A stretch of DNA of 64,000 nucleotides, from the NCBI GenBank assembly GCA_017399175.1, contig JAFQEE010000042.1, positions 1-64,000 of the forward strand. Reading direction: 5' to 3'. Shown here piece by piece: positions 1-64,000 of the stretch. The DNA is from Clostridia bacterium (GTDB lineage Bacteria; Bacillota; Clostridia; Oscillospirales; Acutalibacteraceae). Positions within the stretch are counted from its first letter, which is position 1. Each line of letters starts with the position of its first letter. Made by a program: the position numbers and the translations under genes. The notes beneath the pieces were generated by a model that searched no databases, was not told the DNA's origin, and saw nothing but the letters and a program-made list of their open reading frames with translations.

Positions 1-121
1 GCTCCCTCTGACGAGGGAGCTGTCTGCGAAGCAGACTGAGGGAGAGATTTAGTGTGCAGAAAAACTATCTCTCCCTCCGTCAAAATCAAAGATTTTGCCA
101 CCTCCCTCGTCAGAGGGAGGC
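1..121. repeat. Palindromic intergenic repeat with terminal inverted repeats
   Basis: The segment is made of nested hairpins. Positions 2-19 and 102-119 are exact reverse complements of each other, and each is itself a hairpin (CTCCCTC/GAGGGAG). Between them lie a TGTCTGC-GAA-GCAGACT hairpin (21-37) and a GAGGGAGAGAT/ATCTCTCCCTC pair. The same architecture recurs near 28.4-28.6 kb. It has no coding capacity. It looks like a small non-autonomous mobile repeat; the left end may run past the window start. Confidence 0.75.
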
Positions 122-253
122 GTTATAATCGCGTCGCAGACCCTTAATTCCGAATTACGAATTACGCATTACGAATTATCCTTACAAACTCCAATTTTCT
201 TCGCATTTTGCACTTAAAAATTCAATTCCCACCAAAATTATATGAATTAACTA
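122..253. other. AT-rich spacer with short degenerate repeats
   Basis: Positions about 145-178 hold tandem variants of AATTACG/GCATTACG, a simple-sequence motif often seen next to the palindromic repeats of such genomes. No ORF or RNA structure is apparent here. Confidence 0.4.
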
Positions 254-282
254 TTGAATTCCTACTGATTTTGTAGTATATT
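254..282 (+). promoter_or_regulatory. Promoter of the rrf2-metH operon
   Basis: TTGAAT (254-259) and TATATT (277-282) are separated by 17 bp. An imperfect inverted repeat, TACTGATTT (263-271) and ATTTCAGTA (283-291), flanks the -10 box and is a candidate operator for the Rrf2 protein encoded just downstream. Confidence 0.6.
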
Positions 283-325
283 ATTTCAGTAATAAAAAAC
301 AATACTCCAAAAGGGTGCAAAAAAT

Positions 326-760
326 ATGAAAATTTCAACAAAAGGCAGATATGCACTTCGTCTTATGACCGATTTGGCAATTCATAAGGATGACGGATAT
401 ATCTCAATAAAAACTGTTTCCCAAAGACAGAATATAAGTGAAAAATATCTTGAACAGATTATTAAAATGCTTGCAAAAGAAAACCTTGTTGAAAGTATCC
501 GTGGTGCTCAAGGTGGTTATCGTCTGACACGAGAGCCGATTGAATATACAGTAGGTGAAATTCTTCGTGTGACAGAGGGTAGCCTTGCTCCTGTTGCTTG
601 CCTTGCAACTGATGAAAACACTTGTGAAAACTGTATGGACTGTGTAACACTTGAAATATGGCAATGTGTCCTTGATGCAGTCAATAAAGTTGTAGATTCA
701 ATTACTTTACAATACTTGGTTGATAAGCAGAAAGAAAAAGGTAATTGCGGATGTTGTTAA
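326..760 (+). CDS. Rrf2/IscR-family transcriptional regulator
   Basis: A 144-residue regulator with the N-terminal winged helix of the Rrf2 family (MKISTKGRYALRLM start, then the GAQGGYRL wing near residues 60-67). In IscR-type members three cysteines in the middle of the protein bind an Fe-S cluster; here C92, C100, C103 and C106 occupy that region, and the C-terminus ends in a further CGCC cluster. It probably senses Fe-S or cysteine status. It heads an operon with the methionine synthase genes and lies 3 kb upstream of nifS-iscU. Inverted repeats around its own promoter and around the nifS promoter suggest that it regulates both. The family assignment is firm; the ligand and targets are inferred. 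Confidence 0.9.
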   Translation: MKISTKGRYALRLMTDLAIHKDDGYISIKTVSQRQNISEKYLEQIIKMLAKENLVESIRGAQGGYRLTREPIEYTVGEILRVTEGSLAPVACLATDENTCENCMDCVTLEIWQCVLDAVNKVVDSITLQYLVDKQKEKGNCGCC

Positions 761-1326
761 AATACGAATTACAAGAAACTGCGCGATATATGGGCTATAA
801 ACACGGAGCAGAGCCAAGTGAAGAAATCTGTGAGTTAGTTGATGAAGCCTATATAGAACTCTGCAAAGTAATCCAACCAAAATACATTTATAAAGAATAC
901 GATTTCACAAGGACAGAAGATGGAATAATGGTTGACGGTATTGAGTTTAAGAGCAAAAAATTGCTTACTCATATTCGCAAATCCACTTCAATAATTCTTT
1001 TTGGTGCTACATTAGGGCAGGGCGCAGATGCACTTATCCGAAAATATTCCGTAACAGATATTGCTATGACAGCAGTAGCACAAGCTGTTGCAGGGTCAAT
1101 GGTTGAAAATCTTTGCGATATTGCGTGTGATGAAATGAAAAAGGAAATCAAAGGTGAACACAGACCTCGTTTTAGTCCGGGATACGGTGATTTTCACATA
1201 TCTGCACAGGAAGATTTTTTCAGGCTTCTGCCAATGAATAAGCAACTTGGAATATCACTTTCAGATGGATTTATGATGACTCCAACAAAAACAGTTACAG
1301 CCTTCATTGGCGTAATAAAGGAGTAA
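751..1326 (+). CDS. Stand-alone methionine synthase activation domain protein
   Basis: This 191-residue protein resembles the C-terminal reactivation domain of cobalamin-dependent methionine synthase, which binds S-adenosylmethionine and re-methylates oxidised cob(II)alamin. The recognisable part is the Arg-Pro...Pro-Gly-Tyr segment (RPRFSPGYGD) followed by a conserved Leu-Gly-Ile...Met-Thr-Pro stretch. The start is taken as ATG 751, with AAAGG about 9 bp upstream, rather than the in-frame TTG at 745, which is too close to it. It overlaps the regulator gene by 10 bp and ends 5 bp before metH, which lacks exactly this domain. The two proteins therefore very likely act together as a split MetH. 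An electron donor is not visible nearby. Confidence 0.85.
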   Translation: MLLKYELQETARYMGYKHGAEPSEEICELVDEAYIELCKVIQPKYIYKEYDFTRTEDGIMVDGIEFKSKKLLTHIRKSTSIILFGATLGQGADALIRKYSVTDIAMTAVAQAVAGSMVENLCDIACDEMKKEIKGEHRPRFSPGYGDFHISAQEDFFRLLPMNKQLGISLSDGFMMTPTKTVTAFIGVIKE

Positions 1327-1331
1327 ATGCT

Positions 1332-3689
1332 ATGAAATTTAAAGAAAAATTTGGAAAAGAAATACTGTTTTTTGACGGCGCAATGGGTACAATGCTCCAG
1401 AAAAATGGTTTAAAAACAGGTGAATTGCCTGAAAATATGAATATTACCCATCCTGATGTGCTACTTAAAATTCATAAGGAGTACCTTGATGCAGGATGTA
1501 ATGTTATAACAACAAATACATTTGGTGCTAATTCTCTCAAATTCAACAATGTAAAAGAAATTATTACATCAGCAGTATCTCTTGCGAAAAAATCTGCAGA
1601 AGAATATGACAGAGATACCTTTGTAGCACTTGATGTAGGTCCTATCGGCAGACTTTTAGAACCTTGCGGTGATTTGCCATTTGAACAGGCTTATGAACTT
1701 TTTAAAGAACAAGTTATAGCAGGCGAAAATGCAGGTGCAGACCTTGTTTTAATCGAAACAATGGGTGATTTATATGAAATCAAAGCAGCAGTTTTAGCAG
1801 CTAAAGAAAATACAAATCTTCCTGTCCTTGTGTCAATGATTTTTGACGAAAAGGGAATACTTTTAACGGGTGCAGACATTAAAACTGCAGTTGTAACTCT
1901 TGAAGGTTTAGGTGTTGACGGTATCGGTATGAACTGTGGTCTTGGGCCTGACCAGATGCTTGAACTTTTAAAAGAAATGAAAGAGTATTCAAGCACACCA
2001 ATTTTCATTCAGCCAAATGCAGGTCTTCCTATCAGCGTAAACGGTAAAACAACATACAATGTTACTCCTGAAGAATTTGCTGAAAAACAACTGGAAATTC
2101 TCAAAAACGGTGCTTGTGCTTTAGGTGGTTGTTGTGGTACAACTCCCGAGCATATAAAAGCAATGATTGACCTTTGTAAAAATGAAAAAATAATTGAAAA
2201 TGCAAAGAAAAGCTATACAGCAGTTTCTTCATATTCAAAAACTGTAATCTTCAATGAAAAGCCTGTAATCATCGGTGAAAGAATCAATCCAACAGGCAAA
2301 AAGCTTCTTAAAGAAGCACTTCGCAACAACGATATGGACTATATTTATCGTGAAGGTGTTACACAGACTGATTCAGGAGCAGATATTCTTGATGTTAATG
2401 TGGGACTACCTGAAATTGACGAGCCAACAATGATGGTGAATGCAGTTAAAGGACTCCAGAGTATTCTCGATACACCATTACAGATTGATACATCTGATAC
2501 AGTTGCTATGGAAAAAGCACTTCGCATTTATAACGGTAAACCAATGATTAACTCAGTTAATGGTAAGGAAGAATCAATGAATTCTGTCTTCCCACTTGTT
2601 AAGAAATACGGTGGTGTGGTTGTCTGCCTTACTCTTGATGAAAACGGTATTCCCGAAACTGTTGAAGGCAGACTTGCTATTGCAGAAAAAATCATTAACA
2701 AAGCAAACGATTTTGGAATAGAAAAGAAAGACCTTGTGTTTGACCCGCTTTGTATGACTGTCAGCACAAATAAGGATAATGCAAAAATTACTCTTGAATG
2801 TGTCCGTAGACTTAAAAAAGATTTAGGTGTTCATACAGTTTTAGGTGTTTCCAATGTGTCCTTTGGACTTCCTAATCGTGAACTTCTCAATTCATCATTT
2901 TTTACTCTTGCTATGCAAAATGGCTTGAGTTCAGGAATTATAAATCCAAAAAGTGAAATGATGATGAATGCATATTATTCATACTGTGCTTTAATGGGAT
3001 ACGATAACAATTTTGAAAACTACATCGGGAATGTAACTGAAACAAAAAATGAAGTAAAAACTGACAATGTTGACCTTAAAACAGCGGTTATAAAAGGACT
3101 GAAAGAACGGGCGAAACAAGAAACCGAAAAAGAACTTCAGTCAAAAACACCGCTTGAAATTATCGACGGGATTTTAATTCCTGCGCTTGATATTGTTGGT
3201 AAGGATTTTGAAAACAATAATGTCTTTTTACCGGGACTTTTAATGAGTGCTGAAACTGCAGGTGTAAGTTTTGAAATCATTAAAAAACACCTTGTTAAAA
3301 ATGGTACTGAAACTGCAAAAAAAGGTAAAATAGTAATCGCAACTGTCAAAGGTGATATTCACGATATAGGTAAAAACATTGTGAAAGTTCTTCTTGAAAA
3401 TTATGGTTATGATGTGATTGATTTGGGCAAGGATGTCACACCACAAGCAATAGTTGACGCAGTGAAAACTCATAATGTGAAACTCGTAGGTCTTTCAGCA
3501 CTTATGACAACCACAGTACCAAGTATGGCTGAAACAATAAAACTCATAAAAGAGCAGACAACTGATGTTTCTGTTATGGTCGGTGGTGCAGTACTTACAG
3601 AGGAATATGCTGAAATGATAGGTGCAGACTATTATGGTAAAGACGCAATGTCATCTGTAAGAATTGCTGAAAAATTCTTCCTTAATTAG
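1332..3689 (+). CDS. metH: Cobalamin-dependent methionine synthase lacking the activation domain
   Basis: A 785-residue enzyme that transfers the methyl group of methyltetrahydrofolate to homocysteine through cobalamin. Domain order: homocysteine methyltransferase (about 1-290, zinc ligands C202, C267, C268 in NCGLG and GGCCG), pterin-binding TIM barrel (about 310-570, beginning GERINPTG), then the B12-binding cap and Rossmann domain (about 575-785) with the GDIHDIGKN motif that puts the cobalt ligand at H677. Classical MetH is about 1,200 residues; the missing part is the SAM-binding activation domain, supplied by the preceding gene. AAGGAG lies 8 bp before the ATG. Function is secure from three intact modules. 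Confidence 0.95.
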   Translation: MKFKEKFGKEILFFDGAMGTMLQKNGLKTGELPENMNITHPDVLLKIHKEYLDAGCNVITTNTFGANSLKFNNVKEIITSAVSLAKKSAEEYDRDTFVALDVGPIGRLLEPCGDLPFEQAYELFKEQVIAGENAGADLVLIETMGDLYEIKAAVLAAKENTNLPVLVSMIFDEKGILLTGADIKTAVVTLEGLGVDGIGMNCGLGPDQMLELLKEMKEYSSTPIFIQPNAGLPISVNGKTTYNVTPEEFAEKQLEILKNGACALGGCCGTTPEHIKAMIDLCKNEKIIENAKKSYTAVSSYSKTVIFNEKPVIIGERINPTGKKLLKEALRNNDMDYIYREGVTQTDSGADILDVNVGLPEIDEPTMMVNAVKGLQSILDTPLQIDTSDTVAMEKALRIYNGKPMINSVNGKEESMNSVFPLVKKYGGVVVCLTLDENGIPETVEGRLAIAEKIINKANDFGIEKKDLVFDPLCMTVSTNKDNAKITLECVRRLKKDLGVHTVLGVSNVSFGLPNRELLNSSFFTLAMQNGLSSGIINPKSEMMMNAYYSYCALMGYDNNFENYIGNVTETKNEVKTDNVDLKTAVIKGLKERAKQETEKELQSKTPLEIIDGILIPALDIVGKDFENNNVFLPGLLMSAETAGVSFEIIKKHLVKNGTETAKKGKIVIATVKGDIHDIGKNIVKVLLENYGYDVIDLGKDVTPQAIVDAVKTHNVKLVGLSALMTTTVPSMAETIKLIKEQTTDVSVMVGGAVLTEEYAEMIGADYYGKDAMSSVRIAEKFFLN

Positions 3690-3711
3690 TGCTATTTGTA
3701 CAATGTTATAA

Positions 3712-3740
3712 TTGACAAAATTTTACAGTAGTAGTATCAT
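3712..3740 (+). promoter_or_regulatory. nifS-iscU promoter with a flanking inverted repeat
   Basis: A near-consensus promoter: TTGACA (3712-3717), 17 bp, TATCAT (3735-3740). An 11-bp inverted repeat with one mismatch, ATTTTACAGTA (3720-3730) and TACTGTGAAAT (3762-3772), brackets the -10 box and start site, its arms 42 bp apart (about four helical turns). This is a likely repressor site. Confidence 0.7.
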
Positions 3741-3810
3741 ATTAATGAATTCATAGTAATTTACTGTGAAATAAGAAATCAGTTTAATTTTATCGAAAAG
3801 AGATGTATAT

Positions 3811-4989
3811 ATGAAAGTTTATGCAGATAATGCTGCAACAACAAAAATTTCAAAAGTAGCCCTCGATGCAATGATGCCTTGCTTTCAGGAGTTTTATGGC
3901 AATCCGTCAAGTCTTCATTCAGTAGGTCAAGATGCTTTTCATAAGGTAAGAGATGCAAGAAATATAGTTGCCGAGTGTATCAATGCTGACCCTAATGATG
4001 TGTATTTTTCATCAGGCGGTAGTGAAAGCGACAACTGGGCAATCAAGGGTGCAGCATACTTAATGGCTAAAAAGGGTAAAAAGCATATTATCAGTTCAAA
4101 ATTTGAACATCATGCTGTTCTTCATACACTTAATGCTTTGGAAAAAGATGGTTTTGAAATCACTTTACTTGATGTTTATGAAAATGGTCTTGTAAAAGTA
4201 GAAGATGTAAAAAATGCAATTCGTGAAGATACAGCACTTGTGACAATTATGTATGCTAACAACGAAATCGGAACAGTTCAGCCTATCCGTGAAATCGGTG
4301 CAGTATGCCGTGAAAAAGGAGTTTTGTTCCACACAGATGCTGTTCAGGCTGTTGGTCATATTCCTGTTGATGTAAAGGCTGACAACATCGATATGTTGTC
4401 ACTTTCAGGTCACAAGTTCCACGGACCAAAGGGTGTAGGTGCTTTGTACTGCAAAAAGGGTATAAGACTTCCAAACCTTATTGAAGGCGGTGCACAGGAA
4501 AGAAACCGTCGTGCAGGTACAGAAAATGTTCCTGCAATCGTTGGTATGGCGGCAGCACTCAAGGATGCCTGTGACAATATGGAAGAAAATACAAAGAAAC
4601 TCATTTCTATGAGAGAACAGCTTATAGACGGTATTCTCAAGGTTGAACGCAGTCGCATAAACGGTGACCGTGAACACAGATTACCGGGTAATGTAAGTGT
4701 TTGTTTTGAAGGTGTTGAAGGTGAATCACTTCTTCTTTACCTTGATTTAATGGGAATAAGTGCTTCATCAGGTTCAGCTTGTACATCAGGCTCACTTGAC
4801 CCAAGCCATGTTTTACTCTCAATCGGTCTTCCTCACGAAGTTGCTCACGGTTCACTTCGTTTGAGCCTTTGTGAAGAAAATACACCTGAAGAAATGGAAT
4901 ATATAATTGAGCAAATCCCACCAATTATCAACAGACTTCGTGATATGTCACCGTTGTGGGAAAAGATAGTAAAGGAAGGTAACAACTAA
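3811..4989 (+). CDS. nifS: Cysteine desulfurase (NifS/IscS type)
   Basis: A 392-residue pyridoxal-phosphate enzyme that takes sulfur from cysteine as a protein persulfide for Fe-S clusters and tRNA thiolation. Visible features are the N-terminal YADNAATT motif, the PLP lysine K202 in [10 protein letters not shown] and the persulfide cysteine C324 in SSGSACTSG, which is typical of group I desulfurases. Its stop codon overlaps the start of the iscU scaffold gene (TAATG), so the two are translationally coupled. The downstream nadA (4Fe-4S enzyme) and mnmA (sulfur-dependent tRNA enzyme) are natural clients. Confidence 0.95.
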
Positions 4990-5405
4990 TGGAATATTCA
5001 GAAAAAGTAATGGAACATTTTGTCAATCCTCATAATGTAGGTAAACTTGATGATGCTGACGGTATCGGAGAAGTTGGTAACGCAAAATGTGGCGATATTA
5101 TGAAAATGTATCTCAAAATTGAGAATGAAATTATCACAGATGTAAAGTTCAATACTTACGGTTGCGCATCTGCAATCGCAACAAGCTCAATCGCAACTGA
5201 TATGATTAAAGGTCAGCCATTGAGTGAAGCACTTAAACTTACAAACAAAGCAGTTGTTGAGGCACTTGATGGTCTTCCTGCAGTAAAAATTCATTGTTCA
5301 GTTCTTGCTGAACAGGCAATCAAAGCAGCCGTTAAGGATTATTACGACAAAAACGGTATAGAATATGATGCAGAGATGTTTAAGTTTGAGGAACATCATC
5401 ATTAA
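4989..5405 (+). CDS. iscU: Fe-S cluster scaffold protein (IscU/NifU-N type)
   Basis: A 138-residue scaffold on which Fe-S clusters are assembled using sulfur from NifS. The three cluster cysteines are C34 (in AKCGD, with D36), C59 (YGCASA) and C103 (IHCSVLA), all in standard positions. It lacks the C-terminal thioredoxin-like Nfu domain of full NifU, which is usual in Clostridia. The C-terminus ends in three histidines (EEHHH). Transcription probably stops in the palindrome that follows. Confidence 0.93.
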   Translation: MEYSEKVMEHFVNPHNVGKLDDADGIGEVGNAKCGDIMKMYLKIENEIITDVKFNTYGCASAIATSSIATDMIKGQPLSEALKLTNKAVVEALDGLPAVKIHCSVLAEQAIKAAVKDYYDKNGIEYDAEMFKFEEHHH

Positions 5406-5413
5406 AATTGTTT

Positions 5414-5494
5414 CTTTTTCCGCAATACTGCGTGGATTCGGCTCGCAGTATACCTGATACAGCTTCGCCTCAACCACATTGTCTTGCGAAAAAA
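5414..5494. repeat. Palindromic element after iscU, possible terminator
   Basis: An outer stem TTTTTCCGCAA (5414-5424) pairs with TTGCGAAAAAA (5484-5494), and an inner hairpin ATACTGCG/CGCAGTAT lies near 5425-5451. It may end nifS-iscU transcription. The structure resembles the other intergenic palindromes in the window. Confidence 0.5.
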
Positions 5495-5516
5495 TAAATC
5501 AATTTACAATTTGTAG

Positions 5517-5538
5517 GGGTCGGCGTCCTCGACGACCC
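5517..5538. repeat. GGGTCG...CGACCC hairpin repeat
   Basis: A short GC-rich stem-loop 30 bp before the nadA start. GC content and placement set it apart from its AT-rich surroundings, in the manner of REP-like intergenic hairpins. Confidence 0.5.
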
Positions 5539-5569
5539 GTTAATGTAATCTTTATAAAGGAAGATTAAA

Positions 5570-6484
5570 ATGACAGTTAGAGAAATGCAGGATAAAATCC
5601 TACAACTAAAAAAAGAAAAAGACATTTGCATATTGGCACACAGTTATGTTGCTCGTGAAATCATAGAAATTGCTGATTTCACAGGGGATAGTTTTCAGTT
5701 AAGTGTTTTGGCAGAAAAAGCACCGCAGAAAACAGTTATTATGTGTGGTGTTCGCTTTATGGCAGAAACTGTTAAAATTCTCTCGCCGGAAAAAACAGTA
5801 ATTCTTGCATCTCCAATTGCCGGTTGTCCAATGGCTGAGCAGATGGATAAAGAACTTATTTCGCAAGTGAAAAAACAATATCCGGACTATACTGTTGTTG
5901 CCTATATTAACACAACTTCAGACCTTAAAACTGTTTGTGATGTGTGTGTAACTTCATCATCAGCAGTTAAAATCGTAAAGAAAATTGATAACGATAAAAT
6001 TCTCTTTATTCCGGATTGTAACCTTGGTGCATATGTGGCAGAACAGGTTCCCGAAAAGGAATTCAAACTTTTACAGGGTGGATGTCCTGTTCATGCAAGA
6101 ATGAACAAAAAAGATGTTATAGAGGCAAAAAAACTTCATCCTGACGCACTTTTCCTTGTTCATCCAGAGTGCAGACCTGAAGTTGTAGAAGAAGCTGATT
6201 ATATCGGCTCAACATCAGGTATTGTGGAGTTTGCAAAGAAGAGTGATGCAAAGGAATTCATTATCGGTACAGAAATCAGTATTGCTGAATCTTTACAGTA
6301 TGAGTGTCCTGATAAAAAATTCTATCCTCTTTCAAAAGAACTTATCTGTCCTAATATGAAATCAACCACTCTTATTGACCTTTATAATGCTGTCAACGGT
6401 GACGGTGGCGAAGAAATTATTATGGACGAACAAACCATCAAAGATGCTAAAAAGTGCATTGATAAAATGCTTGAACTTGGGTGA
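5570..6484 (+). CDS. nadA: Quinolinate synthase
   Basis: A 304-residue NadA that condenses iminoaspartate with dihydroxyacetone phosphate to quinolinate in NAD biosynthesis. The three 4Fe-4S ligands are assignable as C86 (IAGCPMAE), C201 (HPECRPE) and C260 (ELICPNMKST), with the family's AHSYV and GCPVHARM segments. AAGGAAG precedes the ATG. Neither nadB nor nadC is in the window, which is unusual, since the three genes are normally together. The gene instead sits between the Fe-S assembly genes and mnmA, whose start is 5 bp beyond its stop. Confidence 0.95.
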   Translation: MTVREMQDKILQLKKEKDICILAHSYVAREIIEIADFTGDSFQLSVLAEKAPQKTVIMCGVRFMAETVKILSPEKTVILASPIAGCPMAEQMDKELISQVKKQYPDYTVVAYINTTSDLKTVCDVCVTSSSAVKIVKKIDNDKILFIPDCNLGAYVAEQVPEKEFKLLQGGCPVHARMNKKDVIEAKKLHPDALFLVHPECRPEVVEEADYIGSTSGIVEFAKKSDAKEFIIGTEISIAESLQYECPDKKFYPLSKELICPNMKSTTLIDLYNAVNGDGGEEIIMDEQTIKDAKKCIDKMLELG

Positions 6485-6488
6485 CAAT

Positions 6489-7508
6489 ATGAAAGCAGTT
6501 ATTGCTATGAGTGGCGGAGTTGACAGCTCCGTCGCTGCTTTACTTATGAAAAATGAAGGTTATACCTGTGTCGGTGCTACAATGCAGCTCTATTCCGAAG
6601 GGGATTGCAGTGATGCAAAAGCAGTTGCCGATAAACTCGGTATGCCTTTTTATATTTTCCCATTAAAAGAAGAATTCAAAGCACAGGTAATTGACAAGTT
6701 CATTGAATTTTATGAACAGGGTAAAACACCTAATCCATGTGTTGAGTGTAATCGTACATTAAAATTCGGTGCTATGATGGATAAAATGCACGAATTGGAT
6801 GCTGATTTTGTTGTAACAGGTCATTATGCAAGAGTAGTCTTTGAAAACGGTGAATACAAGCTTAAAAAAGCAGTTGACGAAAGCAAAGACCAGAGTTATT
6901 TCCTCTATATGCTCACACAAGAGCAACTCAAACATATAAAATTTCCGTTAGGTGAATACACAAAACCTGAAATCCGTGAAATCGCAGAAGAAAATGACCT
7001 TATAACTGCACGAAAAAAGGATAGTCAGGATATCTGTTTTGTCCCTGATGGTGACTATGTAAACTTTATAAAATCATATAATAATAAGGACTATCCCAAA
7101 GGACAGTTTGTTCACAAAACAGGCTTTTCGTTCGGTGAACATAAAGGCATTGTGAACTACACTATAGGTCAGCGAAAAGGACTTGGAATTGCATATAAAA
7201 ATCCTCTTTATGTACTTAACATTGACCCTGAAACAAACAACGTTATTTTAGGGGATAATGAAGACTTGTTTACTGACGAAGTATGTGCTAAAAATGTAAA
7301 CATAATCAGCGGAAAACCGATTACAGAGCCAATCCGTGTACTTGCCCGTGTACGTTACAGACATAAGGAACAACCGGCAACGGCTTGGCAAACCGAAGAC
7401 GGAGTTTTACATGTTAAATTTGACGAACCACAACGCGCAATTACTAAAGGACAGTCACTCGTAATCTTTGACGGTGACACAGTCCTCGGCGGCGGAGAGA
7501 TAATCTAA
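6489..7508 (+). CDS. mnmA: tRNA-specific 2-thiouridylase
   Basis: A 339-residue enzyme making 2-thiouridine at the wobble base of Lys, Glu and Gln tRNAs. It opens with the PP-loop ATPase signature AMSGGVDSSVAA. The catalytic cysteine is C87 (NPCVECN) and the persulfide-accepting one C183 (DICFVPDG). The start is ATG 6489, where family homology begins; an ORF continues upstream in the same frame only because it runs through the end of nadA. It follows the nadA stop by 4 bp. Sulfur would come from the nearby NifS, analogous to the YrvO-MnmA pair of Bacillus. Confidence 0.95.
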   Translation: MKAVIAMSGGVDSSVAALLMKNEGYTCVGATMQLYSEGDCSDAKAVADKLGMPFYIFPLKEEFKAQVIDKFIEFYEQGKTPNPCVECNRTLKFGAMMDKMHELDADFVVTGHYARVVFENGEYKLKKAVDESKDQSYFLYMLTQEQLKHIKFPLGEYTKPEIREIAEENDLITARKKDSQDICFVPDGDYVNFIKSYNNKDYPKGQFVHKTGFSFGEHKGIVNYTIGQRKGLGIAYKNPLYVLNIDPETNNVILGDNEDLFTDEVCAKNVNIISGKPITEPIRVLARVRYRHKEQPATAWQTEDGVLHVKFDEPQRAITKGQSLVIFDGDTVLGGGEII

Positions 7509-7531
7509 TTCAAAATTGAATATGATGGTAG

Positions 7532-7565
7532 GGCGGGGTCTTGACCCCGCCGTTCATGTTTTTTT
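7532..7565 (+). terminator. Palindrome and T-tract after mnmA
   Basis: The 20-bp perfect palindrome GGCGGGGTCTTGACCCCGCC (7532-7551) is followed by a T-run at about 7559-7565 and could terminate mnmA. The same 20 bases recur at 8520-8539. Confidence 0.6.
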
Positions 7566-7634
7566 ACCGAATATATTCGTAAAATAACCGAACACTTTGA
7601 ATATGTTGCAAACCGAAAAACAGAATGATATCAT
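7566..7634 (+). promoter_or_regulatory. Promoter and LytTR operator repeats of the lytTR-DUF3021 pair
   Basis: TTGCAA (7606-7611) and TATCAT (7629-7634) are 17 bp apart. Three direct copies of ACCGAA begin at 7566, 7587 and 7612. The first two are spaced 21 bp, two helical turns, which is the spacing expected for paired LytTR-domain sites, and lie just upstream of the -35. The third falls in the spacer. Autoregulation by the downstream LytTR protein is likely. Confidence 0.6.
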
Positions 7635-7655
7635 ACAATTGCAAGGAGGAATTTC

Positions 7656-8087
7656 ATGAAACTTCAAATTGTAATAGAGAAAAATCGTGACGAAGAAATA
7701 CTTATATATGCCCACGAAAAAACGCCGTTAATATGTGAAATCGAAGAACTTGTCAATAATAACTTTATTGATTTAAAAGGCTATACAGAAAACGAAACAG
7801 TAAAACTCAATCTTAATGATGTTTATTGTTTTGTCACAGAAGACAACAAGGTGTATGCATTGACTGAAAAGGGCAAATACAGGCTGAAATTAAGACTTTA
7901 TCAGTTAGAAGAAAATCTTAATAATAACTTTGTAAAAATCAATCAGTCCTGCATAGCAAATATCAAAAAGATTGATAGATTTAAGGCAACTGTTGGTGGT
8001 TCATTAACTGTGATTTTTAAAAATGGATATGTGGATTTTGTGTCACGAAGAAATCTCAAAAAAGTAAAAGAAAGGTTAGGTTTGTAA
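7656..8087 (+). CDS. LytTR-domain DNA-binding regulator
   Basis: A 143-residue protein with a short N-terminal region of about 40 residues and a C-terminal LytTR DNA-binding domain (about 45-143), recognised by the pattern VKLNLNDVYCF, YRLKLRLYQLEE, FVKINQSCIANI and VSRRNLKKVKERLGL. It has no receiver domain, so it is not a conventional response regulator. Such minimal LytTR proteins are usually encoded with a small DUF3021 membrane protein, and that partner starts 3 bp after this stop. AAGGAGGA precedes the ATG. A predicted operator lies in its own promoter. The physiological signal is unknown. Confidence 0.88.
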   Translation: MKLQIVIEKNRDEEILIYAHEKTPLICEIEELVNNNFIDLKGYTENETVKLNLNDVYCFVTEDNKVYALTEKGKYRLKLRLYQLEENLNNNFVKINQSCIANIKKIDRFKATVGGSLTVIFKNGYVDFVSRRNLKKVKERLGL

Positions 8088-8089
8088 TT

Positions 8090-8506
8090 ATGAATAAATA
8101 TGTAAAGGAATTTATTCATCGAGGACTCATATTCAGTGGTTTCGGACCAATAATTTTAGGAATTATATATTTTGTACTTTCAAAAACTGTTGATGGATTC
8201 ACATTAAGTGGCGTAGAAGTGATGACAGGTATTGTTTCAACTTATTTGTTGGCATTTGTTCACGCAGGTGCAAGCGTGTTTAATCAGATTGAGCATTGGT
8301 CAATTATGAAATCTCTGCTTTGTCATCTCTCAACACTCTATATTGCATATTCTCTTTGTTATGTGGCAAATACATGGATTCCTTTTGAACCAAAAGTGCT
8401 TTTGATTTTCACAATAATCTTTATGGTGGTCTATTTTGTAGTGTGGGGTATTGTGTATTTCACAATCAAAGCCACAAGCAAAAACTTTAACGCGAAACTT
8501 AAATAA
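8090..8506 (+). CDS. DUF3021-family four-helix membrane protein
   Basis: A 138-residue protein with four hydrophobic segments (about 12-33, 41-60, 68-90 and 100-124) and a short basic tail. Length, topology and position directly behind a receiver-less LytTR regulator match the DUF3021 family. These proteins are thought to hold the LytTR partner at the membrane or modulate it; this is family knowledge and inference, not shown by this sequence. Its start is nearly contiguous with the regulator's stop. Confidence 0.8.
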   Translation: MNKYVKEFIHRGLIFSGFGPIILGIIYFVLSKTVDGFTLSGVEVMTGIVSTYLLAFVHAGASVFNQIEHWSIMKSLLCHLSTLYIAYSLCYVANTWIPFEPKVLLIFTIIFMVVYFVVWGIVYFTIKATSKNFNAKLK

Positions 8507-8515
8507 TAACTTATT

Positions 8516-8543
8516 GTATGGCGGGGTCTTGACCCCGCCATAC
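8516..8543. repeat. Perfect palindrome, second copy
   Basis: GTATGGCGGGGTC (516-528 of this kilobase) pairs perfectly with GACCCCGCCATAC (531-543). The core 20 bases are identical to those after mnmA, so the LytTR/DUF3021 module lies between two copies. No long T-tract follows, so termination is uncertain. Confidence 0.7.
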
Positions 8544-8599
8544 CGTGACACCAATGGGTGTTCATTTATCGCTGATAAACTCCGATTCATCGAAATGCT

Positions 8600-8632
8600 A
8601 GTCATTCTGAGCGTAGCGAAGAATCTCAAAAA
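8600..8632. repeat. CATTCTGAG...GAATCTC short repeat
   Basis: The motif CATTCTGAGCGTAGCGAAGA, followed by ATCTC and A-runs, is a short inverted repeat. A shortened relative is found after araD (about 26700-26730). This is a dispersed intergenic motif. Confidence 0.5.
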
Positions 8633-8686
8633 ACAAAACAAAACTTAATATTGAATATTCTCATAAATTATGGTAAACTTATAATT

Positions 8687-8842
8687 GCCAAACCAATTGA
8701 ATATAAAAATGAGGGCGATTTCTATTTTTTTATAGGGATATTTTACTCTTTTTTGCATAATCACATAATGTGAATTTGATAAAAATGCAGATTCTGACAA
8801 TGTGATTGTGCTTAATTGCCCTTTATATTGAATTGGTTTGGC
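8687..8842. repeat. 156-bp nested long hairpin, possible MITE or structured RNA
   Basis: The left arm from 8687 (GCCAAACCAATT...) is the reverse complement of the right arm ending at 8842 (...AATTGGTTTGGC), pairing over about 29 bp with one mismatch and a small bulge. Inside, GCATAATCACAT (8755-8766) pairs imperfectly with ATGTGATTGTGC (8800-8811). No ORF is present. A miniature inverted-repeat element or an extended hairpin RNA are both possible. No clear target-site duplication is seen. Confidence 0.6.
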
Positions 8843-8865
8843 GACTATCGGAGTTTGCGTTTTTT

Positions 8866-8894
8866 GTGCGGCTGCTTCGGTGGTCGCACTTTTT
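8866..8894 (+). terminator. Terminator-like hairpin
   Basis: GTGCG (8866-8870) pairs with CGCAC (8885-8889) around an inner stem with a CTTCGG loop, followed by TTTTTGTTTTT. It lies 24 bp beyond the long hairpin and would end any RNA transcribed through it. From here to 9014 only AT-rich promoter-like sequence is visible. Confidence 0.6.
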
Positions 8895-9014
8895 GTTTTT
8901 ATGCATTGTGTAATAAAGATTTAACTGTATGCTGATAGAGTATAGAATTTTTTTGTTCCCAATGATAAAATTCGATAAAAAAGTGTTAAAAATACAGAAT
9001 ATGGGGAGATAAAT

Positions 9015-10928
9015 ATGAGTGACCAATTTATGAACATCAACAAAACAAAATATCGTTATTTTATGGATTGTTTTGATTTGTCAGTGAAAAGAACAGCTAT
9101 AAAATACACAATTCCTGTCGATAAAGCACCGCCGTCACCTGAAGGTTTTTATAACAGAGATTATCCTGTTGTTGACATTTCAAATAAAAAGTTTGTAGAT
9201 ATGATTGAAAAAACTGCAAAAGCATTGGTTGCACTAGGTGTGAAAAAGGGCGACTATGTTGTTATGTGTTCTTCAAATGTTCCTGAAATGCTTTATATGG
9301 ATTATGCATTAAATAAAATCGGTGCTATACCAAACTATGTTTATCCCAACATAACCGTTGAAGAAATGAGATTTTATTTAAGTGAAATCGAGACACATTA
9401 CATATATATTCTTGATGAACCCGATATAAGAAATATGGTGCTTGAAAGTATTGAGGGCTTTGACATAAAAGCAGTTATTGCATCAGGTGTATTGGAATCG
9501 TTTCCTTTGCTTTTTAAAAAGATTGCGGAACTAAAGAATGGAAAACCAAAACTCCGTCAATCTGATTTTATTATAAATTGGTCTGATTTTATTAAAGGTG
9601 GTAAAACCATTAAGGAAGTTAAAGAAAATCCTTATGTGGAAAATGACACTTGTTCAATCGTTCACAGTAGCGGTACATCAAAAATTCCAAAAGCCATTAT
9701 GGAAACGAATGAAAATGTAAATGCTATATCAAGGATTTACGATATAGTAGATTTCAAATATATCCCCAATAATGTTGCAGTACAAACTATTCCACATTTT
9801 GTTGAATATGGCAAAACTACAAATCATACTTATCTTTGTCATAATGTCGTTATAGTTTTGATACCTGAAATGAATCCAAAAAATTTTTATGATTTAATCA
9901 AGAATTTCAAACCACACTACAGTTATTCTACACCTTCGCACATTCGGGAATTAGTTAAGAGACCAGTTGATATGAGTAATTCTATTTTAATCGTTGTTGG
10001 TGGTGATGCCTTTGATGATATAGAATTAAAGGCATATGATTATATGAAAGAAAACAATTCTAATGCACTTATTTATCAGGGTTACGGTTCATCGGAAATG
10101 AGTGCTGTAACAATGTTTAATTTGCCTAATACCCACAAGGTTGGTTCTTTAGGCAAACCTGCAGGTGATGTAAAAGCTAAAATTGTTGATGTAGGAACAT
10201 TTGATGAAATAACTACTCCAAATACAGTTGGTGAGTTGTGTCTTACAGGTCCTGGTGTAACAAAAGGTTATGCAGGAAACAGTATTGAAGAAACTGCAGA
10301 AGTATTTAAAAAACATCCTGACGGAAAAGTATGGGTGCATATGGGTGACCTTGCATATTTTGATGAGGATGGATTCTACTTCTATGAGGGAAGAATTAAA
10401 AATGTCATTGCAAGAAAATCCTTTAAGTTCTCACCTAAAGAAATTGAAGATGTTGTTCTTGAACACTCAAATGTTTTACAATGTATTGTTGTTGGTAAGT
10501 TTGATAAAGAAGAGGGACAAGTTCCAAGTGCTCACATAGTTTTAAAAGATAGTACCACGACAAAAAAAACACTTGATGAAATTATTACTCTTGTAAATGA
10601 AAATGTTCAGGAGTTCCATAGACCTACAGTTTATAAGGTTAAATCTGAAATAATAAGAACACGAAACAATAAAATCAATATTAACGGACTTAAATTAGAA
10701 GACCTTGCAACTGTTCATAATGGTATATTTGATGCAGAGGTAACTATGTCTGTTGATGAAAGCTATGATTTAAATATGAAGCTTTATACAAACAGCGAAA
10801 ATGTCAATAAGGAAGAAATAATTAAATTTATTGAAACGGTCGGTAAAAATGAGAAAATACTTAGCGGAAAAATCAAATATATTTTTGTTAAGGATGAAAG
10901 TTTAGGTTATATCAAATATGTTGATTAA
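9015..10928 (+). CDS. Orphan AMP-forming acyl-adenylate synthetase/ligase
   Basis: A 637-residue member of the ANL adenylate-forming superfamily, which activates a carboxylic acid as an acyl-AMP. Recognisable motifs are the P-loop-like HSSGTSKIPKA (about 217-227, a variant of TSGTTGxPKG), YQGYGSSE, the MGDLAYFDEDGFYFYEGR hinge region and a C-terminal Asn-Asn-Lys segment where the catalytic lysine is expected. About 75 residues extend beyond the usual end of the family and look like an additional small domain. No carrier protein, thiolase or other partner lies nearby: it is monocistronic between two terminators. GGGGAGA precedes the ATG. The substrate cannot be read from the sequence. Confidence 0.85.
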   Translation: MSDQFMNINKTKYRYFMDCFDLSVKRTAIKYTIPVDKAPPSPEGFYNRDYPVVDISNKKFVDMIEKTAKALVALGVKKGDYVVMCSSNVPEMLYMDYALNKIGAIPNYVYPNITVEEMRFYLSEIETHYIYILDEPDIRNMVLESIEGFDIKAVIASGVLESFPLLFKKIAELKNGKPKLRQSDFIINWSDFIKGGKTIKEVKENPYVENDTCSIVHSSGTSKIPKAIMETNENVNAISRIYDIVDFKYIPNNVAVQTIPHFVEYGKTTNHTYLCHNVVIVLIPEMNPKNFYDLIKNFKPHYSYSTPSHIRELVKRPVDMSNSILIVVGGDAFDDIELKAYDYMKENNSNALIYQGYGSSEMSAVTMFNLPNTHKVGSLGKPAGDVKAKIVDVGTFDEITTPNTVGELCLTGPGVTKGYAGNSIEETAEVFKKHPDGKVWVHMGDLAYFDEDGFYFYEGRIKNVIARKSFKFSPKEIEDVVLEHSNVLQCIVVGKFDKEEGQVPSAHIVLKDSTTTKKTLDEIITLVNENVQEFHRPTVYKVKSEIIRTRNNKININGLKLEDLATVHNGIFDAEVTMSVDESYDLNMKLYTNSENVNKEEIIKFIETVGKNEKILSGKIKYIFVKDESLGYIKYVD

Positions 10929-10965
10929 AATTGATTTGCATTAAAAATTTCAATATTACTTTTTC

Positions 10966-10993
10966 GGGGACGATACCTACATCGTCCCTTTTT
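10966..10993 (+). terminator. Rho-independent terminator
   Basis: GGGACGAT (10967-10974) pairs perfectly with ATCGTCCC (10981-10988), followed by five T. It ends the acyl-adenylate ligase gene. Confidence 0.9.
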
Positions 10994-11048
10994 CATAGTT
11001 TGCTGAAAAAGTGAGCCGATTTTATTATCACTAAATTTCTTTTACCCC

Positions 11049-11077
11049 TTGCAAAATCTATCGTATAAGTATAAAAT
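11049..11077 (+). promoter_or_regulatory. Putative ilvD promoter
   Basis: TTGCAA (11049-11054) and TAAAAT (11072-11077) are 17 bp apart. Between this and the gene lies a short palindromic repeat (TCCTCCCTTGTGAAAGGGCG, from 11090). No T-box or leader peptide is evident. Confidence 0.5.
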
Positions 11078-11145
11078 ATAATGTATATTTCCTCCCTTGT
11101 GAAAGGGCGGAGGGATTCATTCCCTTATTTTTAGGAGGACTCATT

Positions 11146-12819
11146 ATGAATTTAAGAAGTGAAAATGTATTAAGAGGTGTTGAAAGAGCACCTAACAGAA
11201 GCCTTTTCTACGCAATGGGCTATACTAAAGAAGAACTCGAAAGACCAATGATTGCTGTTGTGTCTGCACACAGCGAAATCGTTCCCGGTCACATTCATCT
11301 TGATAAAATTACAGAGGCTGTAAAAGCAGGTATCCGTATGGCAGGCGGTACTCCTGTTATGGTTCCTGCAATCGGCGTTTGTGACGGTATCGCAATGGGA
11401 CACATTGGTATGAAATATTCACTTGCATCTCGTGAACTTATTGCTGACAGCGTTGAAACAATGATTATGGCTCACGGATTTGACGGTGCAGTTCTTGTTC
11501 CTAACTGTGACAAGATTGTTCCCGGTATGATTATGGCTGCAGTTCGTCTTAATATCCCTGCAGTTGTATGTTCAGGCGGACCTATGATGTCAGGTCTTAT
11601 TGACGGTGTTGAAACATCTCTTTCAAAAATGTTTGAAGCAGTTGGTGCTAAAAAAGCAGGTATTATTGATGACTGCAAACTTTGTGAATTTGAAGAAAAT
11701 GTTTGTCCCGGTTGTGGTTCTTGTTCAGGTATGTACACAGCGAACTCAATGAACTGTCTTGCAGAAGCAGTTGGTATTGCACTTCCCGGTAACGGTACAA
11801 TTCCTGCAGTACATAGCGGTCGTATTCAGCTTGCAAAACACGCAGGTATGGCAATTATGAACCTTGTTGAAAAAGATATCAAGGCTCGTGATATCATCAA
11901 CGAAAAATCAATCCGCAATGCTCTTGCTTGTGATATGGCTCTTGGTTGTTCATCAAACAGCGTTCTTCATCTTCTTGCTATTGCTAACGAAGCAGAAATT
12001 CCAGTTGACCTTGAGATGTTCAACGAAATCAGTGCAAAGGTTCCTAATCTTTGCCACCTTGCTCCTGCAGGCGGAACTCATATGCACGACCTTAACAATG
12101 CAGGTGGTATTCCTGCTGTTCAGGCTGAACTTGCAAAGAAAGAACTTCTTGATTTGTCACTTATTACTGCAACAGGTAAAACAGTTGGTGAAAACATTGA
12201 GGGTGCATATATTAAGAATACAGATGCAATTCGTCCTATTGATAACCCATATAGCGAAACAGGTGGTATCGCAATTCTTTGGGGTAATATCGCAAAAGAC
12301 GGTTGTGTAGTAAAGAGAAGTGCTGTTGCACCTGAAATGCTTGTTCATTCAGGTCCTGCAAGAGTGTTTAACTCTGAAGACGAGGCTATTGATGCTATTT
12401 ACAACGGCAAAATTACTCACGGTGATGTTGTTGTTATTTGTTACGAAGGCCCTGTTGGTGGTCCCGGTATGAGGGAAATGCTCAATCCTACATCAGCACT
12501 TGCAGGTATGAAGCTTGACAAGACTGTTGCTCTTATTACTGACGGTCGTTTTAGCGGTGCATCTCGTGGTGCATCTATCGGTCATGTTTCACCTGAGGCT
12601 GCTGCAGGCGGTGAAATCGGTCTTATCTACGAAGGCGATATTATTGAAATTGATATCCCTGCAAGTAAAATTAATGTTAAGGTTTCTGACGAAGAGCTTG
12701 AATGTAGAAGAAAGACTTATGTTAAACCTGAACCAAATATTAAATCAGGTTGGCTTGCTCGATATTCAACACTTGTATCATCTGCAAAAGACGGTGCAGT
12801 TATGAAAAAGGTATTTTAA
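11146..12819 (+). CDS. ilvD: Dihydroxy-acid dehydratase
   Basis: A 557-residue Fe-S dehydratase converting dihydroxy-isovalerate and dihydroxy-methylvalerate to the keto acids of valine and isoleucine synthesis. Length and motifs match IlvD: C121 in [11 protein letters not shown], the cysteines C187, C190 and C193 in CPGCGSCSG, and the [16 protein letters not shown] segment near the C-terminus. AGGAGGA lies 7 bp before the ATG. Other ilv genes are absent from the window. It is followed 12 bp later by the NERD-domain gene and may be the first gene of the run reaching 18.7 kb. Confidence 0.96.
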
Positions 12820-12831
12820 GGATGTGAACCT

Positions 12832-13584
12832 ATGCCAAAGGTTGTAAGAATCAAATCTCAACTTAAACAAGAGAAAAACAAGTCCTTTTTAAGAGTTGTT
12901 GTGTCACTTTTCCTTGCATTAGCATTCGCAGGATTAGGACTTGGAATACTCTTTGCCATTCTTCTTAAAAAGTCAACATTACACATTTCAATTCCTGTCA
13001 TACTTATTGTGTTGGCTTTTGTTGGATTTATTGCGTTCGTTGTATTCAAAAAGAAATATGATATTTTACAATCAGGTGTTCGTGGTGAAGAAACTACACT
13101 TAAAATTTTACGAAAACTGCCAAAGGAATTCACTGTGCTTACTAATCCTGTAATTCTCAATCGCGGAGTTACAATGGAACTTGATTTTGTTGTTATCTGC
13201 AAAAACGGTGTTTTCATTATTGAAAGTAAAAATAATCGTGGTATCGTTTCGGGTAAAACATCAAAAACCTATTGGAAACAGATTAAGCACGGCAAAAATA
13301 ACAAGGTTTATGAAAAGGAAGTTTCAAACCCTGCTAAACAATCTTTCCGTCAGAAACGAAGACTTGAAGAACTGTTCTGGGATTTGAAAATTACAGCAAG
13401 TATTTATCCTGTCTTGTACTTTGTTGATAGTCGAACAGAACTTAAAATTCAGGATGATGCAAATCTTAATGTTGCAATCATCAACAATGAAGAGTCTTTA
13501 CTTGATTTTATCCAAAATACCAAAGGCAGAGAAAAAGTAAGTTCAGAGGAACTTGCAAAAATCATTCGTCAATTCAAAAGATAA
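12832..13584 (+). CDS. NERD-domain membrane protein
   Basis: A 250-residue protein with two N-terminal transmembrane helices (about 20-45 and 50-70), then a NERD (nuclease-related) domain: VRGEE near 86, ELDFVVICKNGVFIIESKN (about 116-134) with the Asp...Glu-x-Lys arrangement of the restriction-endonuclease-like fold. NERD proteins are presumed nucleases or nucleic-acid processing factors, but few are characterised. It is co-oriented between ilvD and the sporulation-protease pair. The residues needed for a PD-(D/E)XK site appear present. Biological role unknown. Confidence 0.82.
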   Translation: MPKVVRIKSQLKQEKNKSFLRVVVSLFLALAFAGLGLGILFAILLKKSTLHISIPVILIVLAFVGFIAFVVFKKKYDILQSGVRGEETTLKILRKLPKEFTVLTNPVILNRGVTMELDFVVICKNGVFIIESKNNRGIVSGKTSKTYWKQIKHGKNNKVYEKEVSNPAKQSFRQKRRLEELFWDLKITASIYPVLYFVDSRTELKIQDDANLNVAIINNEESLLDFIQNTKGREKVSSEELAKIIRQFKR

Positions 13585-13626
13585 CATATTGTCCATAATA
13601 TCAGCATAGATTTAAGTGGTGATATT

Positions 13627-14364
13627 ATGGACAATGATTTTTATGAAAGAAGTTCAACAAGAAATAAAAAAAGAGAGCAAAAAAAGCAGAATGTAATGAC
13701 AAAAGTAATTGTTGTTCAGCTTGTTTTATCTCTTGTGGTGTCAGGGATTATGTTTGCAGTTTGTAAAACTGACAGTAATCTTTCAAAGAACATTAAATCG
13801 TTTTATACTGAAATTTCAAAAACTGATATTGCAGTTTCAACAATTTTAGGAGTATTTAAAAATGTAGCCAAGCAAACCTTTGCACCGACTATTATAGAAG
13901 AAACTGCATCAGGAGAAACAACAGAAGATTCAGGGGAAAAGGCAGACTTTTCTCCTGTTTTTTTAACAGTTAATATTGCTAAACCTATTGAGAAAGGTTA
14001 TATTTCATCGCATTTCGGATATCGCGTAAGTCCAATTACTAAAGAATACTCATTACACAAGGGGATTGATATTCCTGCAAATGCAAACTCAAAAATATAT
14101 GCTGTCTATGATGGTGTTGTAGAAAAAGCAGAATATAACAGCATAAACGGAAACTACATTATAATTAAACACAGTGACTCATTAAAAACAACATACAATC
14201 ATTGTAATAAACTGCTCGTACAAAAAGGTGATAAAGTGAAAAAAGGGGAGTGCATAGCACTTGTTGGTGAAACAGGTTACGCAACGGGAAATCATTTGCA
14301 TTTTGAATTGATTATCAATGATAAATATGTAAATCCTACGTGGGTGCTTGATTATGGTGTTTAA
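13627..14364 (+). CDS. M23 peptidase-domain membrane protein (SpoIVFA/SpoIIQ-like)
   Basis: A 245-residue protein with a basic cytoplasmic N-terminus, one transmembrane helix (about 25-47), a linker and a C-terminal M23 (LytM) domain. The zinc ligands appear intact: H144 and D148 (HKGID), H192 (YNHC) and H223/H225 (HLHFE). It overlaps a SpoIVFB-like M50 protease gene, and the two genes behind that are those that follow spoIVFA-spoIVFB in many Clostridia. By context it is the SpoIVFA equivalent, the partner of the pro-sigma-K processing protease, although SpoIVFA usually has a degenerate M23 domain. It could instead retain peptidoglycan endopeptidase activity. Confidence 0.78.
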   Translation: MDNDFYERSSTRNKKREQKKQNVMTKVIVVQLVLSLVVSGIMFAVCKTDSNLSKNIKSFYTEISKTDIAVSTILGVFKNVAKQTFAPTIIEETASGETTEDSGEKADFSPVFLTVNIAKPIEKGYISSHFGYRVSPITKEYSLHKGIDIPANANSKIYAVYDGVVEKAEYNSINGNYIIIKHSDSLKTTYNHCNKLLVQKGDKVKKGECIALVGETGYATGNHLHFELIINDKYVNPTWVLDYGV

Positions 14365-14959
14365 TATAAAGGGGATTAAGGTTGAAATTACCTTTCCGTT
14401 TGTAGCATTTGTTTCGTTCGTAATTTTACTTGATGCACCGTCAAATGTGCTTATAACTGTTTTGTCATCAATGCTTCACGAAACAGGTCATCTGTTTACA
14501 ATGATTTCATTGGGTAATAAACCCGAAAAAGTAAGATTTGAATTGACTGGTATAAATATTATAAGAAATCAGGAAATAGCCATAAGCACTAAAAATGAAA
14601 TATTGATTTCTCTTGGTGGCCCTTTAATAAATGCTATAATGACCGCTGTTTGTTGTATCGCCTTACCATTTTATAATAACGAAAAAGTGCTTATATTTGC
14701 TTGTATCAATCTTATTTTGATGACATTTAATCTTTTACCTATAAAAAAACTTGATGGAGGAAGAATACTCTATTTTCTTTTATCAATGAAGTTTGACTTT
14801 ATGTTTTCTTCAAAGGTATTAAAAGTTACATCCTTGTGTTTTATTTCAATTATATTTGTTTGGGGAATATACATTTTCGTTGTCAGCAGTTATAACTTTT
14901 CCTTGATTATAATTGCAGTATTTCTCTTTATTTCATACTTTAACGATAATGAATATTGA
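14354..14959 (+). CDS. spoIVFB: M50 site-2 protease, SpoIVFB-like
   Basis: A 201-residue polytopic membrane metalloprotease. Zinc-site residues are H42, E43 and H46 in LHETGH, and the distal aspartate is in PIKKLDGGR, the standard layout of site-2 proteases. The ATG at 14354 is preferred to a TTG six bases upstream. The gene overlaps the M23 gene by 11 bp. Family and neighbours point to SpoIVFB, which cleaves pro-sigma-K in the mother cell during sporulation. sigK itself is not in the window, so the substrate is inferred. Confidence 0.82.
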   Translation: MVFNIKGIKVEITFPFVAFVSFVILLDAPSNVLITVLSSMLHETGHLFTMISLGNKPEKVRFELTGINIIRNQEIAISTKNEILISLGGPLINAIMTAVCCIALPFYNNEKVLIFACINLILMTFNLLPIKKLDGGRILYFLLSMKFDFMFSSKVLKVTSLCFISIIFVWGIYIFVVSSYNFSLIIIAVFLFISYFNDNEY

Positions 14960-15013
14960 AATAAATTTTATTTTATAGTACAATAAATTGAATAACTATA
15001 TGTGAGGTCTATT

Positions 15014-16858
15014 ATGGTAAAAAAAGAAGTTGAAAAACTGTTAAAAAAAGTTCAAAAACCTGCAAGATACACAGGTGGAGAACTTAATAGTGTGGTTAAA
15101 AATAAAGATGATGTAAAACTTAGATATGCTTTCTGTTTCCCTGACAGCTATGAAATCGGTATGTCACATCTTGGTATGAAGATTCTTTACAGCGTTGTAA
15201 ATGAGCGTAAGGATGCTTGGTGCGAACGCGTTTTTGCACCTTGGGAAGATATGGAAAAATTTATGCGTGAAAACGATGTTAAGCTTTATGCTCTTGAAAG
15301 TGGCGACAGTCTTGATGAGTTTGATTTAATCGGTTTTTCATTACAATACGAATTATGTTACTCTAATGTACTTAATATGCTTGATTTAGGTGGTTTGCCT
15401 GTACTTAAAAAGGACAGAACAAGCCTTACTCCTATCGTTATTGCAGGTGGACCTTGTGCGTGTAATGCAGAACCAATGGTTGATTTTGTTGATATCTTCT
15501 TACCTGGTGAAGGTGAAGAGGTTACAAATGACATTATTGATTTGCTTATTAAACATAAGGAGTTAGGCTCAACAAAACTTGAGTTTTTAAAAGAAGCAGC
15601 ACAGATTCAAGGTGTTTATGTTCCTGAATTTTATGATGTCAAGTACAACGAAGACGGAACTATAAAATCAATAGAAAATACAGAAAATGCTCCCCAAAAA
15701 GTAACAAAAAGAATTGTATCGGACCTTGATAAAGCACATTATCCAAAGAATTTTGTTGTACCATTTATTGATGTTGTTCAGGACAGAACGGTGGGTGAAG
15801 TGTTCCGTGGTTGTACTCGTGGTTGCCGTTTTTGTCAGGCTTGTTATATCACAAGACCAATTCGTGAAAAATCACCTGAAACTATTAATGAACAATGTCG
15901 CAGTATAAGTAGTGCAACAGGTTATGACGGAATTTCACTATGTTCACTTTCAACAAGTGATTACACTAAAATTGAGCAACTTATTCCAATGCTTTTTGAT
16001 TGGGCCTTGAAAGAAAACATCAATGTTTCATTACCGTCTTTAAGAGTGGATAATTTTTCTGACGAGCTTATGGAAGAACTTAAAAAAGTCCGTCGCAGTG
16101 GTCTCACATTTGCTCCTGAAGCAGGTACACAACGACTTCGTGACGCAATCAATAAAAATGTTACGGAAGAAGAAGTTCTTCGTACAGCTTTAAAAGCCTT
16201 CGACGGTGGTTGGACAAGCGTTAAACTTTACTTTATGATGGGACTTCCCACAGAAACTCTTGATGATATAAAAGGAATTGCCGACCTTGCTCAAAAGGTT
16301 GTTGATACATTCTATCGCAATCCAAACAGAGAAAAGGGCAAGGGTGTTCAGGTAAGTGTCAGTTGTGCGTCCTTTGTTCCAAAGCCGTTTACACCATTCC
16401 AATGGGAGCCACAGGACACTCCTGAAAGCTTAAATGAAAAACAAAAGCATCTTCTCAGTAGTACAACAAGCCGTAAAATTACAATCAGTTATCATCAATC
16501 TGAAACATCAGTTCTTGAAGGTGTATTTGCTCGCGGTGACCGTCGTCTTGGTGAAGTAATTTACAAAGCGTGGCAAAAGGGTTGTAAGTTTGATGCGTGG
16601 GATGAATTCTTTGATTTTTCAAAGTGGACAGAAGCATTTAATGAATGTGGACTTACAACGGATTTTTACGCTAATCGTCGTCGTGAATATGATGAGATTC
16701 TTCCTTGGGATGTTATGGATTACGGTATCCGTAAGGAATTCCTTATTGAAGAAAACAAAAAAGCACATATGAGTGTGACAACTCCGCAATGCAGAATCAA
16801 ATGTGCTGCTTGTGGTGCTAATAAGTTGAACGGAGGTAAATGTGATGCCAGAAGTTAA
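15014..16858 (+). CDS. B12-binding/radical SAM protein of the TIGR03960 type
   Basis: A 614-residue protein with an N-terminal cobalamin-binding-like region (about 30-190, including GMSHLGMKILY and VIAGGPCACNAEP) and a radical SAM core whose cluster cysteines lie in RGCTRGCRFCQACY. Such proteins are conserved in Clostridia immediately before a DUF2344/TIGR03936 gene, as here, where the two overlap by 14 bp. The reaction is unknown; an RNA or ribosome modification role is sometimes suggested from gene context. The start is ATG 15014 with GAGG 6 bp upstream, not the in-frame GTG at 15002. Confidence 0.88.
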   Translation: MVKKEVEKLLKKVQKPARYTGGELNSVVKNKDDVKLRYAFCFPDSYEIGMSHLGMKILYSVVNERKDAWCERVFAPWEDMEKFMRENDVKLYALESGDSLDEFDLIGFSLQYELCYSNVLNMLDLGGLPVLKKDRTSLTPIVIAGGPCACNAEPMVDFVDIFLPGEGEEVTNDIIDLLIKHKELGSTKLEFLKEAAQIQGVYVPEFYDVKYNEDGTIKSIENTENAPQKVTKRIVSDLDKAHYPKNFVVPFIDVVQDRTVGEVFRGCTRGCRFCQACYITRPIREKSPETINEQCRSISSATGYDGISLCSLSTSDYTKIEQLIPMLFDWALKENINVSLPSLRVDNFSDELMEELKKVRRSGLTFAPEAGTQRLRDAINKNVTEEEVLRTALKAFDGGWTSVKLYFMMGLPTETLDDIKGIADLAQKVVDTFYRNPNREKGKGVQVSVSCASFVPKPFTPFQWEPQDTPESLNEKQKHLLSSTTSRKITISYHQSETSVLEGVFARGDRRLGEVIYKAWQKGCKFDAWDEFFDFSKWTEAFNECGLTTDFYANRRREYDEILPWDVMDYGIRKEFLIEENKKAHMSVTTPQCRIKCAACGANKLNGGKCDARS

Positions 16859-17528
16859 AAAATGGGCAATTGATGTGCGAATGTCCTTCGAAAAAACAGG
16901 AATGGCAAAGTTTATCTCTCATCTTGATACAGTTCGCTGTATTACAAGAGCAATGAAAAGAGCGAATGTTCCGATATGGTTTACAGAAGGGTTTAATCCT
17001 CATGCTTTTCTTACATTTGCAATGCCACTTTCATTAGGGTTTGAAAGCCTTTGTGAAACAGTTGACTTCCGTCTTATGGAAGAGGTTGATTTGAATGAAC
17101 TTGCAAAGAAAATCAACGATGCTTTACCCGTTGATATAACAGTTAAAGAAATTTATGTATATGAAACTTCTCCTAATTATATCCGTTGGGCTGAATATAA
17201 AATTATATTCAACAATCCTGACAGTTTGTTACTTGACAAGGCTCATTCAGTTCTTTCTGCCGATGAAATAATAGTGCTAAAAAAAGCAAAACAAGGCAGA
17301 AAAAAGGTGGATAAAGAAGTTAATATTAAAGAACACATTAAATCATTTGAACTTAATGAAGAAGATGGTAAGCTTATTCTTCAAACAGTTCTTTCTTCAG
17401 GTACAAGTATCAATATCAATCCTATGCTTTTAATTGGTGCGTTAGTTAAAGATACTGCAACCGATGAGCAGGATGTGGATATAATAAAAGTTCAATCCTA
17501 TACAGAGGATATGAAAGTATTCAGATAA
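16845..17528 (+). CDS. TIGR03936/DUF2344 family protein
   Basis: A 227-residue protein with the family's opening pattern, a Phe-x-Lys-x-Gly...FISHLDTVR segment followed by GFNPHAFLTFAMPLSLG. It is the obligate neighbour of the TIGR03960 radical SAM protein, overlapping it by 14 bp. GGAGGT favours ATG 16845 over the GTG at 16842. Function is unknown. In many relatives the next genes encode RNase G and ribosomal protein L21; here an MFS transporter follows instead, 1 bp after the stop. Confidence 0.85.
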   Translation: MPEVKKWAIDVRMSFEKTGMAKFISHLDTVRCITRAMKRANVPIWFTEGFNPHAFLTFAMPLSLGFESLCETVDFRLMEEVDLNELAKKINDALPVDITVKEIYVYETSPNYIRWAEYKIIFNNPDSLLLDKAHSVLSADEIIVLKKAKQGRKKVDKEVNIKEHIKSFELNEEDGKLILQTVLSSGTSININPMLLIGALVKDTATDEQDVDIIKVQSYTEDMKVFR

Positions 17529-17529
17529 T

Positions 17530-18705
17530 ATGGCAACTTTATTGGTAATTATTATTTTTGTTACATATATAGGTCTTGGTATTCCCGATTCTCTTTTCGG
17601 GACTGCGTGGCCTGCTATATACACCGAAATGGATTTGCCCATTTCATATTCGAATTTTGTAACAGGACTTATGTATTTAGGCACAATTATATCAAGCCTA
17701 TTGAGTGCAAGATTGACTAAAAAACTTGGAACACCTCTTGTTGTCGCGATAAGTACAGCACTTACTGCGGTTGCAATTTTTGGTTTTTCCTGTTCACACA
17801 ATATAATTATGCTTTGTCTGTTTTCAATTCCTTTAGGACTTGGTGCAGGTGCTATTGACAATGTACTTAACAGTTATGTGGCACTGAATTACAAAGCAAC
17901 TCATGTGAACTTCTTGCATTGTTCTTATGGTGTTGGTGTAACACTTAGTCCGTTTTTAATGTCATTTGCTTTGAAAAACAGCAACGATTGGCAGGGTGGA
18001 TACAGAACAATGTTCTTGTTTCAACTTGCTCTTACATTAATGTGCTTTTTATCAATTCCTGTTTGGAAAAAGGTAAAGGAACAAAAAGCAGAGGAAGAAG
18101 AAACAAAAGTAGTATCCATTTCCCATTTATTAAAAATCCCCATCGCAAGAAGTAGCCTTGTTATTTATTTTGGTTCATGTGCAATAGAATCCGTTTGTCT
18201 TGCGTGGGGGAGTACATTTCTTGTAAACTCAAAAGGACTTACTCCTGATAAAGCTGCACAGATGATAACATTCTATTTTCTTGGAATGACAATCGGCAGA
18301 CTTTTGTCAGGTATAATTGTAAACAAGATTAAACCAAAAACTATAATTGTTGTTGGAGAATTGATAGTATTTATTGCAATTATAATGACATTTAGTAAAA
18401 ATTATCTTATTGCAAGTGCAGGACTTTTCCTTATCGGTCTCGGCAACGGACCTGTTTTCCCGAATATGACACATTTAACACCTGTTCATATGGGCAGAGA
18501 TATTTCTCAATCGTTTATAGGCCTTCAGGGTGCAATATCATATTGCAGTATTCTTCTTTCGCCAATTACTTTCGGTATTCTTGCAGAAAGATTTACCACC
18601 GATATTTTCAGCATATTCCAGATAATTGCATTTGTAATAACGGCAATATCTACTTTTGTTATGTTAAAACAATCAAAACAAACTCAACCAACGGTTGAAA
18701 AATGA
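17530..18705 (+). CDS. MFS transporter
   Basis: A 391-residue major facilitator with about twelve hydrophobic helices. Its N-terminus carries GLGIPDSLFGTAWPAI, and the segment GLGAGAIDNVLNSYVALNYK resembles the fucose-permease-like branch of the family. A clear paralogue with the same motifs is encoded at 35912-37072. The start follows the previous stop after 1 bp, so it is probably co-transcribed with the TIGR03936 gene. The substrate is not predictable. Confidence 0.87.
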   Translation: MATLLVIIIFVTYIGLGIPDSLFGTAWPAIYTEMDLPISYSNFVTGLMYLGTIISSLLSARLTKKLGTPLVVAISTALTAVAIFGFSCSHNIIMLCLFSIPLGLGAGAIDNVLNSYVALNYKATHVNFLHCSYGVGVTLSPFLMSFALKNSNDWQGGYRTMFLFQLALTLMCFLSIPVWKKVKEQKAEEEETKVVSISHLLKIPIARSSLVIYFGSCAIESVCLAWGSTFLVNSKGLTPDKAAQMITFYFLGMTIGRLLSGIIVNKIKPKTIIVVGELIVFIAIIMTFSKNYLIASAGLFLIGLGNGPVFPNMTHLTPVHMGRDISQSFIGLQGAISYCSILLSPITFGILAERFTTDIFSIFQIIAFVITAISTFVMLKQSKQTQPTVEK

Positions 18706-18794
18706 AAAATCAACTTTTGTTACATTTACTTTTTGAGATTTTACACATACAATGCAGTTGAAACCGGTTCAAAAATTTCAAAGGAGAGATTTTT

Positions 18795-19292
18795 ATGGAA
18801 AAAACAATTGGTAAGAAACTTCACGAATTAAGAAAACAGTCAGGTTTTACTCAGGACTATGTTGCAGAAAAGTTAGGTGTGTCTGCACAAGCTGTGTCAA
18901 AGTGGGAAAATGATATTGCTTGTCCCGATATTATGACTTTACCTAATATTGCAGAACTTTACGGAATTACTGTTGATGAACTATTCAAAAATGATGATAT
19001 TCAATCAAATGTGAAATATGAAAAGACAGAAAAAGTCAATGAAAATGAACTTGTTTTAAGAGTATATGTTGATACTGCTCAAGGTGATGATATTAAAGTT
19101 AATCTTCCTTATTTATTGGTTAAAGAACTTATAAATGTGGGTAAAGATATTTCTTTTATGTTCACAGGTATAGATTTAGGTAAAGTGAATTTCGAAAGCA
19201 TTTTCAAAATGGTTGAAATGGGTGTACTCGGTGAAATAGTTACTGTGGAAACACAGAATGGTGACGACATACGGGTGGTTGTTGAAAAATGA
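18795..19292 (+). CDS. Xre-family transcriptional regulator
   Basis: A 165-residue protein with an N-terminal Cro/C1-type helix-turn-helix (about 7-61: LHELRKQSGFTQDYVAEKLG, SAQAVSKWEND) and a C-terminal domain of about 90 residues with alternating beta-like segments, ending [25 protein letters not shown] precedes the ATG. Its stop overlaps the start of a small basic protein (ATGA), so the two are translationally coupled. The C-terminal domain may bind a ligand or act in dimerisation. Target genes unknown. Confidence 0.88.
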   Translation: MEKTIGKKLHELRKQSGFTQDYVAEKLGVSAQAVSKWENDIACPDIMTLPNIAELYGITVDELFKNDDIQSNVKYEKTEKVNENELVLRVYVDTAQGDDIKVNLPYLLVKELINVGKDISFMFTGIDLGKVNFESIFKMVEMGVLGEIVTVETQNGDDIRVVVEK

Positions 19293-19528
19293 AAATCGTA
19301 TTTCCTGTTAACCAGAAAACAACGTGTTTAAAAATACCCAATGCACTTATAATTAATCGATTCTCTTTTTGGTTAATTAAAATAATATTTGGTTTAAAGT
19401 TATATCCTCTTTTTAAAATTAAATATAAACATATCAAACCAATAATAAAAAAGTCAAAGGAGTATAAAAACTTTGAAATTGTGAATATAACCACAAGACA
19501 GGGCGAAAAAGTGATTATTTACATTTGA
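19289..19528 (+). CDS. Small basic hypothetical protein coupled to the Xre regulator
   Basis: A 79-residue lysine-rich protein starting inside the stop codon of the regulator (ATGA overlap). The middle (about 25-40) is moderately hydrophobic. The C-terminus, [14 protein letters not shown], echoes the end of the upstream regulator ([16 protein letters not shown]), suggesting a shared beta-hairpin. Real coding is supported by the coupling and by the absence of a competing ORF. Function unknown. Confidence 0.55.
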
Positions 19529-19548
19529 AAACTTTTTCCAAAAAACTC

Positions 19549-19577
19549 TTGCATTTTCTATTGACTTGTGATATTAT
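19549..19577 (+). promoter_or_regulatory. rplS promoter
   Basis: TTGCAT (19549-19554), 17 bp, TATTAT (19572-19577). It leaves an untranslated leader of about 95 nt before rplS. Confidence 0.6.
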
Positions 19578-19583
19578 ATTTAG

Positions 19584-19680
19584 GCATTTGTGGGAAACTG
19601 CAAAAAATAACTATTATCTCGGGTGGTCCTCTGCTGACATTCGGTATGAACACTTGAAAAATTTTTATCGGAGGTTAGTT
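19584..19680 (+). ncRNA. Putative L19 leader RNA
   Basis: A leader of about 97 nt with GGTGGTCCTCTGC and GACATTCGGTATGAAC segments lies between the promoter and the rplS ribosome site (GGAGGT, about 19671-19676). Structured L19 leaders that bind L19 and autoregulate are known in low-GC Gram-positives. The position fits; the covariance structure was not tested. Confidence 0.45.
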
Positions 19681-20022
19681 ATGGACGCATTAAAATTAAT
19701 GGCACAGGATTGCATCAAAGAAGCAAATCCAGCAATCAGAGTCGGTGACGTTGTTAAAGTACACGTTAAGATTCGTGAAGGCGAAAGAGAAAGAATTCAG
19801 GTATTCGAAGGAACAATCATTGCTCGCAAGGGTGCTGGTGTTTCTGAAACATTCACAGTACGTCGTGTATCATACGGTGTTGGTGTTGAAAGAGTATTCC
19901 CTGTTAATTCACCAAATGTTGCAAAGGTAGAGACAGTAAGACGCGGTAAGGTTCGCAGAAGCAAGCTCTATTATCTTCGTGACAGAGTTGGTAAGGCTGC
20001 TAAAGTTAAAGAGCAGATATAA
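19681..20022 (+). CDS. rplS: Large-subunit ribosomal protein L19
   Basis: A 113-residue protein with the family signatures [46 protein letters not shown] and [15 protein letters not shown]. The frame is open upstream to 19525, but homology and GGAGGT support ATG 19681. It is transcribed alone between its own promoter and a strong terminator; trmD and rimM, common neighbours in other bacteria, are absent here. Confidence 0.98.
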
Positions 20023-20046
20023 TCGAATCGTCAAAAAACAAACAAG

Positions 20047-20069
20047 GCAGAGAGCAATCTCTGCTTTTT
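20047..20069 (+). terminator. rplS terminator
   Basis: GCAGAGA (20047-20053) pairs with TCTCTGC (20058-20064) around a GCAA tetraloop, followed by five T. Confidence 0.9.
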
Positions 20070-20085
20070 GTTTATTAAAATTATG

Positions 20086-20186
20086 CCTCCCTTGTCAAAG
20101 GGCGCGAGCATCCGGTGGATGCTGAATTAGCGCTGTCTGAGCCGGTAGGCGAGTAATGAGGGGGACCGTCGAAGACGTTGGAGGGA
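20086..20186. repeat. Palindromic repeat that supplies the prmA ribosome site
   Basis: Begins CCTCCCTTGTCAAAGGG and continues with hairpins such as AGCATCC-GGT-GGATGCT, ending ...GACGTTGGAGGGATT. It is related to the CTCCC...GGGAG repeat family at 1-121, 11090 and 28.4-28.6 kb. Its last bases (GGAGG, 20180-20184) form the Shine-Dalgarno sequence of prmA. Confidence 0.6.
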
Positions 20187-20194
20187 TTCAAATT

Positions 20195-21118
20195 ATGGAC
20201 TGGACCGAAATTATAATAGAAATTGATGCTGAAAACATTGACCGTGCAGCCGATATTGCAAGTATGGCTGTGCCTTACGGTATTTATATTGAAGATTACA
20301 GAACACTCGAACAGGAAGCATGGGAAATTGCTAACATTGACCTTATTGACGAAGAACTACTTGCAAAGGACCGTACAAAGGGCTGTGTGCATATTTACAT
20401 TTCACCTGAAGAAAATTATAAAGAAGCAATTTCATTTTTAACTGAAAGATATGAAAGTGAAAATATTTCACATTCAATCGAATACAAGCCTTGTAAAAAT
20501 GAAGATTGGGAGAATAATTGGAAAGAATATTTTAAACCAATGAAAATTGGCGAAAAACTTCTTATCCGCCCACTCTGGATTGATGATTATGATGCAGAGG
20601 GCAGAGCAGTATTAAGTATTGAACCTGGTCTTGCATTTGGTAGTGGCGGACATAATACAACTCGTCTTTGTCTTGAAACACTTGAAAAGCATGTAATAAC
20701 AGGGGATAGTGTTCTTGATTGTGGTTGCGGTAGCGGTATTTTGTCAGTGGCATCACTTTTAATGGGTGCTGATAATGCAACAGGTGTTGATATCGATAAA
20801 CTTGCAGTTAAAACAGCAATTGAAAACGGTAAGGTAAACGGGTTTGAAGCACCAAAATACAATATTCTTAACGGTAACCTTGTTGATAAAGTGACAGGTA
20901 CTTTTGATGTTGTTGTTGCAAATATCGTTGCAGATATAATCATTCTTTTCTCATCACAGGTTGGTGCATTTTTAAAGGATGACGGTGTTTTCATCACTTC
21001 AGGCATTATTGAGCCTCGTGAGGAAGAAGTAACAAAAGCATTCCACGAAAACAACTTTGACATTATTGAAAGATACGAGGACGGCGGATGGCTTTGCTTC
21101 GTTTGTAAAAAGAAATAA
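20195..21118 (+). CDS. prmA: Ribosomal protein L11 methyltransferase
   Basis: A 307-residue SAM-dependent methyltransferase that trimethylates L11. The N-terminal substrate-binding domain is followed by the hallmark EPGLAFGSGGHNTTRLCLE and the SAM-binding DCGCGSGILS, then VVANIVADII as the active-site motif of the family. The start is ATG 20195; an upstream in-frame ATG at 20156 lies inside the palindromic repeat. The next gene starts 9 bp after its stop. Confidence 0.95.
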   Translation: MDWTEIIIEIDAENIDRAADIASMAVPYGIYIEDYRTLEQEAWEIANIDLIDEELLAKDRTKGCVHIYISPEENYKEAISFLTERYESENISHSIEYKPCKNEDWENNWKEYFKPMKIGEKLLIRPLWIDDYDAEGRAVLSIEPGLAFGSGGHNTTRLCLETLEKHVITGDSVLDCGCGSGILSVASLLMGADNATGVDIDKLAVKTAIENGKVNGFEAPKYNILNGNLVDKVTGTFDVVVANIVADIIILFSSQVGAFLKDDGVFITSGIIEPREEEVTKAFHENNFDIIERYEDGGWLCFVCKKK

Positions 21119-21127
21119 GGTGAAATT

Positions 21128-21478
21128 ATGCTTTTTATAGAATATCCCAAATGTACAACCTGTCAGAAAGCCAAAAAGTTTCTTACAGATAATAATGTGA
21201 GTTTTACTGCTCGTCACATCAAGGAAGATAACCCAACTTATGCTGAACTCAAACTCTGGTATGAAAAAAGTGGATTGCCATTAAAAAGATTTTTCAACAC
21301 AAGTGGTCTTTTGTATAAATCAATGGATTTAAAAAATAAACTTACCAATATGAGTGAAGAAGAACAGTTAGAATTGCTTGCTACTGACGGAATGCTCGTT
21401 AAAAGACCTATTCTTGTGACAGAAGACAAAATTTATGTTGGTTTTCGTGAAAACGAGTGGCTAGATGCAATTAAATAA
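21128..21478 (+). CDS. ArsC/Spx-family thioredoxin-fold protein
   Basis: A 116-residue protein of the arsenate reductase C/Spx superfamily, with the redox pair in PKCTTCQKAKKFL (C-T-T-C near residues 9-12) and the RPILVTEDKIYVGF segment near the C-terminus. It resembles YffB/Spx-like proteins and lacks features that would mark it as a dedicated arsenate reductase; no ars genes are nearby. It is probably co-transcribed with prmA and ends at a terminator. Confidence 0.88.
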   Translation: MLFIEYPKCTTCQKAKKFLTDNNVSFTARHIKEDNPTYAELKLWYEKSGLPLKRFFNTSGLLYKSMDLKNKLTNMSEEEQLELLATDGMLVKRPILVTEDKIYVGFRENEWLDAIK

Positions 21479-21485
21479 TTTTTTG

Positions 21486-21515
21486 ACCGTTTCTGAATGA
21501 AACGGTTTTTCTTTT
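21486..21515 (+). terminator. Terminator after the ArsC-family gene
   Basis: ACCGTTTC (21486-21493) pairs with GAAACGGT (21499-21506), followed by TTTTCTTTTT. Confidence 0.9.
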
Positions 21516-21569
21516 TGTATTGAAAAAAGAAATAATATCAAATATAATATAGAAAAGGAGAGATGCTTT

Positions 21570-22823
21570 ATGAAAATTTTTACATCAATTTCTTTAATAA
21601 TATCCGTGCTTTTATCTTTATTAGGGATAGGTAAAACACCTGATGTAAAGCCTTTGGCAGATTATAATCACGAAAACACTTATGAAATGAGTATGTTGTC
21701 TGTTAACAAAAATGGAAAATTAGTAAATGAAGACGGTAAAAAAATCGTTTTAAACGGTGTTAATATCGGCAACTGGCTTTTGTGGGAAACATGGATGGGA
21801 TTTGTACCCGAATATACTAACGATTGGGCACATTATGATACACTCCAAGTTTTAACAGAACGCTTTGGTGAAGAAAAGACAGCTGAAATCGAAAAAACAT
21901 TTATGGATAACTTTATCACCGAAGACGATATTGCACAGATTGAAAAACTTGGTTTTAACTGTGTCCGTGTACCATTCTGGTATCGTAATTTTATGAATGA
22001 AGATGGCACTTGGCTTACTGAAAATCATAACGACAATCCAGGATTTAAACGAATCGATTGGCTTATAGAAATATGTGAAAAATACGGAATTTATATTATT
22101 CTTGATATGCACGGTGCACCGGGCGGACAAAGTAAAAACCACAGCACAGGAAAAGCAGGCAGAAATGAGCTTTACGAAGTGAAAGAGAAAATGGATGCTT
22201 GTGTTGAACTCTGGACAACAATTGCAGAAAGATATAAGGATTCTTATGTAGTTGCTGCGTATGACCTTCTTAATGAGCCACAGAACAATGGTGGATATAG
22301 CGGCGATTATTCATGGGAGGCAGGTACTCCTGAGGCTATGGCACAGACAAATAAAGCATATGATATTCTCTATAAAGCTATAAGAGAAGTTGATGAAAAC
22401 CATATAATCTCATTTGAAGGAATATGGTCAACTGATGTTTTACCAAATCCAAAAGAAAACGGATATGAAAATGTAATGTATCAGTTGCACATATATGACA
22501 AAGATAAAAATATGATTAATTACCGTGTAAATGAACTTCGTAAAATCAGAAAAAAATGGAATGTGGCAGTTTATAATGGAGAGTATAACAACGGCGAAAA
22601 TGAACACTTTGCTCAGATGCTCTATAAATTCTGCGATATAAATCGTACAAAGTGGAACTACAAGACATTTAATGCAGGCAAACAGTGGGGCTTGTTCAAT
22701 CAGAATGTTGACAGAATAGATATAAAGACCGCATCTTATGAAGAAATTATTGAATTTGTGAAAGAAATTGCACTGACAGATAGTTTTGAATTCAACGATG
22801 TTGAAATGAGTAAATTACTTTAA
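21570..22823 (+). CDS. Glycoside hydrolase family 5 enzyme, exported
   Basis: A 417-residue GH5 TIM-barrel. An N-terminal hydrophobic segment (about 4-20) serves as signal or anchor; no lipobox cysteine is present. GVNIGNWLLWETWM, RVPFWYRN, LDMHGAPGGQ, DLLNEPQN (acid/base glutamate) and YNGEYNN (nucleophile glutamate) mark the catalytic framework and resemble the exo-beta-glucanase-like GH5 subfamilies. AAAGGAGAGA precedes the ATG. It stands just upstream of the arabinose operon promoter, consistent with plant-glycan degradation, but the substrate cannot be fixed. Confidence 0.88.
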   Translation: MKIFTSISLIISVLLSLLGIGKTPDVKPLADYNHENTYEMSMLSVNKNGKLVNEDGKKIVLNGVNIGNWLLWETWMGFVPEYTNDWAHYDTLQVLTERFGEEKTAEIEKTFMDNFITEDDIAQIEKLGFNCVRVPFWYRNFMNEDGTWLTENHNDNPGFKRIDWLIEICEKYGIYIILDMHGAPGGQSKNHSTGKAGRNELYEVKEKMDACVELWTTIAERYKDSYVVAAYDLLNEPQNNGGYSGDYSWEAGTPEAMAQTNKAYDILYKAIREVDENHIISFEGIWSTDVLPNPKENGYENVMYQLHIYDKDKNMINYRVNELRKIRKKWNVAVYNGEYNNGENEHFAQMLYKFCDINRTKWNYKTFNAGKQWGLFNQNVDRIDIKTASYEEIIEFVKEIALTDSFEFNDVEMSKLL

Positions 22824-22828
22824 TTCTA

Positions 22829-22857
22829 TTGCGAAATATACTTTAAAGTGATATAAT
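22829..22857 (+). promoter_or_regulatory. Arabinose operon promoter
   Basis: TTGCGA (22829-22834), 17 bp, TATAAT (22852-22857), 37 bp before the kinase gene. No obvious AraR-type operator was recognised. Confidence 0.7.
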
Positions 22858-22893
22858 AAGATGAAATTTTTTTACAGTCAGGAGATATGTAAA

Positions 22894-24495
22894 ATGGATA
22901 TTCAAACTGTTAAAAATACAATCGAAAATGGTAATGCCGTTCTTGGTATTGAAATGGGTTCAACACGAATCAAAGCCGTTTTGATTGATGAAAAACATAA
23001 TCCGATTGCATCGGGTAGTCACGGATGGGAAAACCGCTTTGAAAACGGTGTCTGGACATACCATATGGACGATGTTTGGACAGGTATTCAGGATGCGTAT
23101 AAAAATCTTAAAGAAGATGTTTTTGAAAAGTATGGTGTTAAACTCACAAAAGTAAAATCAATGGGTTTTTCCGCTATGATGCATGGTTATCTCCCATTCT
23201 CAAAAGATGGAAAACAACTTGCAGAGTTCAGAACCTGGAGAAACACAATTACTGAACAGGCTGCTGCAGAGCTTACTGAACTTTTTAATTTTAATATCCC
23301 ACAGCGTTGGAGTATTGCCCACCTATATCAGGCAGTTCTCAACAACGAAGACCATCTTTCACAGATTGATTTTCTTACAACACTTGAGGGTTATGTTCAT
23401 TGGATGCTCACAGGTGAAAAAGTAATTGGTATCGGTGAAGCAGCTGGTATGTTCCCGATAGACAGCACAAAAAATTGCTATGATGAAAAAATGGTTGCTG
23501 ATTTTGATGCTAAAATTCAAGATAAGGGATATGGTTGGAAACTCATTGATATATTACCAAAAATCCTTGTAGCAGGTGAAAATGCAGGAGCACTCACAAA
23601 AGAAGGTGCATTACTTCTTGACCCAACCGGAGAACTCCAAGCAGGTTGTCCCCTTTGTCCTCCTGAGGGTGATGCAGGTACAGGTATGGTTGCAACAAAT
23701 AGTGTTGCAGCAAAAACAGGTAACATTTCAGCGGGTACATCAATTTTCGGTATGATTGTCCTTGATAAAGCACTTTCAGATGTTTACACAGAAATTGATA
23801 TGGTAACAACTCCAACAGGTAAGCCTGTTGCTATGGTGCATTGTAACACTTGTACATCTGATTTGGATGCTTATGTAAAACTATTTTCAGAGGTTCTTGC
23901 AAACAGTGGTGTAGAGGTTAATAAACCTGCACTTTATGATATGCTTTATGCTGAAGCTCTTAAAGGTGATTCAGATTGTAACGGTATTATCAGTTTTAAC
24001 TATTATTCAGGTGAGCCTGTAACTGATACTGCAGAGGGCAGACCATTACTTGTAAGAATGCCTGACAGTAAATTCAGTCTTGCAAACTTTATGCGTGCAC
24101 AGCTTTATGGCACAATGGCAACACTTCGTCTTGGTATGAACATTCTTTTTGATAAAGAAAATGTTAAAATCGAAAAGCTTTTAGGTCATGGCGGACTTTT
24201 CAAGACTCCTGTTGTTGGTCAAAAACTTATGGCAGGTGCACTTAATACTCCTGTTGCAGTTATGGAAACAGCGGGTGAAGGCGGTGCTTGGGGTATTGCT
24301 CTTCTCGCATCGTATATGGTAAATAAGAGTGATAATGAAACTCTTGAAGATTATCTTGAAAATAAAGTTTTTGCTGATTATAAAGCATCAGTTATTGAAC
24401 CTGATATGAAAGATGTTGAAGGTTTTAACGCATACATTAAGAGATATGAGTCAGCAGTTGCAGTTGAAAAATCTGCTATTACTAACTTAAAATAA
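22894..24495 (+). CDS. FGGY-family sugar kinase, probable L-ribulokinase
   Basis: A 533-residue FGGY carbohydrate kinase: the ATP-binding [15 protein letters not shown] at the N-terminus, [14 protein letters not shown] and [12 protein letters not shown] in the middle, and the C-terminal half with [15 protein letters not shown] and [10 protein letters not shown]. It is not of the classical AraB type but belongs to an alternative kinase lineage found with araA and araD. Since those genes follow at 12 and 9 bp spacing, L-ribulose phosphorylation is the likely role. ATG 22894 (CAGGAGA 8 bp upstream) is preferred to the in-frame ATG at 22861, which lies almost at the transcription start. Confidence 0.85.
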
Positions 24496-24507
24496 GGGGA
24501 AATTATT

Positions 24508-25986
24508 ATGAGTTTAAAAAATTATGAATTTTGGTTTGTAGTTGGTAGTCAGTTCCTTTATGGTCCTGAAGTTTTAGAAACAGTTGCAGATCGTGCACAG
24601 GAAATGGTTGATGAACTCAATGCATCAGGTTCGCTTCCTTGCAAGGTTGTATACAAAGTTACTGCAAAAACTAACAAAGAAATCACAGATGTTGTAAGAG
24701 AAGCAAACTACGACAAAAAATGTGCCGGTATTATCACATGGTGTCATACATTCAGCCCATCAAAAATGTGGATAAACGGTTTTGTTGATTTGCAGAAACC
24801 ATATTGCCACCTTGCAACACAGTATAATACAGAAATTCCAAATGATGAAATTGATATGGACTTTATGAACCTTAATCAGGCTGCTCACGGTGACCGTGAA
24901 CACGGATTTATTGCAGCAAGACTTCGTATGCCTCGTAAAGTTATTGCAGGTCATTGGACAAAGGAGTCTGTACGCTCTCGTCTTGGCGATTGGATGCGTT
25001 CAGCAGTTGGTGTTGCAGTAAGTAAAGAACTTAAAGTTATGCGTTTTGGCGACAATATGCGTGAAGTTGCTGTTACTGAAGGCGATAAAGTTGAAGTTCA
25101 GGCAAAACTTGGTTGGCAGGTTAACACCTGGGCGGTTGGTGACCTTGTAAAGGTTATGAACGAGGTAACTGATGCTGAAATCGAGGCTCTTATGGATGTT
25201 TACAAGGCAGAATATGATTTTGCAACAGATAATGTGGAAGCAATCCGTTATCAGGCTCGTGAAGAAATCGCAATGAAGAAAATGCTTGACAGCGAAGGCT
25301 GTATGGCATTCTCAAATACATTCCAAGACCTTTATGGTATGGAACAACTTCCCGGTCTTGCAAGTCAGCACTTAATGGCACAGGGCTATGGCTACGGTGG
25401 TGAAGGTGATTGGAAAGTTGCTGCTATGACTGCTATAATGAAAGCAATGGCAGAGGGTAAAAACGGCGGTACAGGCTTTATGGAAGACTATACATACCAC
25501 CTTGTTGAAGGTGAAGAATACAGCCTTGGTGCACATATGCTTGAGGTTTGTCCGTCAATGGCTGCTGATAAACCAAGAATTGAAACTCATCACCTTGGAA
25601 TCGGTATGAATGAAAAAGACCCTGCTCGTCTTGTTTTTGAAGGTAAAGCAGGTAGTGCAATCGTTGTATCATTAGTTGATATGGGCGGTCGTCTTCGTCT
25701 TATCTGTCAGGATATCGAATGTGTTAAACCAATTATGGAAATGCCAAATCTTCCTGTTGCTCGTGTAATGTGGAGAGCAATGCCTGATTTGGAAACAGGT
25801 ATCGAATGTTGGATTACAGCAGGTGGTGCTCATCATACAGTTCTTAGTTATGATGTTACTGCAGGACAGATGAAAGATTGGGCAAATATGATGGACATTG
25901 AATTCGTTCATATCAATAAAGACACAACAGTTGCAGGACTCCAGCAAGACTTGTTCCTTGCTGACCTTGCTTGGAAGTTGAAATAA
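24508..25986 (+). CDS. araA: L-arabinose isomerase
   Basis: A 492-residue enzyme interconverting L-arabinose and L-ribulose. Length and motifs match AraA: the start YEFWFVVGSQFLYGPEVL, WCHTFSPSKMWI, EDYTYHLVEGEE and the conserved GGAHHTV near the C-terminus, which contributes metal-binding histidines. It is the second gene of the arabinose operon. Confidence 0.97.
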   Translation: MSLKNYEFWFVVGSQFLYGPEVLETVADRAQEMVDELNASGSLPCKVVYKVTAKTNKEITDVVREANYDKKCAGIITWCHTFSPSKMWINGFVDLQKPYCHLATQYNTEIPNDEIDMDFMNLNQAAHGDREHGFIAARLRMPRKVIAGHWTKESVRSRLGDWMRSAVGVAVSKELKVMRFGDNMREVAVTEGDKVEVQAKLGWQVNTWAVGDLVKVMNEVTDAEIEALMDVYKAEYDFATDNVEAIRYQAREEIAMKKMLDSEGCMAFSNTFQDLYGMEQLPGLASQHLMAQGYGYGGEGDWKVAAMTAIMKAMAEGKNGGTGFMEDYTYHLVEGEEYSLGAHMLEVCPSMAADKPRIETHHLGIGMNEKDPARLVFEGKAGSAIVVSLVDMGGRLRLICQDIECVKPIMEMPNLPVARVMWRAMPDLETGIECWITAGGAHHTVLSYDVTAGQMKDWANMMDIEFVHINKDTTVAGLQQDLFLADLAWKLK

Positions 25987-25995
25987 GGTGAAAAT

Positions 25996-26694
25996 ATGCT
26001 TGAACAGTTAAAAAAAGAAGTGTTTGAGGCAAATATGCTTTTGCCAAAATATGGACTTATAACATTCACTTGGGGTAATGTTTCAGGTGTTGACCGTGAA
26101 AAAGGGTTGATGGTAATTAAGCCATCAGGTGTTGAATATGACACAATGAAAGCAGACGACATGGTCGTTGTTGATTTGAAATCAGGTAAAAAAGTTGAGG
26201 GTGACTTAAATCCATCATCTGATACTGATACTCATGTGTCACTTTACAATGCATTCCCTGATGTCAAAGGTGTTGTTCACACGCATTCTCGTTGGGCAAC
26301 AACATTTGCACAGGCAGGAATGGGGATTCCTGCACTCGGTACTACTCACGGTGACTATTTCTATGGTGAAATTCCTTGTACACGCAAAATGACACCTGAG
26401 GAAATCGGTGGCAAATATGAACTTGAAACAGGTAATGTAATCATTGAAACTTTTAACGATAAAAAGCCTAATGACATTCCTGCAGTCCTTGTACACAGTC
26501 ACGGACCATTTACTTGGGGCACTGACCCATATAATGCAGTTCATAATGCTGTTGTGCTCGAAGAACTTGCATTTATGGCTTGGCATAATATTATGATGAA
26601 TCCTGGGATTCAGCCAATGCAGCAGGAACTCCTTGACAAACATTATCTTCGTAAACACGGTGCAAACGCCTACTACGGACAAAAAAATAAATAA
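25996..26694 (+). CDS. araD: L-ribulose-5-phosphate 4-epimerase
   Basis: A 232-residue class II aldolase-fold epimerase converting L-ribulose 5-phosphate to D-xylulose 5-phosphate. It has the phosphate-binding TWGNVSG, the metal-site [15 protein letters not shown] and a distal histidine in [12 protein letters not shown]. It completes arabinose conversion to the pentose phosphate pathway and is followed by a bidirectional terminator. Confidence 0.96.
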
Positions 26695-26697
26695 TGA

Positions 26698-26730
26698 TGT
26701 CATTCTGAGAAAAGCAAGATTCTCAAAAAA
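26698..26730. repeat. CATTCTGAG...GATTCTC short repeat
   Basis: A degenerate copy of the CATTCTGAG motif at about 8600, located directly after araD. Confidence 0.4.
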
Positions 26731-26734
26731 ATTT

Positions 26735-26766
26735 AACGGATATTCCAAATTAGGAATATCCGTTTT
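26735..26766. terminator. Bidirectional terminator between araD and the permease
   Basis: AACGGATATTCC (26735-26746) pairs perfectly with GGAATATCCGTT (26753-26764), with T or A tracts on both sides. It serves the convergent araD and permease transcripts. Confidence 0.9.
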
Positions 26767-26772
26767 ACTATG

Positions 26773-27879
26773 CTATTTAATTATCAACCACAATCCTAAA
26801 TTCAATACCAAAAAAACAATATTCATAACCGTAAAGGTCAGTATGTATTTTCCTGTACTTACTTTTTCTTTTGCAATAAACTTGAATGAAATAAGACTTG
26901 CCATTGAAGCAATTAAAGTACCAAGTCCCCCAAGATTTACACCAATGAGTAAATCTCGTGCATTTTCTGTAAACTTTGAAAGAAGGAGTACGGCAGGAAC
27001 ATTTGAAAATACCTGACTTGAAATAACACCAACAATCACTTCATTACCATTAACAACACTTTTCAAAAAGTCACTTATTGGTTTTATTTCACCAAGATTT
27101 CCTATAAAAATAAACAAGAAAACAAAAGTGAAAAGTAAACTGTAATCAATCTTCAATATTGTTTTTCTATCAAATATCAATAAGATAATGATTGTAGCAA
27201 TAACAGTTATAATATAAGGAAATACACGAAAAACAGTTAGAAGTGAAAGCATAAATAATGCTATGTAGACACAAATATGTAATTTCGAAAAAACATTTTT
27301 GTTTTCTGTTGAGTTTGAATTAATTTCACTTTTTCCTGTCATAACGCAAGATACAATAACAAGAACAAGGGATAACAAAGCATAGGGGAGTATGGTCACA
27401 AAAAAATCACCTATACTCATATTGAATGCAGAAAATAAATACAAATTCTGTGGATTGCCGATAGGTGTCAACATACTGCCAAGATTTGCAGCAATCGTTT
27501 CAATAGTTACAATCCATATAAGTTTATCTGACTTACCCGATAGTTTTAATGCAGTAATTGTAAATGGCACAAAGGTTATAAGTGCAACATCATTTGTGAT
27601 TATCATTGAAGAAAAGAAACATAGTAATCCTAAAATCAGCGACAAACCTGAAATACTCTTTACTTTTGAAAGCATCTTTTCTGCAATGAATTTAAAAACA
27701 CCCATACTGTTAAGACCGGCCATAACAGCCATAAGGCAAAACAATAAACCTAACGTACGAAAATCAATATACTCAAAATATCCTTTGTTTGGTGCAACAA
27801 AAAATGCTGAAGTTACTGCCAAAACAAATGATAATATCAGAACAATATCATTTTTTATAAAATTATTAACTTTAGTCAT
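26773..27879 (-). CDS. Anion permease of the ArsB/NhaD (ion transporter) superfamily
   Basis: A 368-residue membrane protein with about ten hydrophobic helices. The family signatures SMIITNDVALITFVPF and LTPIGNPQNLYLFSAF are typical of the CitM/ArsB/SLC13-type superfamily, and a second half-repeat motif, SSQVFSNVPAVLLLS, is present. The substrate is unclear; dicarboxylate, arsenite or another anion are possible. The start lies 1 bp after the acetyltransferase stop, so the two form an operon. Confidence 0.82.
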   Translation of the reverse strand: MTKVNNFIKNDIVLILSFVLAVTSAFFVAPNKGYFEYIDFRTLGLLFCLMAVMAGLNSMGVFKFIAEKMLSKVKSISGLSLILGLLCFFSSMIITNDVALITFVPFTITALKLSGKSDKLIWIVTIETIAANLGSMLTPIGNPQNLYLFSAFNMSIGDFFVTILPYALLSLVLVIVSCVMTGKSEINSNSTENKNVFSKLHICVYIALFMLSLLTVFRVFPYIITVIATIIILLIFDRKTILKIDYSLLFTFVFLFIFIGNLGEIKPISDFLKSVVNGNEVIVGVISSQVFSNVPAVLLLSKFTENARDLLIGVNLGGLGTLIASMASLISFKFIAKEKVSTGKYILTFTVMNIVFLVLNLGLWLIIK

Positions 27880-27880
27880 A

Positions 27881-28336
27881 TTAAATCTCTTTCATCAATT
27901 TAAAAAATTCACCGTATTCATCTTTACCGTCAAAAATTACATTAGTAAAACCTTTCTTTTGGTAAAGATGCAAAGCAGACAAATTGTCTTTATCAACACC
28001 GATGGTAGCTTCCTTATATCCCATTTCTTTAATTTGTTCTAAAATGTAATCAATAAGAATTCCGCCGATACCTTGATTACGGTATTCTTTTTTCACAATA
28101 AGACGGGAAATATAAATTCTTCTGTTTGGAATTGTGTAATCACTATCATTCATATCAAATACATAAGCAATTTCACCGATGAATTTACCGTTGATTTTAT
28201 ATATAAAGACAACGCGATTACCTGTTTCAATTTCGTGACGAAATTTTTCTGTAAACTCACATTTTTTCATATTCCAGATGTTGTTACACTTTTTGTAATC
28301 CTTGATATCTAGTTTTTCAATTGTGTATTTATCCAT
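27881..28336 (-). CDS. GNAT-family N-acetyltransferase
   Basis: A 151-residue acetyltransferase. The acetyl-CoA binding loop is KKEYRNQGIGGILIDYI (about 87-103), preceded by the beta-strand ISRLIV, and the motif B region NLSALHLYQKKGF follows. The substrate is unknown. It is the first gene of a two-gene unit with the anion permease. Confidence 0.88.
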   Translation of the reverse strand: MDKYTIEKLDIKDYKKCNNIWNMKKCEFTEKFRHEIETGNRVVFIYKINGKFIGEIAYVFDMNDSDYTIPNRRIYISRLIVKKEYRNQGIGGILIDYILEQIKEMGYKEATIGVDKDNLSALHLYQKKGFTNVIFDGKDEYGEFFKLMKEI

Positions 28337-28399
28337 ATCAATGCCACCTTTTTGACATATTATAACATTTCACAACGCAAAATCAATAGTTTAAATTTA

Positions 28400-28612
28400 G
28401 TTTTTCGTTGAGGCTTCTCCTTGAGGAGAAGCTGTCTGCGAAGCAGACTGATGAGGTGTAGGTTGCGATAGCAACCGTTAATTATCATGGTAAAACAACT
28501 TTTCCACCTCATCCGCCTCGTTCCTCGCCACCTTCCCCTCAAGGGGAAGGCCAAAAATAGGCTCCCCACTTGATGGGGAGCTGTCACCGTGAGGTGACTG
28601 ATGGGCCCGATA
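28400..28612. repeat. Composite palindromic repeat cluster
   Basis: Two repeat units of one design are visible: GCTTCTCC-TTGA-GGAGAAGC plus TGTCTGCGAAGCAGACTGATG (one base over the core shared with position 21 is trimmed by variation), and near 28562 GCTCCCC...GGGGAGC plus TGTCACC-GTG-AGGTGACTGATG. Between them are GGTTGC/GCAACC and CTTCCCC/GGGGAAG hairpins. The clusters share the TGTC..GA(C)TGA core with 1-121. Noncoding. Confidence 0.7.
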
Positions 28613-28640
28613 AATTATGATTTGTTTAAAAATAAAACAA

Positions 28641-28668
28641 AAAAGAACCCATTTTATAATGGATTCTT
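28641..28668 (-). terminator. Terminator hairpin, copy 1
   Basis: AAGAACCCATT/AATGGATTCTT inverted repeat, with a T-run on the minus strand. It is a near-copy of the one after the intact tRNA-Ser at about 28863-28891. Confidence 0.6.
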
Positions 28669-28676
28669 TCTTTGCT

Positions 28677-28844
28677 TGGCGGAGATGAAGAGATTTGACC
28701 GTCTGCTACGGCTTCGCCGTGCATACTGACCGATTGGCGACCCAAATTCTTACGAATTTCGGTACCCGCCAACCGCTTTTGCCTAAAAACAATTCACCGA
28801 ATTGTTTTCTTAACGGCAAAACTCTCGCGAGTTCAAATCTCCGA
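28677..28844. repeat. Multi-hairpin element bounded by inverted tRNA-Ser 3'-end fragments
   Basis: The left end, 28677-28698, is the 3' end of tRNA-Ser in minus orientation. The right end, 28830-28843, carries a shortened tRNA-Ser T-arm in plus orientation (GAGTTCAAATCTCCG). The interior folds into ACGGC-TTC-GCCGT, AAATTC-TTAC-GAATTT inside TTGGCG/CGCCAA, and AAAACAATT-CACC-GAATTGTTTT. It is not a functional tRNA: the D and anticodon arms are missing. Confidence 0.6.
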
Positions 28845-28862
28845 TAATATAATAGAAACAAA

Positions 28863-28892
28863 AAAAGAACCCATTTTTATAATGGATTCTTT
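28863..28892 (-). terminator. tRNA-Ser terminator
   Basis: An inverted repeat AGAACCCATT/AATGGATTCT with a U-run on the minus strand, about 8 bp downstream of the tRNA 3' end. Confidence 0.7.
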
Positions 28893-28899
28893 TGCTTTT

Positions 28900-28991
28900 T
28901 GGCGGAGATGAAGAGATTTGAACTCTTGCGTCGCTATTCACGACCTACCGCATTTCGAGTGCGGACCCTTCAACCACTTGGGTACATCTCC
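28900..28991 (-). tRNA. tRNA-Ser (anticodon CGA)
   Basis: Read on the minus strand, the 92-nt sequence forms a full cloverleaf: acceptor GGAGATG pairing with CATCTCC, D-stem CCC/GGG, anticodon arm CCGCA-CTCGAAA-TGCGG (anticodon CGA), a long variable arm (TCG/CGA stem) characteristic of serine tRNAs, T-arm AAGAG-TTCAAAT-CTCTT, discriminator G and an encoded CCA. Confidence 0.95.
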
Positions 28992-29035
28992 AAAATTACT
29001 TAAATATTTTATCAAAACACAATTTCATTGTCAAC

Positions 29036-29064
29036 AAAAAGCAGTAGAAAACCTACTGCTTTTG
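29036..29064 (-). terminator. Terminator of the GH43 gene
   Basis: AGCAGTAG (29040-29047) pairs with CTACTGCT (29053-29060); AAAAA on the plus-strand left side gives the U-run of a minus-strand transcript. Confidence 0.85.
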
Positions 29065-29101
29065 TAATTAAATTTTGCACTATGCACTTTTCGTTTTGCA
29101 T

Positions 29102-30049
29102 TTATATATGGTCTTTATATCTTTCTGCGGTAATAACACCGTCTTCAACATTCAATTTACAGATTCTTGCATTTCTTGCATCAAAAGCACTTGCATTAAG
29201 TCCGTCATCATAATCACGAGCGTGATAAATCGCATACCATTGACCGTCTTCCTTAATCATTGAATGATGTCCTGTGCCTTCCTCAAATTCATTTGCTTTT
29301 AGTACAGGATGATATGTATTATCATCAGGATACTTCTTAAATTTAATCTTTGTAAGGTCAGTTTCGTCAGTTTTTGCTCTTGCATAACCAATATAATATG
29401 TAGGCTGTTCAAAACAGTTACCTGAATACATAAGATAATGCCAATCGCCCTCTTTGAAGTAAAAAGCACCTTCAATTGTGTGCCAGTGCTGACCTTTTTT
29501 GTATCTGTCACGACAGTAAATATCCTCATCAAGAGTAGGCTCAACAACCAAAACGGGATTTCCTGCAGGTGTGAATGGGTCAAGCATCTTATCAACATAA
29601 ATACAAGTACCGATTCTGTCACCCTCAAATCTGTTAGCAGAATAGAAAAGGAAAAGTCCTGCTTCATTCTTTACAATGTGTGAGTCAATAGAGAATGGAT
29701 GAAGAATCTGCTTTGTGCCTGTGAATGGTCCGAGCGGGTTATCGGCAACTGAAACGTGCATAGCACCTCTGTGACCACCCTTGTCAGGTGTATCATTGTA
29801 AATTTCAATCGAATTGTACATATAGAATTTACCATCTAGTTCAATTACACTCGGTGCCCAGAATGAATCGTGGTTAGGTACTGTCATAACAACACCGTAA
29901 TATTCCCAACCATCAAAAAGGTTGTCCGAATGATAAGCGTAAACAGCATCGTGGCCTGTGACATAGATGTAATATCTGCCGTTGCTTTTTATAATATATG
30001 GGTCAGCCTGACCAACATAATGAGATTTGTCAACTTTTAATAAATGCAT
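29102..30049 (-). CDS. Glycoside hydrolase family 43 enzyme
   Basis: A 315-residue five-bladed beta-propeller GH43. The catalytic base is D16 in YVGQADPYII, the pKa-modulating aspartate is in HPFSIDSHIVK and the acid glutamate in HTIEGAFYF; SFWAPSVIELDGKFYMY is another family landmark. No signal peptide is evident, so it probably acts inside the cell on imported oligosaccharides. Proximity to araA/araD suggests alpha-L-arabinofuranosidase or related activity; beta-xylosidase is an alternative. Transcribed alone, divergently from the SH3/C39 gene. Confidence 0.88.
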   Translation of the reverse strand: MHLLKVDKSHYVGQADPYIIKSNGRYYIYVTGHDAVYAYHSDNLFDGWEYYGVVMTVPNHDSFWAPSVIELDGKFYMYNSIEIYNDTPDKGGHRGAMHVSVADNPLGPFTGTKQILHPFSIDSHIVKNEAGLFLFYSANRFEGDRIGTCIYVDKMLDPFTPAGNPVLVVEPTLDEDIYCRDRYKKGQHWHTIEGAFYFKEGDWHYLMYSGNCFEQPTYYIGYARAKTDETDLTKIKFKKYPDDNTYHPVLKANEFEEGTGHHSMIKEDGQWYAIYHARDYDDGLNASAFDARNARICKLNVEDGVITAERYKDHI

Positions 30050-30158
30050 ATTAGTTCCTCCAAAAGCATAACAATTACTCTTGAATTATATATTGATGTA
30101 GCAATTTTTTCAATAGTAAAAGACAAAAATCTGTAATACAATCCCAATATTTGGACTA

Positions 30159-30187
30159 TTAACAATATAAAACACCTCTGTTATACT
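30159..30187 (+). promoter_or_regulatory. Promoter of the SH3/C39 gene
   Basis: TTAACA (30159-30164), 17 bp, TATACT (30182-30187). Confidence 0.6.
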
Positions 30188-30231
30188 GTGTATGCATATA
30201 TGCAAAAAAGTAAGTAATAAAGAGGTGACTT

Positions 30232-31203
30232 ATGAAAAGATTATTATCAATAACTATAATAATTACAATTTTATTATCATTATTTGTTTTCCCTATAAAA
30301 TCATATGGTGCAACTATTACTTCACAGGCGGGTGTTGTGTCAGTTTCAAGCGGAAGACTCAATGTTCGAAAAAGTGCATCAACAGGCAGTACAATTTTAA
30401 CATCATTATCAAATGGTTCATATATTACATTAATTTCAGTTTCAGGAAGCTGGTATTATGTTGAGTATGCTGACGGTAAATACGGATATTGTCATAAAAA
30501 CTATATAAAACCCGATTCAGGTAAAACAGCAACTGTAACAACAAACTCAACTTCACTTAATGTTCGTTCAGGTGCAGGTACAAACTATTCAATTAAAGAC
30601 TCGGTTTCAAAAGGTGATATAGTAATAATTCTTTCATCTTCAAACAGTTGGAGTAAAATCCTTTATGACGGAGTAAAAACAGGATATGTAAGTAGTCAGT
30701 ATCTTAAAACCAAGCAGACAACAGGTGAATATTCAGCAGTTTCTTTGAATGTTCCTGATTTTAAACAGACTGACTCTCGTTGGGCAAATGTAATAATCGG
30801 TAATTCAGGCAAAACAATAGGAAAAATCGGTTGCGCAACAACAGCGATAGCAATGATTGAATCGTATCGTACAGAAAAAACAATTTATCCTGATGTTATG
30901 TCAAAAAAGTTGAGTTATTCATCAACGGGCAATCTTTACTGGCCAAGCGATTATACAGTTGTAACAAGCAGTACTGATTATCTTAATAAAATATACAATA
31001 AACTAAAAGAAGGGAAACCCGTACTTTTCGGTGCAAAGAATTATTCAGGTACTCAACATTGGGTTGTTATTACAGGTTTTACAGGTGGTAATTCAATAAA
31101 TGCATCAATGTTTAAAATTAATGACCCGGGAACAAAATACAGAACAAATCTGCAACAGTTTTTAAACGAATATCCTACATTTTATAAGTATTTTTATTAT
31201 TAA
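30232..31203 (+). CDS. Secreted SH3b-SH3b-C39-like cysteine peptidase
   Basis: A 323-residue exported protein. A signal peptide (about 1-26, ending KSYGA) is followed by two bacterial SH3 domains (about 38-92 and 100-160, each with the LNVRxxAxTxxxI pattern) and a C-terminal papain-like domain of the C39-like type: catalytic cysteine in KIGCATTAIAMIE, histidine in GTQHWVVITGF, aspartate in KINDPG. SH3b domains usually bind the cell wall. The protein is probably a wall-associated peptidase, perhaps acting on peptide bridges or secreted peptides. Monocistronic between a promoter and a terminator. Confidence 0.85.
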   Translation: MKRLLSITIIITILLSLFVFPIKSYGATITSQAGVVSVSSGRLNVRKSASTGSTILTSLSNGSYITLISVSGSWYYVEYADGKYGYCHKNYIKPDSGKTATVTTNSTSLNVRSGAGTNYSIKDSVSKGDIVIILSSSNSWSKILYDGVKTGYVSSQYLKTKQTTGEYSAVSLNVPDFKQTDSRWANVIIGNSGKTIGKIGCATTAIAMIESYRTEKTIYPDVMSKKLSYSSTGNLYWPSDYTVVTSSTDYLNKIYNKLKEGKPVLFGAKNYSGTQHWVVITGFTGGNSINASMFKINDPGTKYRTNLQQFLNEYPTFYKYFYY

Positions 31204-31208
31204 AGATA

Positions 31209-31240
31209 ATGCCGTTTCAGTACTGCTGATACGGCATTTT
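31209..31240 (+). terminator. Terminator of the SH3/C39 gene
   Basis: ATGCCGT (31209-31215) pairs with ACGGCAT (31231-31237), with an inner TCAG/CTGA stem, followed by T4. Confidence 0.9.
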
Positions 31241-31434
31241 ACAACTAAATAAACATTTGTTTAAATAGTGTTCATTAATCATTAAAACATATTGAACAAT
31301 TATTTTTATATCGTCCTTTATCGCATTTTTCTATTGTAATTTAGTATATATAGTGATAAAATTAACAATTAAAAATTGGTATACATTGTGTTGAATATTG
31401 TGACTTGTGTTTATTATTATATGAGGTGTAGACT

Positions 31435-34400
31435 GTGAAGAAAATTTTGTCAGTTATCCTGATTATGACCATAGTTTTTGCGACTGTTTCTCAAGAATTG
31501 ATTGCTGTTGCTGAAGATTTTAAAGATAGCACTGCTATATATTCTTTTGCAGATGATTTGTCAAGAATTATCCGTGAAAATGATGTTGATGCTTCTTTTT
31601 CAAGCGATGATATATCCTTTGATGACATTTTGTTCAGATTGGACTATTTTTTCAATCAGACTCAATCGTCTTCATCTATCTATGATAACTTGTATGGTGA
31701 TTCCTTTGAAACAAAAAGACTTATTGTCAAGGCAAAAAGTCTTCACGATTACAGAGGCGCTATTGACTGTGTAAGCGGATACAACGATTTGTACATTTTA
31801 CAGTATGAAAGCCGGTTATCGGCAAAAAAAGCTTATGAATACTATCTTAATTCTTCTTCAGCTGAGTATGTTGAACCTGATACAATCTATTCATCACAGG
31901 AAGATGAACCCAGTGTAATAATACCGGATAAAGAAGGTAACGAATATAATGATGTTACTGCAGCAGCAATTCAATGGCTATCTGATAAAATTGGTTTTAA
32001 TGAAATTAAGGAAAGACTTGCTGAAAGAATTGAAGATGACTACATTCTTGTTGCGGTGCTTGACAGCGGTGTTGATACTGACCATGAACTTCTCAAAGAC
32101 AGACTTGTTGAATGTAATGTTAATATGAGTGGTTCAGGTAATCTTAATACAGCAGAAGATGATTATGGCCATGGAACACATGTGGCAGGAATTATCGTAA
32201 ATAACACATTGAGTAATGTTAAAATCAAACCATATAAGGTGCTTAACAGTGAAGGTAAAGGGTCATTGAGCACTATTGCTCTTGCTCTTGATATGGCAGT
32301 TCTTGATGGTGCTGATATTGTTAATATAAGTATATCAGGCAGAAGTGTAAGCCCTACAATGACAAATTCAGTTAATAATGCTGTGGAAAATGATGTAAAC
32401 GTGGTAGTTGCTGCAGGTAACAGCAAACTTGACCTTAATAAAAATTATGTTTCTCCTGCTTGCATTGAATCGGCAATTACTGTAAGTGCTACAGATAGAA
32501 ATGATAATTTAGCATCTTTTTCTAATTATAACGGAACTATTGATATCGCTGCACCGGGTGTTGATATTGAGAGTAGTTATCTTAATAATACATATACTTC
32601 ATTAAACGGCACTTCAATGGCTGCACCTCAGGTAGCAGCAGGTCTTGCTATTCTTAAATCAATTTTGTTAGATATAAGTGCGTCAAAATGTGAGGAACTG
32701 ATTAAAGATTTTGCCATTGATATCAGAGAAAATGTCGGTGAAAACCACTTCGGTTCAGGTGTTCTGTATTTAAAATATATACTTGATGGCAAACCAACAA
32801 CTGCTGACCCTGTTTTCAGTGTGCCGAGCGGTACCTTTGACCGGACATTTACTGTTGAAATAACTTGTCCGGACGAGGATGCGGAAATATATTATTATGT
32901 TTCTGACAACGATTTTTCAACATTTGTTTTTGAAAACGGTATTGTTTATCAAAATCCGATAACAGTTTCAATAGATGCCAAAATATATGCTGTTGCATTA
33001 AAAAAAGGCTGTAAACTCAGTTCAATTGTAACTGTTGAATATGACAGAGTCGGCAATGCGGAAGAGGATTACTATGATATCAATATTCTGGGATTTATAA
33101 CGAATTATTACGGTTCGGATGCTGACCTTGTGGTTCCTGATGTTATCAAGGGTAAAGTTGTAAACGGTATTGCTATCGGTGCCTTCCAAGAAAATAGAAA
33201 AACACAAAATATTGTTTTACCCGATACCTGTAAAACAATCAATCCTGCTGCATTCAAGGATTGTGTATCGCTTAAGTCTGTTTCAGGAGCAGGAGTAGAG
33301 GATATTTCTATAAATGCCTTCGAGAATTCACCTGTTGAAATAATTGATTTCCCGAATCTTGAATCAATCGGTTCATATGCCTTTGCAGGCTGTTCAGAGC
33401 TTAAATCAATAACATTGTCCAATGTTGAATCAATCAATTCTTATGCATTTTCAGGTACAACAAGTCTTGGTCCGGTTATCTGTGATAATCTTACCGAAAT
33501 CGGTACGGAAGCATTTGCTCAATCGGGTATTTCGCTTTTCAGTGCACCAAAATTAACATCAATGGAAAATAATGTTTTTGTTGATTGTCATAATCTTATT
33601 TCTGCCTCTATGCCTGCACTTACCGTTTTATCGCTTGGCACATTTAAAAACTGTATATCCCTTTCAAGGGTTGAGTTGGATTCCGTAACTGATATTAAAG
33701 CGAATGCGTTAAGAAATACTGCAATTGATACGTTTGTCGGATTAAATGTTGAAAGTGTAGGTAACTATGCCTTTGCCGATAATCCGCATCTTGTTGCTTG
33801 TGCATTGATGAAAGTACCATCAACAGGTGCTTATCTTTTCCATAATTGTACAGCTTTGAAAATTGCATATCTCCCTGCATTGGAAGAAGTCAACAGTAAC
33901 ACATTTGCAAATTGTCAGTTGCTTACAAATTTGTACTTGCCAAATGTAAAAACAGTTCTTAAAGATGCCTTCAAAAATTCTTATGTTGAAAATATAATGT
34001 TCGAAAAAGTACAAACAGTCAGAAGCTTACCGAACACGTTGAAAGGTATAATGTTGTCAGGAACTACAACATCTATTACATCAGTTCCCGCAGGTGACTT
34101 TGTTGTATACGGATTTGAAGATACTTATGCTGAGAAATATGCCGATAATAATGGTAAGGCATTTAAAAAAGTACCTGTATTTCATGAAAGCTCATCAACA
34201 CAAGTAACTGTTGGTGATAAATATATCGTCGTTTATGCTTTTGGTTTTAATTGTGAATACCAGTGGTATAAGAATGATATATTATCTAATGTGGGTGGTA
34301 CACCAATTGAGGGAGCAACAAGCTTCTATTATATGCCGTCACCTGACGATGATTCTGCTGCATATTATTGTGTTGTGACAAGCAGAAACGGTGAGCATGT

Positions 34401-34836
34401 AAGTTCTAATACTACTTTACCAATTGTTAACGCTCCTGATTACAGAAAAGCAGATTATTCACAGTACAACAATTTGAAACAGGAGATTTATTCTTTAAAT
34501 CGCAATTTGTACGACGAAGAACTTCTTAATCAACTTGATGAGTTATCAAATGTTGATATGTCAGATTTGAAGCTTTCACAACAGGATATTCTTGATACTT
34601 ATGTTCAGCAGTTGCAGGAAATGTTAACTTTAGTCAAGAATTCATTTGTTTTGGGTGACCTTAATTTTGACGGAAGAGTATCTGCAATTGATGCACGAAT
34701 TGTATTGCTGACTACGGTTAATCTTCAGTCGTTAGCCGGTAAACAAATCTATTCTGCAGATATGGACGGTAACGGAGAAATTACATCTGTTGATGCAAGA
34801 ATGATTCTACAAAAAGCAGTTGAAGAAACAGAATAA
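31435..34836 (+). CDS. Secreted subtilisin-LRR-dockerin multidomain protease
   Basis: A 1,133-residue extracellular protein starting at GTG with GAGGTG upstream. Order: signal peptide (1-26), prodomain-like region (to about 180), S8 subtilase domain with catalytic D210 (AVLDSGVD), H246 (GHGTHVAG) and S394 (NGTSMAAPQ), a chitobiase-C-terminal-like beta domain (about 458-540), about a dozen BspA-type leucine-rich repeats (about 545-900, recurring IGSYAFAGCSELKSITL pattern), an Ig-like domain (about 920-1005), a helical linker, and a type I dockerin (1073-1133) with two calcium loops (GDLNFDGRVSAID, ADMDGNGEITSVD). The dockerin implies attachment to a cohesin-bearing scaffold. Monocistronic. Confidence 0.92.
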   Translation: MKKILSVILIMTIVFATVSQELIAVAEDFKDSTAIYSFADDLSRIIRENDVDASFSSDDISFDDILFRLDYFFNQTQSSSSIYDNLYGDSFETKRLIVKAKSLHDYRGAIDCVSGYNDLYILQYESRLSAKKAYEYYLNSSSAEYVEPDTIYSSQEDEPSVIIPDKEGNEYNDVTAAAIQWLSDKIGFNEIKERLAERIEDDYILVAVLDSGVDTDHELLKDRLVECNVNMSGSGNLNTAEDDYGHGTHVAGIIVNNTLSNVKIKPYKVLNSEGKGSLSTIALALDMAVLDGADIVNISISGRSVSPTMTNSVNNAVENDVNVVVAAGNSKLDLNKNYVSPACIESAITVSATDRNDNLASFSNYNGTIDIAAPGVDIESSYLNNTYTSLNGTSMAAPQVAAGLAILKSILLDISASKCEELIKDFAIDIRENVGENHFGSGVLYLKYILDGKPTTADPVFSVPSGTFDRTFTVEITCPDEDAEIYYYVSDNDFSTFVFENGIVYQNPITVSIDAKIYAVALKKGCKLSSIVTVEYDRVGNAEEDYYDINILGFITNYYGSDADLVVPDVIKGKVVNGIAIGAFQENRKTQNIVLPDTCKTINPAAFKDCVSLKSVSGAGVEDISINAFENSPVEIIDFPNLESIGSYAFAGCSELKSITLSNVESINSYAFSGTTSLGPVICDNLTEIGTEAFAQSGISLFSAPKLTSMENNVFVDCHNLISASMPALTVLSLGTFKNCISLSRVELDSVTDIKANALRNTAIDTFVGLNVESVGNYAFADNPHLVACALMKVPSTGAYLFHNCTALKIAYLPALEEVNSNTFANCQLLTNLYLPNVKTVLKDAFKNSYVENIMFEKVQTVRSLPNTLKGIMLSGTTTSITSVPAGDFVVYGFEDTYAEKYADNNGKAFKKVPVFHESSSTQVTVGDKYIVVYAFGFNCEYQWYKNDILSNVGGTPIEGATSFYYMPSPDDDSAAYYCVVTSRNGEHVSSNTTLPIVNAPDYRKADYSQYNNLKQEIYSLNRNLYDEELLNQLDELSNVDMSDLKLSQQDILDTYVQQLQEMLTLVKNSFVLGDLNFDGRVSAIDARIVLLTTVNLQSLAGKQIYSADMDGNGEITSVDARMILQKAVEETE

Positions 34837-34842
34837 TAAAAG

Positions 34843-34872
34843 TGAGCCTTGAATTTTCAGGGCTCATTTTTA
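34843..34872. terminator. Bidirectional terminator
   Basis: TGAGCC (34843-34848) pairs with GGCTCA (34861-34866), with an inner TGA/TCA pairing and T5 after it. The minus-strand gene's stop codon lies inside the hairpin. Confidence 0.85.
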
Positions 34873-35789
34873 TACAGTATTTCAATTATTTCATCAATAT
34901 TTTCATCCGAATATTCAATTTCTGATGAATACAAACGACAATACTCAACAATATAATCACTTGTTAAATCACCATAATTTTTTATGTGCATTTTACAAAG
35001 CATTTCAATCATATGATAGCTTGTCAGAATGAAGAAAAACACTTCTGAATCACCTTTTACTGTGATATGTCTGTATGTAAAATATTTTAAAAGATTTTCA
35101 AATTGCTTATTGAATATTTCGGGTATTTCAATATCACCAATTTCTGTCTCTTTTAATTGATTTAATACAACACTCCAATAATCATCAAGTCTTTCAAGAG
35201 ATAAGAATAAATCAACCCATTCATCCTTGGATAATTTAGGAATTTCAATCTTACAGTATGTTGAAAACTGATTAATTTTTTCACTTATTGTATTTGTAGG
35301 GTCATTTAGCATCTCAAACAGATTTTCCCTGTATTCCCCAAAATCATCATTATCCCTTTCATCCTCACAACCGTCGTCATCAAGCAAAACAAGTGAGAAT
35401 GGGATATCTTGATTAAGAATTATTCGTCCTGCTTCCTCACAGCAAAGACCTAATCCCATTTCAATACGGTCAGAATAGTAATTTCTGAATCGTGGGTGGT
35501 CACTGCAAACCTGACAAAGCGACTCTTCACCCAAATTGAGAATTATGTCACATAAATTTTTTTCGTTAAGAAATGAACATCGACCTTTACCGTCAAGACG
35601 AAAACAAGCACAGTCATCATTGTATTCTATGCCTTGTTTGAGTTTTCTGCTGAATTTGCCTTTAAGATTTTCGTAGTAGGATAATGTATCTTCGTCAATA
35701 TCAATTTCCCAACCGATACAGCAGTTATGTTTGCATTTCTGGGCAATACAATTGAATTCTTTATAATAATTTGGAACAAAAGTCTTCAT
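34857..35789 (-). CDS. FliB-like cysteine-rich protein (lysine-N-methylase family)
   Basis: A 310-residue protein whose N-terminal half is rich in cysteine: FNCIAQKCKHNCCIGWEIDI, DCACFRLDGKGRCSFL, NLCDIILNLGEESLCQVCSD (given here in overlapping pieces no longer than 20 residues), then HPRFRNYY and GLGLCCEEAGRIIL. This pattern is that of the flagellin lysine-N-methylase (FliB) family, widespread in gut Clostridia; the cysteines probably bind an Fe-S cluster. No flagellar gene is in the window, so the substrate may be another protein. Transcribed alone. Confidence 0.8.
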   Translation of the reverse strand: MKTFVPNYYKEFNCIAQKCKHNCCIGWEIDIDEDTLSYYENLKGKFSRKLKQGIEYNDDCACFRLDGKGRCSFLNEKNLCDIILNLGEESLCQVCSDHPRFRNYYSDRIEMGLGLCCEEAGRIILNQDIPFSLVLLDDDGCEDERDNDDFGEYRENLFEMLNDPTNTISEKINQFSTYCKIEIPKLSKDEWVDLFLSLERLDDYWSVVLNQLKETEIGDIEIPEIFNKQFENLLKYFTYRHITVKGDSEVFFFILTSYHMIEMLCKMHIKNYGDLTSDYIVEYCRLYSSEIEYSDENIDEIIEILYKNEP

Positions 35790-35856
35790 ATAATCTCTCC
35801 ATATTTAATGTGAAATAATTATAAAGTATTTTGATTTGTATTTCAACGTTTTTGTA

Positions 35857-35885
35857 TTGATATTAAATTTTTAATATGATAAAAT
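35857..35885 (+). promoter_or_regulatory. Promoter of the MFS-bile salt hydrolase unit
   Basis: TTGATA (35857-35862), 17 bp, TAAAAT (35880-35885), 27 bp before the MFS start codon. Confidence 0.65.
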
Positions 35886-35911
35886 ACTCAAAAACACTGA
35901 TGAGGTAAAAT

Positions 35912-37072
35912 ATGACATTTCTTTTAGTTATTATCTATATTGTTTTTGTTTCATTAGGATTACCTGACTCTCTCTTTGGAGTTGCTTGGCCTGTAATGCA
36001 TCTTGATTTTGGAATCGAAGAAAGCTTTGCTTCTGTTTATGGTGTTATAATGGGTGTATGCACAGGCGGTGTAAGCTTTGTTGCCGGTAAACTTATCAGA
36101 AAATTCGGCACCGGAAATGTAACACTTATTTCAACACTACTTACAGTTGTTGGACTTTTCTTTATGAGTATATCGCCCAATATTGTAGTGTTGATAATAA
36201 GTGCTGTTGTACTTGGATATGGTGCAGGAGTTATTGATACTGCGTTAAATAACTTTGTTTCCTTGCATTATAAAGCACAGCATATGAATTGGCTTCACGC
36301 TTGTTGGGGTGCTGGTGTTACAATCAGCCCTTTAATTATGTCAGTATTTTTATCAGGTGATACTGGCTCTTGGCGTAGTGGCTATCGTATAGTTGCACTT
36401 TTACAGTTGTCTATTGGAATTATAATTGCAATTACACTTGGTAAATGGAAGATTGTAAAAGAAGATTTTTCTCACGAAGAAACCGGCCAACCACATAAAA
36501 ACTTTTTTGAAATTTTGAAAATTAAAGGTGTTATGACAGGTGTTCTTTCGCAAGGTCTGTATTGCAGTATGGAATTTTTGATTGGAACTTGGGGTGCATC
36601 ATATCTCGTCAATGTCCATTCATTAATGCCTGATGAAGCAGCAAAATGGATTTCATTGTATTTTGGCGGAATTATGGTGGGACGAATTATTTCTGGATTT
36701 ATTTCTATGAAAGCATCTGATAATACAATGATTCGTGGTGGTATTGTTGTTTCTTGTTTAGGTATAGTCTTATTGTCCTTACCATTGGGTCAGGTTTCTT
36801 TTCTCGGTTTTCTTCTTATAGGTATCGGTTTTGGTCCTATATTTCCAAGTGTTCTTCATAGTGTTCCCGATAGGTTTGGTAAGGAATATTCAGCTGATAT
36901 AACAGGCTTCCATATGGGTGGTGCATATGGTATCGGTTTTGCAGTTCAGCTTGTTTTCGGATTTGTAGCAACTGCAACAACATTCAAAATTACAACATTT
37001 GTTTTATTGGTTCTTATTGTAGCATTATTTATTGTAAACGAAGTAACAATTTCTATTGTAAGAAAAAAATAA
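35912..37072 (+). CDS. MFS transporter next to the bile salt hydrolase
   Basis: A 386-residue major facilitator with about twelve helices. It is a paralogue of the protein at 17530-18705: both open with a GL/IPDSLFG..WP motif and share GAG.ID..LN..V.L.YKA.H.N.LH, followed by SP..MS. GAGGTA precedes the ATG. The bile salt hydrolase gene begins 42 bp later without a clear terminator between. MFS carriers of bile salts encoded beside bile salt hydrolase genes are known in lactobacilli, so transport of conjugated or free bile acid is a reasonable hypothesis. Confidence 0.87.
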   Translation: MTFLLVIIYIVFVSLGLPDSLFGVAWPVMHLDFGIEESFASVYGVIMGVCTGGVSFVAGKLIRKFGTGNVTLISTLLTVVGLFFMSISPNIVVLIISAVVLGYGAGVIDTALNNFVSLHYKAQHMNWLHACWGAGVTISPLIMSVFLSGDTGSWRSGYRIVALLQLSIGIIIAITLGKWKIVKEDFSHEETGQPHKNFFEILKIKGVMTGVLSQGLYCSMEFLIGTWGASYLVNVHSLMPDEAAKWISLYFGGIMVGRIISGFISMKASDNTMIRGGIVVSCLGIVLLSLPLGQVSFLGFLLIGIGFGPIFPSVLHSVPDRFGKEYSADITGFHMGGAYGIGFAVQLVFGFVATATTFKITTFVLLVLIVALFIVNEVTISIVRKK

Positions 37073-37114
37073 TACTTTAAGAAGTACATATAATAATCCA
37101 AAGGAGTGATTATT

Positions 37115-38086
37115 ATGTGTACTTCAATTTCTTTTTTTACGAAGGACCACTATTTTGGCAGAACACTTGATATGGAATGTTCCTATAATGAAAAAGTGAT
37201 TATAACGCCAAAAAACTATAACTTTAAATTCAGAATGTCAAAAGAATTGAACAATCATTATGCAATTATAGGAATTGGAACAGTTGTTGATAACTATCCG
37301 TTGTACTATGACGCAACCAACGAGAAAGGTTTATCAGTCGCAGGCTTAAATTTTCCTGTTTCAGCAAAGTACTGTGAACCTGTAAAAGATAAAAATAATA
37401 TTGGTGTTTTTGAGCTTATCCCTTGGATTTTAGGTAATTGTTCTTCTGTCAATGAAACTCGTGAATTATTAACTGAAACTAATATTGTCAGTATGGATTT
37501 CAATAAAAAATATAAATCTGCACAGCTTCATTGGATGATATCTGACAGGGACTATTCCATTGTTCTTGAATGTGTTGATGATGGTATGAAAATTTATTAT
37601 AACCCGGTTCATGTTCTCACAAACAACCCTGAATTTCCAATGCAGGTTTTCAATATTAACAATTATATAAATCTTACTCGTGAAGAACCCGAAACACGAT
37701 TTGCAGAGGGATTCGACTTGAACAAATACAGCAGGGGAATGGGTGCAATTGGTTTACCTGGTGACCTTTCTTCAATGTCACGATTTATCCGTGCATCATT
37801 TACAAGACTTAACTCTGTTTGCGGAGAAACAGAAAGTGAAAGCATCAGTCAATTTTTTCATATTCTTGATACAGTTTCACAGACAAATGGTTGTGTAAGA
37901 GTTGGAGATACCTTTGAAAAAACAATATATTCATCTTGCTGTAATACAGATAAAGGTATTTATTATTACAAAACATACAATAACAATCAACTTTCAGCAG
38001 TAAATATGCACAACGAAGACCTTGACAAAAATGATTTGATAACCTATAATCTCGTTAGTGAACAACAAATATATTTTCATAATTAA
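37115..38086 (+). CDS. bsh: Choloylglycine (bile salt) hydrolase
   Basis: A 323-residue N-terminal nucleophile hydrolase that cleaves glycine- or taurine-conjugated bile salts. Removal of Met1 exposes the catalytic C2 (MCTSISFF); R16 and D19 follow in YFGRTLDME, then YDATNEKGLSVAGLNFP, HVLTNNPEF and the arginine in SRFIRASF, all family active-site positions. The true start is ATG 37115 (AAGGAG 8 bp upstream); the upstream in-frame GTG at 37106 would bury the cysteine. Penicillin V acylase is the main alternative; the motifs favour bile salt hydrolase. pnuC follows after a hairpin leader. Confidence 0.9.
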   Translation: MCTSISFFTKDHYFGRTLDMECSYNEKVIITPKNYNFKFRMSKELNNHYAIIGIGTVVDNYPLYYDATNEKGLSVAGLNFPVSAKYCEPVKDKNNIGVFELIPWILGNCSSVNETRELLTETNIVSMDFNKKYKSAQLHWMISDRDYSIVLECVDDGMKIYYNPVHVLTNNPEFPMQVFNINNYINLTREEPETRFAEGFDLNKYSRGMGAIGLPGDLSSMSRFIRASFTRLNSVCGETESESISQFFHILDTVSQTNGCVRVGDTFEKTIYSSCCNTDKGIYYYKTYNNNQLSAVNMHNEDLDKNDLITYNLVSEQQIYFHN

Positions 38087-38096
38087 ATATTTGACT

Positions 38097-38182
38097 GCCA
38101 CCGGGTAGTGTGATGCAATGCATCCACCGATATATCGTTAGGTCTTTGAAGATATATCCGTGGGTGTTATTTTTTTGAGGTG
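38097..38182 (+). promoter_or_regulatory. Structured hairpin leader/attenuator before pnuC
   Basis: GATGC-AAT-GCATC (about 38112-38124) is followed by a long stem: CCAC.GATATATC (38124-38136) with GATATATC.GTGG (38151-38163), loop of 14 nt, then TTTTTTT (38170-38176) that abuts the GAGGTG ribosome site of pnuC. The leader can form a terminator directly in front of pnuC. It matches no riboswitch class I can recognise. Confidence 0.55.
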
Positions 38183-38188
38183 TAATGA

Positions 38189-38878
38189 ATGAGAAAAATT
38201 AAAAATTATTTTACAGGATTTGAAATAGGGCTTTGGATGTCATCGGTTATTGTAATTACTTTTTCATATTTCTTTTTTGATGGAAAAGACATTTTGACTT
38301 TTATAGCATCAATAATCGGTGCAACTTTTCTTATTTTTAATGCAAAAGGAAATCCAATCGGTCAGTTTCTTACAATTATCTTCAGTATTATGTATGGCAT
38401 AATATCGTACAGATTTGCCTATTATGGTGAAATGATTACATATCTTGGAATGACTATGCCAATGGCTTGTTTTGCATTGATTTCCTGGCTTAAATATCCA
38501 TATAAAAATAATAAAGCACAAGTAAAAGTAAATAAATTGTCAAAAAATGAATATGCTTTCATGGTTGTACTTACGGTAGTTGTAACAGTAGCTTTCTATT
38601 TTGTTCTTAAAACTTTTAATACTGCCAATCTTATATTCAGTACACTTTCTGTTACAACAAGTTTTATAGCCGTGTATTTGACCTTTAAACGAAGTTCTTT
38701 TTTTGCCCTTGCATATGCCTGTAATGACATTGTTTTGATTATGTTGTGGATACTTGCAACACTAAAAGATAATTCATATTTTTCAGTTGTCATTTGTTTC
38801 TTTGTTTTTCTTGTTAATGATATATATGGATTTATAAGTTGGGTAAAAATGGAAAAAAATCAAAGATTATGTAACTAA
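38189..38878 (+). CDS. pnuC: PnuC-type nicotinamide riboside (or related vitamin) transporter
   Basis: A 229-residue membrane protein of seven hydrophobic helices with the family's PnuC features: FLTIIFSIMYGIISYRFAYY in the middle and NDIVLIMLWILA plus VFLVNDIYGFISW near the C-terminus. PnuC proteins import nicotinamide riboside; paralogues carry thiamine or riboflavin. A role in NAD salvage would complement nadA and pncC in this window. GAGGTG lies just after the leader T-run, 6 bp from the ATG. Confidence 0.88.
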   Translation: MRKIKNYFTGFEIGLWMSSVIVITFSYFFFDGKDILTFIASIIGATFLIFNAKGNPIGQFLTIIFSIMYGIISYRFAYYGEMITYLGMTMPMACFALISWLKYPYKNNKAQVKVNKLSKNEYAFMVVLTVVVTVAFYFVLKTFNTANLIFSTLSVTTSFIAVYLTFKRSSFFALAYACNDIVLIMLWILATLKDNSYFSVVICFFVFLVNDIYGFISWVKMEKNQRLCN

Positions 38879-38880
38879 AA

Positions 38881-38910
38881 ACAGCCGATGTAGAGCATCG
38901 GCTGTTTCCT
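38881..38910. terminator. Bidirectional terminator after pnuC
   Basis: ACAGCCGATG (38881-38890) pairs with CATCGGCTGT (38896-38905), with an A-run before and T-rich sequence after. Confidence 0.9.
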
Positions 38911-39249
38911 TTAGTTTGTCATATCTCTGAAGCCTCTTCCAATGCCATTTGCAACATCTGAAGCAGCTTCACCTACGCCATCAGCAACATTTGATGCTGC
39001 ATCTCCAACAGCACCTGCCATGTTACTTGCACCTTCACCAACATCAGATGCAGCATTGTCCGTTGCGTTGTTATTATTGGCTGTGTTGTTATTGTTCGTC
39101 GTACTTGTTGAACCGCTTGGGTTGGTCGAAGATGTTGAACTCTGGTTATTGTCACCCGTCACCATTCCGTCCTCCGGATTACTGCATCCTGTCATAAAAA
39201 TACTGAACAATGCAATCACAACAAGTGAAACTATAATTGCTTTTTTCAT
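38911..39249 (-). CDS. Small low-complexity lipoprotein
   Basis: A 112-residue protein with a lipoprotein signal (hydrophobic segment, then FMTGC-S lipobox at C22) so it is probably membrane-anchored outside the cell. The mature part has a Ser/Thr/Asn-rich linker (about 36-66) followed by amphipathic Ala/Gly/Asp repeats (VGEGASNMAGAVGDAASNVA type, three imperfect copies). AGGAGG precedes the ATG on the minus strand. No domain is recognised. It is oriented with ypeB and lies 59 bp downstream of it, so a spore-envelope role is possible but unproven. Confidence 0.75.
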   Translation of the reverse strand: MKKAIIVSLVVIALFSIFMTGCSNPEDGMVTGDNNQSSTSSTNPSGSTSTTNNNNTANNNNATDNAASDVGEGASNMAGAVGDAASNVADGVGEAASDVANGIGRGFRDMTN

Positions 39250-39308
39250 ATTTTACCTCCTAAAAAATATTGGTAATTATATTATTTGTAATTGAATGTG
39301 TTTTTATT

Positions 39309-40655
39309 CTATTTCGTCAAAACTCCGCCATCACTGTATAAAAGGATAAGAATATTGTTTTCTTCACCTGTTTCACAATCAACATATACAAGCAGTTCTT
39401 GTCTTGAGTCAGTTTTACAATGGAATTCATAACAAAGCTGTTCAGTTTTCCATTCAGTAGGAATAACACAAATCTGCGAATCAATTACATCAAGATGCTT
39501 ATTTAATTTGTTTTCTGCATCTTTAAGTGAAAGTTTTCTGTTCATGTTATTTCGTTCTGTATGATTTGCAATATATCCCGTAGCGTCAAATGATAAAATG
39601 TTGCCTGTTTCAAGACACACGCTTACTTTAATAAGGTCAGGATACATTATTACATCATTATCTTCGTATGCAAAATTAATTGTACATATTCCGTCATCAG
39701 TAAAATAATATCTTTCTTCCATATCATCGTATCCGATTTTTTCAAGAAAATTTTCAGCGTATCTTATGGCATCTTCGTATTTTACTTTCATTTCACCTGA
39801 AAATTCCGAACACAACATATAACATGGGTTACCGCCCTGCTTGGTGATTGCAACAGTACATTTTTCACCTTTGAAAACATAACAAGGGATATCGCCGTCT
39901 TCTTCGTGAGAAAACGCAAGAATGTCCTTTTCCATATTACAAACTGATTTCGCAATTATTAAGGCATCATCTTTACTGACTGTTTTAAGACCTTCTAAAA
40001 GTTTTGGTTTGCTTTGAGTAAGGTGGTCGGAAAAAGGTCCGTCATAAATTAGTGTAGGAACATCTGTCATAGCTTGTTCAGTATCATCAAAGCCTTCACC
40101 AATTGTCTGCAAATCAGCATTTGTGTTTAACAGGGTAGATGATGACTCATCAAAGGTGAAGTTCCCATTTTGCATATCGTGGCACATCTGGTTAACATTA
40201 TCATTAAGATTTTTACAAAGTGAATTCAACTGCTTAAGCTGTTCTCTTTCTTTATCTGTCAACTGTTCACCTGATGCACTTTTTCGCTCAAGTGACATAA
40301 CAAATTCACCAATCTGTGATAAAAACTTATATGTGTTATTTACTGTGTTTTCACCCGTCGGCAAAATTGAAAGATTGTTTTTAGCACCTGAAGCCTCTCG
40401 CCATAATTCAGCAGAAAGTTTTGAAAGCATTGTGGGAGTGCTGACATAAATAGTTTTTTCAAGATTTGTCGAAATATTATTAAGGTTTTCATCCAACGCA
40501 ATCAAAGCCATTTGTTTTAGAATCATTGATTCTTTTTCATATCTGTTTGCCTTTACAGTTTGAACAATTGAGAATATTCCCAAAACAACAATCAAGGTGG
40601 TTAAATATAGTATAATTCGTGCTTTTGCGCGTGTAGATAAGTTGATTTTTTCCAT
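39309..40655 (-). CDS. ypeB: Germination protein YpeB
   Basis: A 448-residue protein with an N-terminal membrane anchor (about 10-32), a helical region to about 230 and C-terminal PepSY-like repeats (ending YVDCETGEENNILILLYSDG). Length and architecture match YpeB, which places and stabilises the spore cortex lytic enzyme SleB. sleB, usually adjacent, is not in the window. The start is taken as ATG 40655 (AAAGGAG 9 bp upstream); the frame is open for 24 more codons upstream without a ribosome site. Confidence 0.87.
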   Translation of the reverse strand: MEKINLSTRAKARIILYLTTLIVVLGIFSIVQTVKANRYEKESMILKQMALIALDENLNNISTNLEKTIYVSTPTMLSKLSAELWREASGAKNNLSILPTGENTVNNTYKFLSQIGEFVMSLERKSASGEQLTDKEREQLKQLNSLCKNLNDNVNQMCHDMQNGNFTFDESSSTLLNTNADLQTIGEGFDDTEQAMTDVPTLIYDGPFSDHLTQSKPKLLEGLKTVSKDDALIIAKSVCNMEKDILAFSHEEDGDIPCYVFKGEKCTVAITKQGGNPCYMLCSEFSGEMKVKYEDAIRYAENFLEKIGYDDMEERYYFTDDGICTINFAYEDNDVIMYPDLIKVSVCLETGNILSFDATGYIANHTERNNMNRKLSLKDAENKLNKHLDVIDSQICVIPTEWKTEQLCYEFHCKTDSRQELLVYVDCETGEENNILILLYSDGGVLTK

Positions 40656-40734
40656 TAAAATGCACTCCTTTAAACATTTGGAAATATTGTTCACAAAAAA
40701 TTTAAAATTATGCTTAAAAAAATGCAATTTTTAT

Positions 40735-40763
40735 TTGCCAAATCATAGTTTTTGTAGTATAAT
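40735..40763 (+). promoter_or_regulatory. Promoter of the thiI-sortase-galE gene run
   Basis: TTGCCA (40735-40740), 17 bp, TATAAT (40758-40763). No terminator is visible from here to RNase P RNA at 51 kb, so it may drive ten genes. Confidence 0.7.
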
Positions 40764-40784
40764 TACTGTGTTTAAGTATGTAGA

Positions 40785-41927
40785 ATGGGGGCGAAGAATT
40801 TGAGCGTTTATCTTGACAACAGTGCAACAACAAAACCGTGTGAAAAATCGGTAAAAAAAGCGCTTGAAATGATGAACGAAAAATTCGGTAATCCGTCTTC
40901 ACTTCATATGTGTGGCTTCAATGCTAAAAAAGAAATTGACTCTGCTCGTCATATTCTTTCTATTTTTTTAGGATGTGAGGATAAGGAAGTTTTCTTTACT
41001 CCAAGCGGTACAGTTGCCAATAATACGGCAATTTTTGGTACTGCTAATGCAAAACGCCGTGAAGGTAAAAAAGTTATAACAACTATGTTGGAGCATCCAA
41101 GCGTACTTAAGTGTTTTGAAAATCTTGATGAACAGGGATTTGAAGTTGTTTATCTCAAACCTGATATTAACGGAAAAATCAATCTTGATGAGTTATCAAA
41201 TGCAGTTGATGAAAACACAATTCTTGTAAGTGTTATGGCAGTTAATAATGAGGTCGGTTCAATTCAGGATTTTGCAAAAGTAAAAAGTATTATAAAAAAC
41301 AAAAAATCAAAAACATATTTCCATTGTGATGCCGTTCAGGCTTTTGGTAAATTACAGATAAAGCCTAAAAAACTTGGCATTGACCTTATGAGTATGAGTG
41401 CTCATAAAATTCACGGAGTAAAAGGTGCAGGTGCATTGTTTGTAAGTAACGATATTCGCATTTCACCGTACATCCTTGGTGGCGGTCAGGAAAACGGAAT
41501 GATTTCAGGTACTGAATCAACTCCTATGATATGTGCTTTTGCCGAGGCAGTAGGGGATATAGGTAATGTTGAGAAGAATCTTCATAATGTTACTGCTATA
41601 AGGGATTATTTTGTCAATAAAATAAAAGATGTTGATAAAGTATATGTAAACTCCCCACAGGATGCCTTACCATATATTATCAACATTTCTGTTGAGGGTG
41701 TACCTTCACAGGTTATGCTCAATTCACTTTCTTCAATGGGTATTTATGTTTCAGCAGGTTCTGCCTGTGCCAAAGGTCACAGAAGTGATGTTCTCACAGC
41801 AATGGGTGTTTCACCCACAGGAATTGATAGTGCTATAAGAATCAGCTTGTCAAAATTTACCACAGAAAATGATTTGGATTTGTTGTATAATGGAATAATT
41901 GAAACCATTAACCGTGTCAGGAGATGA
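40785..41927 (+). CDS. Cysteine desulfurase partner of ThiI (NifS-like)
   Basis: A 380-residue PLP enzyme homologous to NifS: VYLDNSATT at the N-terminus, PLP lysine K208 in SMSAHKIHG, and a persulfide cysteine in SAGSACAKG. Adjacent to thiI with the stop overlapping the ribosome site, it matches the NifZ-ThiI pair of Bacillus, supplying sulfur for 4-thiouridine in tRNA. The start is uncertain: ATG 40785 lacks a ribosome site and lies about 15 nt from the transcription start, while TTG 40800 is preceded by GGGGGCG. It differs clearly from the desulfurase at 3811, which is paired with iscU. Confidence 0.92.
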   Translation: MGAKNLSVYLDNSATTKPCEKSVKKALEMMNEKFGNPSSLHMCGFNAKKEIDSARHILSIFLGCEDKEVFFTPSGTVANNTAIFGTANAKRREGKKVITTMLEHPSVLKCFENLDEQGFEVVYLKPDINGKINLDELSNAVDENTILVSVMAVNNEVGSIQDFAKVKSIIKNKKSKTYFHCDAVQAFGKLQIKPKKLGIDLMSMSAHKIHGVKGAGALFVSNDIRISPYILGGGQENGMISGTESTPMICAFAEAVGDIGNVEKNLHNVTAIRDYFVNKIKDVDKVYVNSPQDALPYIINISVEGVPSQVMLNSLSSMGIYVSAGSACAKGHRSDVLTAMGVSPTGIDSAIRISLSKFTTENDLDLLYNGIIETINRVRR

Positions 41928-41929
41928 AT

Positions 41930-43102
41930 ATGAAAGAAATTATATTGATTAAGAACGGTGAGTTAGCATTAAAAGGTCTTAACCGTTCCACATTTGAAGA
42001 TATTTTAATCAAAAATATTCGTAAACGCATAAAACCATTAGGTGAATTTGAATACAGAAAAGAGCAATCAACAATTTCTGTTATTCCTGTTGACGATTAC
42101 ATAGATATGGACGAAGTAAGCGACAGAATAAGTCGTGTTTTCGGTATCGCAGCTTATTCAAGAGCATTACAGGTTGAAAAGGATATGTCAGTCATTCTCG
42201 ATAATGCACCTGACTATCTTGCGGAACAGTTAAAGGAAGCAAAAACATTTAAGGTTGAGGGTAAGCGTTCGGATAAAAAATTTCCACTTAAATCACCCGA
42301 GATTTCAGCAGAAGTCGGCGGAGCAATTTTAAGTAAATTCCCTCACTTGAAGGTTGATGTTAAAAATCCCGATATTCTTGTTACTATTGAGATAAGAGAA
42401 AAATTTGCTTTTATTCGTGGTAACCAAACAAAGGGTGCAGGCGGTATGCCGACAGGCACAGCAGGAAAAGCCGCAATCCTTATTTCAGGCGGTATTGATA
42501 GTCCAGTTGCAGCATATATGATGGCAAAGCGTGGTCTTGTGCTTAATGCAATTCACTTTGCATCACCGCCATATACTTTACCACAGTCTGAAGAAAAGGT
42601 TCACAATCTTCTTCGCAAGGTTTCAAGATATAGTGGAAACATCTGCTTGTTTACAGTCGGTTTTACTGAAATTCAGGAGGAAATAAGAGATAAATGTCCT
42701 GAAGAATTATTTACTCTTATTATGCGTCGTTTTATGATGCGAATTTCACAACGAATTGCTGACCGCGAAGATTGTAAAGCACTCATAACAGGTGAAAGCC
42801 TTGGTCAGGTTGCAAGTCAGACACTTAACGCACTTGCTTGTACTGATGCAGTTGTTGAAATGCCTGTATTCAGACCTTTAATCGGTCTTGATAAGGATGA
42901 AATTATTAAGGTTTCAAGAAAAATTGATACTTTTAATATTTCAATCGAACCTTATGAAGATTGTTGTACAGTGTTTACTCCAAAGCATCCTAAAACAAGA
43001 CCACAGATTTCAATTATCGAAACTGCCGAACAAGCACTTGATATTGATGGCCTTATTGAACGAGCATTGGAAAACACAATAATCAATAATATCTGTTTTT
43101 AA
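41930..43102 (+). CDS. thiI: tRNA 4-thiouridine synthase (ThiI)
   Basis: A 390-residue enzyme with an N-terminal ferredoxin-like and THUMP tRNA-binding region (about 1-170) and a PP-loop ATPase domain (AAILISGGIDSPVAAYMM, residue about 182 on). It generates s4U8 in tRNA using sulfur from the upstream desulfurase. The rhodanese domain of the enterobacterial protein is absent, as usual in Firmicutes. ATG 41930 gives a proper 7-bp spacing to AGGAG; the ATG at 41924 does not. Confidence 0.95.
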   Translation: MKEIILIKNGELALKGLNRSTFEDILIKNIRKRIKPLGEFEYRKEQSTISVIPVDDYIDMDEVSDRISRVFGIAAYSRALQVEKDMSVILDNAPDYLAEQLKEAKTFKVEGKRSDKKFPLKSPEISAEVGGAILSKFPHLKVDVKNPDILVTIEIREKFAFIRGNQTKGAGGMPTGTAGKAAILISGGIDSPVAAYMMAKRGLVLNAIHFASPPYTLPQSEEKVHNLLRKVSRYSGNICLFTVGFTEIQEEIRDKCPEELFTLIMRRFMMRISQRIADREDCKALITGESLGQVASQTLNALACTDAVVEMPVFRPLIGLDKDEIIKVSRKIDTFNISIEPYEDCCTVFTPKHPKTRPQISIIETAEQALDIDGLIERALENTIINNICF

Positions 43103-43112
43103 GAGGTAGATT

Positions 43113-43592
43113 ATGAAACTTGAAGAAAAAGTTGTAAAACTACTTCATGAAAAAAATCTTGTGATGTCTTGTGCCGAATCCTGTACGGGAGGACTAATTG
43201 CAAAACGAATTACTGATGTCAGCGGTTCATCCGCAGTTTTTAATTGCGGCATAGTCAGTTACAGCAACGAGATTAAGGAAAAAGTTCTTAATGTAAAGAG
43301 CGAAACTTTAATGGAGTTTGGTGCAGTCAGTGAACAGACTGTTCGTGAAATGGTGAAAGGCGTTCTCGCGATTTCAGGTGCAGATATTGCAGTTTCAGTT
43401 TCAGGAATTGCAGGACCAAATTCCGATAATACCGATAAACCTGTCGGTTTGATTTATTTAGCAGTTTCTGACGGTATAAAAACCGTTGTTAAGAAACTTA
43501 ATAATCAGTTCACAACTGATGTAAGGAACAGTAACAGAATAAGTGCTTCTGATGAGGCTCTTAATTTGATATTAAAAATGATAGGAGAATAA
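43113..43592 (+). CDS. pncC: Nicotinamide-nucleotide amidase (CinA C-terminal domain)
   Basis: A 159-residue stand-alone CinA-C domain that deamidates NMN to nicotinate mononucleotide. Its signatures are SCAESCTGGLIAKRITDVSG, GIVSYSNEIKEKVL, and SVSGIAGPNSDNTDKPVGL. It lies 10 bp after thiI and 3 bp before the sortase gene. The position is of interest because the protein three genes further on appears to contain a degenerate CinA-like module. Confidence 0.93.
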   Translation: MKLEEKVVKLLHEKNLVMSCAESCTGGLIAKRITDVSGSSAVFNCGIVSYSNEIKEKVLNVKSETLMEFGAVSEQTVREMVKGVLAISGADIAVSVSGIAGPNSDNTDKPVGLIYLAVSDGIKTVVKKLNNQFTTDVRNSNRISASDEALNLILKMIGE

Positions 43593-43595
43593 ACT

Positions 43596-44501
43596 ATGGA
43601 AAAGAAAAATAATGCTGTTGTAAAAAAAGTTATTATTGCAGTTGTAGTTGTTGTATTACTTGTAGCTGCAATATTCTTGACAAAATCATTTATTGACCAG
43701 AAGAACGAACCTTCAAACGGTGATGTTCCATCATCTTCACAGACATCACAGACTGTTGAACCAGTTTCAAAACCTGACTATTCAGAATATGTTGAACAGA
43801 ATCCTGAAACAGTAGGTTGGATTTCAATTCCGGGAACAAAGATTAATTTCCCTGTTGTACAGTCAGTAGATAATGAATATTATCTCTCTCATACATTTGA
43901 CCATAAGTCAGATAAACGTGGTGCAATTTATATGGACTATCGTAACAATGCCATTGACCTTGATGCTAATACAATTATCTATGGTCACAACGATTACAAA
44001 GACGGTAGTGTTTTTTCAGAAGTAGCACATTATGATGATATTGAGTATTACAAGGAACATCCGATTATTGAATTCAATACACTTGAAAGCTATTATCAGT
44101 GGAAAATCTATGCTGTATTTATCACAAATCAGCAAGCATATGATGATAACGGATATATTTTCAATTTTATCTGGCCTCAGATGGAAGGTCCAAACTTCAA
44201 GGGTTATGTTGAAGAATTGAATAAGCGTACACTTTATTATACAGGTGTTGATATCAAGAACGGTGATAGAATCCTTACATTGTCATCATGCGCAAGAAAT
44301 CTTGACACAGCAGGAAACCGTGCAAAAACAAGTATCGTTGTTGTTGCTCGTGCTGTAAGACCTGGTGAAGACCCGACAGTTGATGTTTCAAAAGCATATG
44401 TAAACGAAAATCCAAAGTATCCACAGCTTTATTACAATATTAAGGGTATCGCAAATCCATATAAGAATGATGAAAGATGGTACCCGGTGGTGATTGACTA
44501 A
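43596..44501 (+). CDS. Class B sortase, catalytically intact
   Basis: A 301-residue membrane-anchored transpeptidase: cytoplasmic N-terminus, one helix (about 10-30), Ser-rich linker and a sortase domain (about 60-260). The catalytic triad is in place: H131 (IIYGHNDY), C232 (LTLSSCARN) and an arginine in the following strand (R242 or R252). Class B-like features are FPVVQSVDNEYYL and the HPIIEFNTL segment. A C-terminal extension (about 262-301) ends in WYPVVID. No substrate with a sorting signal lies in the window. The next gene, a dead homologue, starts inside its stop codon (TAATG). Confidence 0.92.
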   Translation: MEKKNNAVVKKVIIAVVVVVLLVAAIFLTKSFIDQKNEPSNGDVPSSSQTSQTVEPVSKPDYSEYVEQNPETVGWISIPGTKINFPVVQSVDNEYYLSHTFDHKSDKRGAIYMDYRNNAIDLDANTIIYGHNDYKDGSVFSEVAHYDDIEYYKEHPIIEFNTLESYYQWKIYAVFITNQQAYDDNGYIFNFIWPQMEGPNFKGYVEELNKRTLYYTGVDIKNGDRILTLSSCARNLDTAGNRAKTSIVVVARAVRPGEDPTVDVSKAYVNENPKYPQLYYNIKGIANPYKNDERWYPVVID

Positions 44502-45781
44502 TGGATAAAAAAGAAAACAATAATCCAATGCTTTCTTTTGATAAACTCCGTGAAGGTTTAGGTATAGAAGGGGAATTACCACAGGTTAATGAACCGCAAA
44601 TACCAAAAACTGTTGAAGAGGTAAAATCGGTATCAAAAAATGTAACTCCGACAAGTGGAAAATCTGTTGTTGAAAACGGAATTAAATTTATTGATATTAC
44701 TGAACAGTACACATCTCCTCAGCAACAGACTGTAATAGCAGAAGAAACTACTGTAAAACAAGATGAAAAAGTGGAGCAAATTATAACACCCGGTCCCGAA
44801 ACACCTAAAAAGCGTGTAAGAACATTCAATGAAATCTTTTCTGATTTCTTTGCAGTTTTTCTTCCTGTTAAGGGTGACAGTAGTAAAGAAAAAATCAGAA
44901 AAATCATTATGGATTTTTCGATAATTCTTATTATCGCTTGTCTTATAGGTTTTGTTCAGCTTTTTGTTGAAAGAACTGAACAATCTGCTTTGGGTGGTTC
45001 AGTTAACAATACTGATTTAACTGATAGACTAAGCAATAATTCTTATAACGAATCATGGAAAGAAACTCTTTCTGATAGTGCTTCAATTACATTTCCCGAA
45101 GGTATGAAATCACAGTATTCATATCTTTATAGTTCAAACAATGATATGGCAGGTTGGATTAAAATTAATAACACCAGTCTTGATGTTCAGGTTGTTCAGG
45201 GCAATGATAATGAATATTATCAGAACAAGGACTTTTTTGGAAATGATAATAAATCAGGATGTCCGTATATTGATTATAAAAATGAAACGATTGAACTTGA
45301 TGATAATACAATAATTTACGGACAAAATTCCAACAATAATCTTATGTTTTCTGTTCTTGAACAGTATAAGACTATTGAAGGTTATAAAAAATCACCGATA
45401 ATTGAATTCAGTACTTTGTATAAGTCATATACTTTCAAGGTTTTTGCAGTATTTATTGCTACTGATAGCCCTGTAAGTGACAACGGTTTCAGTTATACCG
45501 TTACTGATTTTATGTCAGACAACAAATTTGGTGAGTTTATCAATGAAGTGAAAAGCAGAAGTCTTATTAATACTGATGTATCGGTACAGACTGATGATAA
45601 AATTTTAACTCTTGTTACTCCAACTCGTGAATTTGATAACGCACGACTTGTTGTAATGGGAAGAATGGTTCGTGAAAACGAATCGACTGATGTGAATGTG
45701 GATGCTGTAACTCTTAATACATCACCAAAGTATCCACAGGCATGGTATGATAAAAAAGGTGAAAGCAATCCTTTTGCATAA
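44501..45781 (+). CDS. Pseudosortase: class B sortase homologue without catalytic His and Cys
   Basis: A 426-residue protein with a cytoplasmic N-terminal tail of about 135 residues rich in Pro, Glu and Thr, one transmembrane helix (about 140-158) and an extracellular sortase fold. The fold aligns with the upstream sortase (IIYGQNSNNN against IIYGHNDYKD; KSPIIEFSTL against EHPIIEFNTL), but the catalytic histidine is Q275 and the cysteine of TLSSC/TLSTC is P374 in TLVTPTREF, while R382 is kept. It cannot be a transpeptidase by the known mechanism. Coupled by TAATG overlap to the active sortase, it may regulate or scaffold it. The gene is intact, with no frameshift. Confidence 0.9.
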   Translation: MDKKENNNPMLSFDKLREGLGIEGELPQVNEPQIPKTVEEVKSVSKNVTPTSGKSVVENGIKFIDITEQYTSPQQQTVIAEETTVKQDEKVEQIITPGPETPKKRVRTFNEIFSDFFAVFLPVKGDSSKEKIRKIIMDFSIILIIACLIGFVQLFVERTEQSALGGSVNNTDLTDRLSNNSYNESWKETLSDSASITFPEGMKSQYSYLYSSNNDMAGWIKINNTSLDVQVVQGNDNEYYQNKDFFGNDNKSGCPYIDYKNETIELDDNTIIYGQNSNNNLMFSVLEQYKTIEGYKKSPIIEFSTLYKSYTFKVFAVFIATDSPVSDNGFSYTVTDFMSDNKFGEFINEVKSRSLINTDVSVQTDDKILTLVTPTREFDNARLVVMGRMVRENESTDVNVDAVTLNTSPKYPQAWYDKKGESNPFA

Positions 45782-45823
45782 TAATATACAGGTAAAAGTA
45801 GGGAAAAGAGAGGTTATTTGAAT

Positions 45824-47911
45824 ATGAGAACAAAAGTGTTATCACTTAATGTTGACAGAAGTATGTCTTTTACTCGTTTTCAGGCTCGAATAGAAAGCAG
45901 TATAAACAACTATACTGATGATTGTGTCTTCCAACAGTTTGAAGATATAAGAGAAATGTTCGTTGCTTTGCAGAGTGCTCTTGAAAACGATGAATTAATT
46001 ATTACAGCAGTTGATGTAAAGAATTATTTAAAATTTAAAAATGCATTGATTCAGGCTTTTGGTACAGACATTGCATATAATTCCACTGTATTAAGACGCG
46101 TTGAGAATTTAAGTATTGAGGATAAAAAGAAAAAAGCCTTTTCTGCTTTCCCTGAACCTGCAACAGTATTTGTATCTGATGACGGTCTTTATTCAGGTTT
46201 TGCAATGGCTAACGGAAGTCAGTATCTCATTCTTTTACCTATTGATAATTACAGAATTGACGAAATTTTAAGAAATGGTGTAATTCCATATCTTAATGAA
46301 CAGTTAATGGCTAAATATGATGATATTGTTTTAACAACAGAAAAACCTGCATATTTTGATAAGGTTTCATTTGCTGTAAACAGCATTCTTGAATGTGATT
46401 CGCTTGTTGCTGTTAATGGCACAAGAAATGCAGAGGTTTTAAAGAGCTGTGGTGACGAAGTTATAGGATTTGATAAGGCTTTTGTGTTTACACCTTATGT
46501 TGAGGATAAAGGCAAGATTAATCCTACTGAATATACTGCTCAGCTTGCAAGGGTAAGTCTTGACTTATCTTCTGCAAAACTCGGTGCTTGTATTAGTGAT
46601 ATATACACATCAAATGATGCTAAATATATCTGTATCGCAGTTTCTGATGGTGATTCAGCACTTGTTAGAAAACTCTATATGTCTGATAATGAAACTGAAC
46701 ATGAGTTTGTTGAAAGTGCAGCAGTTGAACTCATTGAACTTATTGGTGAAAAAGTATCTGGTAAGAGAAGTGTAGGAATTGAATTTGCCGATGAACAGGA
46801 AAATGCGATTACAGACGATGATAAAAAGATTGCAAAGAAAAAACCTCTTGCTATTCTTGCAATTATCATTGGTCTTGTATTTATAATCTGTGCAATCTTT
46901 GCTTTTATTTTCCAATCAAAAGATAACAGCGATTTGTTTGCTTCACTTTTCAGCAATGAAGAATCTTCAACAACTGAAACAACAACAGAACCTATTAGTA
47001 CAACAGAGCCTGTTACTTCAGGCACAACTGCATATGATGAAAGTATGATGAAACTTTCAGATTACATTGTTTCAACTATTATGAGTATGGACGAAGCAAC
47101 AATTCAGAATAATATTTCGGAATATAGTAAAGAAGTTCCTGAATTTATTACTGTTAATGGTGAGCAAATTCCTGCAAAACAGGCACTTGCTCGTCTTGTT
47201 ACTGCTGAAATTTCAAACGGATATAACTATGATGCGGTAAAGGCATATACTGTTGCTGCATATACTTGTCTTAAAGTAATCGGCAATGATTTTGTTCTTG
47301 ATAATGTTAGAATTTCACAATCTTCAAATGGTGTTGTAATACGAGCAGTTGATGATGTTTTTGGTGAATATCTTACATATAATAATTTCCTTGCCGTTCC
47401 TTTGTTCCATAATCTTACAGCAGTAAGCACTCTTGATATGTCAGCAAAACTACCATATCTTAAGAGCGTTAAATTAGAACGTCATCAGGATGTTAATGTA
47501 AGAAACTACGAAACAAGCAAAGTGTATTCTGTTGATGAAATGAAAGCAATCTTACTTAAGAATAACAGTTCCGTTGTCCTTTCAGAAAATCCTGCTGAAT
47601 GGATAGTTGTTAAGGAACATGATGCTTCTGTTTCAGCAGAAGTAGGTAATGTTAAATCTGTTGTTTTCAATGGTACTGAAATGACAGGTATTGAATTTAA
47701 GATGAAGGTAATGGGCGATGATAAGTTAGCTTCAATCTGTTTCCAGATTGTATATAACGCAGAAACATCTTCATTTATTGTTACAACATATGGTCAGGGT
47801 TACGGAATTGGTATGGGTCAGATTGGTGCTAAATATCTTTCAGTTAATGACCATGACTATAAAGCAATTCTTGCAAAATATTACGAGGGTACAACAGTTA
47901 CAAAGGGGTAA
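45824..47911 (+). CDS. CinA-like cytoplasmic module fused through a TM helix to a SpoIID domain
   Basis: A 695-residue protein: an N-terminal cytoplasmic region (about 1-335), a transmembrane helix (about 342-365), a Thr/Ser/Glu-rich linker and a C-terminal SpoIID (lytic transglycosylase) domain (about 405-695). The SpoIID part is clear: ALARLVTAEISNGYNYDAVK with the catalytic glutamate at E462, and GQGYGIGMGQIGAKYLS near the end. The N-terminal region resembles a degenerate CinA: a MoaB/CinA-like stretch (SDDGLYSGFAMANGSQYLIL) and then a PncC-like stretch (AKYICIAVSDGDSALVRKLY) without its catalytic residues; this is inference. ATG 45824 is preferred to TTG 45818 (4 bp from the ribosome site). 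Confidence 0.85.
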   Translation: MRTKVLSLNVDRSMSFTRFQARIESSINNYTDDCVFQQFEDIREMFVALQSALENDELIITAVDVKNYLKFKNALIQAFGTDIAYNSTVLRRVENLSIEDKKKKAFSAFPEPATVFVSDDGLYSGFAMANGSQYLILLPIDNYRIDEILRNGVIPYLNEQLMAKYDDIVLTTEKPAYFDKVSFAVNSILECDSLVAVNGTRNAEVLKSCGDEVIGFDKAFVFTPYVEDKGKINPTEYTAQLARVSLDLSSAKLGACISDIYTSNDAKYICIAVSDGDSALVRKLYMSDNETEHEFVESAAVELIELIGEKVSGKRSVGIEFADEQENAITDDDKKIAKKKPLAILAIIIGLVFIICAIFAFIFQSKDNSDLFASLFSNEESSTTETTTEPISTTEPVTSGTTAYDESMMKLSDYIVSTIMSMDEATIQNNISEYSKEVPEFITVNGEQIPAKQALARLVTAEISNGYNYDAVKAYTVAAYTCLKVIGNDFVLDNVRISQSSNGVVIRAVDDVFGEYLTYNNFLAVPLFHNLTAVSTLDMSAKLPYLKSVKLERHQDVNVRNYETSKVYSVDEMKAILLKNNSSVVLSENPAEWIVVKEHDASVSAEVGNVKSVVFNGTEMTGIEFKMKVMGDDKLASICFQIVYNAETSSFIVTTYGQGYGIGMGQIGAKYLSVNDHDYKAILAKYYEGTTVTKG

Positions 47912-47917
47912 TTTATT

Positions 47918-48937
47918 ATGAGTATTTTAGTTACAGGAGGCGCAGGATTTATTGGTTCACATACTTGTGTTGAACTTTTAAATGCAGGTTATGAAATTGT
48001 TATTGTAGATAATCTCTACAATTCAAGTGAAAAATCTCTTGAAAGAGTAAAAGAATTAACAGGCAAAGATTTTTCATTCTATCCTTATGATATTCGTGAT
48101 AAGGAGAATATGAGAAAAGTTTTTGAAAATCATAAGATTGATGCTTGTATTCATTTTGCAGGTCTTAAAGCAGTTGGCGAAAGTTGTGCAAAACCATTGG
48201 AATATTATGATAATAATATTGGTGGTACACTTGCTCTTTGTGAAGTTATGAGAGAATATAACTGTAAGAAGATTGTCTTCAGTTCATCTGCAACAGTATA
48301 CGGTAGCAGTAATATTTCTCCATTAAAAGAAGATATGAAAACAGGTGGCACAACAAATCCATATGGTACAACAAAATATATGATAGAGATTATTCTCGAT
48401 GATTTCCATAAAGGTGATAGTGATTGGGCAGTAACACTTCTTCGTTACTTTAATCCAATTGGTGCACACAAAAGTGGTCGTATCGGTGAAAATCCAAATG
48501 GTATTCCAAACAATCTTATGCCTTATATTACACAGGTTGCTATCGGTAAATTACCATACCTTAATGTATTCGGTGATGATTATGATACACATGACGGTAC
48601 AGGCGTAAGAGATTATATTCATGTTGTTGACTTGGCTCTCGGCCATGTTAAGGCTGTTGAAAAAATTCTTAAAGACGAACCAAAGGTTAATGTTTATAAC
48701 CTTGGCACAGGTAACGGATACAGCGTTCTTGATATTGTTAAGGCATTTGAACAGGCTTCAGGACAAAAGATTGAGTATAAAATTGCTCCTCGTCGTCCCG
48801 GTGACCTTGATGTTTGTTATTCAGACGCAACAAAGGCATTCAATGAACTTGGTTGGAAAGCAGAGCGTGACCTTCTCGAAATGTGCGAAGACTCATGGAG
48901 ATGGCAGAGCAATAATCCAAACGGTTTTGATGAATAA
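47918..48937 (+). CDS. galE: UDP-glucose 4-epimerase
   Basis: A 339-residue short-chain dehydrogenase-like enzyme interconverting UDP-glucose and UDP-galactose. It has the NAD-binding [16 protein letters not shown], the catalytic serine in FSSSATVYG and the Tyr-x-x-x-Lys pair in [11 protein letters not shown], with [12 protein letters not shown] and a C-terminal [14 protein letters not shown]. It starts 6 bp after the SpoIID gene. A link to cell-wall or capsule sugars is plausible from context. Confidence 0.96.
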
Positions 48938-48959
48938 TATAGTTTAAAGGGTGATTTTT

Positions 48960-49526
48960 GTGAAAAAAGGTTTAATTGTTATTATTGCAGTTGTTGCAGT
49001 AATTGCGATTTTAGGCGGAAGTATAGTTTCATCTTATAATGGACTTGTTGATAAACAGGCTAATGTTGAGAATGCAGACGCACAGATTCAGGTACAGCTC
49101 CAACGCAGAGCAGACTTGATTCCTAACCTTGTAAATACTGTTAAAGCATATGCAACTCACGAAGAGGATGTTTATACAGCACTTGCTGATGCTCGTGCAA
49201 AACTCAATTCTGCATCTAATCCTGAAGAATATCAGGAAGCAACAGATAGCTTTGATTCAGCACTCTCAAGACTTTTGGTTGTTGTTGAAAACTATCCTGA
49301 ACTTAAAGCAGATAAGAATTTCATTGCATTACAGGACGAACTTGCAGGTACTGAAAACAGACTTTCAACAGCAAGAAAAGATTACAATGATGTTGCAACA
49401 GACTATAATGCTTCAATCAAAAAGTTCCCAACTGTAATATTTGCAGGAATGTTCGGATTTGAAAAGGTTGATTTATTTGAGGCTTCAAGTGAATCACAGA
49501 CAGCTCCGACAGTGAATTTTGATTAA
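48960..49526 (+). CDS. lemA: LemA-family membrane protein
   Basis: A 188-residue protein with one N-terminal helix and a helical bundle with the family signature RRADLIPNLVNTVKAYATHE followed by YPELKADKNFIALQDELAGT. LemA proteins are widespread and usually sit beside a TPM-domain (YgcG-type) protein, as here (next gene). Function unknown. The start is GTG 48960, with AAAGGGTGA upstream; a second in-frame GTG at 48951 overlaps that ribosome site. Confidence 0.93.
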   Translation: MKKGLIVIIAVVAVIAILGGSIVSSYNGLVDKQANVENADAQIQVQLQRRADLIPNLVNTVKAYATHEEDVYTALADARAKLNSASNPEEYQEATDSFDSALSRLLVVVENYPELKADKNFIALQDELAGTENRLSTARKDYNDVATDYNASIKKFPTVIFAGMFGFEKVDLFEASSESQTAPTVNFD

Positions 49527-49537
49527 TTGATAGAGAT

Positions 49538-50362
49538 ATGAAAAAGGTTTTTGCACTTTTTTGTGCCATAATTTTAATCTTTTCACTATCATTTTCGTCA
49601 TTTGCTATTTCTTTACCTGAACCTACAAATGATTTTTTTGTAAATGATTTTGTTAATATTATTGATGAAGATGATGATGCAGAAATAATGAAAATCGGTG
49701 CTGATTTGTATGAACAAACTACAGCACAGATTATTATTGTTACTATTGATTCACTTGATGGTTATGATGTCGACGAATATGCTCTTGAACTTGGTCGTGA
49801 ATGGGGTGTAGGTAGCGAAAATAACGACAATGGTGTTGTTATTTTACTTTCTCTTTCTGACCGTGAAATTTCAATTCAGGTTGGATATGGTTTAGAAGGT
49901 TGCCTGAATGATGGTAAAATCGGCAGAATTCTTGATGATTATGCTATTCCATATTTAACTGTTGATGATTTTTCAACAGGTCTGATTGAAGCATATAAAG
50001 CAGTTGCTTATGCTGTATGTGAAGAGTATGATGTGGAATTAAATCCTGAATATGAAATCGATAATTATGAAACTAATGAGTTGAATGATGATTTTGGTGC
50101 TGATGCTACCATTACCTTATTTTTCGCATTGTTAATTGTTGTTATTATAGTTGTTATTTTTGATAAATTCTTAAAAAATGGTCCTCCAAGTGACGGAAAC
50201 GGTAATGGAACATATCACGGTGGAGGAAGATACTATGGTGGCCCAACAATATACCGTGGTGGTTTTTCAGGTGGTTCACGAGGTGGATTCTCCGGCGGAG
50301 GCGGTGGCTTCCGCGGTGGTGGAGGTTCATTCGGTGGCGGCGGTGCTTCAAGAGGTTTCTGA
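49538..50362 (+). CDS. TPM-domain (YgcG-type) membrane protein with a glycine-rich tail
   Basis: A 274-residue protein with signal peptide (about 1-23), a TPM domain (about 28-155, including the GREWGVGSENNDNGVVILLS and GYGLEGCLNDGKIGRILDDY pieces), a transmembrane helix (about 190-211) and a Gly/Arg-rich tail (GGSRGGFSGGGGGFRGGGGS). Such proteins always accompany LemA. The role is unknown; thylakoid and bacterial homologues act in protein turnover or membrane repair. Short intergenic spaces link it to the HAD gene. Confidence 0.92.
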   Translation: MKKVFALFCAIILIFSLSFSSFAISLPEPTNDFFVNDFVNIIDEDDDAEIMKIGADLYEQTTAQIIIVTIDSLDGYDVDEYALELGREWGVGSENNDNGVVILLSLSDREISIQVGYGLEGCLNDGKIGRILDDYAIPYLTVDDFSTGLIEAYKAVAYAVCEEYDVELNPEYEIDNYETNELNDDFGADATITLFFALLIVVIIVVIFDKFLKNGPPSDGNGNGTYHGGGRYYGGPTIYRGGFSGGSRGGFSGGGGGFRGGGGSFGGGGASRGF

Positions 50363-50365
50363 TTT

Positions 50366-50953
50366 ATGAGAGTATTCGATTTTGATAATACACTTTATGA
50401 CGGTGAAAGTATAATGGATGTTTTTCTTTATTTTTTAAAGAAGGATTTTAAAACCATTATCCGTTTTGCTCCAAAGTTTATAAAGGATTTTATACGATAT
50501 AAATTTGATAAAATTACCGTTGAAGAAGCAATGGAAAGCTATGGTAAAACCTTTAAAGAGTATTGTGGAAAATATAATAATATCTTTGATGAATTTGAAA
50601 AATTCTGGGATTTGAATGAACATAAAGTAAAGGATTTTTATTCTCAAATTCAAGATGAAGACGATATTGTTGTTTCAGGATGTCCATATTGTCTTTTAAA
50701 GATTATATGTGACAGAATTGGTATAAAACATTACATAGGCTCTGATATTGACCCGATTAAAGGTGAAATAAACAGCATATGTTATAAAGAACATAAACTT
50801 GATGTTTTTCGTTCAGTCTATGGTGATGTAACCATTGATGACTTCTATACTGATTCAATGGCCGATAAACCTATGATGGATATTTCAAAAAATGTCTATA
50901 TGGTAAAGGGTAATCAGATTACTCAAATCAAAAAAGACGGTGTTACAATTTAA
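50366..50953 (+). CDS. HAD-superfamily hydrolase
   Basis: A 195-residue haloacid-dehalogenase-like phosphatase. The nucleophile motif is RVFDFDNTLYDGES (residues 2-15). The cap is helical, motif II is VSGCPYCLL and motif IV GDVTIDDFYTDSMADKP. It resembles phosphoserine-phosphatase-like enzymes; the substrate is unknown. It starts 3 bp after the TPM gene and ends 7 bp before RNase P RNA. Confidence 0.85.
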   Translation: MRVFDFDNTLYDGESIMDVFLYFLKKDFKTIIRFAPKFIKDFIRYKFDKITVEEAMESYGKTFKEYCGKYNNIFDEFEKFWDLNEHKVKDFYSQIQDEDDIVVSGCPYCLLKIICDRIGIKHYIGSDIDPIKGEINSICYKEHKLDVFRSVYGDVTIDDFYTDSMADKPMMDISKNVYMVKGNQITQIKKDGVTI

Positions 50954-50960
50954 TAAATAT

Positions 50961-51288
50961 GAGTAAGTTGGGCAGTTGCGCAGAAAGATTTTCTGTGAGG
51001 AAAGTCCGAGCATCATACAGCAGGGTAACGGCTAACAGCCGCCGAGGGTGACCTTAGGGAAAGTGCATAGAGAATAACCGCCGTTAATAACGGTAAGGGT
51101 GGAAAGGTGAGGTAAGAGCTCACCGGCGTTGCAGAGATGTAACGGCCGAGCAAACCCTACCCGATGCAACATCGACAGGAGTTGTCAGCTGGGCAGATAC
51201 TCCAACGGATGGCTTCAGGTATATGGCAACATATATCGTAGATAGATAATTGCCTTAAACGACAGAACTCGGCTTACAGATTTACTCA
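50961..51288 (+). ncRNA. rnpB: RNase P RNA (bacterial type A-like)
   Basis: About 328 nt with the universal core elements: GAGGAAAGTCCGAGCA near 50997, AGCAAACCCTACCCG near 51149 and ACAGAACTCGGCTTACAG near 51262. The ends, GAGTAA (50961-50966) and TTACTC (51282-51287), pair as P1. It processes tRNA 5' ends. A terminator follows directly. Confidence 0.96.
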
Positions 51289-51293
51289 TTTAT

Positions 51294-51327
51294 ATAACAG
51301 GGTACATATGTACTCTGTTATTTTTTA
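51294..51327 (+). terminator. rnpB terminator
   Basis: ATAACAG (51294-51300) pairs with CTGTTAT (51315-51321), with GTAC pairs inside, followed by T6. Confidence 0.92.
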
Positions 51328-51379
51328 TTGACAAATACATTGAATAATTTTAAAATATATGTGTGAAAGGATGGTATAT

Positions 51380-52684
51380 ATGAAAAAGTTTTTATCTTTA
51401 ATTATTATTACGGCTATGATATTATCGTTTTCAACTGTTTCAGCATCTGCTTGTGAACTTCCACAAAATGATATGCAGGTTCGTCTTGTTAACAAGAATA
51501 ATTTTGTAACAGACTACCCTTATGTTTTTGTACATGGTATGGGTGGATGGGGACCATCAAACCAATTTTATAAATTATCTCCATATTGGGGTGGAGGACT
51601 TTCACTTTCCAACAATGACTTTGTTAAAATGCTCAATGACCAGGGTGTTGAGGCGTATGCTGCAGAAGTGGGACCATTAAATAGTGCGTGGGATAGAGCT
51701 TGTGAACTTTATGCTCAACTTACAGGTACGGTTGTTGATTATGGTGAAGCACATTCAAAGGCACATAACCACGACAGATATGGATTTTCATACGAAGGTG
51801 TTCCTTTAATGGGCAATGAATGGAAACCGGAAGATAAAATCAATCTTGTAGGTCATTCATTTGGTGGTGAAACAATCAGATTGTTCACTTCTCTTATGGC
51901 TTATGGTTGTAAAGAAGAAATTACTGCAACAGGTGATGATACTAGTCCTTTGTTTATGGGTGGTCATGATAGTGTTCATTCATGTATCACACTTTCAAGT
52001 CCTCACAACGGTACACAGGTTGCAAATATTCTTTATGACCCTAGTTATCCGTTGTATGGTGTTGTTTTCCTTTATAATGTAATTGGTTCAACACTTGGTA
52101 ATAATTTTATTGTTTTCTCATTACAAATGAGTCATTTTGGTCTTACACCTGCACAGGGTGAAAGAAGAGTAAACATTAATATGCAAAGTGTAACTGATTA
52201 CTATTATGCAGAAGATAACTGTTATTATGATTTGACGATACGAGGTGCAAAGGAGTTAAATGATATAATTAAACTTGCGCCGAATACATATTATTATTCT
52301 TACAGTACATCAGCTACATATCAGCCATATGAAAACAGTCCTCATATAATCAATAAGACTGTTACACCGATATTCTATATTTCATCAGGTATGATGCTTT
52401 TGTCAGAAGGTAAGACTTACGATGGAGTTACAATAGAAGGTAATTGGGCATCCCATGACGGAATCGTTCCACTCGCAAGTGCATTATATCCGTCTTGTGA
52501 TGCAGCTACCGCAAAAAGTTATGAAGAAAGTATTGCAAACGGTGAAATAATTGAACCGGGAAGATGGTATTATATGAAAACACTTGAGGGAACTGACCAC
52601 TTTGATTTCTGCGGTACAAAGGATTATCCCACATCGGCTGATGATTTTTATTTTTCAATGGTTGAGGTTGCAAACAGCAGATAA
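51380..52684 (+). CDS. Secreted lipase, family I.5-like
   Basis: A 434-residue exported alpha/beta hydrolase resembling staphylococcal and Geobacillus lipases. After a signal peptide (1-25) come YPYVFVHGMGGWG (oxyanion region), SAWDRACELYAQLTG and HSKAHNHDRYG (zinc-binding aspartate and histidines of the family), the nucleophile elbow VGHSFGGET, and then the catalytic aspartate in SHDGIVPLAS and histidine in TDHFDF. The start is ATG 51380 (GAAAGGA 8 bp upstream). Monocistronic between two terminators. The substrate is probably triacylglycerol or another ester. Confidence 0.9.
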   Translation: MKKFLSLIIITAMILSFSTVSASACELPQNDMQVRLVNKNNFVTDYPYVFVHGMGGWGPSNQFYKLSPYWGGGLSLSNNDFVKMLNDQGVEAYAAEVGPLNSAWDRACELYAQLTGTVVDYGEAHSKAHNHDRYGFSYEGVPLMGNEWKPEDKINLVGHSFGGETIRLFTSLMAYGCKEEITATGDDTSPLFMGGHDSVHSCITLSSPHNGTQVANILYDPSYPLYGVVFLYNVIGSTLGNNFIVFSLQMSHFGLTPAQGERRVNINMQSVTDYYYAEDNCYYDLTIRGAKELNDIIKLAPNTYYYSYSTSATYQPYENSPHIINKTVTPIFYISSGMMLLSEGKTYDGVTIEGNWASHDGIVPLASALYPSCDAATAKSYEESIANGEIIEPGRWYYMKTLEGTDHFDFCGTKDYPTSADDFYFSMVEVANSR

Positions 52685-52693
52685 ACTAATATA

Positions 52694-52718
52694 AGGACTG
52701 TCAATGACGGTCCTTTTT
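52694..52718 (+). terminator. Terminator of the lipase gene
   Basis: AGGAC (52694-52698) pairs with GTCCT (52710-52714) with an inner GTC/GAC stem, followed by T5. Confidence 0.88.
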
Positions 52719-52762
52719 AACATTATAAATAGTTAAACCATATAATAAGTTGAGGTGATTTT

Positions 52763-53107
52763 ATGCTCGACTCTATAATATGGTCCGTTTTTGTGTTCCT
52801 TATACTGCTTGGAACAGTTGCAATTTGCTACTTGATTATGTTAAAATTATTATTACCCAAAACAGATAATACCTATTATGTAATTATTCCTTGCGATAAA
52901 AGCTCAAAAGATGTAAGAAAAAGAGCTTACGGAATGAGAGTTAAATTGAATTTCATAAGTGAAGACATAAACAGTAAAATTGTTGTGCTTGATTATGGAA
53001 TGAGCTATCACGAAAAAGAAGATTTACTTAATATCTGTAAGGAATGTAATGGTATATATTATGTTAAAAATGAGTACTTAAAGGATTATTTAGATGGAAG
53101 AATTTGA
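52763..53107 (+). CDS. Small single-TM protein overlapping recD2
   Basis: A 114-residue protein with one N-terminal helix (about 6-32) and a small soluble domain of about 80 residues starting YYVIIPCDKSSKDVRKRAYG. GAGGTGA lies 7 bp before the ATG. It overlaps recD2 by 14 bp, so the two are translationally linked. No family is recognised. The soluble part looks alpha/beta. Confidence 0.75.
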   Translation: MLDSIIWSVFVFLILLGTVAICYLIMLKLLLPKTDNTYYVIIPCDKSSKDVRKRAYGMRVKLNFISEDINSKIVVLDYGMSYHEKEDLLNICKECNGIYYVKNEYLKDYLDGRI

Positions 53108-55295
53108 ATCAAAAATCAAATTAAAAGGTACGGTAACTGATATAACATATCGTAATGATGTAAACGGATATACGGTTTTTGTAATTGATACCGGTGATGA
53201 AGAACTTACCGTTGTCGGAACAACACCTGATTTAAAAATGGGTGATAAAGTCGAATTGGTAGGTGACTATGTATATCATTCTGTTTACGGAAGGCAGTTT
53301 AAGGCTGACTTCTGCAATGCCTTATTGCCTGAAACAATAGAAGACCTCTATCATTATCTTGCAAGTGGTGTTATAAAAGGTATTCGCGAATCGACCGCTT
53401 TGAAGATTATTGATAAATTTGGTGAAATGACATTTGATATTCTCGAAAATGAGCCTGAAAGACTTGCAGAAATAAAAGGCATATCTCTTGAAAAAGCAAA
53501 GAAAATAGGTAAAGAGTACAGAAGACAATCATCAACAAGAACACTTATTATTAATCTTTCAAAATATGGTCTTAATACTAACGAATGTCTTGTTGCTTTT
53601 GATAAGTTAGGTGCTAATGCTGTTGAAATAATCGAAAATAACCCATACATACTCTGTGAGGGTGATAAAAGAATTTCATTTGAACGAGTAGAGCAAATAG
53701 CAGATATGTTACCCAAAAAGCCTGACTCAAAACATAGAATTGAAGCAGGAGTTCTTTATGTAGTAAGACATAATTACCTTAATGGTCATACATGTCTTCC
53801 ACTTGAAAAAATATTCACTCCGTCAGGTGAACTTTTAAATGAAACGAGAGAAAATATTGAAATTGCTGTTGATAATCTTGTCTCAAATAAAAGAATAATT
53901 ATTGAAAAAATCAGCAACAAAGATTTTGTTTTTTTACCTGAAAGTTACATTGCTGAAAAAAGTATTGCAAGCAGATTAAAAGTTTTATTAAAATTTCCAC
54001 CCGAAAATCCAATTGATGTAGCATCTCATATTTCAAAAATAGAAAAAAAGCATAATATTGAATATGCCCAACTTCAAAAAGAAGCAATTATAACTGCTGT
54101 CAATAAAGGAATTCTAATTCTAACAGGCGGACCTGGTACAGGTAAAACAACAACTCTTAACGGTATTATCAGTATGTTTGAAAAGGATTTTCTTGATATT
54201 GCCCTTTGTGCCCCAACAGGTCGTGCAGCACAAAGAATGACCGAAACAACAGGTCGTACTGCTACAACTATTCACAGACTTTTAGAAGTTGAGTGGGGAG
54301 AGGGTGATAAACCTGTTTTCAAACGGAATCTTCGTAATCCACTTGATTGTCAAGCACTCATAGTCGATGAAATGTCAATGGTTGATATTTTTCTTTTTTC
54401 AAGTCTTTTGGATGCTCTGCCTTTTGGTTGTAGACTAATTATGGTTGGCGATAGTGACCAGTTACCATCAGTCAGCCCGGGTAATGTACTTAAAGATTTA
54501 ATTGAAAGCGGACTTTTACCGGTTGTACAATTAAAAGAAATTTTCCGTCAGTCAATGGAAAGTAATATTGTAAAGAATGCACATGCAATCGTAAACGGTG
54601 AACATATTGAAACCGATAACAAAACAGGCGACTTTTATATGATGCAAAGAAGCTTTTCTCTTGATGCTGTCCGTACAATAAAAGAACTTTCAACAACACG
54701 ACTTTCAAATGCTTATGGTTTTGACCCGACAACACAGATTCAGGTGCTTTGTCCGTCAAAAAAAGGTGAAACAGGTACGGTAAATCTTAATAATGTGTTA
54801 CAAGAAGCACTCAATCCTTCATCACCTGAAAAGAAAGAATATAATACAGGTTATCGACTTTTTCGTGAGGGTGACAAGGTTATGCAGACACGCAATAACT
54901 ATAATACTCATTGGGAATCAGACAATGACGAGGGTGACGGAATTTTTAATGGTGATATTGGTTTTATTGAAACTATTGATATGCGTCACGATGCTGTGAT
55001 TATTGATTTTTCAGGAAAGCGTGCTACATATTCAAAAGAACAGTTACAGGAGATTGAATTAGCATATGCAATAACTGTTCATAAGAGTCAGGGTAGTGAG
55101 TTTGATGCAGTTATAATGCCTGTAATTTCAGTTAATAACAGATTGTGTTACAGAAACCTTTTATATACTGCCGTAACTCGTGCGAAAAAACTGATGATTC
55201 TTGTCGGTACAACCGGCTGTCTTAACAGTATGATTGAAAATAATAAGACTCAGTTACGATATTCATCACTTAAACATTTTATGCTTGACAATTAA
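53094..55295 (+). CDS. recD2: RecD2-like ATP-dependent DNA helicase
   Basis: A 733-residue superfamily 1B helicase. The N-terminal OB and helix-hairpin-helix region (about 1-200) is characteristic of RecD2, which acts without RecBC. Walker A is TGGPGTGKTTTL with K351, motif II IVDEMSMVD, motif III VGDSDQLPSVSPG, and the C-terminal motif VI region has YAITVHKSQGSEFD and LLYTAVTRAKK. It unwinds DNA 5' to 3' in repair. The start overlaps the previous gene by 14 bp. Confidence 0.94.
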   Translation: MEEFESKIKLKGTVTDITYRNDVNGYTVFVIDTGDEELTVVGTTPDLKMGDKVELVGDYVYHSVYGRQFKADFCNALLPETIEDLYHYLASGVIKGIRESTALKIIDKFGEMTFDILENEPERLAEIKGISLEKAKKIGKEYRRQSSTRTLIINLSKYGLNTNECLVAFDKLGANAVEIIENNPYILCEGDKRISFERVEQIADMLPKKPDSKHRIEAGVLYVVRHNYLNGHTCLPLEKIFTPSGELLNETRENIEIAVDNLVSNKRIIIEKISNKDFVFLPESYIAEKSIASRLKVLLKFPPENPIDVASHISKIEKKHNIEYAQLQKEAIITAVNKGILILTGGPGTGKTTTLNGIISMFEKDFLDIALCAPTGRAAQRMTETTGRTATTIHRLLEVEWGEGDKPVFKRNLRNPLDCQALIVDEMSMVDIFLFSSLLDALPFGCRLIMVGDSDQLPSVSPGNVLKDLIESGLLPVVQLKEIFRQSMESNIVKNAHAIVNGEHIETDNKTGDFYMMQRSFSLDAVRTIKELSTTRLSNAYGFDPTTQIQVLCPSKKGETGTVNLNNVLQEALNPSSPEKKEYNTGYRLFREGDKVMQTRNNYNTHWESDNDEGDGIFNGDIGFIETIDMRHDAVIIDFSGKRATYSKEQLQEIELAYAITVHKSQGSEFDAVIMPVISVNNRLCYRNLLYTAVTRAKKLMILVGTTGCLNSMIENNKTQLRYSSLKHFMLDN

Positions 55296-55312
55296 AATGT
55301 CAGGTGTATAAT
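55285..55312 (+). promoter_or_regulatory. Promoter of the TPP riboswitch-thiT unit
   Basis: TTGACA (55285-55290), 16 bp, TATAAT (55307-55312). The -35 lies in the last codons of recD2. Confidence 0.75.
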
Positions 55313-55330
55313 AAATATAGCCAAGTAAAT

Positions 55331-55425
55331 AGTTATGGGTGCTGACGGTAAGTCGGCTGAGATTGAGGTTAATCCACCTCTGACCATTGAACCTGATACG
55401 GATAATGCCGGCGTAGGAAATTTTC
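55331..55425 (+). ncRNA. TPP (thiamine pyrophosphate) riboswitch
   Basis: The THI-box conserved parts are plain: GGGTGCTGACGG, GGCTGAGATTGAGG and AACCTGATACGGATAATGCC, then GGCGTAGGAAAT. It is followed by a terminator hairpin and a thiamine transporter gene. Confidence 0.95.
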
Positions 55426-55461
55426 ATTCAGCCTTGCGGTATTCCTTGGCTGAATTTTTTT
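55426..55461 (+). terminator. Riboswitch expression-platform terminator
   Basis: ATTCAGCC (55426-55433) pairs with GGCTGAAT (55448-55455), followed by T7. Formed when TPP is bound, it prevents transcription into thiT, whose ribosome site (GGAGG) starts 5 bp further on. Confidence 0.88.
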
Positions 55462-55479
55462 ATTTGGAGGTAAAAGAGA

Positions 55480-56145
55480 ATGAAAAAGAAAAGTATGATT
55501 TGGCTCTATTGGCTTGTTGAAAGTGCGATTATGATTGCTCTTTCAGCTGTTTTGGAATTCGTTTCCAAGACAATTATTCCCGAAATGGCATTTGGTGGAC
55601 AAATCACTATTGTTAGTATGCTTCCTGTTGTGTTGGTTGCATGGAAGTATGGTGTAGGCAAAGGTGTAATTACAGGATTTGTTTATTCACTCGTTCAGAT
55701 GGCGATGGGCGTCGGAACAATTAGTAAAATGATTTTACCCTCATCAGATGAGTATTTGGGAAGTTTGTTGAACATTGTTCTTATGTTTGCTTTGGATTAC
55801 ATTCTTGCATATACAGTTCTCGGCCTTTCAGCTATGTACAGAAAAGTAATCAAAAAAGATTATATTTCACTGGCATTTGGTACTTTTACAGTTCTTTTAT
55901 TACGTTATATTTGTCATATAGCCTCAGGTTATATTCTTTTTGGGGCATGGGCAGAATGGTTCTTTACACAAGAAGGCTTCTATTCTTGGGGTTCTACTAT
56001 TATGAATACATTTAGCGGTAATGCACTTTCTCTTGTGTATTCTATAATATATAACGGTTTTTATATGATTCCTGAAATCATAATTACAACTGTTGTAGCT
56101 GTTATTATCGGTAAAATTCCACAAATTACAAAAACCAAAGCATAA
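55480..56145 (+). CDS. thiT: ECF thiamine transporter S component (ThiT)
   Basis: A 221-residue membrane protein with about six helices. The family signature appears in VESAIMIALSAVLEFVSK and LPVVLVAWKYGVGKGVITGF, with a tryptophan-containing motif HIASGYILFGAW later. It binds thiamine and depends on a shared ECF energising module encoded elsewhere. It is controlled by the TPP riboswitch. A bidirectional terminator follows. Confidence 0.93.
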   Translation: MKKKSMIWLYWLVESAIMIALSAVLEFVSKTIIPEMAFGGQITIVSMLPVVLVAWKYGVGKGVITGFVYSLVQMAMGVGTISKMILPSSDEYLGSLLNIVLMFALDYILAYTVLGLSAMYRKVIKKDYISLAFGTFTVLLLRYICHIASGYILFGAWAEWFFTQEGFYSWGSTIMNTFSGNALSLVYSIIYNGFYMIPEIIITTVVAVIIGKIPQITKTKA

Positions 56146-56151
56146 AAAATT

Positions 56152-56180
56152 ACTCCCTTGAATTTTTACAAGGGAGTTTA
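56152..56180. terminator. Bidirectional terminator between thiT and comM
   Basis: ACTCCCTTG (56152-56160) pairs perfectly with CAAGGGAGT (56169-56177), A-run on the left and T-rich on the right. Confidence 0.88.
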
Positions 56181-56185
56181 ATCTT

Positions 56186-57709
56186 TTATTCAAAATTTCT
56201 GTCAAAACTTCTGTATTGGATTGCTTCTGTAATGTGTTTTGTATCAATAATTTCAGAATGGTCAAGGTCAGCGATTGTTCTTGCAATTCTCAAAACTTTA
56301 TCATAAGCACGAGCGGATAACGATAATCTTTCAAATGCTGTTTTAAGAATAAGTAAAGCATTGTCCGTCAATTTACAGAATTTTCTTGTAGCAGAAGCAT
56401 CCATTTTTGCATTACAGGTAATCCTTGTACCCACAAATCGTCTGTGTTGAATTTGCCTTGCTATCTCAACTCGCTTTTTAATATCAGCAGAACATTCCGC
56501 TTTGCTTGTACCTGAAAGATTTTCAAAATCAACAGGTGGAACATTGATGTGAATGTCAAGTCTGTCAATAAGAGGGCCACTTACTCTGTTTAAATATCTT
56601 TGTGCAGCACCATTAGAACAGGTGCAAGGTCTTGTAGGATGTCCGTGATAACCGCAAGGACATGGGTTCATGGCACAAATCATCATAACGGAACATGGAT
56701 ACTGAAATTTTGCAGCAGCTCGTGAAATGCTTATAACACCGTCTTCAATAGGCTGACGAAGAACTTCAAGTGTGTTTCTTGTGAATTCGGGTAACTCATC
56801 AAGGAATAGGACACCATTATGTGCTAATGAAACCTCACCGGGTCTTGGAATAGCACCGCCACCCGAAAGTCCGGCAGGGGATACGGTGTGATGAGGTGAA
56901 CGGAAAGGTCTTGAACGGATTAAGGAAATTCCACTCGGCAAAGCACCTGCAATTGAATATATGTTTGTAGTTTCGATTGATTCATCGAATGTCATATCAG
57001 GTAAAATTGACGGCATTCTTTTAGCAAGCATACTTTTACCTGAACCGGGAGGGCCAACCATAAGCACATTGTGACCGCCTGCGGCAGCAATTTCCAATGC
57101 TCGTTTAACTTCTTCCTGACCTCTAACATCGGCAAAATCAGGAATATTAATAGGATTGTAATACTCTTTGTATTCTTCACTCGTAACAGGCTTTATTTCT
57201 TCAATACCTGTAAGATGCTTTAATAGTTGAAATACACTTTTAACGGGATAAACATCAATACCTCTTACAACAGCACCTTCACTTATGTTTTCATATGGAA
57301 TAAATATCTTTTTTATTCCGCTCTTTTTAGCACAAAGAACCATTGGTAAAACACCATTGACTTTTCTCAGTTCACCGTCAAGAGATAATTCACCAATAAA
57401 CGCCATTTCATCAGTAACACCTTTTAATTGTTCATTAGCGCTTAATAGGGCAATAAGAATGGGAAGGTCGTAAATAGGTCCTTCTTTCTTTATATCTGCA
57501 GGAGCAAGATTTACTGTTATTCTGCTGACAGGATATTGTAAATTAGCGTTTTTAATTGCTGAACGCACTCTTTCTCTGCTTTCTGACACAGCAGTATCAG
57601 GAAGGCCAACAATATCAAAGCGTGGCATACCACCTGATATGTCGGCCTCAACAATAACCTTATATGCTTCCATTCCAAATAGTCCAAGACTTATAATTCT
57701 TGAAAACAA
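56186..57709 (-). CDS. comM: YifB/ComM-type AAA+ magnesium-chelatase-like protein
   Basis: A 507-residue AAA+ ATPase with an N-terminal Lon-like fold (FDIVGLPDTAVSESRERVRS), Walker A GPPGSGKSMLAKRMP, Walker B VLFLDELPEF, a cysteine-rich loop (NPCPCGYHGHPTRPCTCS) and a C-terminal helical region. ComM is a branch-migration helicase used in natural transformation. The start is assigned to TTG 57709, because family members begin M-F-S-K/R; the ATG at 57724 adds five unusual residues without a ribosome site, whereas GGATGTGA precedes the TTG. Confidence 0.93.
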   Translation of the reverse strand: MFSRIISLGLFGMEAYKVIVEADISGGMPRFDIVGLPDTAVSESRERVRSAIKNANLQYPVSRITVNLAPADIKKEGPIYDLPILIALLSANEQLKGVTDEMAFIGELSLDGELRKVNGVLPMVLCAKKSGIKKIFIPYENISEGAVVRGIDVYPVKSVFQLLKHLTGIEEIKPVTSEEYKEYYNPINIPDFADVRGQEEVKRALEIAAAGGHNVLMVGPPGSGKSMLAKRMPSILPDMTFDESIETTNIYSIAGALPSGISLIRSRPFRSPHHTVSPAGLSGGGAIPRPGEVSLAHNGVLFLDELPEFTRNTLEVLRQPIEDGVISISRAAAKFQYPCSVMMICAMNPCPCGYHGHPTRPCTCSNGAAQRYLNRVSGPLIDRLDIHINVPPVDFENLSGTSKAECSADIKKRVEIARQIQHRRFVGTRITCNAKMDASATRKFCKLTDNALLILKTAFERLSLSARAYDKVLRIARTIADLDHSEIIDTKHITEAIQYRSFDRNFE

Positions 57710-57792
57710 AATATCACATCCCAATATTAATGTAATAATTATACAATAATACGCATAATATTTTCAATATTAAATTGAAATCATATTTACAT

Positions 57793-57821
57793 TTGACAAT
57801 AAATAGGATAAAATATATATA
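57793..57821 (+). promoter_or_regulatory. Phosphoglucomutase promoter
   Basis: TTGACA (57793-57798), 17 bp, TATATA (57816-57821), 21 bp before the start codon. Confidence 0.7.
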
Positions 57822-57842
57822 GAAAAATTTGGAGGTTTTATA

Positions 57843-59561
57843 ATGAATGATATAAATAAACTCTATGATTTATGGATTTCTTCTGCTGTTGCTGACAAAG
57901 ACTTGATTCCTGAGCTTGAAAGCATTAAAGGTGATGAAGAAGCAATTCTTGACCGTTTTTATAAAAATCTTGAGTTTGGTACTGCAGGACTTCGTGGTGT
58001 TATCGGTGCAGGTACCAACAGAATGAATGTTTATACAGTTAATCAAGCAACACAGGGCTTGGCTGATTATCTTAATGAATCATTTGAAAATCCGTCAGTT
58101 GCAATCGCTTATGATTCAAGAATAAAATCAAAAGAATTTGCTGAAAGTGCCGCTGGAGTTCTTGCTGCTAACGGAATTAAGGTTTATATTTATCCTGAAC
58201 TTGTTCCTACACCTATGCTTTCTTTTGCAGTAAGAAGACTGGGGTGCTCATCAGGTATTATCATTACTGCAAGCCACAATCCGTCAAAATATAATGGCTA
58301 TAAATGCTATGACCCTAATGGTTATCAGATGACTGACGAGGCTGCTGAAAAAACATATAACTATATTCAGAATATTGATATGTTCTCAGGTGTAAAGACA
58401 ATGGATTTTGATGACGCGCTTGCTGAAGATATGGTTGACTTCATCGAAGATTGGCTTTATGACGAGTTTTATGAAAAAGTCCTTTCTTGTCGTGTTAATG
58501 CTGATGCAATTAAAAAATCAGGACTTAAACTTATATACACTCCACTTAACGGAGCTGGCAATAAACCAGTTCGTAAAATTTTAAAAAAAGCAGGAATCAA
58601 GGATGTAACCGTTGTTAAGGAACAGGAAAAACCTGATGGTAATTTCCCGACTTGTCCATATCCAAATCCCGAAATTCGTCAGGCTTTTGAATGTTCAATC
58701 GAAACTGCAAAGGGTACAGATGCTGATTTGTTACTTGCAACCGACCCTGACTGTGACCGTGTTGGTATTGCTGTCCGTGACGGTGATGATTATGTTCTTA
58801 TGACAGGTAATGAAGTTGGTGCAATGCTTTGCGAATACCTTCTTTCAAATCTTAAAGAGCAGAATAAGCTACCTGAAAAACCTGTTGTTGTCAAATCAAT
58901 CGTTACAACACCATTAATTGAAGCAATTTGTAAAGAATATAATGCAGAAGTAGCTGATTTATTAACCGGCTTCAAATATATTGGTGAATTTATAACTAAC
59001 CTTGAAAAAGAAGGTAAAGAAGACAATTTCATTATTGGTATGGAAGAATCTTATGGCTATCTTCGTGGTATTCACGCAAGGGATAAGGATGCTGTTGTTG
59101 CATCTCTTATGATTGCTGAAATGGCTGCTGTATATAAACTTAAAGGAATTTCACTTAAACAGTTTATGGACAGCATTTACGAAAAGTACGGAATGTATCT
59201 TAACTCTGTTATGAATTTTGCATTTGAAGGTGCAAGCGGAATGCAGAAGATGGCAGATATTATGAGTTCACTTCGTGAAAATGCTCCTACTTCATTTGCA
59301 GGTATAAAAGTTGTTAAGATTGCTGATTATAAAACAAGTACTGTAACAGACGTTTTATCAGGTGATATAAAGACTATTGAATTACCTATATCAAATGTTC
59401 TTTCATATTCACTTGAAGATAACAGTAAGGTTATTATCAGACCATCAGGTACTGAGCCAAAAATCAAAATATATATTACTGCTTACGATGACACAAAGGC
59501 AAAGGCAGAGGAAAAATCCTCTTTGATTTCTGCTGATGCTGAAAAGCTGTTAGGAGAATAA
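57843..59561 (+). CDS. pgcA: Phosphoglucomutase/phosphomannomutase
   Basis: A 572-residue alpha-D-phosphohexomutase of the PgcA type interconverting glucose 1- and 6-phosphate (possibly mannose too). The phosphoserine is S144 in IITASHNPSKYNG, the metal loop is ATDPDCDRVG, the sugar loop GMEESYGYL and the phosphate-binding loop RPSGTEPKIK. TTGGAGG precedes the ATG. A miniprotein gene lies 3 bp after the stop. Confidence 0.94.
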   Translation: MNDINKLYDLWISSAVADKDLIPELESIKGDEEAILDRFYKNLEFGTAGLRGVIGAGTNRMNVYTVNQATQGLADYLNESFENPSVAIAYDSRIKSKEFAESAAGVLAANGIKVYIYPELVPTPMLSFAVRRLGCSSGIIITASHNPSKYNGYKCYDPNGYQMTDEAAEKTYNYIQNIDMFSGVKTMDFDDALAEDMVDFIEDWLYDEFYEKVLSCRVNADAIKKSGLKLIYTPLNGAGNKPVRKILKKAGIKDVTVVKEQEKPDGNFPTCPYPNPEIRQAFECSIETAKGTDADLLLATDPDCDRVGIAVRDGDDYVLMTGNEVGAMLCEYLLSNLKEQNKLPEKPVVVKSIVTTPLIEAICKEYNAEVADLLTGFKYIGEFITNLEKEGKEDNFIIGMEESYGYLRGIHARDKDAVVASLMIAEMAAVYKLKGISLKQFMDSIYEKYGMYLNSVMNFAFEGASGMQKMADIMSSLRENAPTSFAGIKVVKIADYKTSTVTDVLSGDIKTIELPISNVLSYSLEDNSKVIIRPSGTEPKIKIYITAYDDTKAKAEEKSSLISADAEKLLGE

Positions 59562-59564
59562 AAT

Positions 59565-59660
59565 ATGAATAGAGAAAAATTTGTTAAATTTGTTGCTATT
59601 TTTCTTGCGGCAATTATGATTTTGAGCACAGGAACGGCATTGTTACAGATTTTTATGTAA
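59565..59660 (+). CDS. 31-residue single-span membrane miniprotein
   Basis: ATG 59565 opens a 31-codon frame ending in TAA at 59658-59660. AGGAG (59552-59556) lies 8 bp upstream, within the end of pgcA. The product has a basic N-terminus (MNREKFVKF), one hydrophobic span (VAIFLAAIMILSTGTALL) and a short tail. Size and layout recall the Prli42/DUF4044 type of Firmicutes miniproteins that anchor stress-signalling complexes, but identity is not proven. A terminator hairpin directly follows. Confidence 0.6.
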   Translation: MNREKFVKFVAIFLAAIMILSTGTALLQIFM

Positions 59661-59663
59661 TTA

Positions 59664-59695
59664 TTAAAAGCTACGGTTTTTACCGTGGCTTTTAA
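59664..59695 (+). terminator. Terminator after pgcA and the miniprotein
   Basis: TTAAAAGC (59664-59671) pairs with GCTTTTAA (59688-59695) with inner ACGGT/ACCGT. The U-run is short, but the stem is long. Confidence 0.7.
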
Positions 59696-59733
59696 ACTGC
59701 TTTGTTTTTGTATAAAATATACACAAATTTTTG

Positions 59734-59761
59734 TTGACAATAGATTTTTTTGTGATACAAT
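59734..59761 (+). promoter_or_regulatory. Promoter of the sigma-H gene
   Basis: TTGACA (59734-59739), 16 bp, TACAAT (59756-59761), 40 bp before the TTG start codon. Confidence 0.65.
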
Positions 59762-59800
59762 AATATAAATGACTAATATAGTGCTTTTTGAGGTGATTTC

Positions 59801-60397
59801 TTGACTAATAGTTCTGTTAACAAGTATGAGGATGATGTTATTCTTGTTTCAAGAGCTAAGTCGGGGGATAGCAAGGCATTATCAATGCTTATTGAAAAAT
59901 ATTCTGAAAACATTAAAATAAAAGCATATACCTTTAATTGTGTTCATGTAAAGGATAATGAAGATTTATACCAAGAGGGTATGATGGGCTTTGTATCTGC
60001 TGTTTATTATTACGATGAAAATCGTGGTGCTTCTTTTAATACTTTTATGACACGCGTTGTTTCCAACAGAATGATTCAGGTATACAATAATATGCGTGAT
60101 TATTCAAAAGTTTTTCTTGTTACTGAAAATAACTCTGAAAAGTTTCTTAATAGTGTTGATAACAGTAATATGACACCGGAAGAACATCTTGTTTCAACTG
60201 AAAGTTATGACGAATATCTTTTATTTATTGACAGTGAATTTTCTGAGTTTGAAAAAAAGGTATATAAGCTCTTTTTGAAAAACTTATCTTATAATGAAAT
60301 GAGTATTATTCTTGAATGTACTGTAAAATCTATTGATAATGCACTACAGCGAATAAAGAAAAAAATTAAAGAGTTTTTTGAAAAGCAAAAAATTTAA
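59801..60397 (+). CDS. sigH: RNA polymerase sigma factor, SigH (Spo0H) type
   Basis: A 198-residue sigma-70-family factor. Region 2 contains DLYQEGMMGFVSAVYYYDEN; region 4 ends VKSIDNALQRIKKKIKEF, matching the sigma-H family nearly residue for residue. SigH directs early sporulation and transition-state genes. TTG start with GAGGTGA upstream. The gene usually precedes rpmG-secE-nusG; here a tRNA-like RNA and a zinc-ribbon protein follow. Confidence 0.9.
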   Translation: MTNSSVNKYEDDVILVSRAKSGDSKALSMLIEKYSENIKIKAYTFNCVHVKDNEDLYQEGMMGFVSAVYYYDENRGASFNTFMTRVVSNRMIQVYNNMRDYSKVFLVTENNSEKFLNSVDNSNMTPEEHLVSTESYDEYLLFIDSEFSEFEKKVYKLFLKNLSYNEMSIILECTVKSIDNALQRIKKKIKEFFEKQKI

Positions 60398-60406
60398 TTG
60401 GAAATA

Positions 60407-60463
60407 TGCCCACAACTCATAGTTGAGCATTTAATATGTTACGGTGCAAATCCGTATTGGGTA
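60407..60463 (+). ncRNA. Putative tRNA-like three-way RNA fold before the zinc-ribbon gene
   Basis: TGCCCA (60407-60412) pairs with TGGGTA (60458-60463). Inside are CAACT-CAT-AGTTG or, alternatively, CTCA-TAGT-TGAG (about 60413-60427), and a 5-bp stem with a 7-base loop, TACGG-TGCAAAT-CCGTA (60440-60456), that mimics a tRNA T-arm. The segment CTCATAGTTGAGCATTTAAT resembles a tRNA D-arm. There is no normal anticodon arm, so this is no canonical tRNA. Confidence 0.4.
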
Positions 60464-60489
60464 AAAATAAATTTTGTGAGGTTATCAAA

Positions 60490-60765
60490 ATGTACGAAGA
60501 CAAAACACTCATCTGTAAAACTTGTGGAAATGAATTTGTTTTCACAGCAGGTGAACAGGAATTTTATGCAGAGAAAGGACTTGTAAACGAACCAAAGTCA
60601 TGTAAAGAATGTCGTGTAGCTCGTAAAAACGCTAATCGTGGCGAAAGAGTTTACCACACAGCTGTATGTGCATCTTGTGGTGGCGAAGCAAAAATTCCTT
60701 TTGAACCAAAGGATGACAGACCGGTATATTGCAGCGATTGTTTCGCTAAAATGAAAGGCGAATAA
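60490..60765 (+). CDS. Zinc-ribbon domain protein
   Basis: A 91-residue protein with two zinc-binding modules: CKTCGNEFVF plus CKECR (four cysteines; residues about 9-40), and CASCGGEAKI plus CSDCF (about 62-84). This arrangement matches the probable zinc-ribbon/CxxC-CxxC family common in Clostridia, sometimes linked with ribosomes or transcription. ATG 60490 fits GTGAGG upstream; the longer frame upstream is spurious. It stands downstream of sigH, with its own terminator. Confidence 0.85.
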   Translation: MYEDKTLICKTCGNEFVFTAGEQEFYAEKGLVNEPKSCKECRVARKNANRGERVYHTAVCASCGGEAKIPFEPKDDRPVYCSDCFAKMKGE

Positions 60766-60784
60766 TTTAAAAATGTATATACAT

Positions 60785-60812
60785 AAAGCACAAGGTTTAT
60801 CCTTGTGCTTTT
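60785..60812 (+). terminator. Terminator after the zinc-ribbon gene
   Basis: AAAGCACAAGG (60785-60795) pairs with CCTTGTGCTTT (60801-60811), followed by T-rich sequence. Confidence 0.9.
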
Positions 60813-60895
60813 GCTTTAAATCATCAATTTTTTGTTGATTTTTATTGTTTATTGTGATAAAGTATTATTATATGAAATCTAAGGGGGATTTTAAA

Positions 60896-62113
60896 ATGGA
60901 TTTAAAGAAGATAATTGAAAAGAAGGACGAAGCAGCACAATTTATGATTGATGAAATCACTCATATTTGTACTAAATTTGAAAAAAGAGCTCCTGGCTCA
61001 AAAGGTGAAAAACAGGCTTGTGAATATATGGCAAAGCAGTTGAAGGATTTAGGCTGTGATAATGTTTATGTTGATTCATTTAAGGAAAATCCTGACTCAT
61101 TCTATGGCTGGATTTACTTCACAATTACATGCTGTTTCTTAGCACTTGCATCTTATTTCTTTATGCCTGCTCTTTCAATTGTTTTTATTGTAGTTGGACT
61201 TGCACTTTGTTTCTTGCAGTTTGGTCTTTATAAGAAAACTGTTGATAAACTTTTTAAAGAAGAAACAGGTCATAACGCAGCCGGTTTTAAAAAGCCAACT
61301 GGTGAAGTAAAACGCAGAATTATTTTTAACGGACATCCTGACGCAACATGGGAATGGCCATTCAAATACAAGTTTACATATCTTGGCTTTGACATTCATA
61401 TGATGCTTTGTTTTGTTGGTGCTTTCTATACAATTGGAATTGCTATTGCTAAACTTGCAGGTGCACTTGAAGGTGAACTTGCAACAAAACTTGGTCTTAT
61501 CGGTCTTGTTTTTGCACCTTTCTGGTTTGGTCTTTACTTTATGTGGAACAAAAAGAGAGTTGTTGATGGTGCTAACGATAACCTTTCAGGTTGTTATATA
61601 GGTATCGCAATTCTTAAAGCACTTAAGGATGCTGGTATTGAGCTTGAAAACACAGAAATCGGTGTTGTTCTTACAGGTTCAGAAGAATCAGGTCTTCGTG
61701 GTGCAAAAGCATGGTGTGAAGCACACGCTCACGAATTCAACGATGTTCCTACATTTGTTTATTCATATGATACAATCACACAGCCTGAATATTTACAGGC
61801 AAACTACCGCGACCTTAATGCAACTGTAAAGGTTGATAAAGATGTTTCTGATTTGTTTGTTGAGGCATGTAATGAACTTAACATTAAGTGCGGTAAAGGT
61901 ATGGTTCCTCCACTTGGCGGTGCAACTGATTCTGCTGCATTTGCACAGGCAGGTATGCGTTCAACAGGTATTACAGCACTTAATCACGCTCTTCCTGATT
62001 TCTATCATACAAGACTTGATACTCCTGAAAAGCTTAACAAGGGTTGTCTTGCTGACTGTTTCGCAGCAAGTGTTAAGGTTCTTGAAATGTTTGATAACGG
62101 AGCAAAGCAATAA
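60896..62113 (+). CDS. Membrane-bound M28-family peptidase
   Basis: A 405-residue zinc peptidase with helices inserted in the first half (about 62-105 and 165-222). Likely metal ligands are the histidine of FNGHPDATWEW, aspartate of GANDNLSG, glutamates of TGSEESGLRGA, an aspartate of SYDTI and a histidine of DFYHTRLDT, as in M28 aminopeptidases. ATG 60896 with AAGGGGG 8 bp upstream is preferred to in-frame upstream starts. A TTGATT-17-TAAAGT promoter candidate is at 60835-60863. Probable exported-side or cytosolic aminopeptidase; substrate unknown. Confidence 0.85.
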   Translation: MDLKKIIEKKDEAAQFMIDEITHICTKFEKRAPGSKGEKQACEYMAKQLKDLGCDNVYVDSFKENPDSFYGWIYFTITCCFLALASYFFMPALSIVFIVVGLALCFLQFGLYKKTVDKLFKEETGHNAAGFKKPTGEVKRRIIFNGHPDATWEWPFKYKFTYLGFDIHMMLCFVGAFYTIGIAIAKLAGALEGELATKLGLIGLVFAPFWFGLYFMWNKKRVVDGANDNLSGCYIGIAILKALKDAGIELENTEIGVVLTGSEESGLRGAKAWCEAHAHEFNDVPTFVYSYDTITQPEYLQANYRDLNATVKVDKDVSDLFVEACNELNIKCGKGMVPPLGGATDSAAFAQAGMRSTGITALNHALPDFYHTRLDTPEKLNKGCLADCFAASVKVLEMFDNGAKQ

Positions 62114-62124
62114 AATTATTTTTT

Positions 62125-62156
62125 ACTCCCTTACTATAAATAGTAGGGGAGTTTTT
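62125..62156 (+). terminator. Terminator of the M28 peptidase gene
   Basis: ACTCCC (62125-62130) pairs with GGGAGT (62147-62152), with inner ACTAT/ATAGT, followed by T5. Confidence 0.9.
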
Positions 62157-62178
62157 GTTCATTTTTTGTTAAAAAACA

Positions 62179-62207
62179 TTGAAATAAACATTCTGTTGTG
62201 TTATAAT
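62179..62207 (+). promoter_or_regulatory. Promoter of the GPH symporter gene
   Basis: TTGAAA (62179-62184), 17 bp, TATAAT (62202-62207). Confidence 0.75.
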
Positions 62208-62237
62208 TACAACATTATATTACGAAAGAGGGATTTT

Positions 62238-63836
62238 ATGAAAATCAATGACCTTTTGCATAAGGTTTATGGCACAAATCCTAATGACCCAAGCAGTCTT
62301 CAGCCTAAAGAAGCTATTGCTTATGGTATTGCAGGTTTTGGTCAGAACTTTGTTTGCACAATCATCGGTTCATACCTTACAATTTTCTTGACAGACGCAC
62401 TTCTTTTTGGTGCGGAGGGTGTTACAATCGGTACTCTTACAGGTTCAATGGCAGTTGCTTATTTGATGCTTGGTACCCGTATTTTTGACGCTTTCAACGA
62501 CCCTATTATGGGCTCAATTGTTGACAGAACAAGAACAAAATGGGGCAAATGTCGTCCTTATCTTAAATGGATGGCTATTCCTATCGCAATTATGACAATT
62601 GCTTGTTTCTTACCTGCATTCCAGGCAAAGGCAACATCAACATTTATCATTATTGCAATTGTGTATATTATTTGGTCGGTTGTTTATACTGTTGCGGACG
62701 TTCCTTACTGGGGACTTTCAACATGTATGACAAATAATACAGTTGTTCGTGGTAATATGCTTACAATTACACGTCTTCTTTGCACATTGGGTGCAGGTAT
62801 AGTAACTGTTTTTGTTCCAATTATTACTGGCGCTGTTACTTCAAAGTTTAAGTACCCAGACACAGAAGCAGGTTTAGCACAGATTGCGGTTGATAAAGCT
62901 GACCAGATTTCAAAAATTGTTGCTAATCAAGGTTTAACATTTGAAGAAGCTGCTCAGACATTTGTTGGTACTGTTATCAGTGGACAGGAAATTGCAAACG
63001 CTGATACACTTAAATGGACATATTTTATTTGTGCAGCAGTTCTTGTTGTAATAGCAGTTCCAATGTTCTTCTATGGCTTTAAGCATACAAAAGAACGTTT
63101 TACAGCTGATGATAATCCTCCAAGCCTTGGACACAATCTTAAACTTCTCTTCAAGAATAAAGAACTTCTTCTTATTGTTCTTTCAGGTATTCTTGGCGGT
63201 GCAAGAATGGTTTATACATACACAGGCGGTCTGTACTTCGCAAAATATGTTCTCCAGAACGAAGGTATGTATAGCTTGATTACACTTCTTGTTGTTCCGG
63301 GTGGTCTTGTTGCATCACTTCTTGTTCCGTGGATGTCAAAGAAATTTACAAAGAAATGGGCTTATATTGCAGTACACATCTTTGGTGGTGTTGTAATGGC
63401 AATTATGTACTTTGTTGGATACGACGAACCATGGAAACTTGTTATTGCTGCAATTGCACTTGTTCTTCTCGGTATTCCACAGGGTGTTAACAACATTATC
63501 ACTTATGCTATGATTGGTGATACAGTTGACTATCTTGAATGGAAAACAGGTGAGCGTGGTGAGGGTATCTGCTTCGCTATGCAGACACTTATCAACAAGA
63601 TTGGTATGGCTGTTGGTGCTTTCATTGGTGTTATTTCTTTCGCAGCAGCAGGTATCAATGCTGAAACAGGTTATATCTCAGCAGAAGGTGCACAGACACT
63701 TTGGAATATGCTTGTTCTTTCAGGTGTTATCAGTATGTTTGCTTGTGCAGTTCCAATGTTCTTCTACACAATTACAGAAAAACGTCAGGCTGAAATGATT
63801 GCTGATATTGAATCAAGAAAAGCTAATGCTAAATAA
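62238..63836 (+). CDS. GPH-family glycoside/pentoside cation symporter
   Basis: A 532-residue MFS-related symporter (MelB/XynP type) with about twelve helices. GTRIFDAFNDPIMGSIVDRT is the family hallmark, and KWGKCRPYLKWMAIPIA, ITYAMIGDTVDYLEWKTGER support it. A loop of about 60 residues (about 205-260) between helices is longer than usual. ATG 62238 has GAGGG upstream; the frame is open further upstream without homology. It may carry pentosides or glycosides for the glycan enzymes of this window; the substrate is unknown. Confidence 0.92.
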   Translation: MKINDLLHKVYGTNPNDPSSLQPKEAIAYGIAGFGQNFVCTIIGSYLTIFLTDALLFGAEGVTIGTLTGSMAVAYLMLGTRIFDAFNDPIMGSIVDRTRTKWGKCRPYLKWMAIPIAIMTIACFLPAFQAKATSTFIIIAIVYIIWSVVYTVADVPYWGLSTCMTNNTVVRGNMLTITRLLCTLGAGIVTVFVPIITGAVTSKFKYPDTEAGLAQIAVDKADQISKIVANQGLTFEEAAQTFVGTVISGQEIANADTLKWTYFICAAVLVVIAVPMFFYGFKHTKERFTADDNPPSLGHNLKLLFKNKELLLIVLSGILGGARMVYTYTGGLYFAKYVLQNEGMYSLITLLVVPGGLVASLLVPWMSKKFTKKWAYIAVHIFGGVVMAIMYFVGYDEPWKLVIAAIALVLLGIPQGVNNIITYAMIGDTVDYLEWKTGERGEGICFAMQTLINKIGMAVGAFIGVISFAAAGINAETGYISAEGAQTLWNMLVLSGVISMFACAVPMFFYTITEKRQAEMIADIESRKANAK

Positions 63837-63854
63837 TTAATTTAAAATATCTGG

Positions 63855-63886
63855 ACGGCGGTAGGAAACTATCGCCGTTATTTTTT
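63855..63886 (+). terminator. Terminator of the GPH symporter gene
   Basis: ACGGCG (63855-63860) pairs with CGCCGT (63873-63878), inner TAG/CTA, then TTATTTTTT. Confidence 0.88.
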
Positions 63887-63894
63887 GATGAATT

Positions 63895-64000
63895 ATGAAA
63901 TATAACAATATTGTTAAAGGTGAGTTTGTTGACCGACCTAACAGATTTATTGCAAATGTAATTATTAATAATAAGGTTGAAGTTTGTCATGTTAAAAACA
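63895..64000 (+). CDS. sfsA: SfsA (sugar fermentation stimulation protein), truncated by window end
   Basis: Only the first 35 codons are present. MKYNNIVKGEFVDRPNRFIA, continuing VEVCHVKN, is the characteristic SfsA N-terminus, an OB-fold-like nucleic-acid-binding region. No strong ribosome site is visible, and the start is only 9 bp from the preceding terminator T-run. Confidence 0.85.
   Translation, partial: MKYNNIVKGEFVDRPNRFIANVIINNKVEVCHVKN

Follow-up and report, generated by a model that had tools for sequence, protein, structure and literature searches.

A genus-wide locus of CinA folds, class B sortases and a SpoIID domain in Acutalibacteraceae, possibly an envelope module

CinA has been studied as a soluble enzyme, and its wider role is still debated. 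The Thermus thermophilus protein is both an NMN deamidase and an ADP-ribose pyrophosphatase, and the solved enzyme is a dimer with moving domains that has no transmembrane (TM) segment, sortase or SpoIID domain (PMC4246079). The locus considered here lies in a window, by which we mean the whole analyzed stretch of 64,000 nt, from Clostridia bacterium (order Oscillospirales, family Acutalibacteraceae; GCA_017399175.1, contig JAFQEE010000042.1, positions 1 to 64,000). It shares with CinA and PncC the folds of residues 3-316 of a fusion protein, an intact stand-alone pncC and, in other genomes, the intact CinA parts of further fusions; on the other hand, the window fusion has neither the ESCTGG motif nor a KH domain. 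Likeness to the class B sortases (TIGR03064; PDB 1rz2, 1qwz) extends to the family match, the N-terminal anchor and, in most relatives, the His-Cys-Arg set, whereas the proteins described here add a cytoplasmic CinA domain or a long arm with a recurrent juxtamembrane motif, and the triads in the window are impaired. SpoIID (PDB 5i1t, 5txu, 4rwr) and SpoIID/LytB proteins are matched in fold, in a G.G.GMSQ region and in a Glu present in 32 of 36 genus sequences; the genus protein differs in being tethered by a TM helix to a CinA fold at a sortase locus, and it is distinct from the genome's other SpoIID-like ORF. To our knowledge, no sortase with an enzyme domain on its cytoplasmic side has been described.

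Two known arrangements invite comparison. SteAB-RipA of the Mycobacteriales, in which wall hydrolysis is acted on across the membrane by a cytoplasmic domain whose nucleotide pocket is enzyme-like, is likened to our locus in its way of working only; as described, SteA is thiamine pyrophosphokinase-like, RipA brings a coiled coil, the bridge is made of two proteins and no sortase figures (PMC12977500). In the Glp-GlpR divisome of the Corynebacteriales, a molybdotransferase/gephyrin-type enzyme is reused as scaffold, together with a membrane receptor, but Glp is of the MoeA family and binds FtsZ, and no CinA, sortase or SpoIID is involved (PMC10522489). The CinA N-domain of our fusion gives weak Foldseek matches to gephyrin and MoaB, and the module may add a case to the metabolic folds reused as envelope regulators, of which SteA and Glp are examples.

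That the locus represents, for this genus, an envelope module conserved in the order and passed on chiefly by vertical descent, in which a CinA-fold platform joins sortase and SpoIID, is a reading to which we give an even chance. A class B sortase and a SpoIID-type glycan hydrolase would lie outside the cell, each tied by a single TM helix to cytoplasmic CinA folds; the CinA domains, active PncC/CinA with degenerate copies, would pair, so that sortase and SpoIID meet at one site. There SpoIID would open glycan strands and the sortase would anchor surface proteins bearing [ILV]PxT[SGN]-type signals, and binding of NMN or ADP-ribose by an active CinA copy may gate both. The annotated features are as follows, all on the forward strand.

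40735..40763, +, promoter-like site TTGCCA-17-TATAAT just 5' of csd (11 of 12 matches, the best in the region)
40785..41927, +, csd, cysteine desulfurase, context gene (PF00266, 2.6e-64)
41924..43102, +, thiI, context gene (PF02568, 9.2e-71)
43113..43592, +, pncC, stand-alone NMN amidase domain with the AESCTGG motif intact
43596..44501, +, class B sortase 1 (TIGR03064), a single TM near the N-terminus at residues 12-30
44501..45781, +, class B sortase 2, a pseudo-sortase in the window: cytoplasmic region of ~134 residues, TM 135-153, sortase domain
44834..44899, +, FLPVKGD...EKIRK, juxtamembrane motif of sortase 2 facing the cytoplasm (approximate bounds from a count by eye)
45818..47911, +, psi-CinA-TM-SpoIID fusion, 697 aa, TTG start at 45818, alternative ATG at 45824
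47918..48937, +, galE, context gene and 3' neighbor of the fusion across the genus

The first-pass annotation had picked out 43113-47911 as four tightly spaced genes, and the ORF coordinates agree, with gaps of 3, -1 and either 36 bp (TTG start of the fusion) or 42 bp (ATG start). The site upstream of csd, the first gene of a conserved csd-thiI-cinA/pncC order, is suggestive as a candidate operon promoter; the region has 57 promoter-like sites, where shuffled sequence gives 45.2 (sd 6.4). As far as contigs reach, gene order is kept in 34 genus loci, and a chimera peculiar to one assembly is rejected on that ground. Two genus members (L032 and L033) have no pncC at the locus, and galE follows the fusion in 33 of the 34 loci, the contig of L038 ending within the fusion.

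The fusion is resolved into four parts.

45824..46303, +, degenerate COG1058/MoCF-like domain, residues ~3-162 (hhalign; Foldseek to 3kbq, TMt 0.67-0.70)
46355..46765, +, degenerate PncC-like domain, residues ~180-316, ESCTGG lost (hhalign, Foldseek, model)
46853..46909, +, single TM segment, residues 346-364 (hydropathy; helix 341-365 in the model)
47135..47908, +, SpoIID/LytB domain, residues ~440-697, catalytic-position Glu kept, taken as extracellular

The suspected CinA likeness of its N-terminus holds at the level of profiles (hhalign 96.1%, E 2.8e-9, and 97.1%, E 5e-11), the CinA profile of the first comparison comprising 16 sequences drawn from 18 ORFs in 30 loci, with two ORFs of at least 470 aa left out. 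Structure prediction, which had been put forward as a check, concurs: the AF2 model matches CinA 4uux in Foldseek at 2.1e-11 over 400 columns, at a TMt of 0.33, so that the likeness is domain by domain and not of the whole, and the single domains reach TMt 0.63-0.70 to 3kbq, 5vu3 and 2a9s. Residues 3-316 are thus a COG1058 domain plus a PncC domain, both with CinA folds. As a single sequence against the CinA profile, the window fusion gives an hhalign probability of 38% and an hmmsearch value of 6.1e-6; of the corresponding psi-CinA-SpoIID arms at two other loci, that of L243 gives 90.2%, and that of L241 gives 0.8% and yet aligns with the window fusion. A Pfam search of the N-terminal region returned no family, a PF02464 search of the own genome did not reach the fusion, and the fusion profile, run against PDB sequences, matched SpoIID entries and no CinA entry.

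Where ESCTGG would stand, the window fusion aligns as NGTRNA, and the KH linker of CinA has apparently been deleted, a short low-confidence stretch (164-174 of the model) taking the place between the two CinA domains. A real and a degenerate PncC/CinA domain do, as was first suggested, share one cluster, and 35 of the 36 genus genomes retain a CinA-type domain attached to SpoIID, the motif loss being read in the window. Because the PncC motif is missing, a scaffold role for the window psi-CinA would be at least as likely as NMN/ADP-ribose signaling across the membrane. The SpoIID domain in a membrane protein was likewise correctly recognized (5txu at 2.3e-40 with the family profile; Foldseek to 5i1t, 3.2e-16, TMt 0.72), with the TIGR02669 match of the C-terminus, at 2.2e-19, falling under the family cut-off. 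The Glu at the position we take to be catalytic is kept in the window and lost from 4 of the 36 genus sequences; another reading, in which the L065 sequence was truncated short of this position, has it in all the other 16 rows.

The sortases depart furthest from the first description, in which a functional class B sortase stood beside a dead partner. Sortase 1 is indeed class B (TIGR03064, 164.3 bits against a cut-off of 153.75; mean pLDDT of the AF2 model 88.3), but of His, Cys and Arg, presumably the active-site triad of class B sortases, it keeps His131 and Cys232 and has Ser246 at the Arg column, so that the claim of function is not borne out; of the 35 rows aligned at that column, 33 have Arg, and the two with Ser are the window and L031. 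Sortase 2, slightly under the same cut-off at 147.3 bits, lacks catalytic His and Cys just as had been noted (YGQN at the His site, LVTP at the Cys site), Gln275 and Pro374 standing in their places with Arg382 retained. Among its genus relatives, however, 32 of 33 rows keep His and Cys, the nearest relative, L031, being the exception, and the notion of an active sortase with a dead partner as the design of the system does not survive; a pseudo-enzyme by design is rejected, and on these alignments the active-plus-dead pair is evidently a local, derived state. Since both window sortases have lost part of the triad, the module there would be decaying or kept as a scaffold, and with the sortase motifs intact in most relatives the window appears to hold an impaired or repurposed copy of the system. 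One might idly imagine sortase 1, without its Arg, and sortase 2, with Arg only, complementing each other.

It is only slightly less probable than an even call that, in the window species, the locus is simply decaying and nothing in it works, a reading compatible with the envelope module for the relatives. The sortase 2 His/Cys loss and the sortase 1 Arg-to-Ser change are limited to the window species and L031, and dN/dS between these two (0.17 for sortase 1, 0.24 for sortase 2, 0.29 for the fusion) exceeds that in 11 pairs without them, where defined (0.03-0.13, 0.06-0.12 and 0.06-0.19, respectively), the ratios being rough because synonymous sites are near saturation. Yet every ORF is open, dN/dS is well under 1, PncC is untouched and a candidate substrate, discussed below, is still in the genome.

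The neighborhood survey that the first-pass annotation called for found the arrangement conserved in the genus and, with changes, in at least seven families (f1, f4, f9, f15, f16, f23, f26). With the CinA folds of the N-terminal region, this means that neither outcome which that annotation had named as refuting was observed. In the window, the genus and other families alike, CinA/PncC, class B sortase and SpoIID are adjacent or fused after thiI. Among genomes of the order with cinA/pncC, at least 23 of 133, in 6 families, have a class B sortase no more than 4 kb 3' of it, against a rough chance expectation of ~0.15 for genomes that are related and so not independent. Among the matches listed, the other 110 have no class B sortase next to cinA/pncC, and in several genomes belonging to the same families it is clearly missing there. 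In 13 genomes, from 9 genera and 6 families, CinA/PncC and sortase make up a single ORF; each aligned fusion has one predicted TM, and 8 of 8 keep AESCTGG together with the sortase His, Cys and Arg. SpoIID often lies downstream of CinA-sortase, the order pncC-sortase-SpoIID occurs in all 8 f26 genomes read, and in G732 and G716 CinA-TM-sortase-SpoIID is one protein. A search of the phylum for fused ORFs at E 1e-165 came back empty, in a sample without a known positive and at a threshold that would miss degenerate fusions, and a class-level search gave no fused ORF outside the order among the matches listed.

Could all this be operon inheritance, sortase and SpoIID having joined an old csd-thiI-cinA operon once, with occasional fusions by stop-codon loss and no functional link? 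In many loci read, csd-thiI-cinA occurs without an adjoining sortase, and because that order is itself recurrent, part of the CinA-sortase proximity is inheritance. The fusions unite neighbors in gene order, and the locus sortases are mostly one group: a well-supported branch has 56 of the 58 linked sortases on the same side, "linked" meaning on a fetched locus stretch and including two sortases, on the L232 and L233 stretches, away from cinA. Against this stand the spread of fusions over 6 families with both active sites kept in all 8 aligned; the degenerate CinA on SpoIID in the genus and g300 despite an intact cinA/pncC two or three genes away; the degenerate fused CinA of G732, G646 and G716, each of which has another CinA that is intact, stop-codon loss alone being insufficient for these and for the SpoIID-borne copies; and the recurrence of the juxtamembrane motif. 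FLPVKGD...EKIRK is found in CinA-fused sortases of other families as well, and a strict pattern matches 25 of the 58 linked sortases and 1 of the 24 unlinked ones. The N-terminal arms of window sortase 2 and of the L241, L243, L206, L211 and L203 sortases score 0.1-3.2% against the CinA profile (hhalign), no better than controls at 0.0-3.9%, which does not establish them as CinA. On balance we regard pure inheritance as rather unlikely.

The repeated single-ORF fusions support, at the level of sequence, the reading of CinA, sortase and SpoIID as a single unit connected with the envelope, and their recurrence likewise supports a predicted physical coupling of the three. Conserved and repeatedly fused as they are, they suggest an undescribed machine linking the cell interior to the wall; searches of open-access literature gave no paper on a CinA-sortase-SpoIID module. 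A stronger version we offer tentatively and think improbable by a fair measure: a new class of transmembrane machine, in which an NAD-salvage enzyme fold would serve as cytoplasmic sensor or scaffold for surface anchoring and wall cutting. Dimers of active and degenerate CinA would switch on binding NMN/ADP-ribose and bring sortase and SpoIID into position together, with the nucleotide state or the division cycle of the cell setting the place and time of anchoring. With the PncC motif lost from the CinA part in several lineages (G732, G646, G716 and the genus fusion), that part cannot be an enzymatic gate throughout. Because one chain can join CinA, a sortase and SpoIID, the reason for CinA retention could be examined directly in a cultured species of the order, as could the way in which gut Clostridia set where and when surface proteins are anchored.

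That pncC merely recycles NMN in growth and is co-transcribed with envelope genes, membrane CinA being a matter of enzyme placement, is a poor prospect. The NMN amidase gene was rightly called and looks intact (PF02464 6.8e-52; TIGR00199 145.5 bits against a cut-off of 68.9), its score being under the cut-offs of the equivalog models PRK03661 and PRK00549; it is the sole PF02464 match found in its genome by profile search, and the Ser of ESCTGG is, we assume, the catalytic residue. The intact motif here and in many fused copies, and the window gaps of 3 to 42 bp, fit co-regulation, whereas the genus-wide CinA domain on SpoIID, motif-less as read in the window, is unlikely to act on NMN. Less probable still is a sporulation device, the fusion being the engulfment SpoIID of the genus or a forespore-specific copy: it has SpoIID homology, and 34 of the 35 genus genomes encode SpoIIP, with which SpoIID partners, but the fusion sits among sortases and housekeeping genes, and as the sporulation SpoIID it is rejected because the genomes have another SpoIID-like ORF, of the usual length (e.g., G000:C12, 326 aa).

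The first reading had seen no sortase substrate, which is correct within the window but not genome-wide: a 1209-aa phosphatase-like protein of the same genome (L100) ends in EIPNTS-TM-KKKRR, the motif, TM and basic tail being read by eye, and the absence of any substrate is rejected on this candidate. The sorting-signal model TIGR01167 matched 14 of 14 control genomes, above cut-off in 9, and L079/L099, its best match in the window species' own genome, is without a sorting motif. Genomes in which this sortase pair are the sole sortases found do contain proteins with sorting-signal-like ends.

The four genes pncC, sortase 1, sortase 2 and the fusion lie where the first-pass annotation had placed them, with spacings in agreement (3, -1 and, before the fusion, 36 or 42 bp).

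43113-43592, + strand, pncC
43596-44501, + strand, sortase 1 (class B)
44501-45781, + strand, sortase 2 (class B)
45818-47911, + strand, fusion of a degenerate CinA, a transmembrane segment (TM) and SpoIID (TTG start; alternative ATG at 45824)

Upstream of pncC are csd and then thiI (thiI-pncC gap, 10 bp), and 3' of the fusion are galE (gap, 6 bp), then lemA and a gene with a TPM domain; these genes share one strand, and the top-scoring promoter-like site of the region is directly 5' of csd. The PncC looks intact in sequence, and one of the sortases scores over the cut-off of the class B sortase model, the other slightly under. Rfam also locates two ordinary elements in the window, an RNase P RNA class A (50960-51292) and a TPP riboswitch (55325-55436).

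The N-terminal half of the 697-aa fusion, in which a Pfam search found no family, is a degenerate CinA as judged by its family profile and an AlphaFold model, both of which bear out the likeness that had been suspected. A 26-member genus alignment matches an order CinA profile (16 full CinA proteins) with an hhalign probability of 96.1% (E 2.8e-9), collinear across 248 columns, and matches eight CinA-sortase fusions at 97.1% (E 5e-11); shuffled, reversed and unrelated controls give 0.0-3.9%. The assignment rests on profile and model because the window sequence alone scores weakly, at only 38% (hmmsearch 6.1e-6). The model (36-sequence alignment, mean pLDDT 83.5, pTM 0.47) aligns with T. thermophilus CinA (4uux) across 400 columns at 2.1e-11, with poor whole-chain superposition (TMt 0.33, rmsd 13.8), and its single domains reach TMt ~0.63-0.70 to the COG1058 structure 3kbq and most PncC structures listed. 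The ESCTGG motif has been lost and the KH domain of CinA is absent. One TM is predicted, at residues 346-364, so that the SpoIID domain would lie outside the membrane. That domain is matched by the model (5i1t, 3.2e-16) and by the family profile against the PDB (C. difficile SpoIID, 2.3e-40; B. anthracis SpoIID, 1.9e-29), and the catalytic-position Glu is present in 32 of 36 genus sequences, with Asp or Ala in the remaining four. Elsewhere the genome holds a second SpoIID-like ORF (contig G000:C12) and SpoIIP.

The neighborhood is conserved in the 34 genus loci inspected (L031-L064) as far as contigs extend. Sortase 2 is found in 33 (the L064 contig stops within the fusion), sortase 1 in 32 (contigs L049 and L064 stop before it), and galE in 33 (L038 stops within the fusion). 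The pncC gene is present at 28 loci; four contigs are too short to include it, and L032 and L033 have none in the thiI-sortase 1 interval. Three sortases are present at L047 and L052. The fusion itself is found in 35 of 36 genus genomes, partial in some at contig ends, and G004 (75% complete) shows the other SpoIID only.

The suspicion of a system was right, and the window alone understates both its size and its support. In a sample of 147 genomes of the order, 133 have a cinA/pncC match, and at least 23 of these 133 encode a class B sortase on the strand of that gene and no more than 4 kb downstream of it, as compared with a crude chance expectation of 0.15 genomes (estimated for 1.5 sortases in 2.2 Mb; the genomes are related to one another). 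Among the matches listed, these include at least five genomes in family f1, four in f4, three in f9, two in f15, one in f23 and eight in f26. Beyond the genus the recurrent order is csd-thiI-cinA/pncC-sortase, and a SpoIID protein comes next in eight f26 sample genomes, both f15 genomes, G571 and G773. No sortase adjoins cinA/pncC in stretches L135, L138, L140, L142, L239, L240, L242 and L244-L246 (f1), L247, L248 and L250 (f26) or L146-L154 (other families). The genomes carry the names of uncultured Clostridia, Oscillospiraceae, Ruminococcaceae and Candidatus Fimenecus; animal gut or rumen is the source of several. Individual stretches show variants: L203 (G143) has pncC, four consecutive class B sortases and then SpoIID; in f26, an additional ORF separates sortase and SpoIID genes at L198 (from 7994, 343 aa) and L202 (from 7127, 302 aa); and in f2, L207 and L208 encode class B sortases of ~680-730 aa with long C-terminal extensions and no cinA neighbor in the stretches read.

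CinA/PncC and sortase are moreover found as one ORF in 13 genomes of 9 genera and 6 families.

Genomes with a fused CinA/PncC-sortase ORF, by family
f4: G038, G063, G082, G100
f15: G072, G049
f9: G087
f23: G057
f1: G565, G772
f26: G732, G646, G716

AESCTGG and the sortase His, Cys and Arg are retained in all eight aligned CinA-sortase fusions. Those of G565 and G772 have ESCTAG. G732, a genome in 7 contigs, joins three domains in one 1117-aa chain, EASTGG being followed by an intact-looking sortase and then SpoIID, with all scores over cut-offs (PncC_domain 71.6 bits, cut-off 68.9; sortase 177.8; SpoIID_LytB 134.3). In G646 the CinA and the sortase motifs are both lost. In G716 an intact CinA gene precedes a degenerate CinA-TM-dead sortase-SpoIID protein, whose sortase part has no match to the NCBIfam sortase model at 1e-3 and is matched by blastp and a profile of genus sortases. 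Within the window's family, genus g300 (L241, L243) has an intact cinA, one sortase with a ~300-residue acidic arm, and a degenerate CinA-TM-SpoIID fusion resembling the window's. Many locus sortases, window sortase 2 included, carry a motif N-terminal to the TM, approximately F..xxP.KGD...E.IR; its strict pattern occurs in 25 of 58 linked (on a fetched locus stretch) versus 1 of 24 unlinked sortases. Limited searches of the class (391 genomes) and phylum (398 genomes) gave no further fused ORF among the matches listed. Another fusion at this operon joins thiI to a PncC domain with intact AESCTGG in one 547-aa ORF (L146:3843-5486, G061).

In the sortase-domain tree (n=82; midpoint-rooted for drawing only), a branch with support 100/97 has 56 of 58 linked and 8 unlinked sortases on one side and 16 unlinked on the other, which argues that the locus is mainly inherited. 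Because f9, f1 and f26 each hold fused and unfused members, CinA and sortase have fused or split repeatedly at it.

The function that we infer for the module is one in which degenerate CinA arms would dimerize with active CinA/PncC or with one another, bringing sortase and SpoIID together, with nucleotide gating possible where an active copy participates. T. thermophilus CinA is established to form an asymmetric dimer, and a movement of its COG1058 domains has been proposed for the ADP-ribose reaction (PMC4246079). Precedents for such reuse at the envelope are SteAB (PMC12977500) and Glp-GlpR (PMC10522489). Among the open-access PMC articles listed, titles and abstract openings gave no link of sortase to CinA, nicotinamide, nicotinamide-nucleotide amidohydrolase or SpoIID, nor one for class B sortases with Ruminococcus; the words "sortase" and "CinA" occur together somewhere in the text of eight papers. 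A 2013 classification mentions CinA domains fused to other domains and sets them aside, the word "sortase" being absent from its main text (PMC3855486).

Where the first-pass annotation, sound in its domain call, went partly wrong is in local catalytic detail. Sortase 1, taken as functional, does match class B, but its Arg, retained in 33 of 35 rows, is Ser in the window and in its nearest relative, L031 (G013); sortase 2, called dead, does lack His and Cys in these two, but both are kept in 32 of 33 relatives' rows. The two sortases are therefore both impaired, at complementary places, in the window species and L031. For this pair dN/dS (NG86) is 0.17 for sortase 1, 0.24 for sortase 2 and 0.29 for the fusion, as against 0.03-0.13, 0.06-0.12 and 0.06-0.19, where defined, in 11 pairs excluding them, many pairs being near saturation at synonymous sites. 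Judged from these ratios, constraint on the locus in the pair is relaxed, not gone.

Sortases 1 and 2 are the only ones that a PF04203 search found in the window genome. No substrate had been visible; outside the window, at G000:C23 (L100), a candidate is encoded by a 1209-aa ORF with purple acid phosphatase and metallophosphatase domains, the last 533 residues of which were read and which ends in EIPNTS, a TM and KKKRR (about 16003-16086). Exactly two sortase matches occur in 11 of 35 genus genomes, and C-terminal ends in two-sortase genomes include IPNTSA (G017), IPNTGD (G009), LPNTSV (G022) and, more weakly, VPELGD (G028). Located with an unspecific sorting-signal model and judged by eye, signal-like ends occur in 15 of 20 stretches inspected for them, with none in L079, L091, L093, L097 and L098. 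G017 (L085) also encodes a 1216-aa ORF resembling the 1209-aa phosphatase-like ORF.
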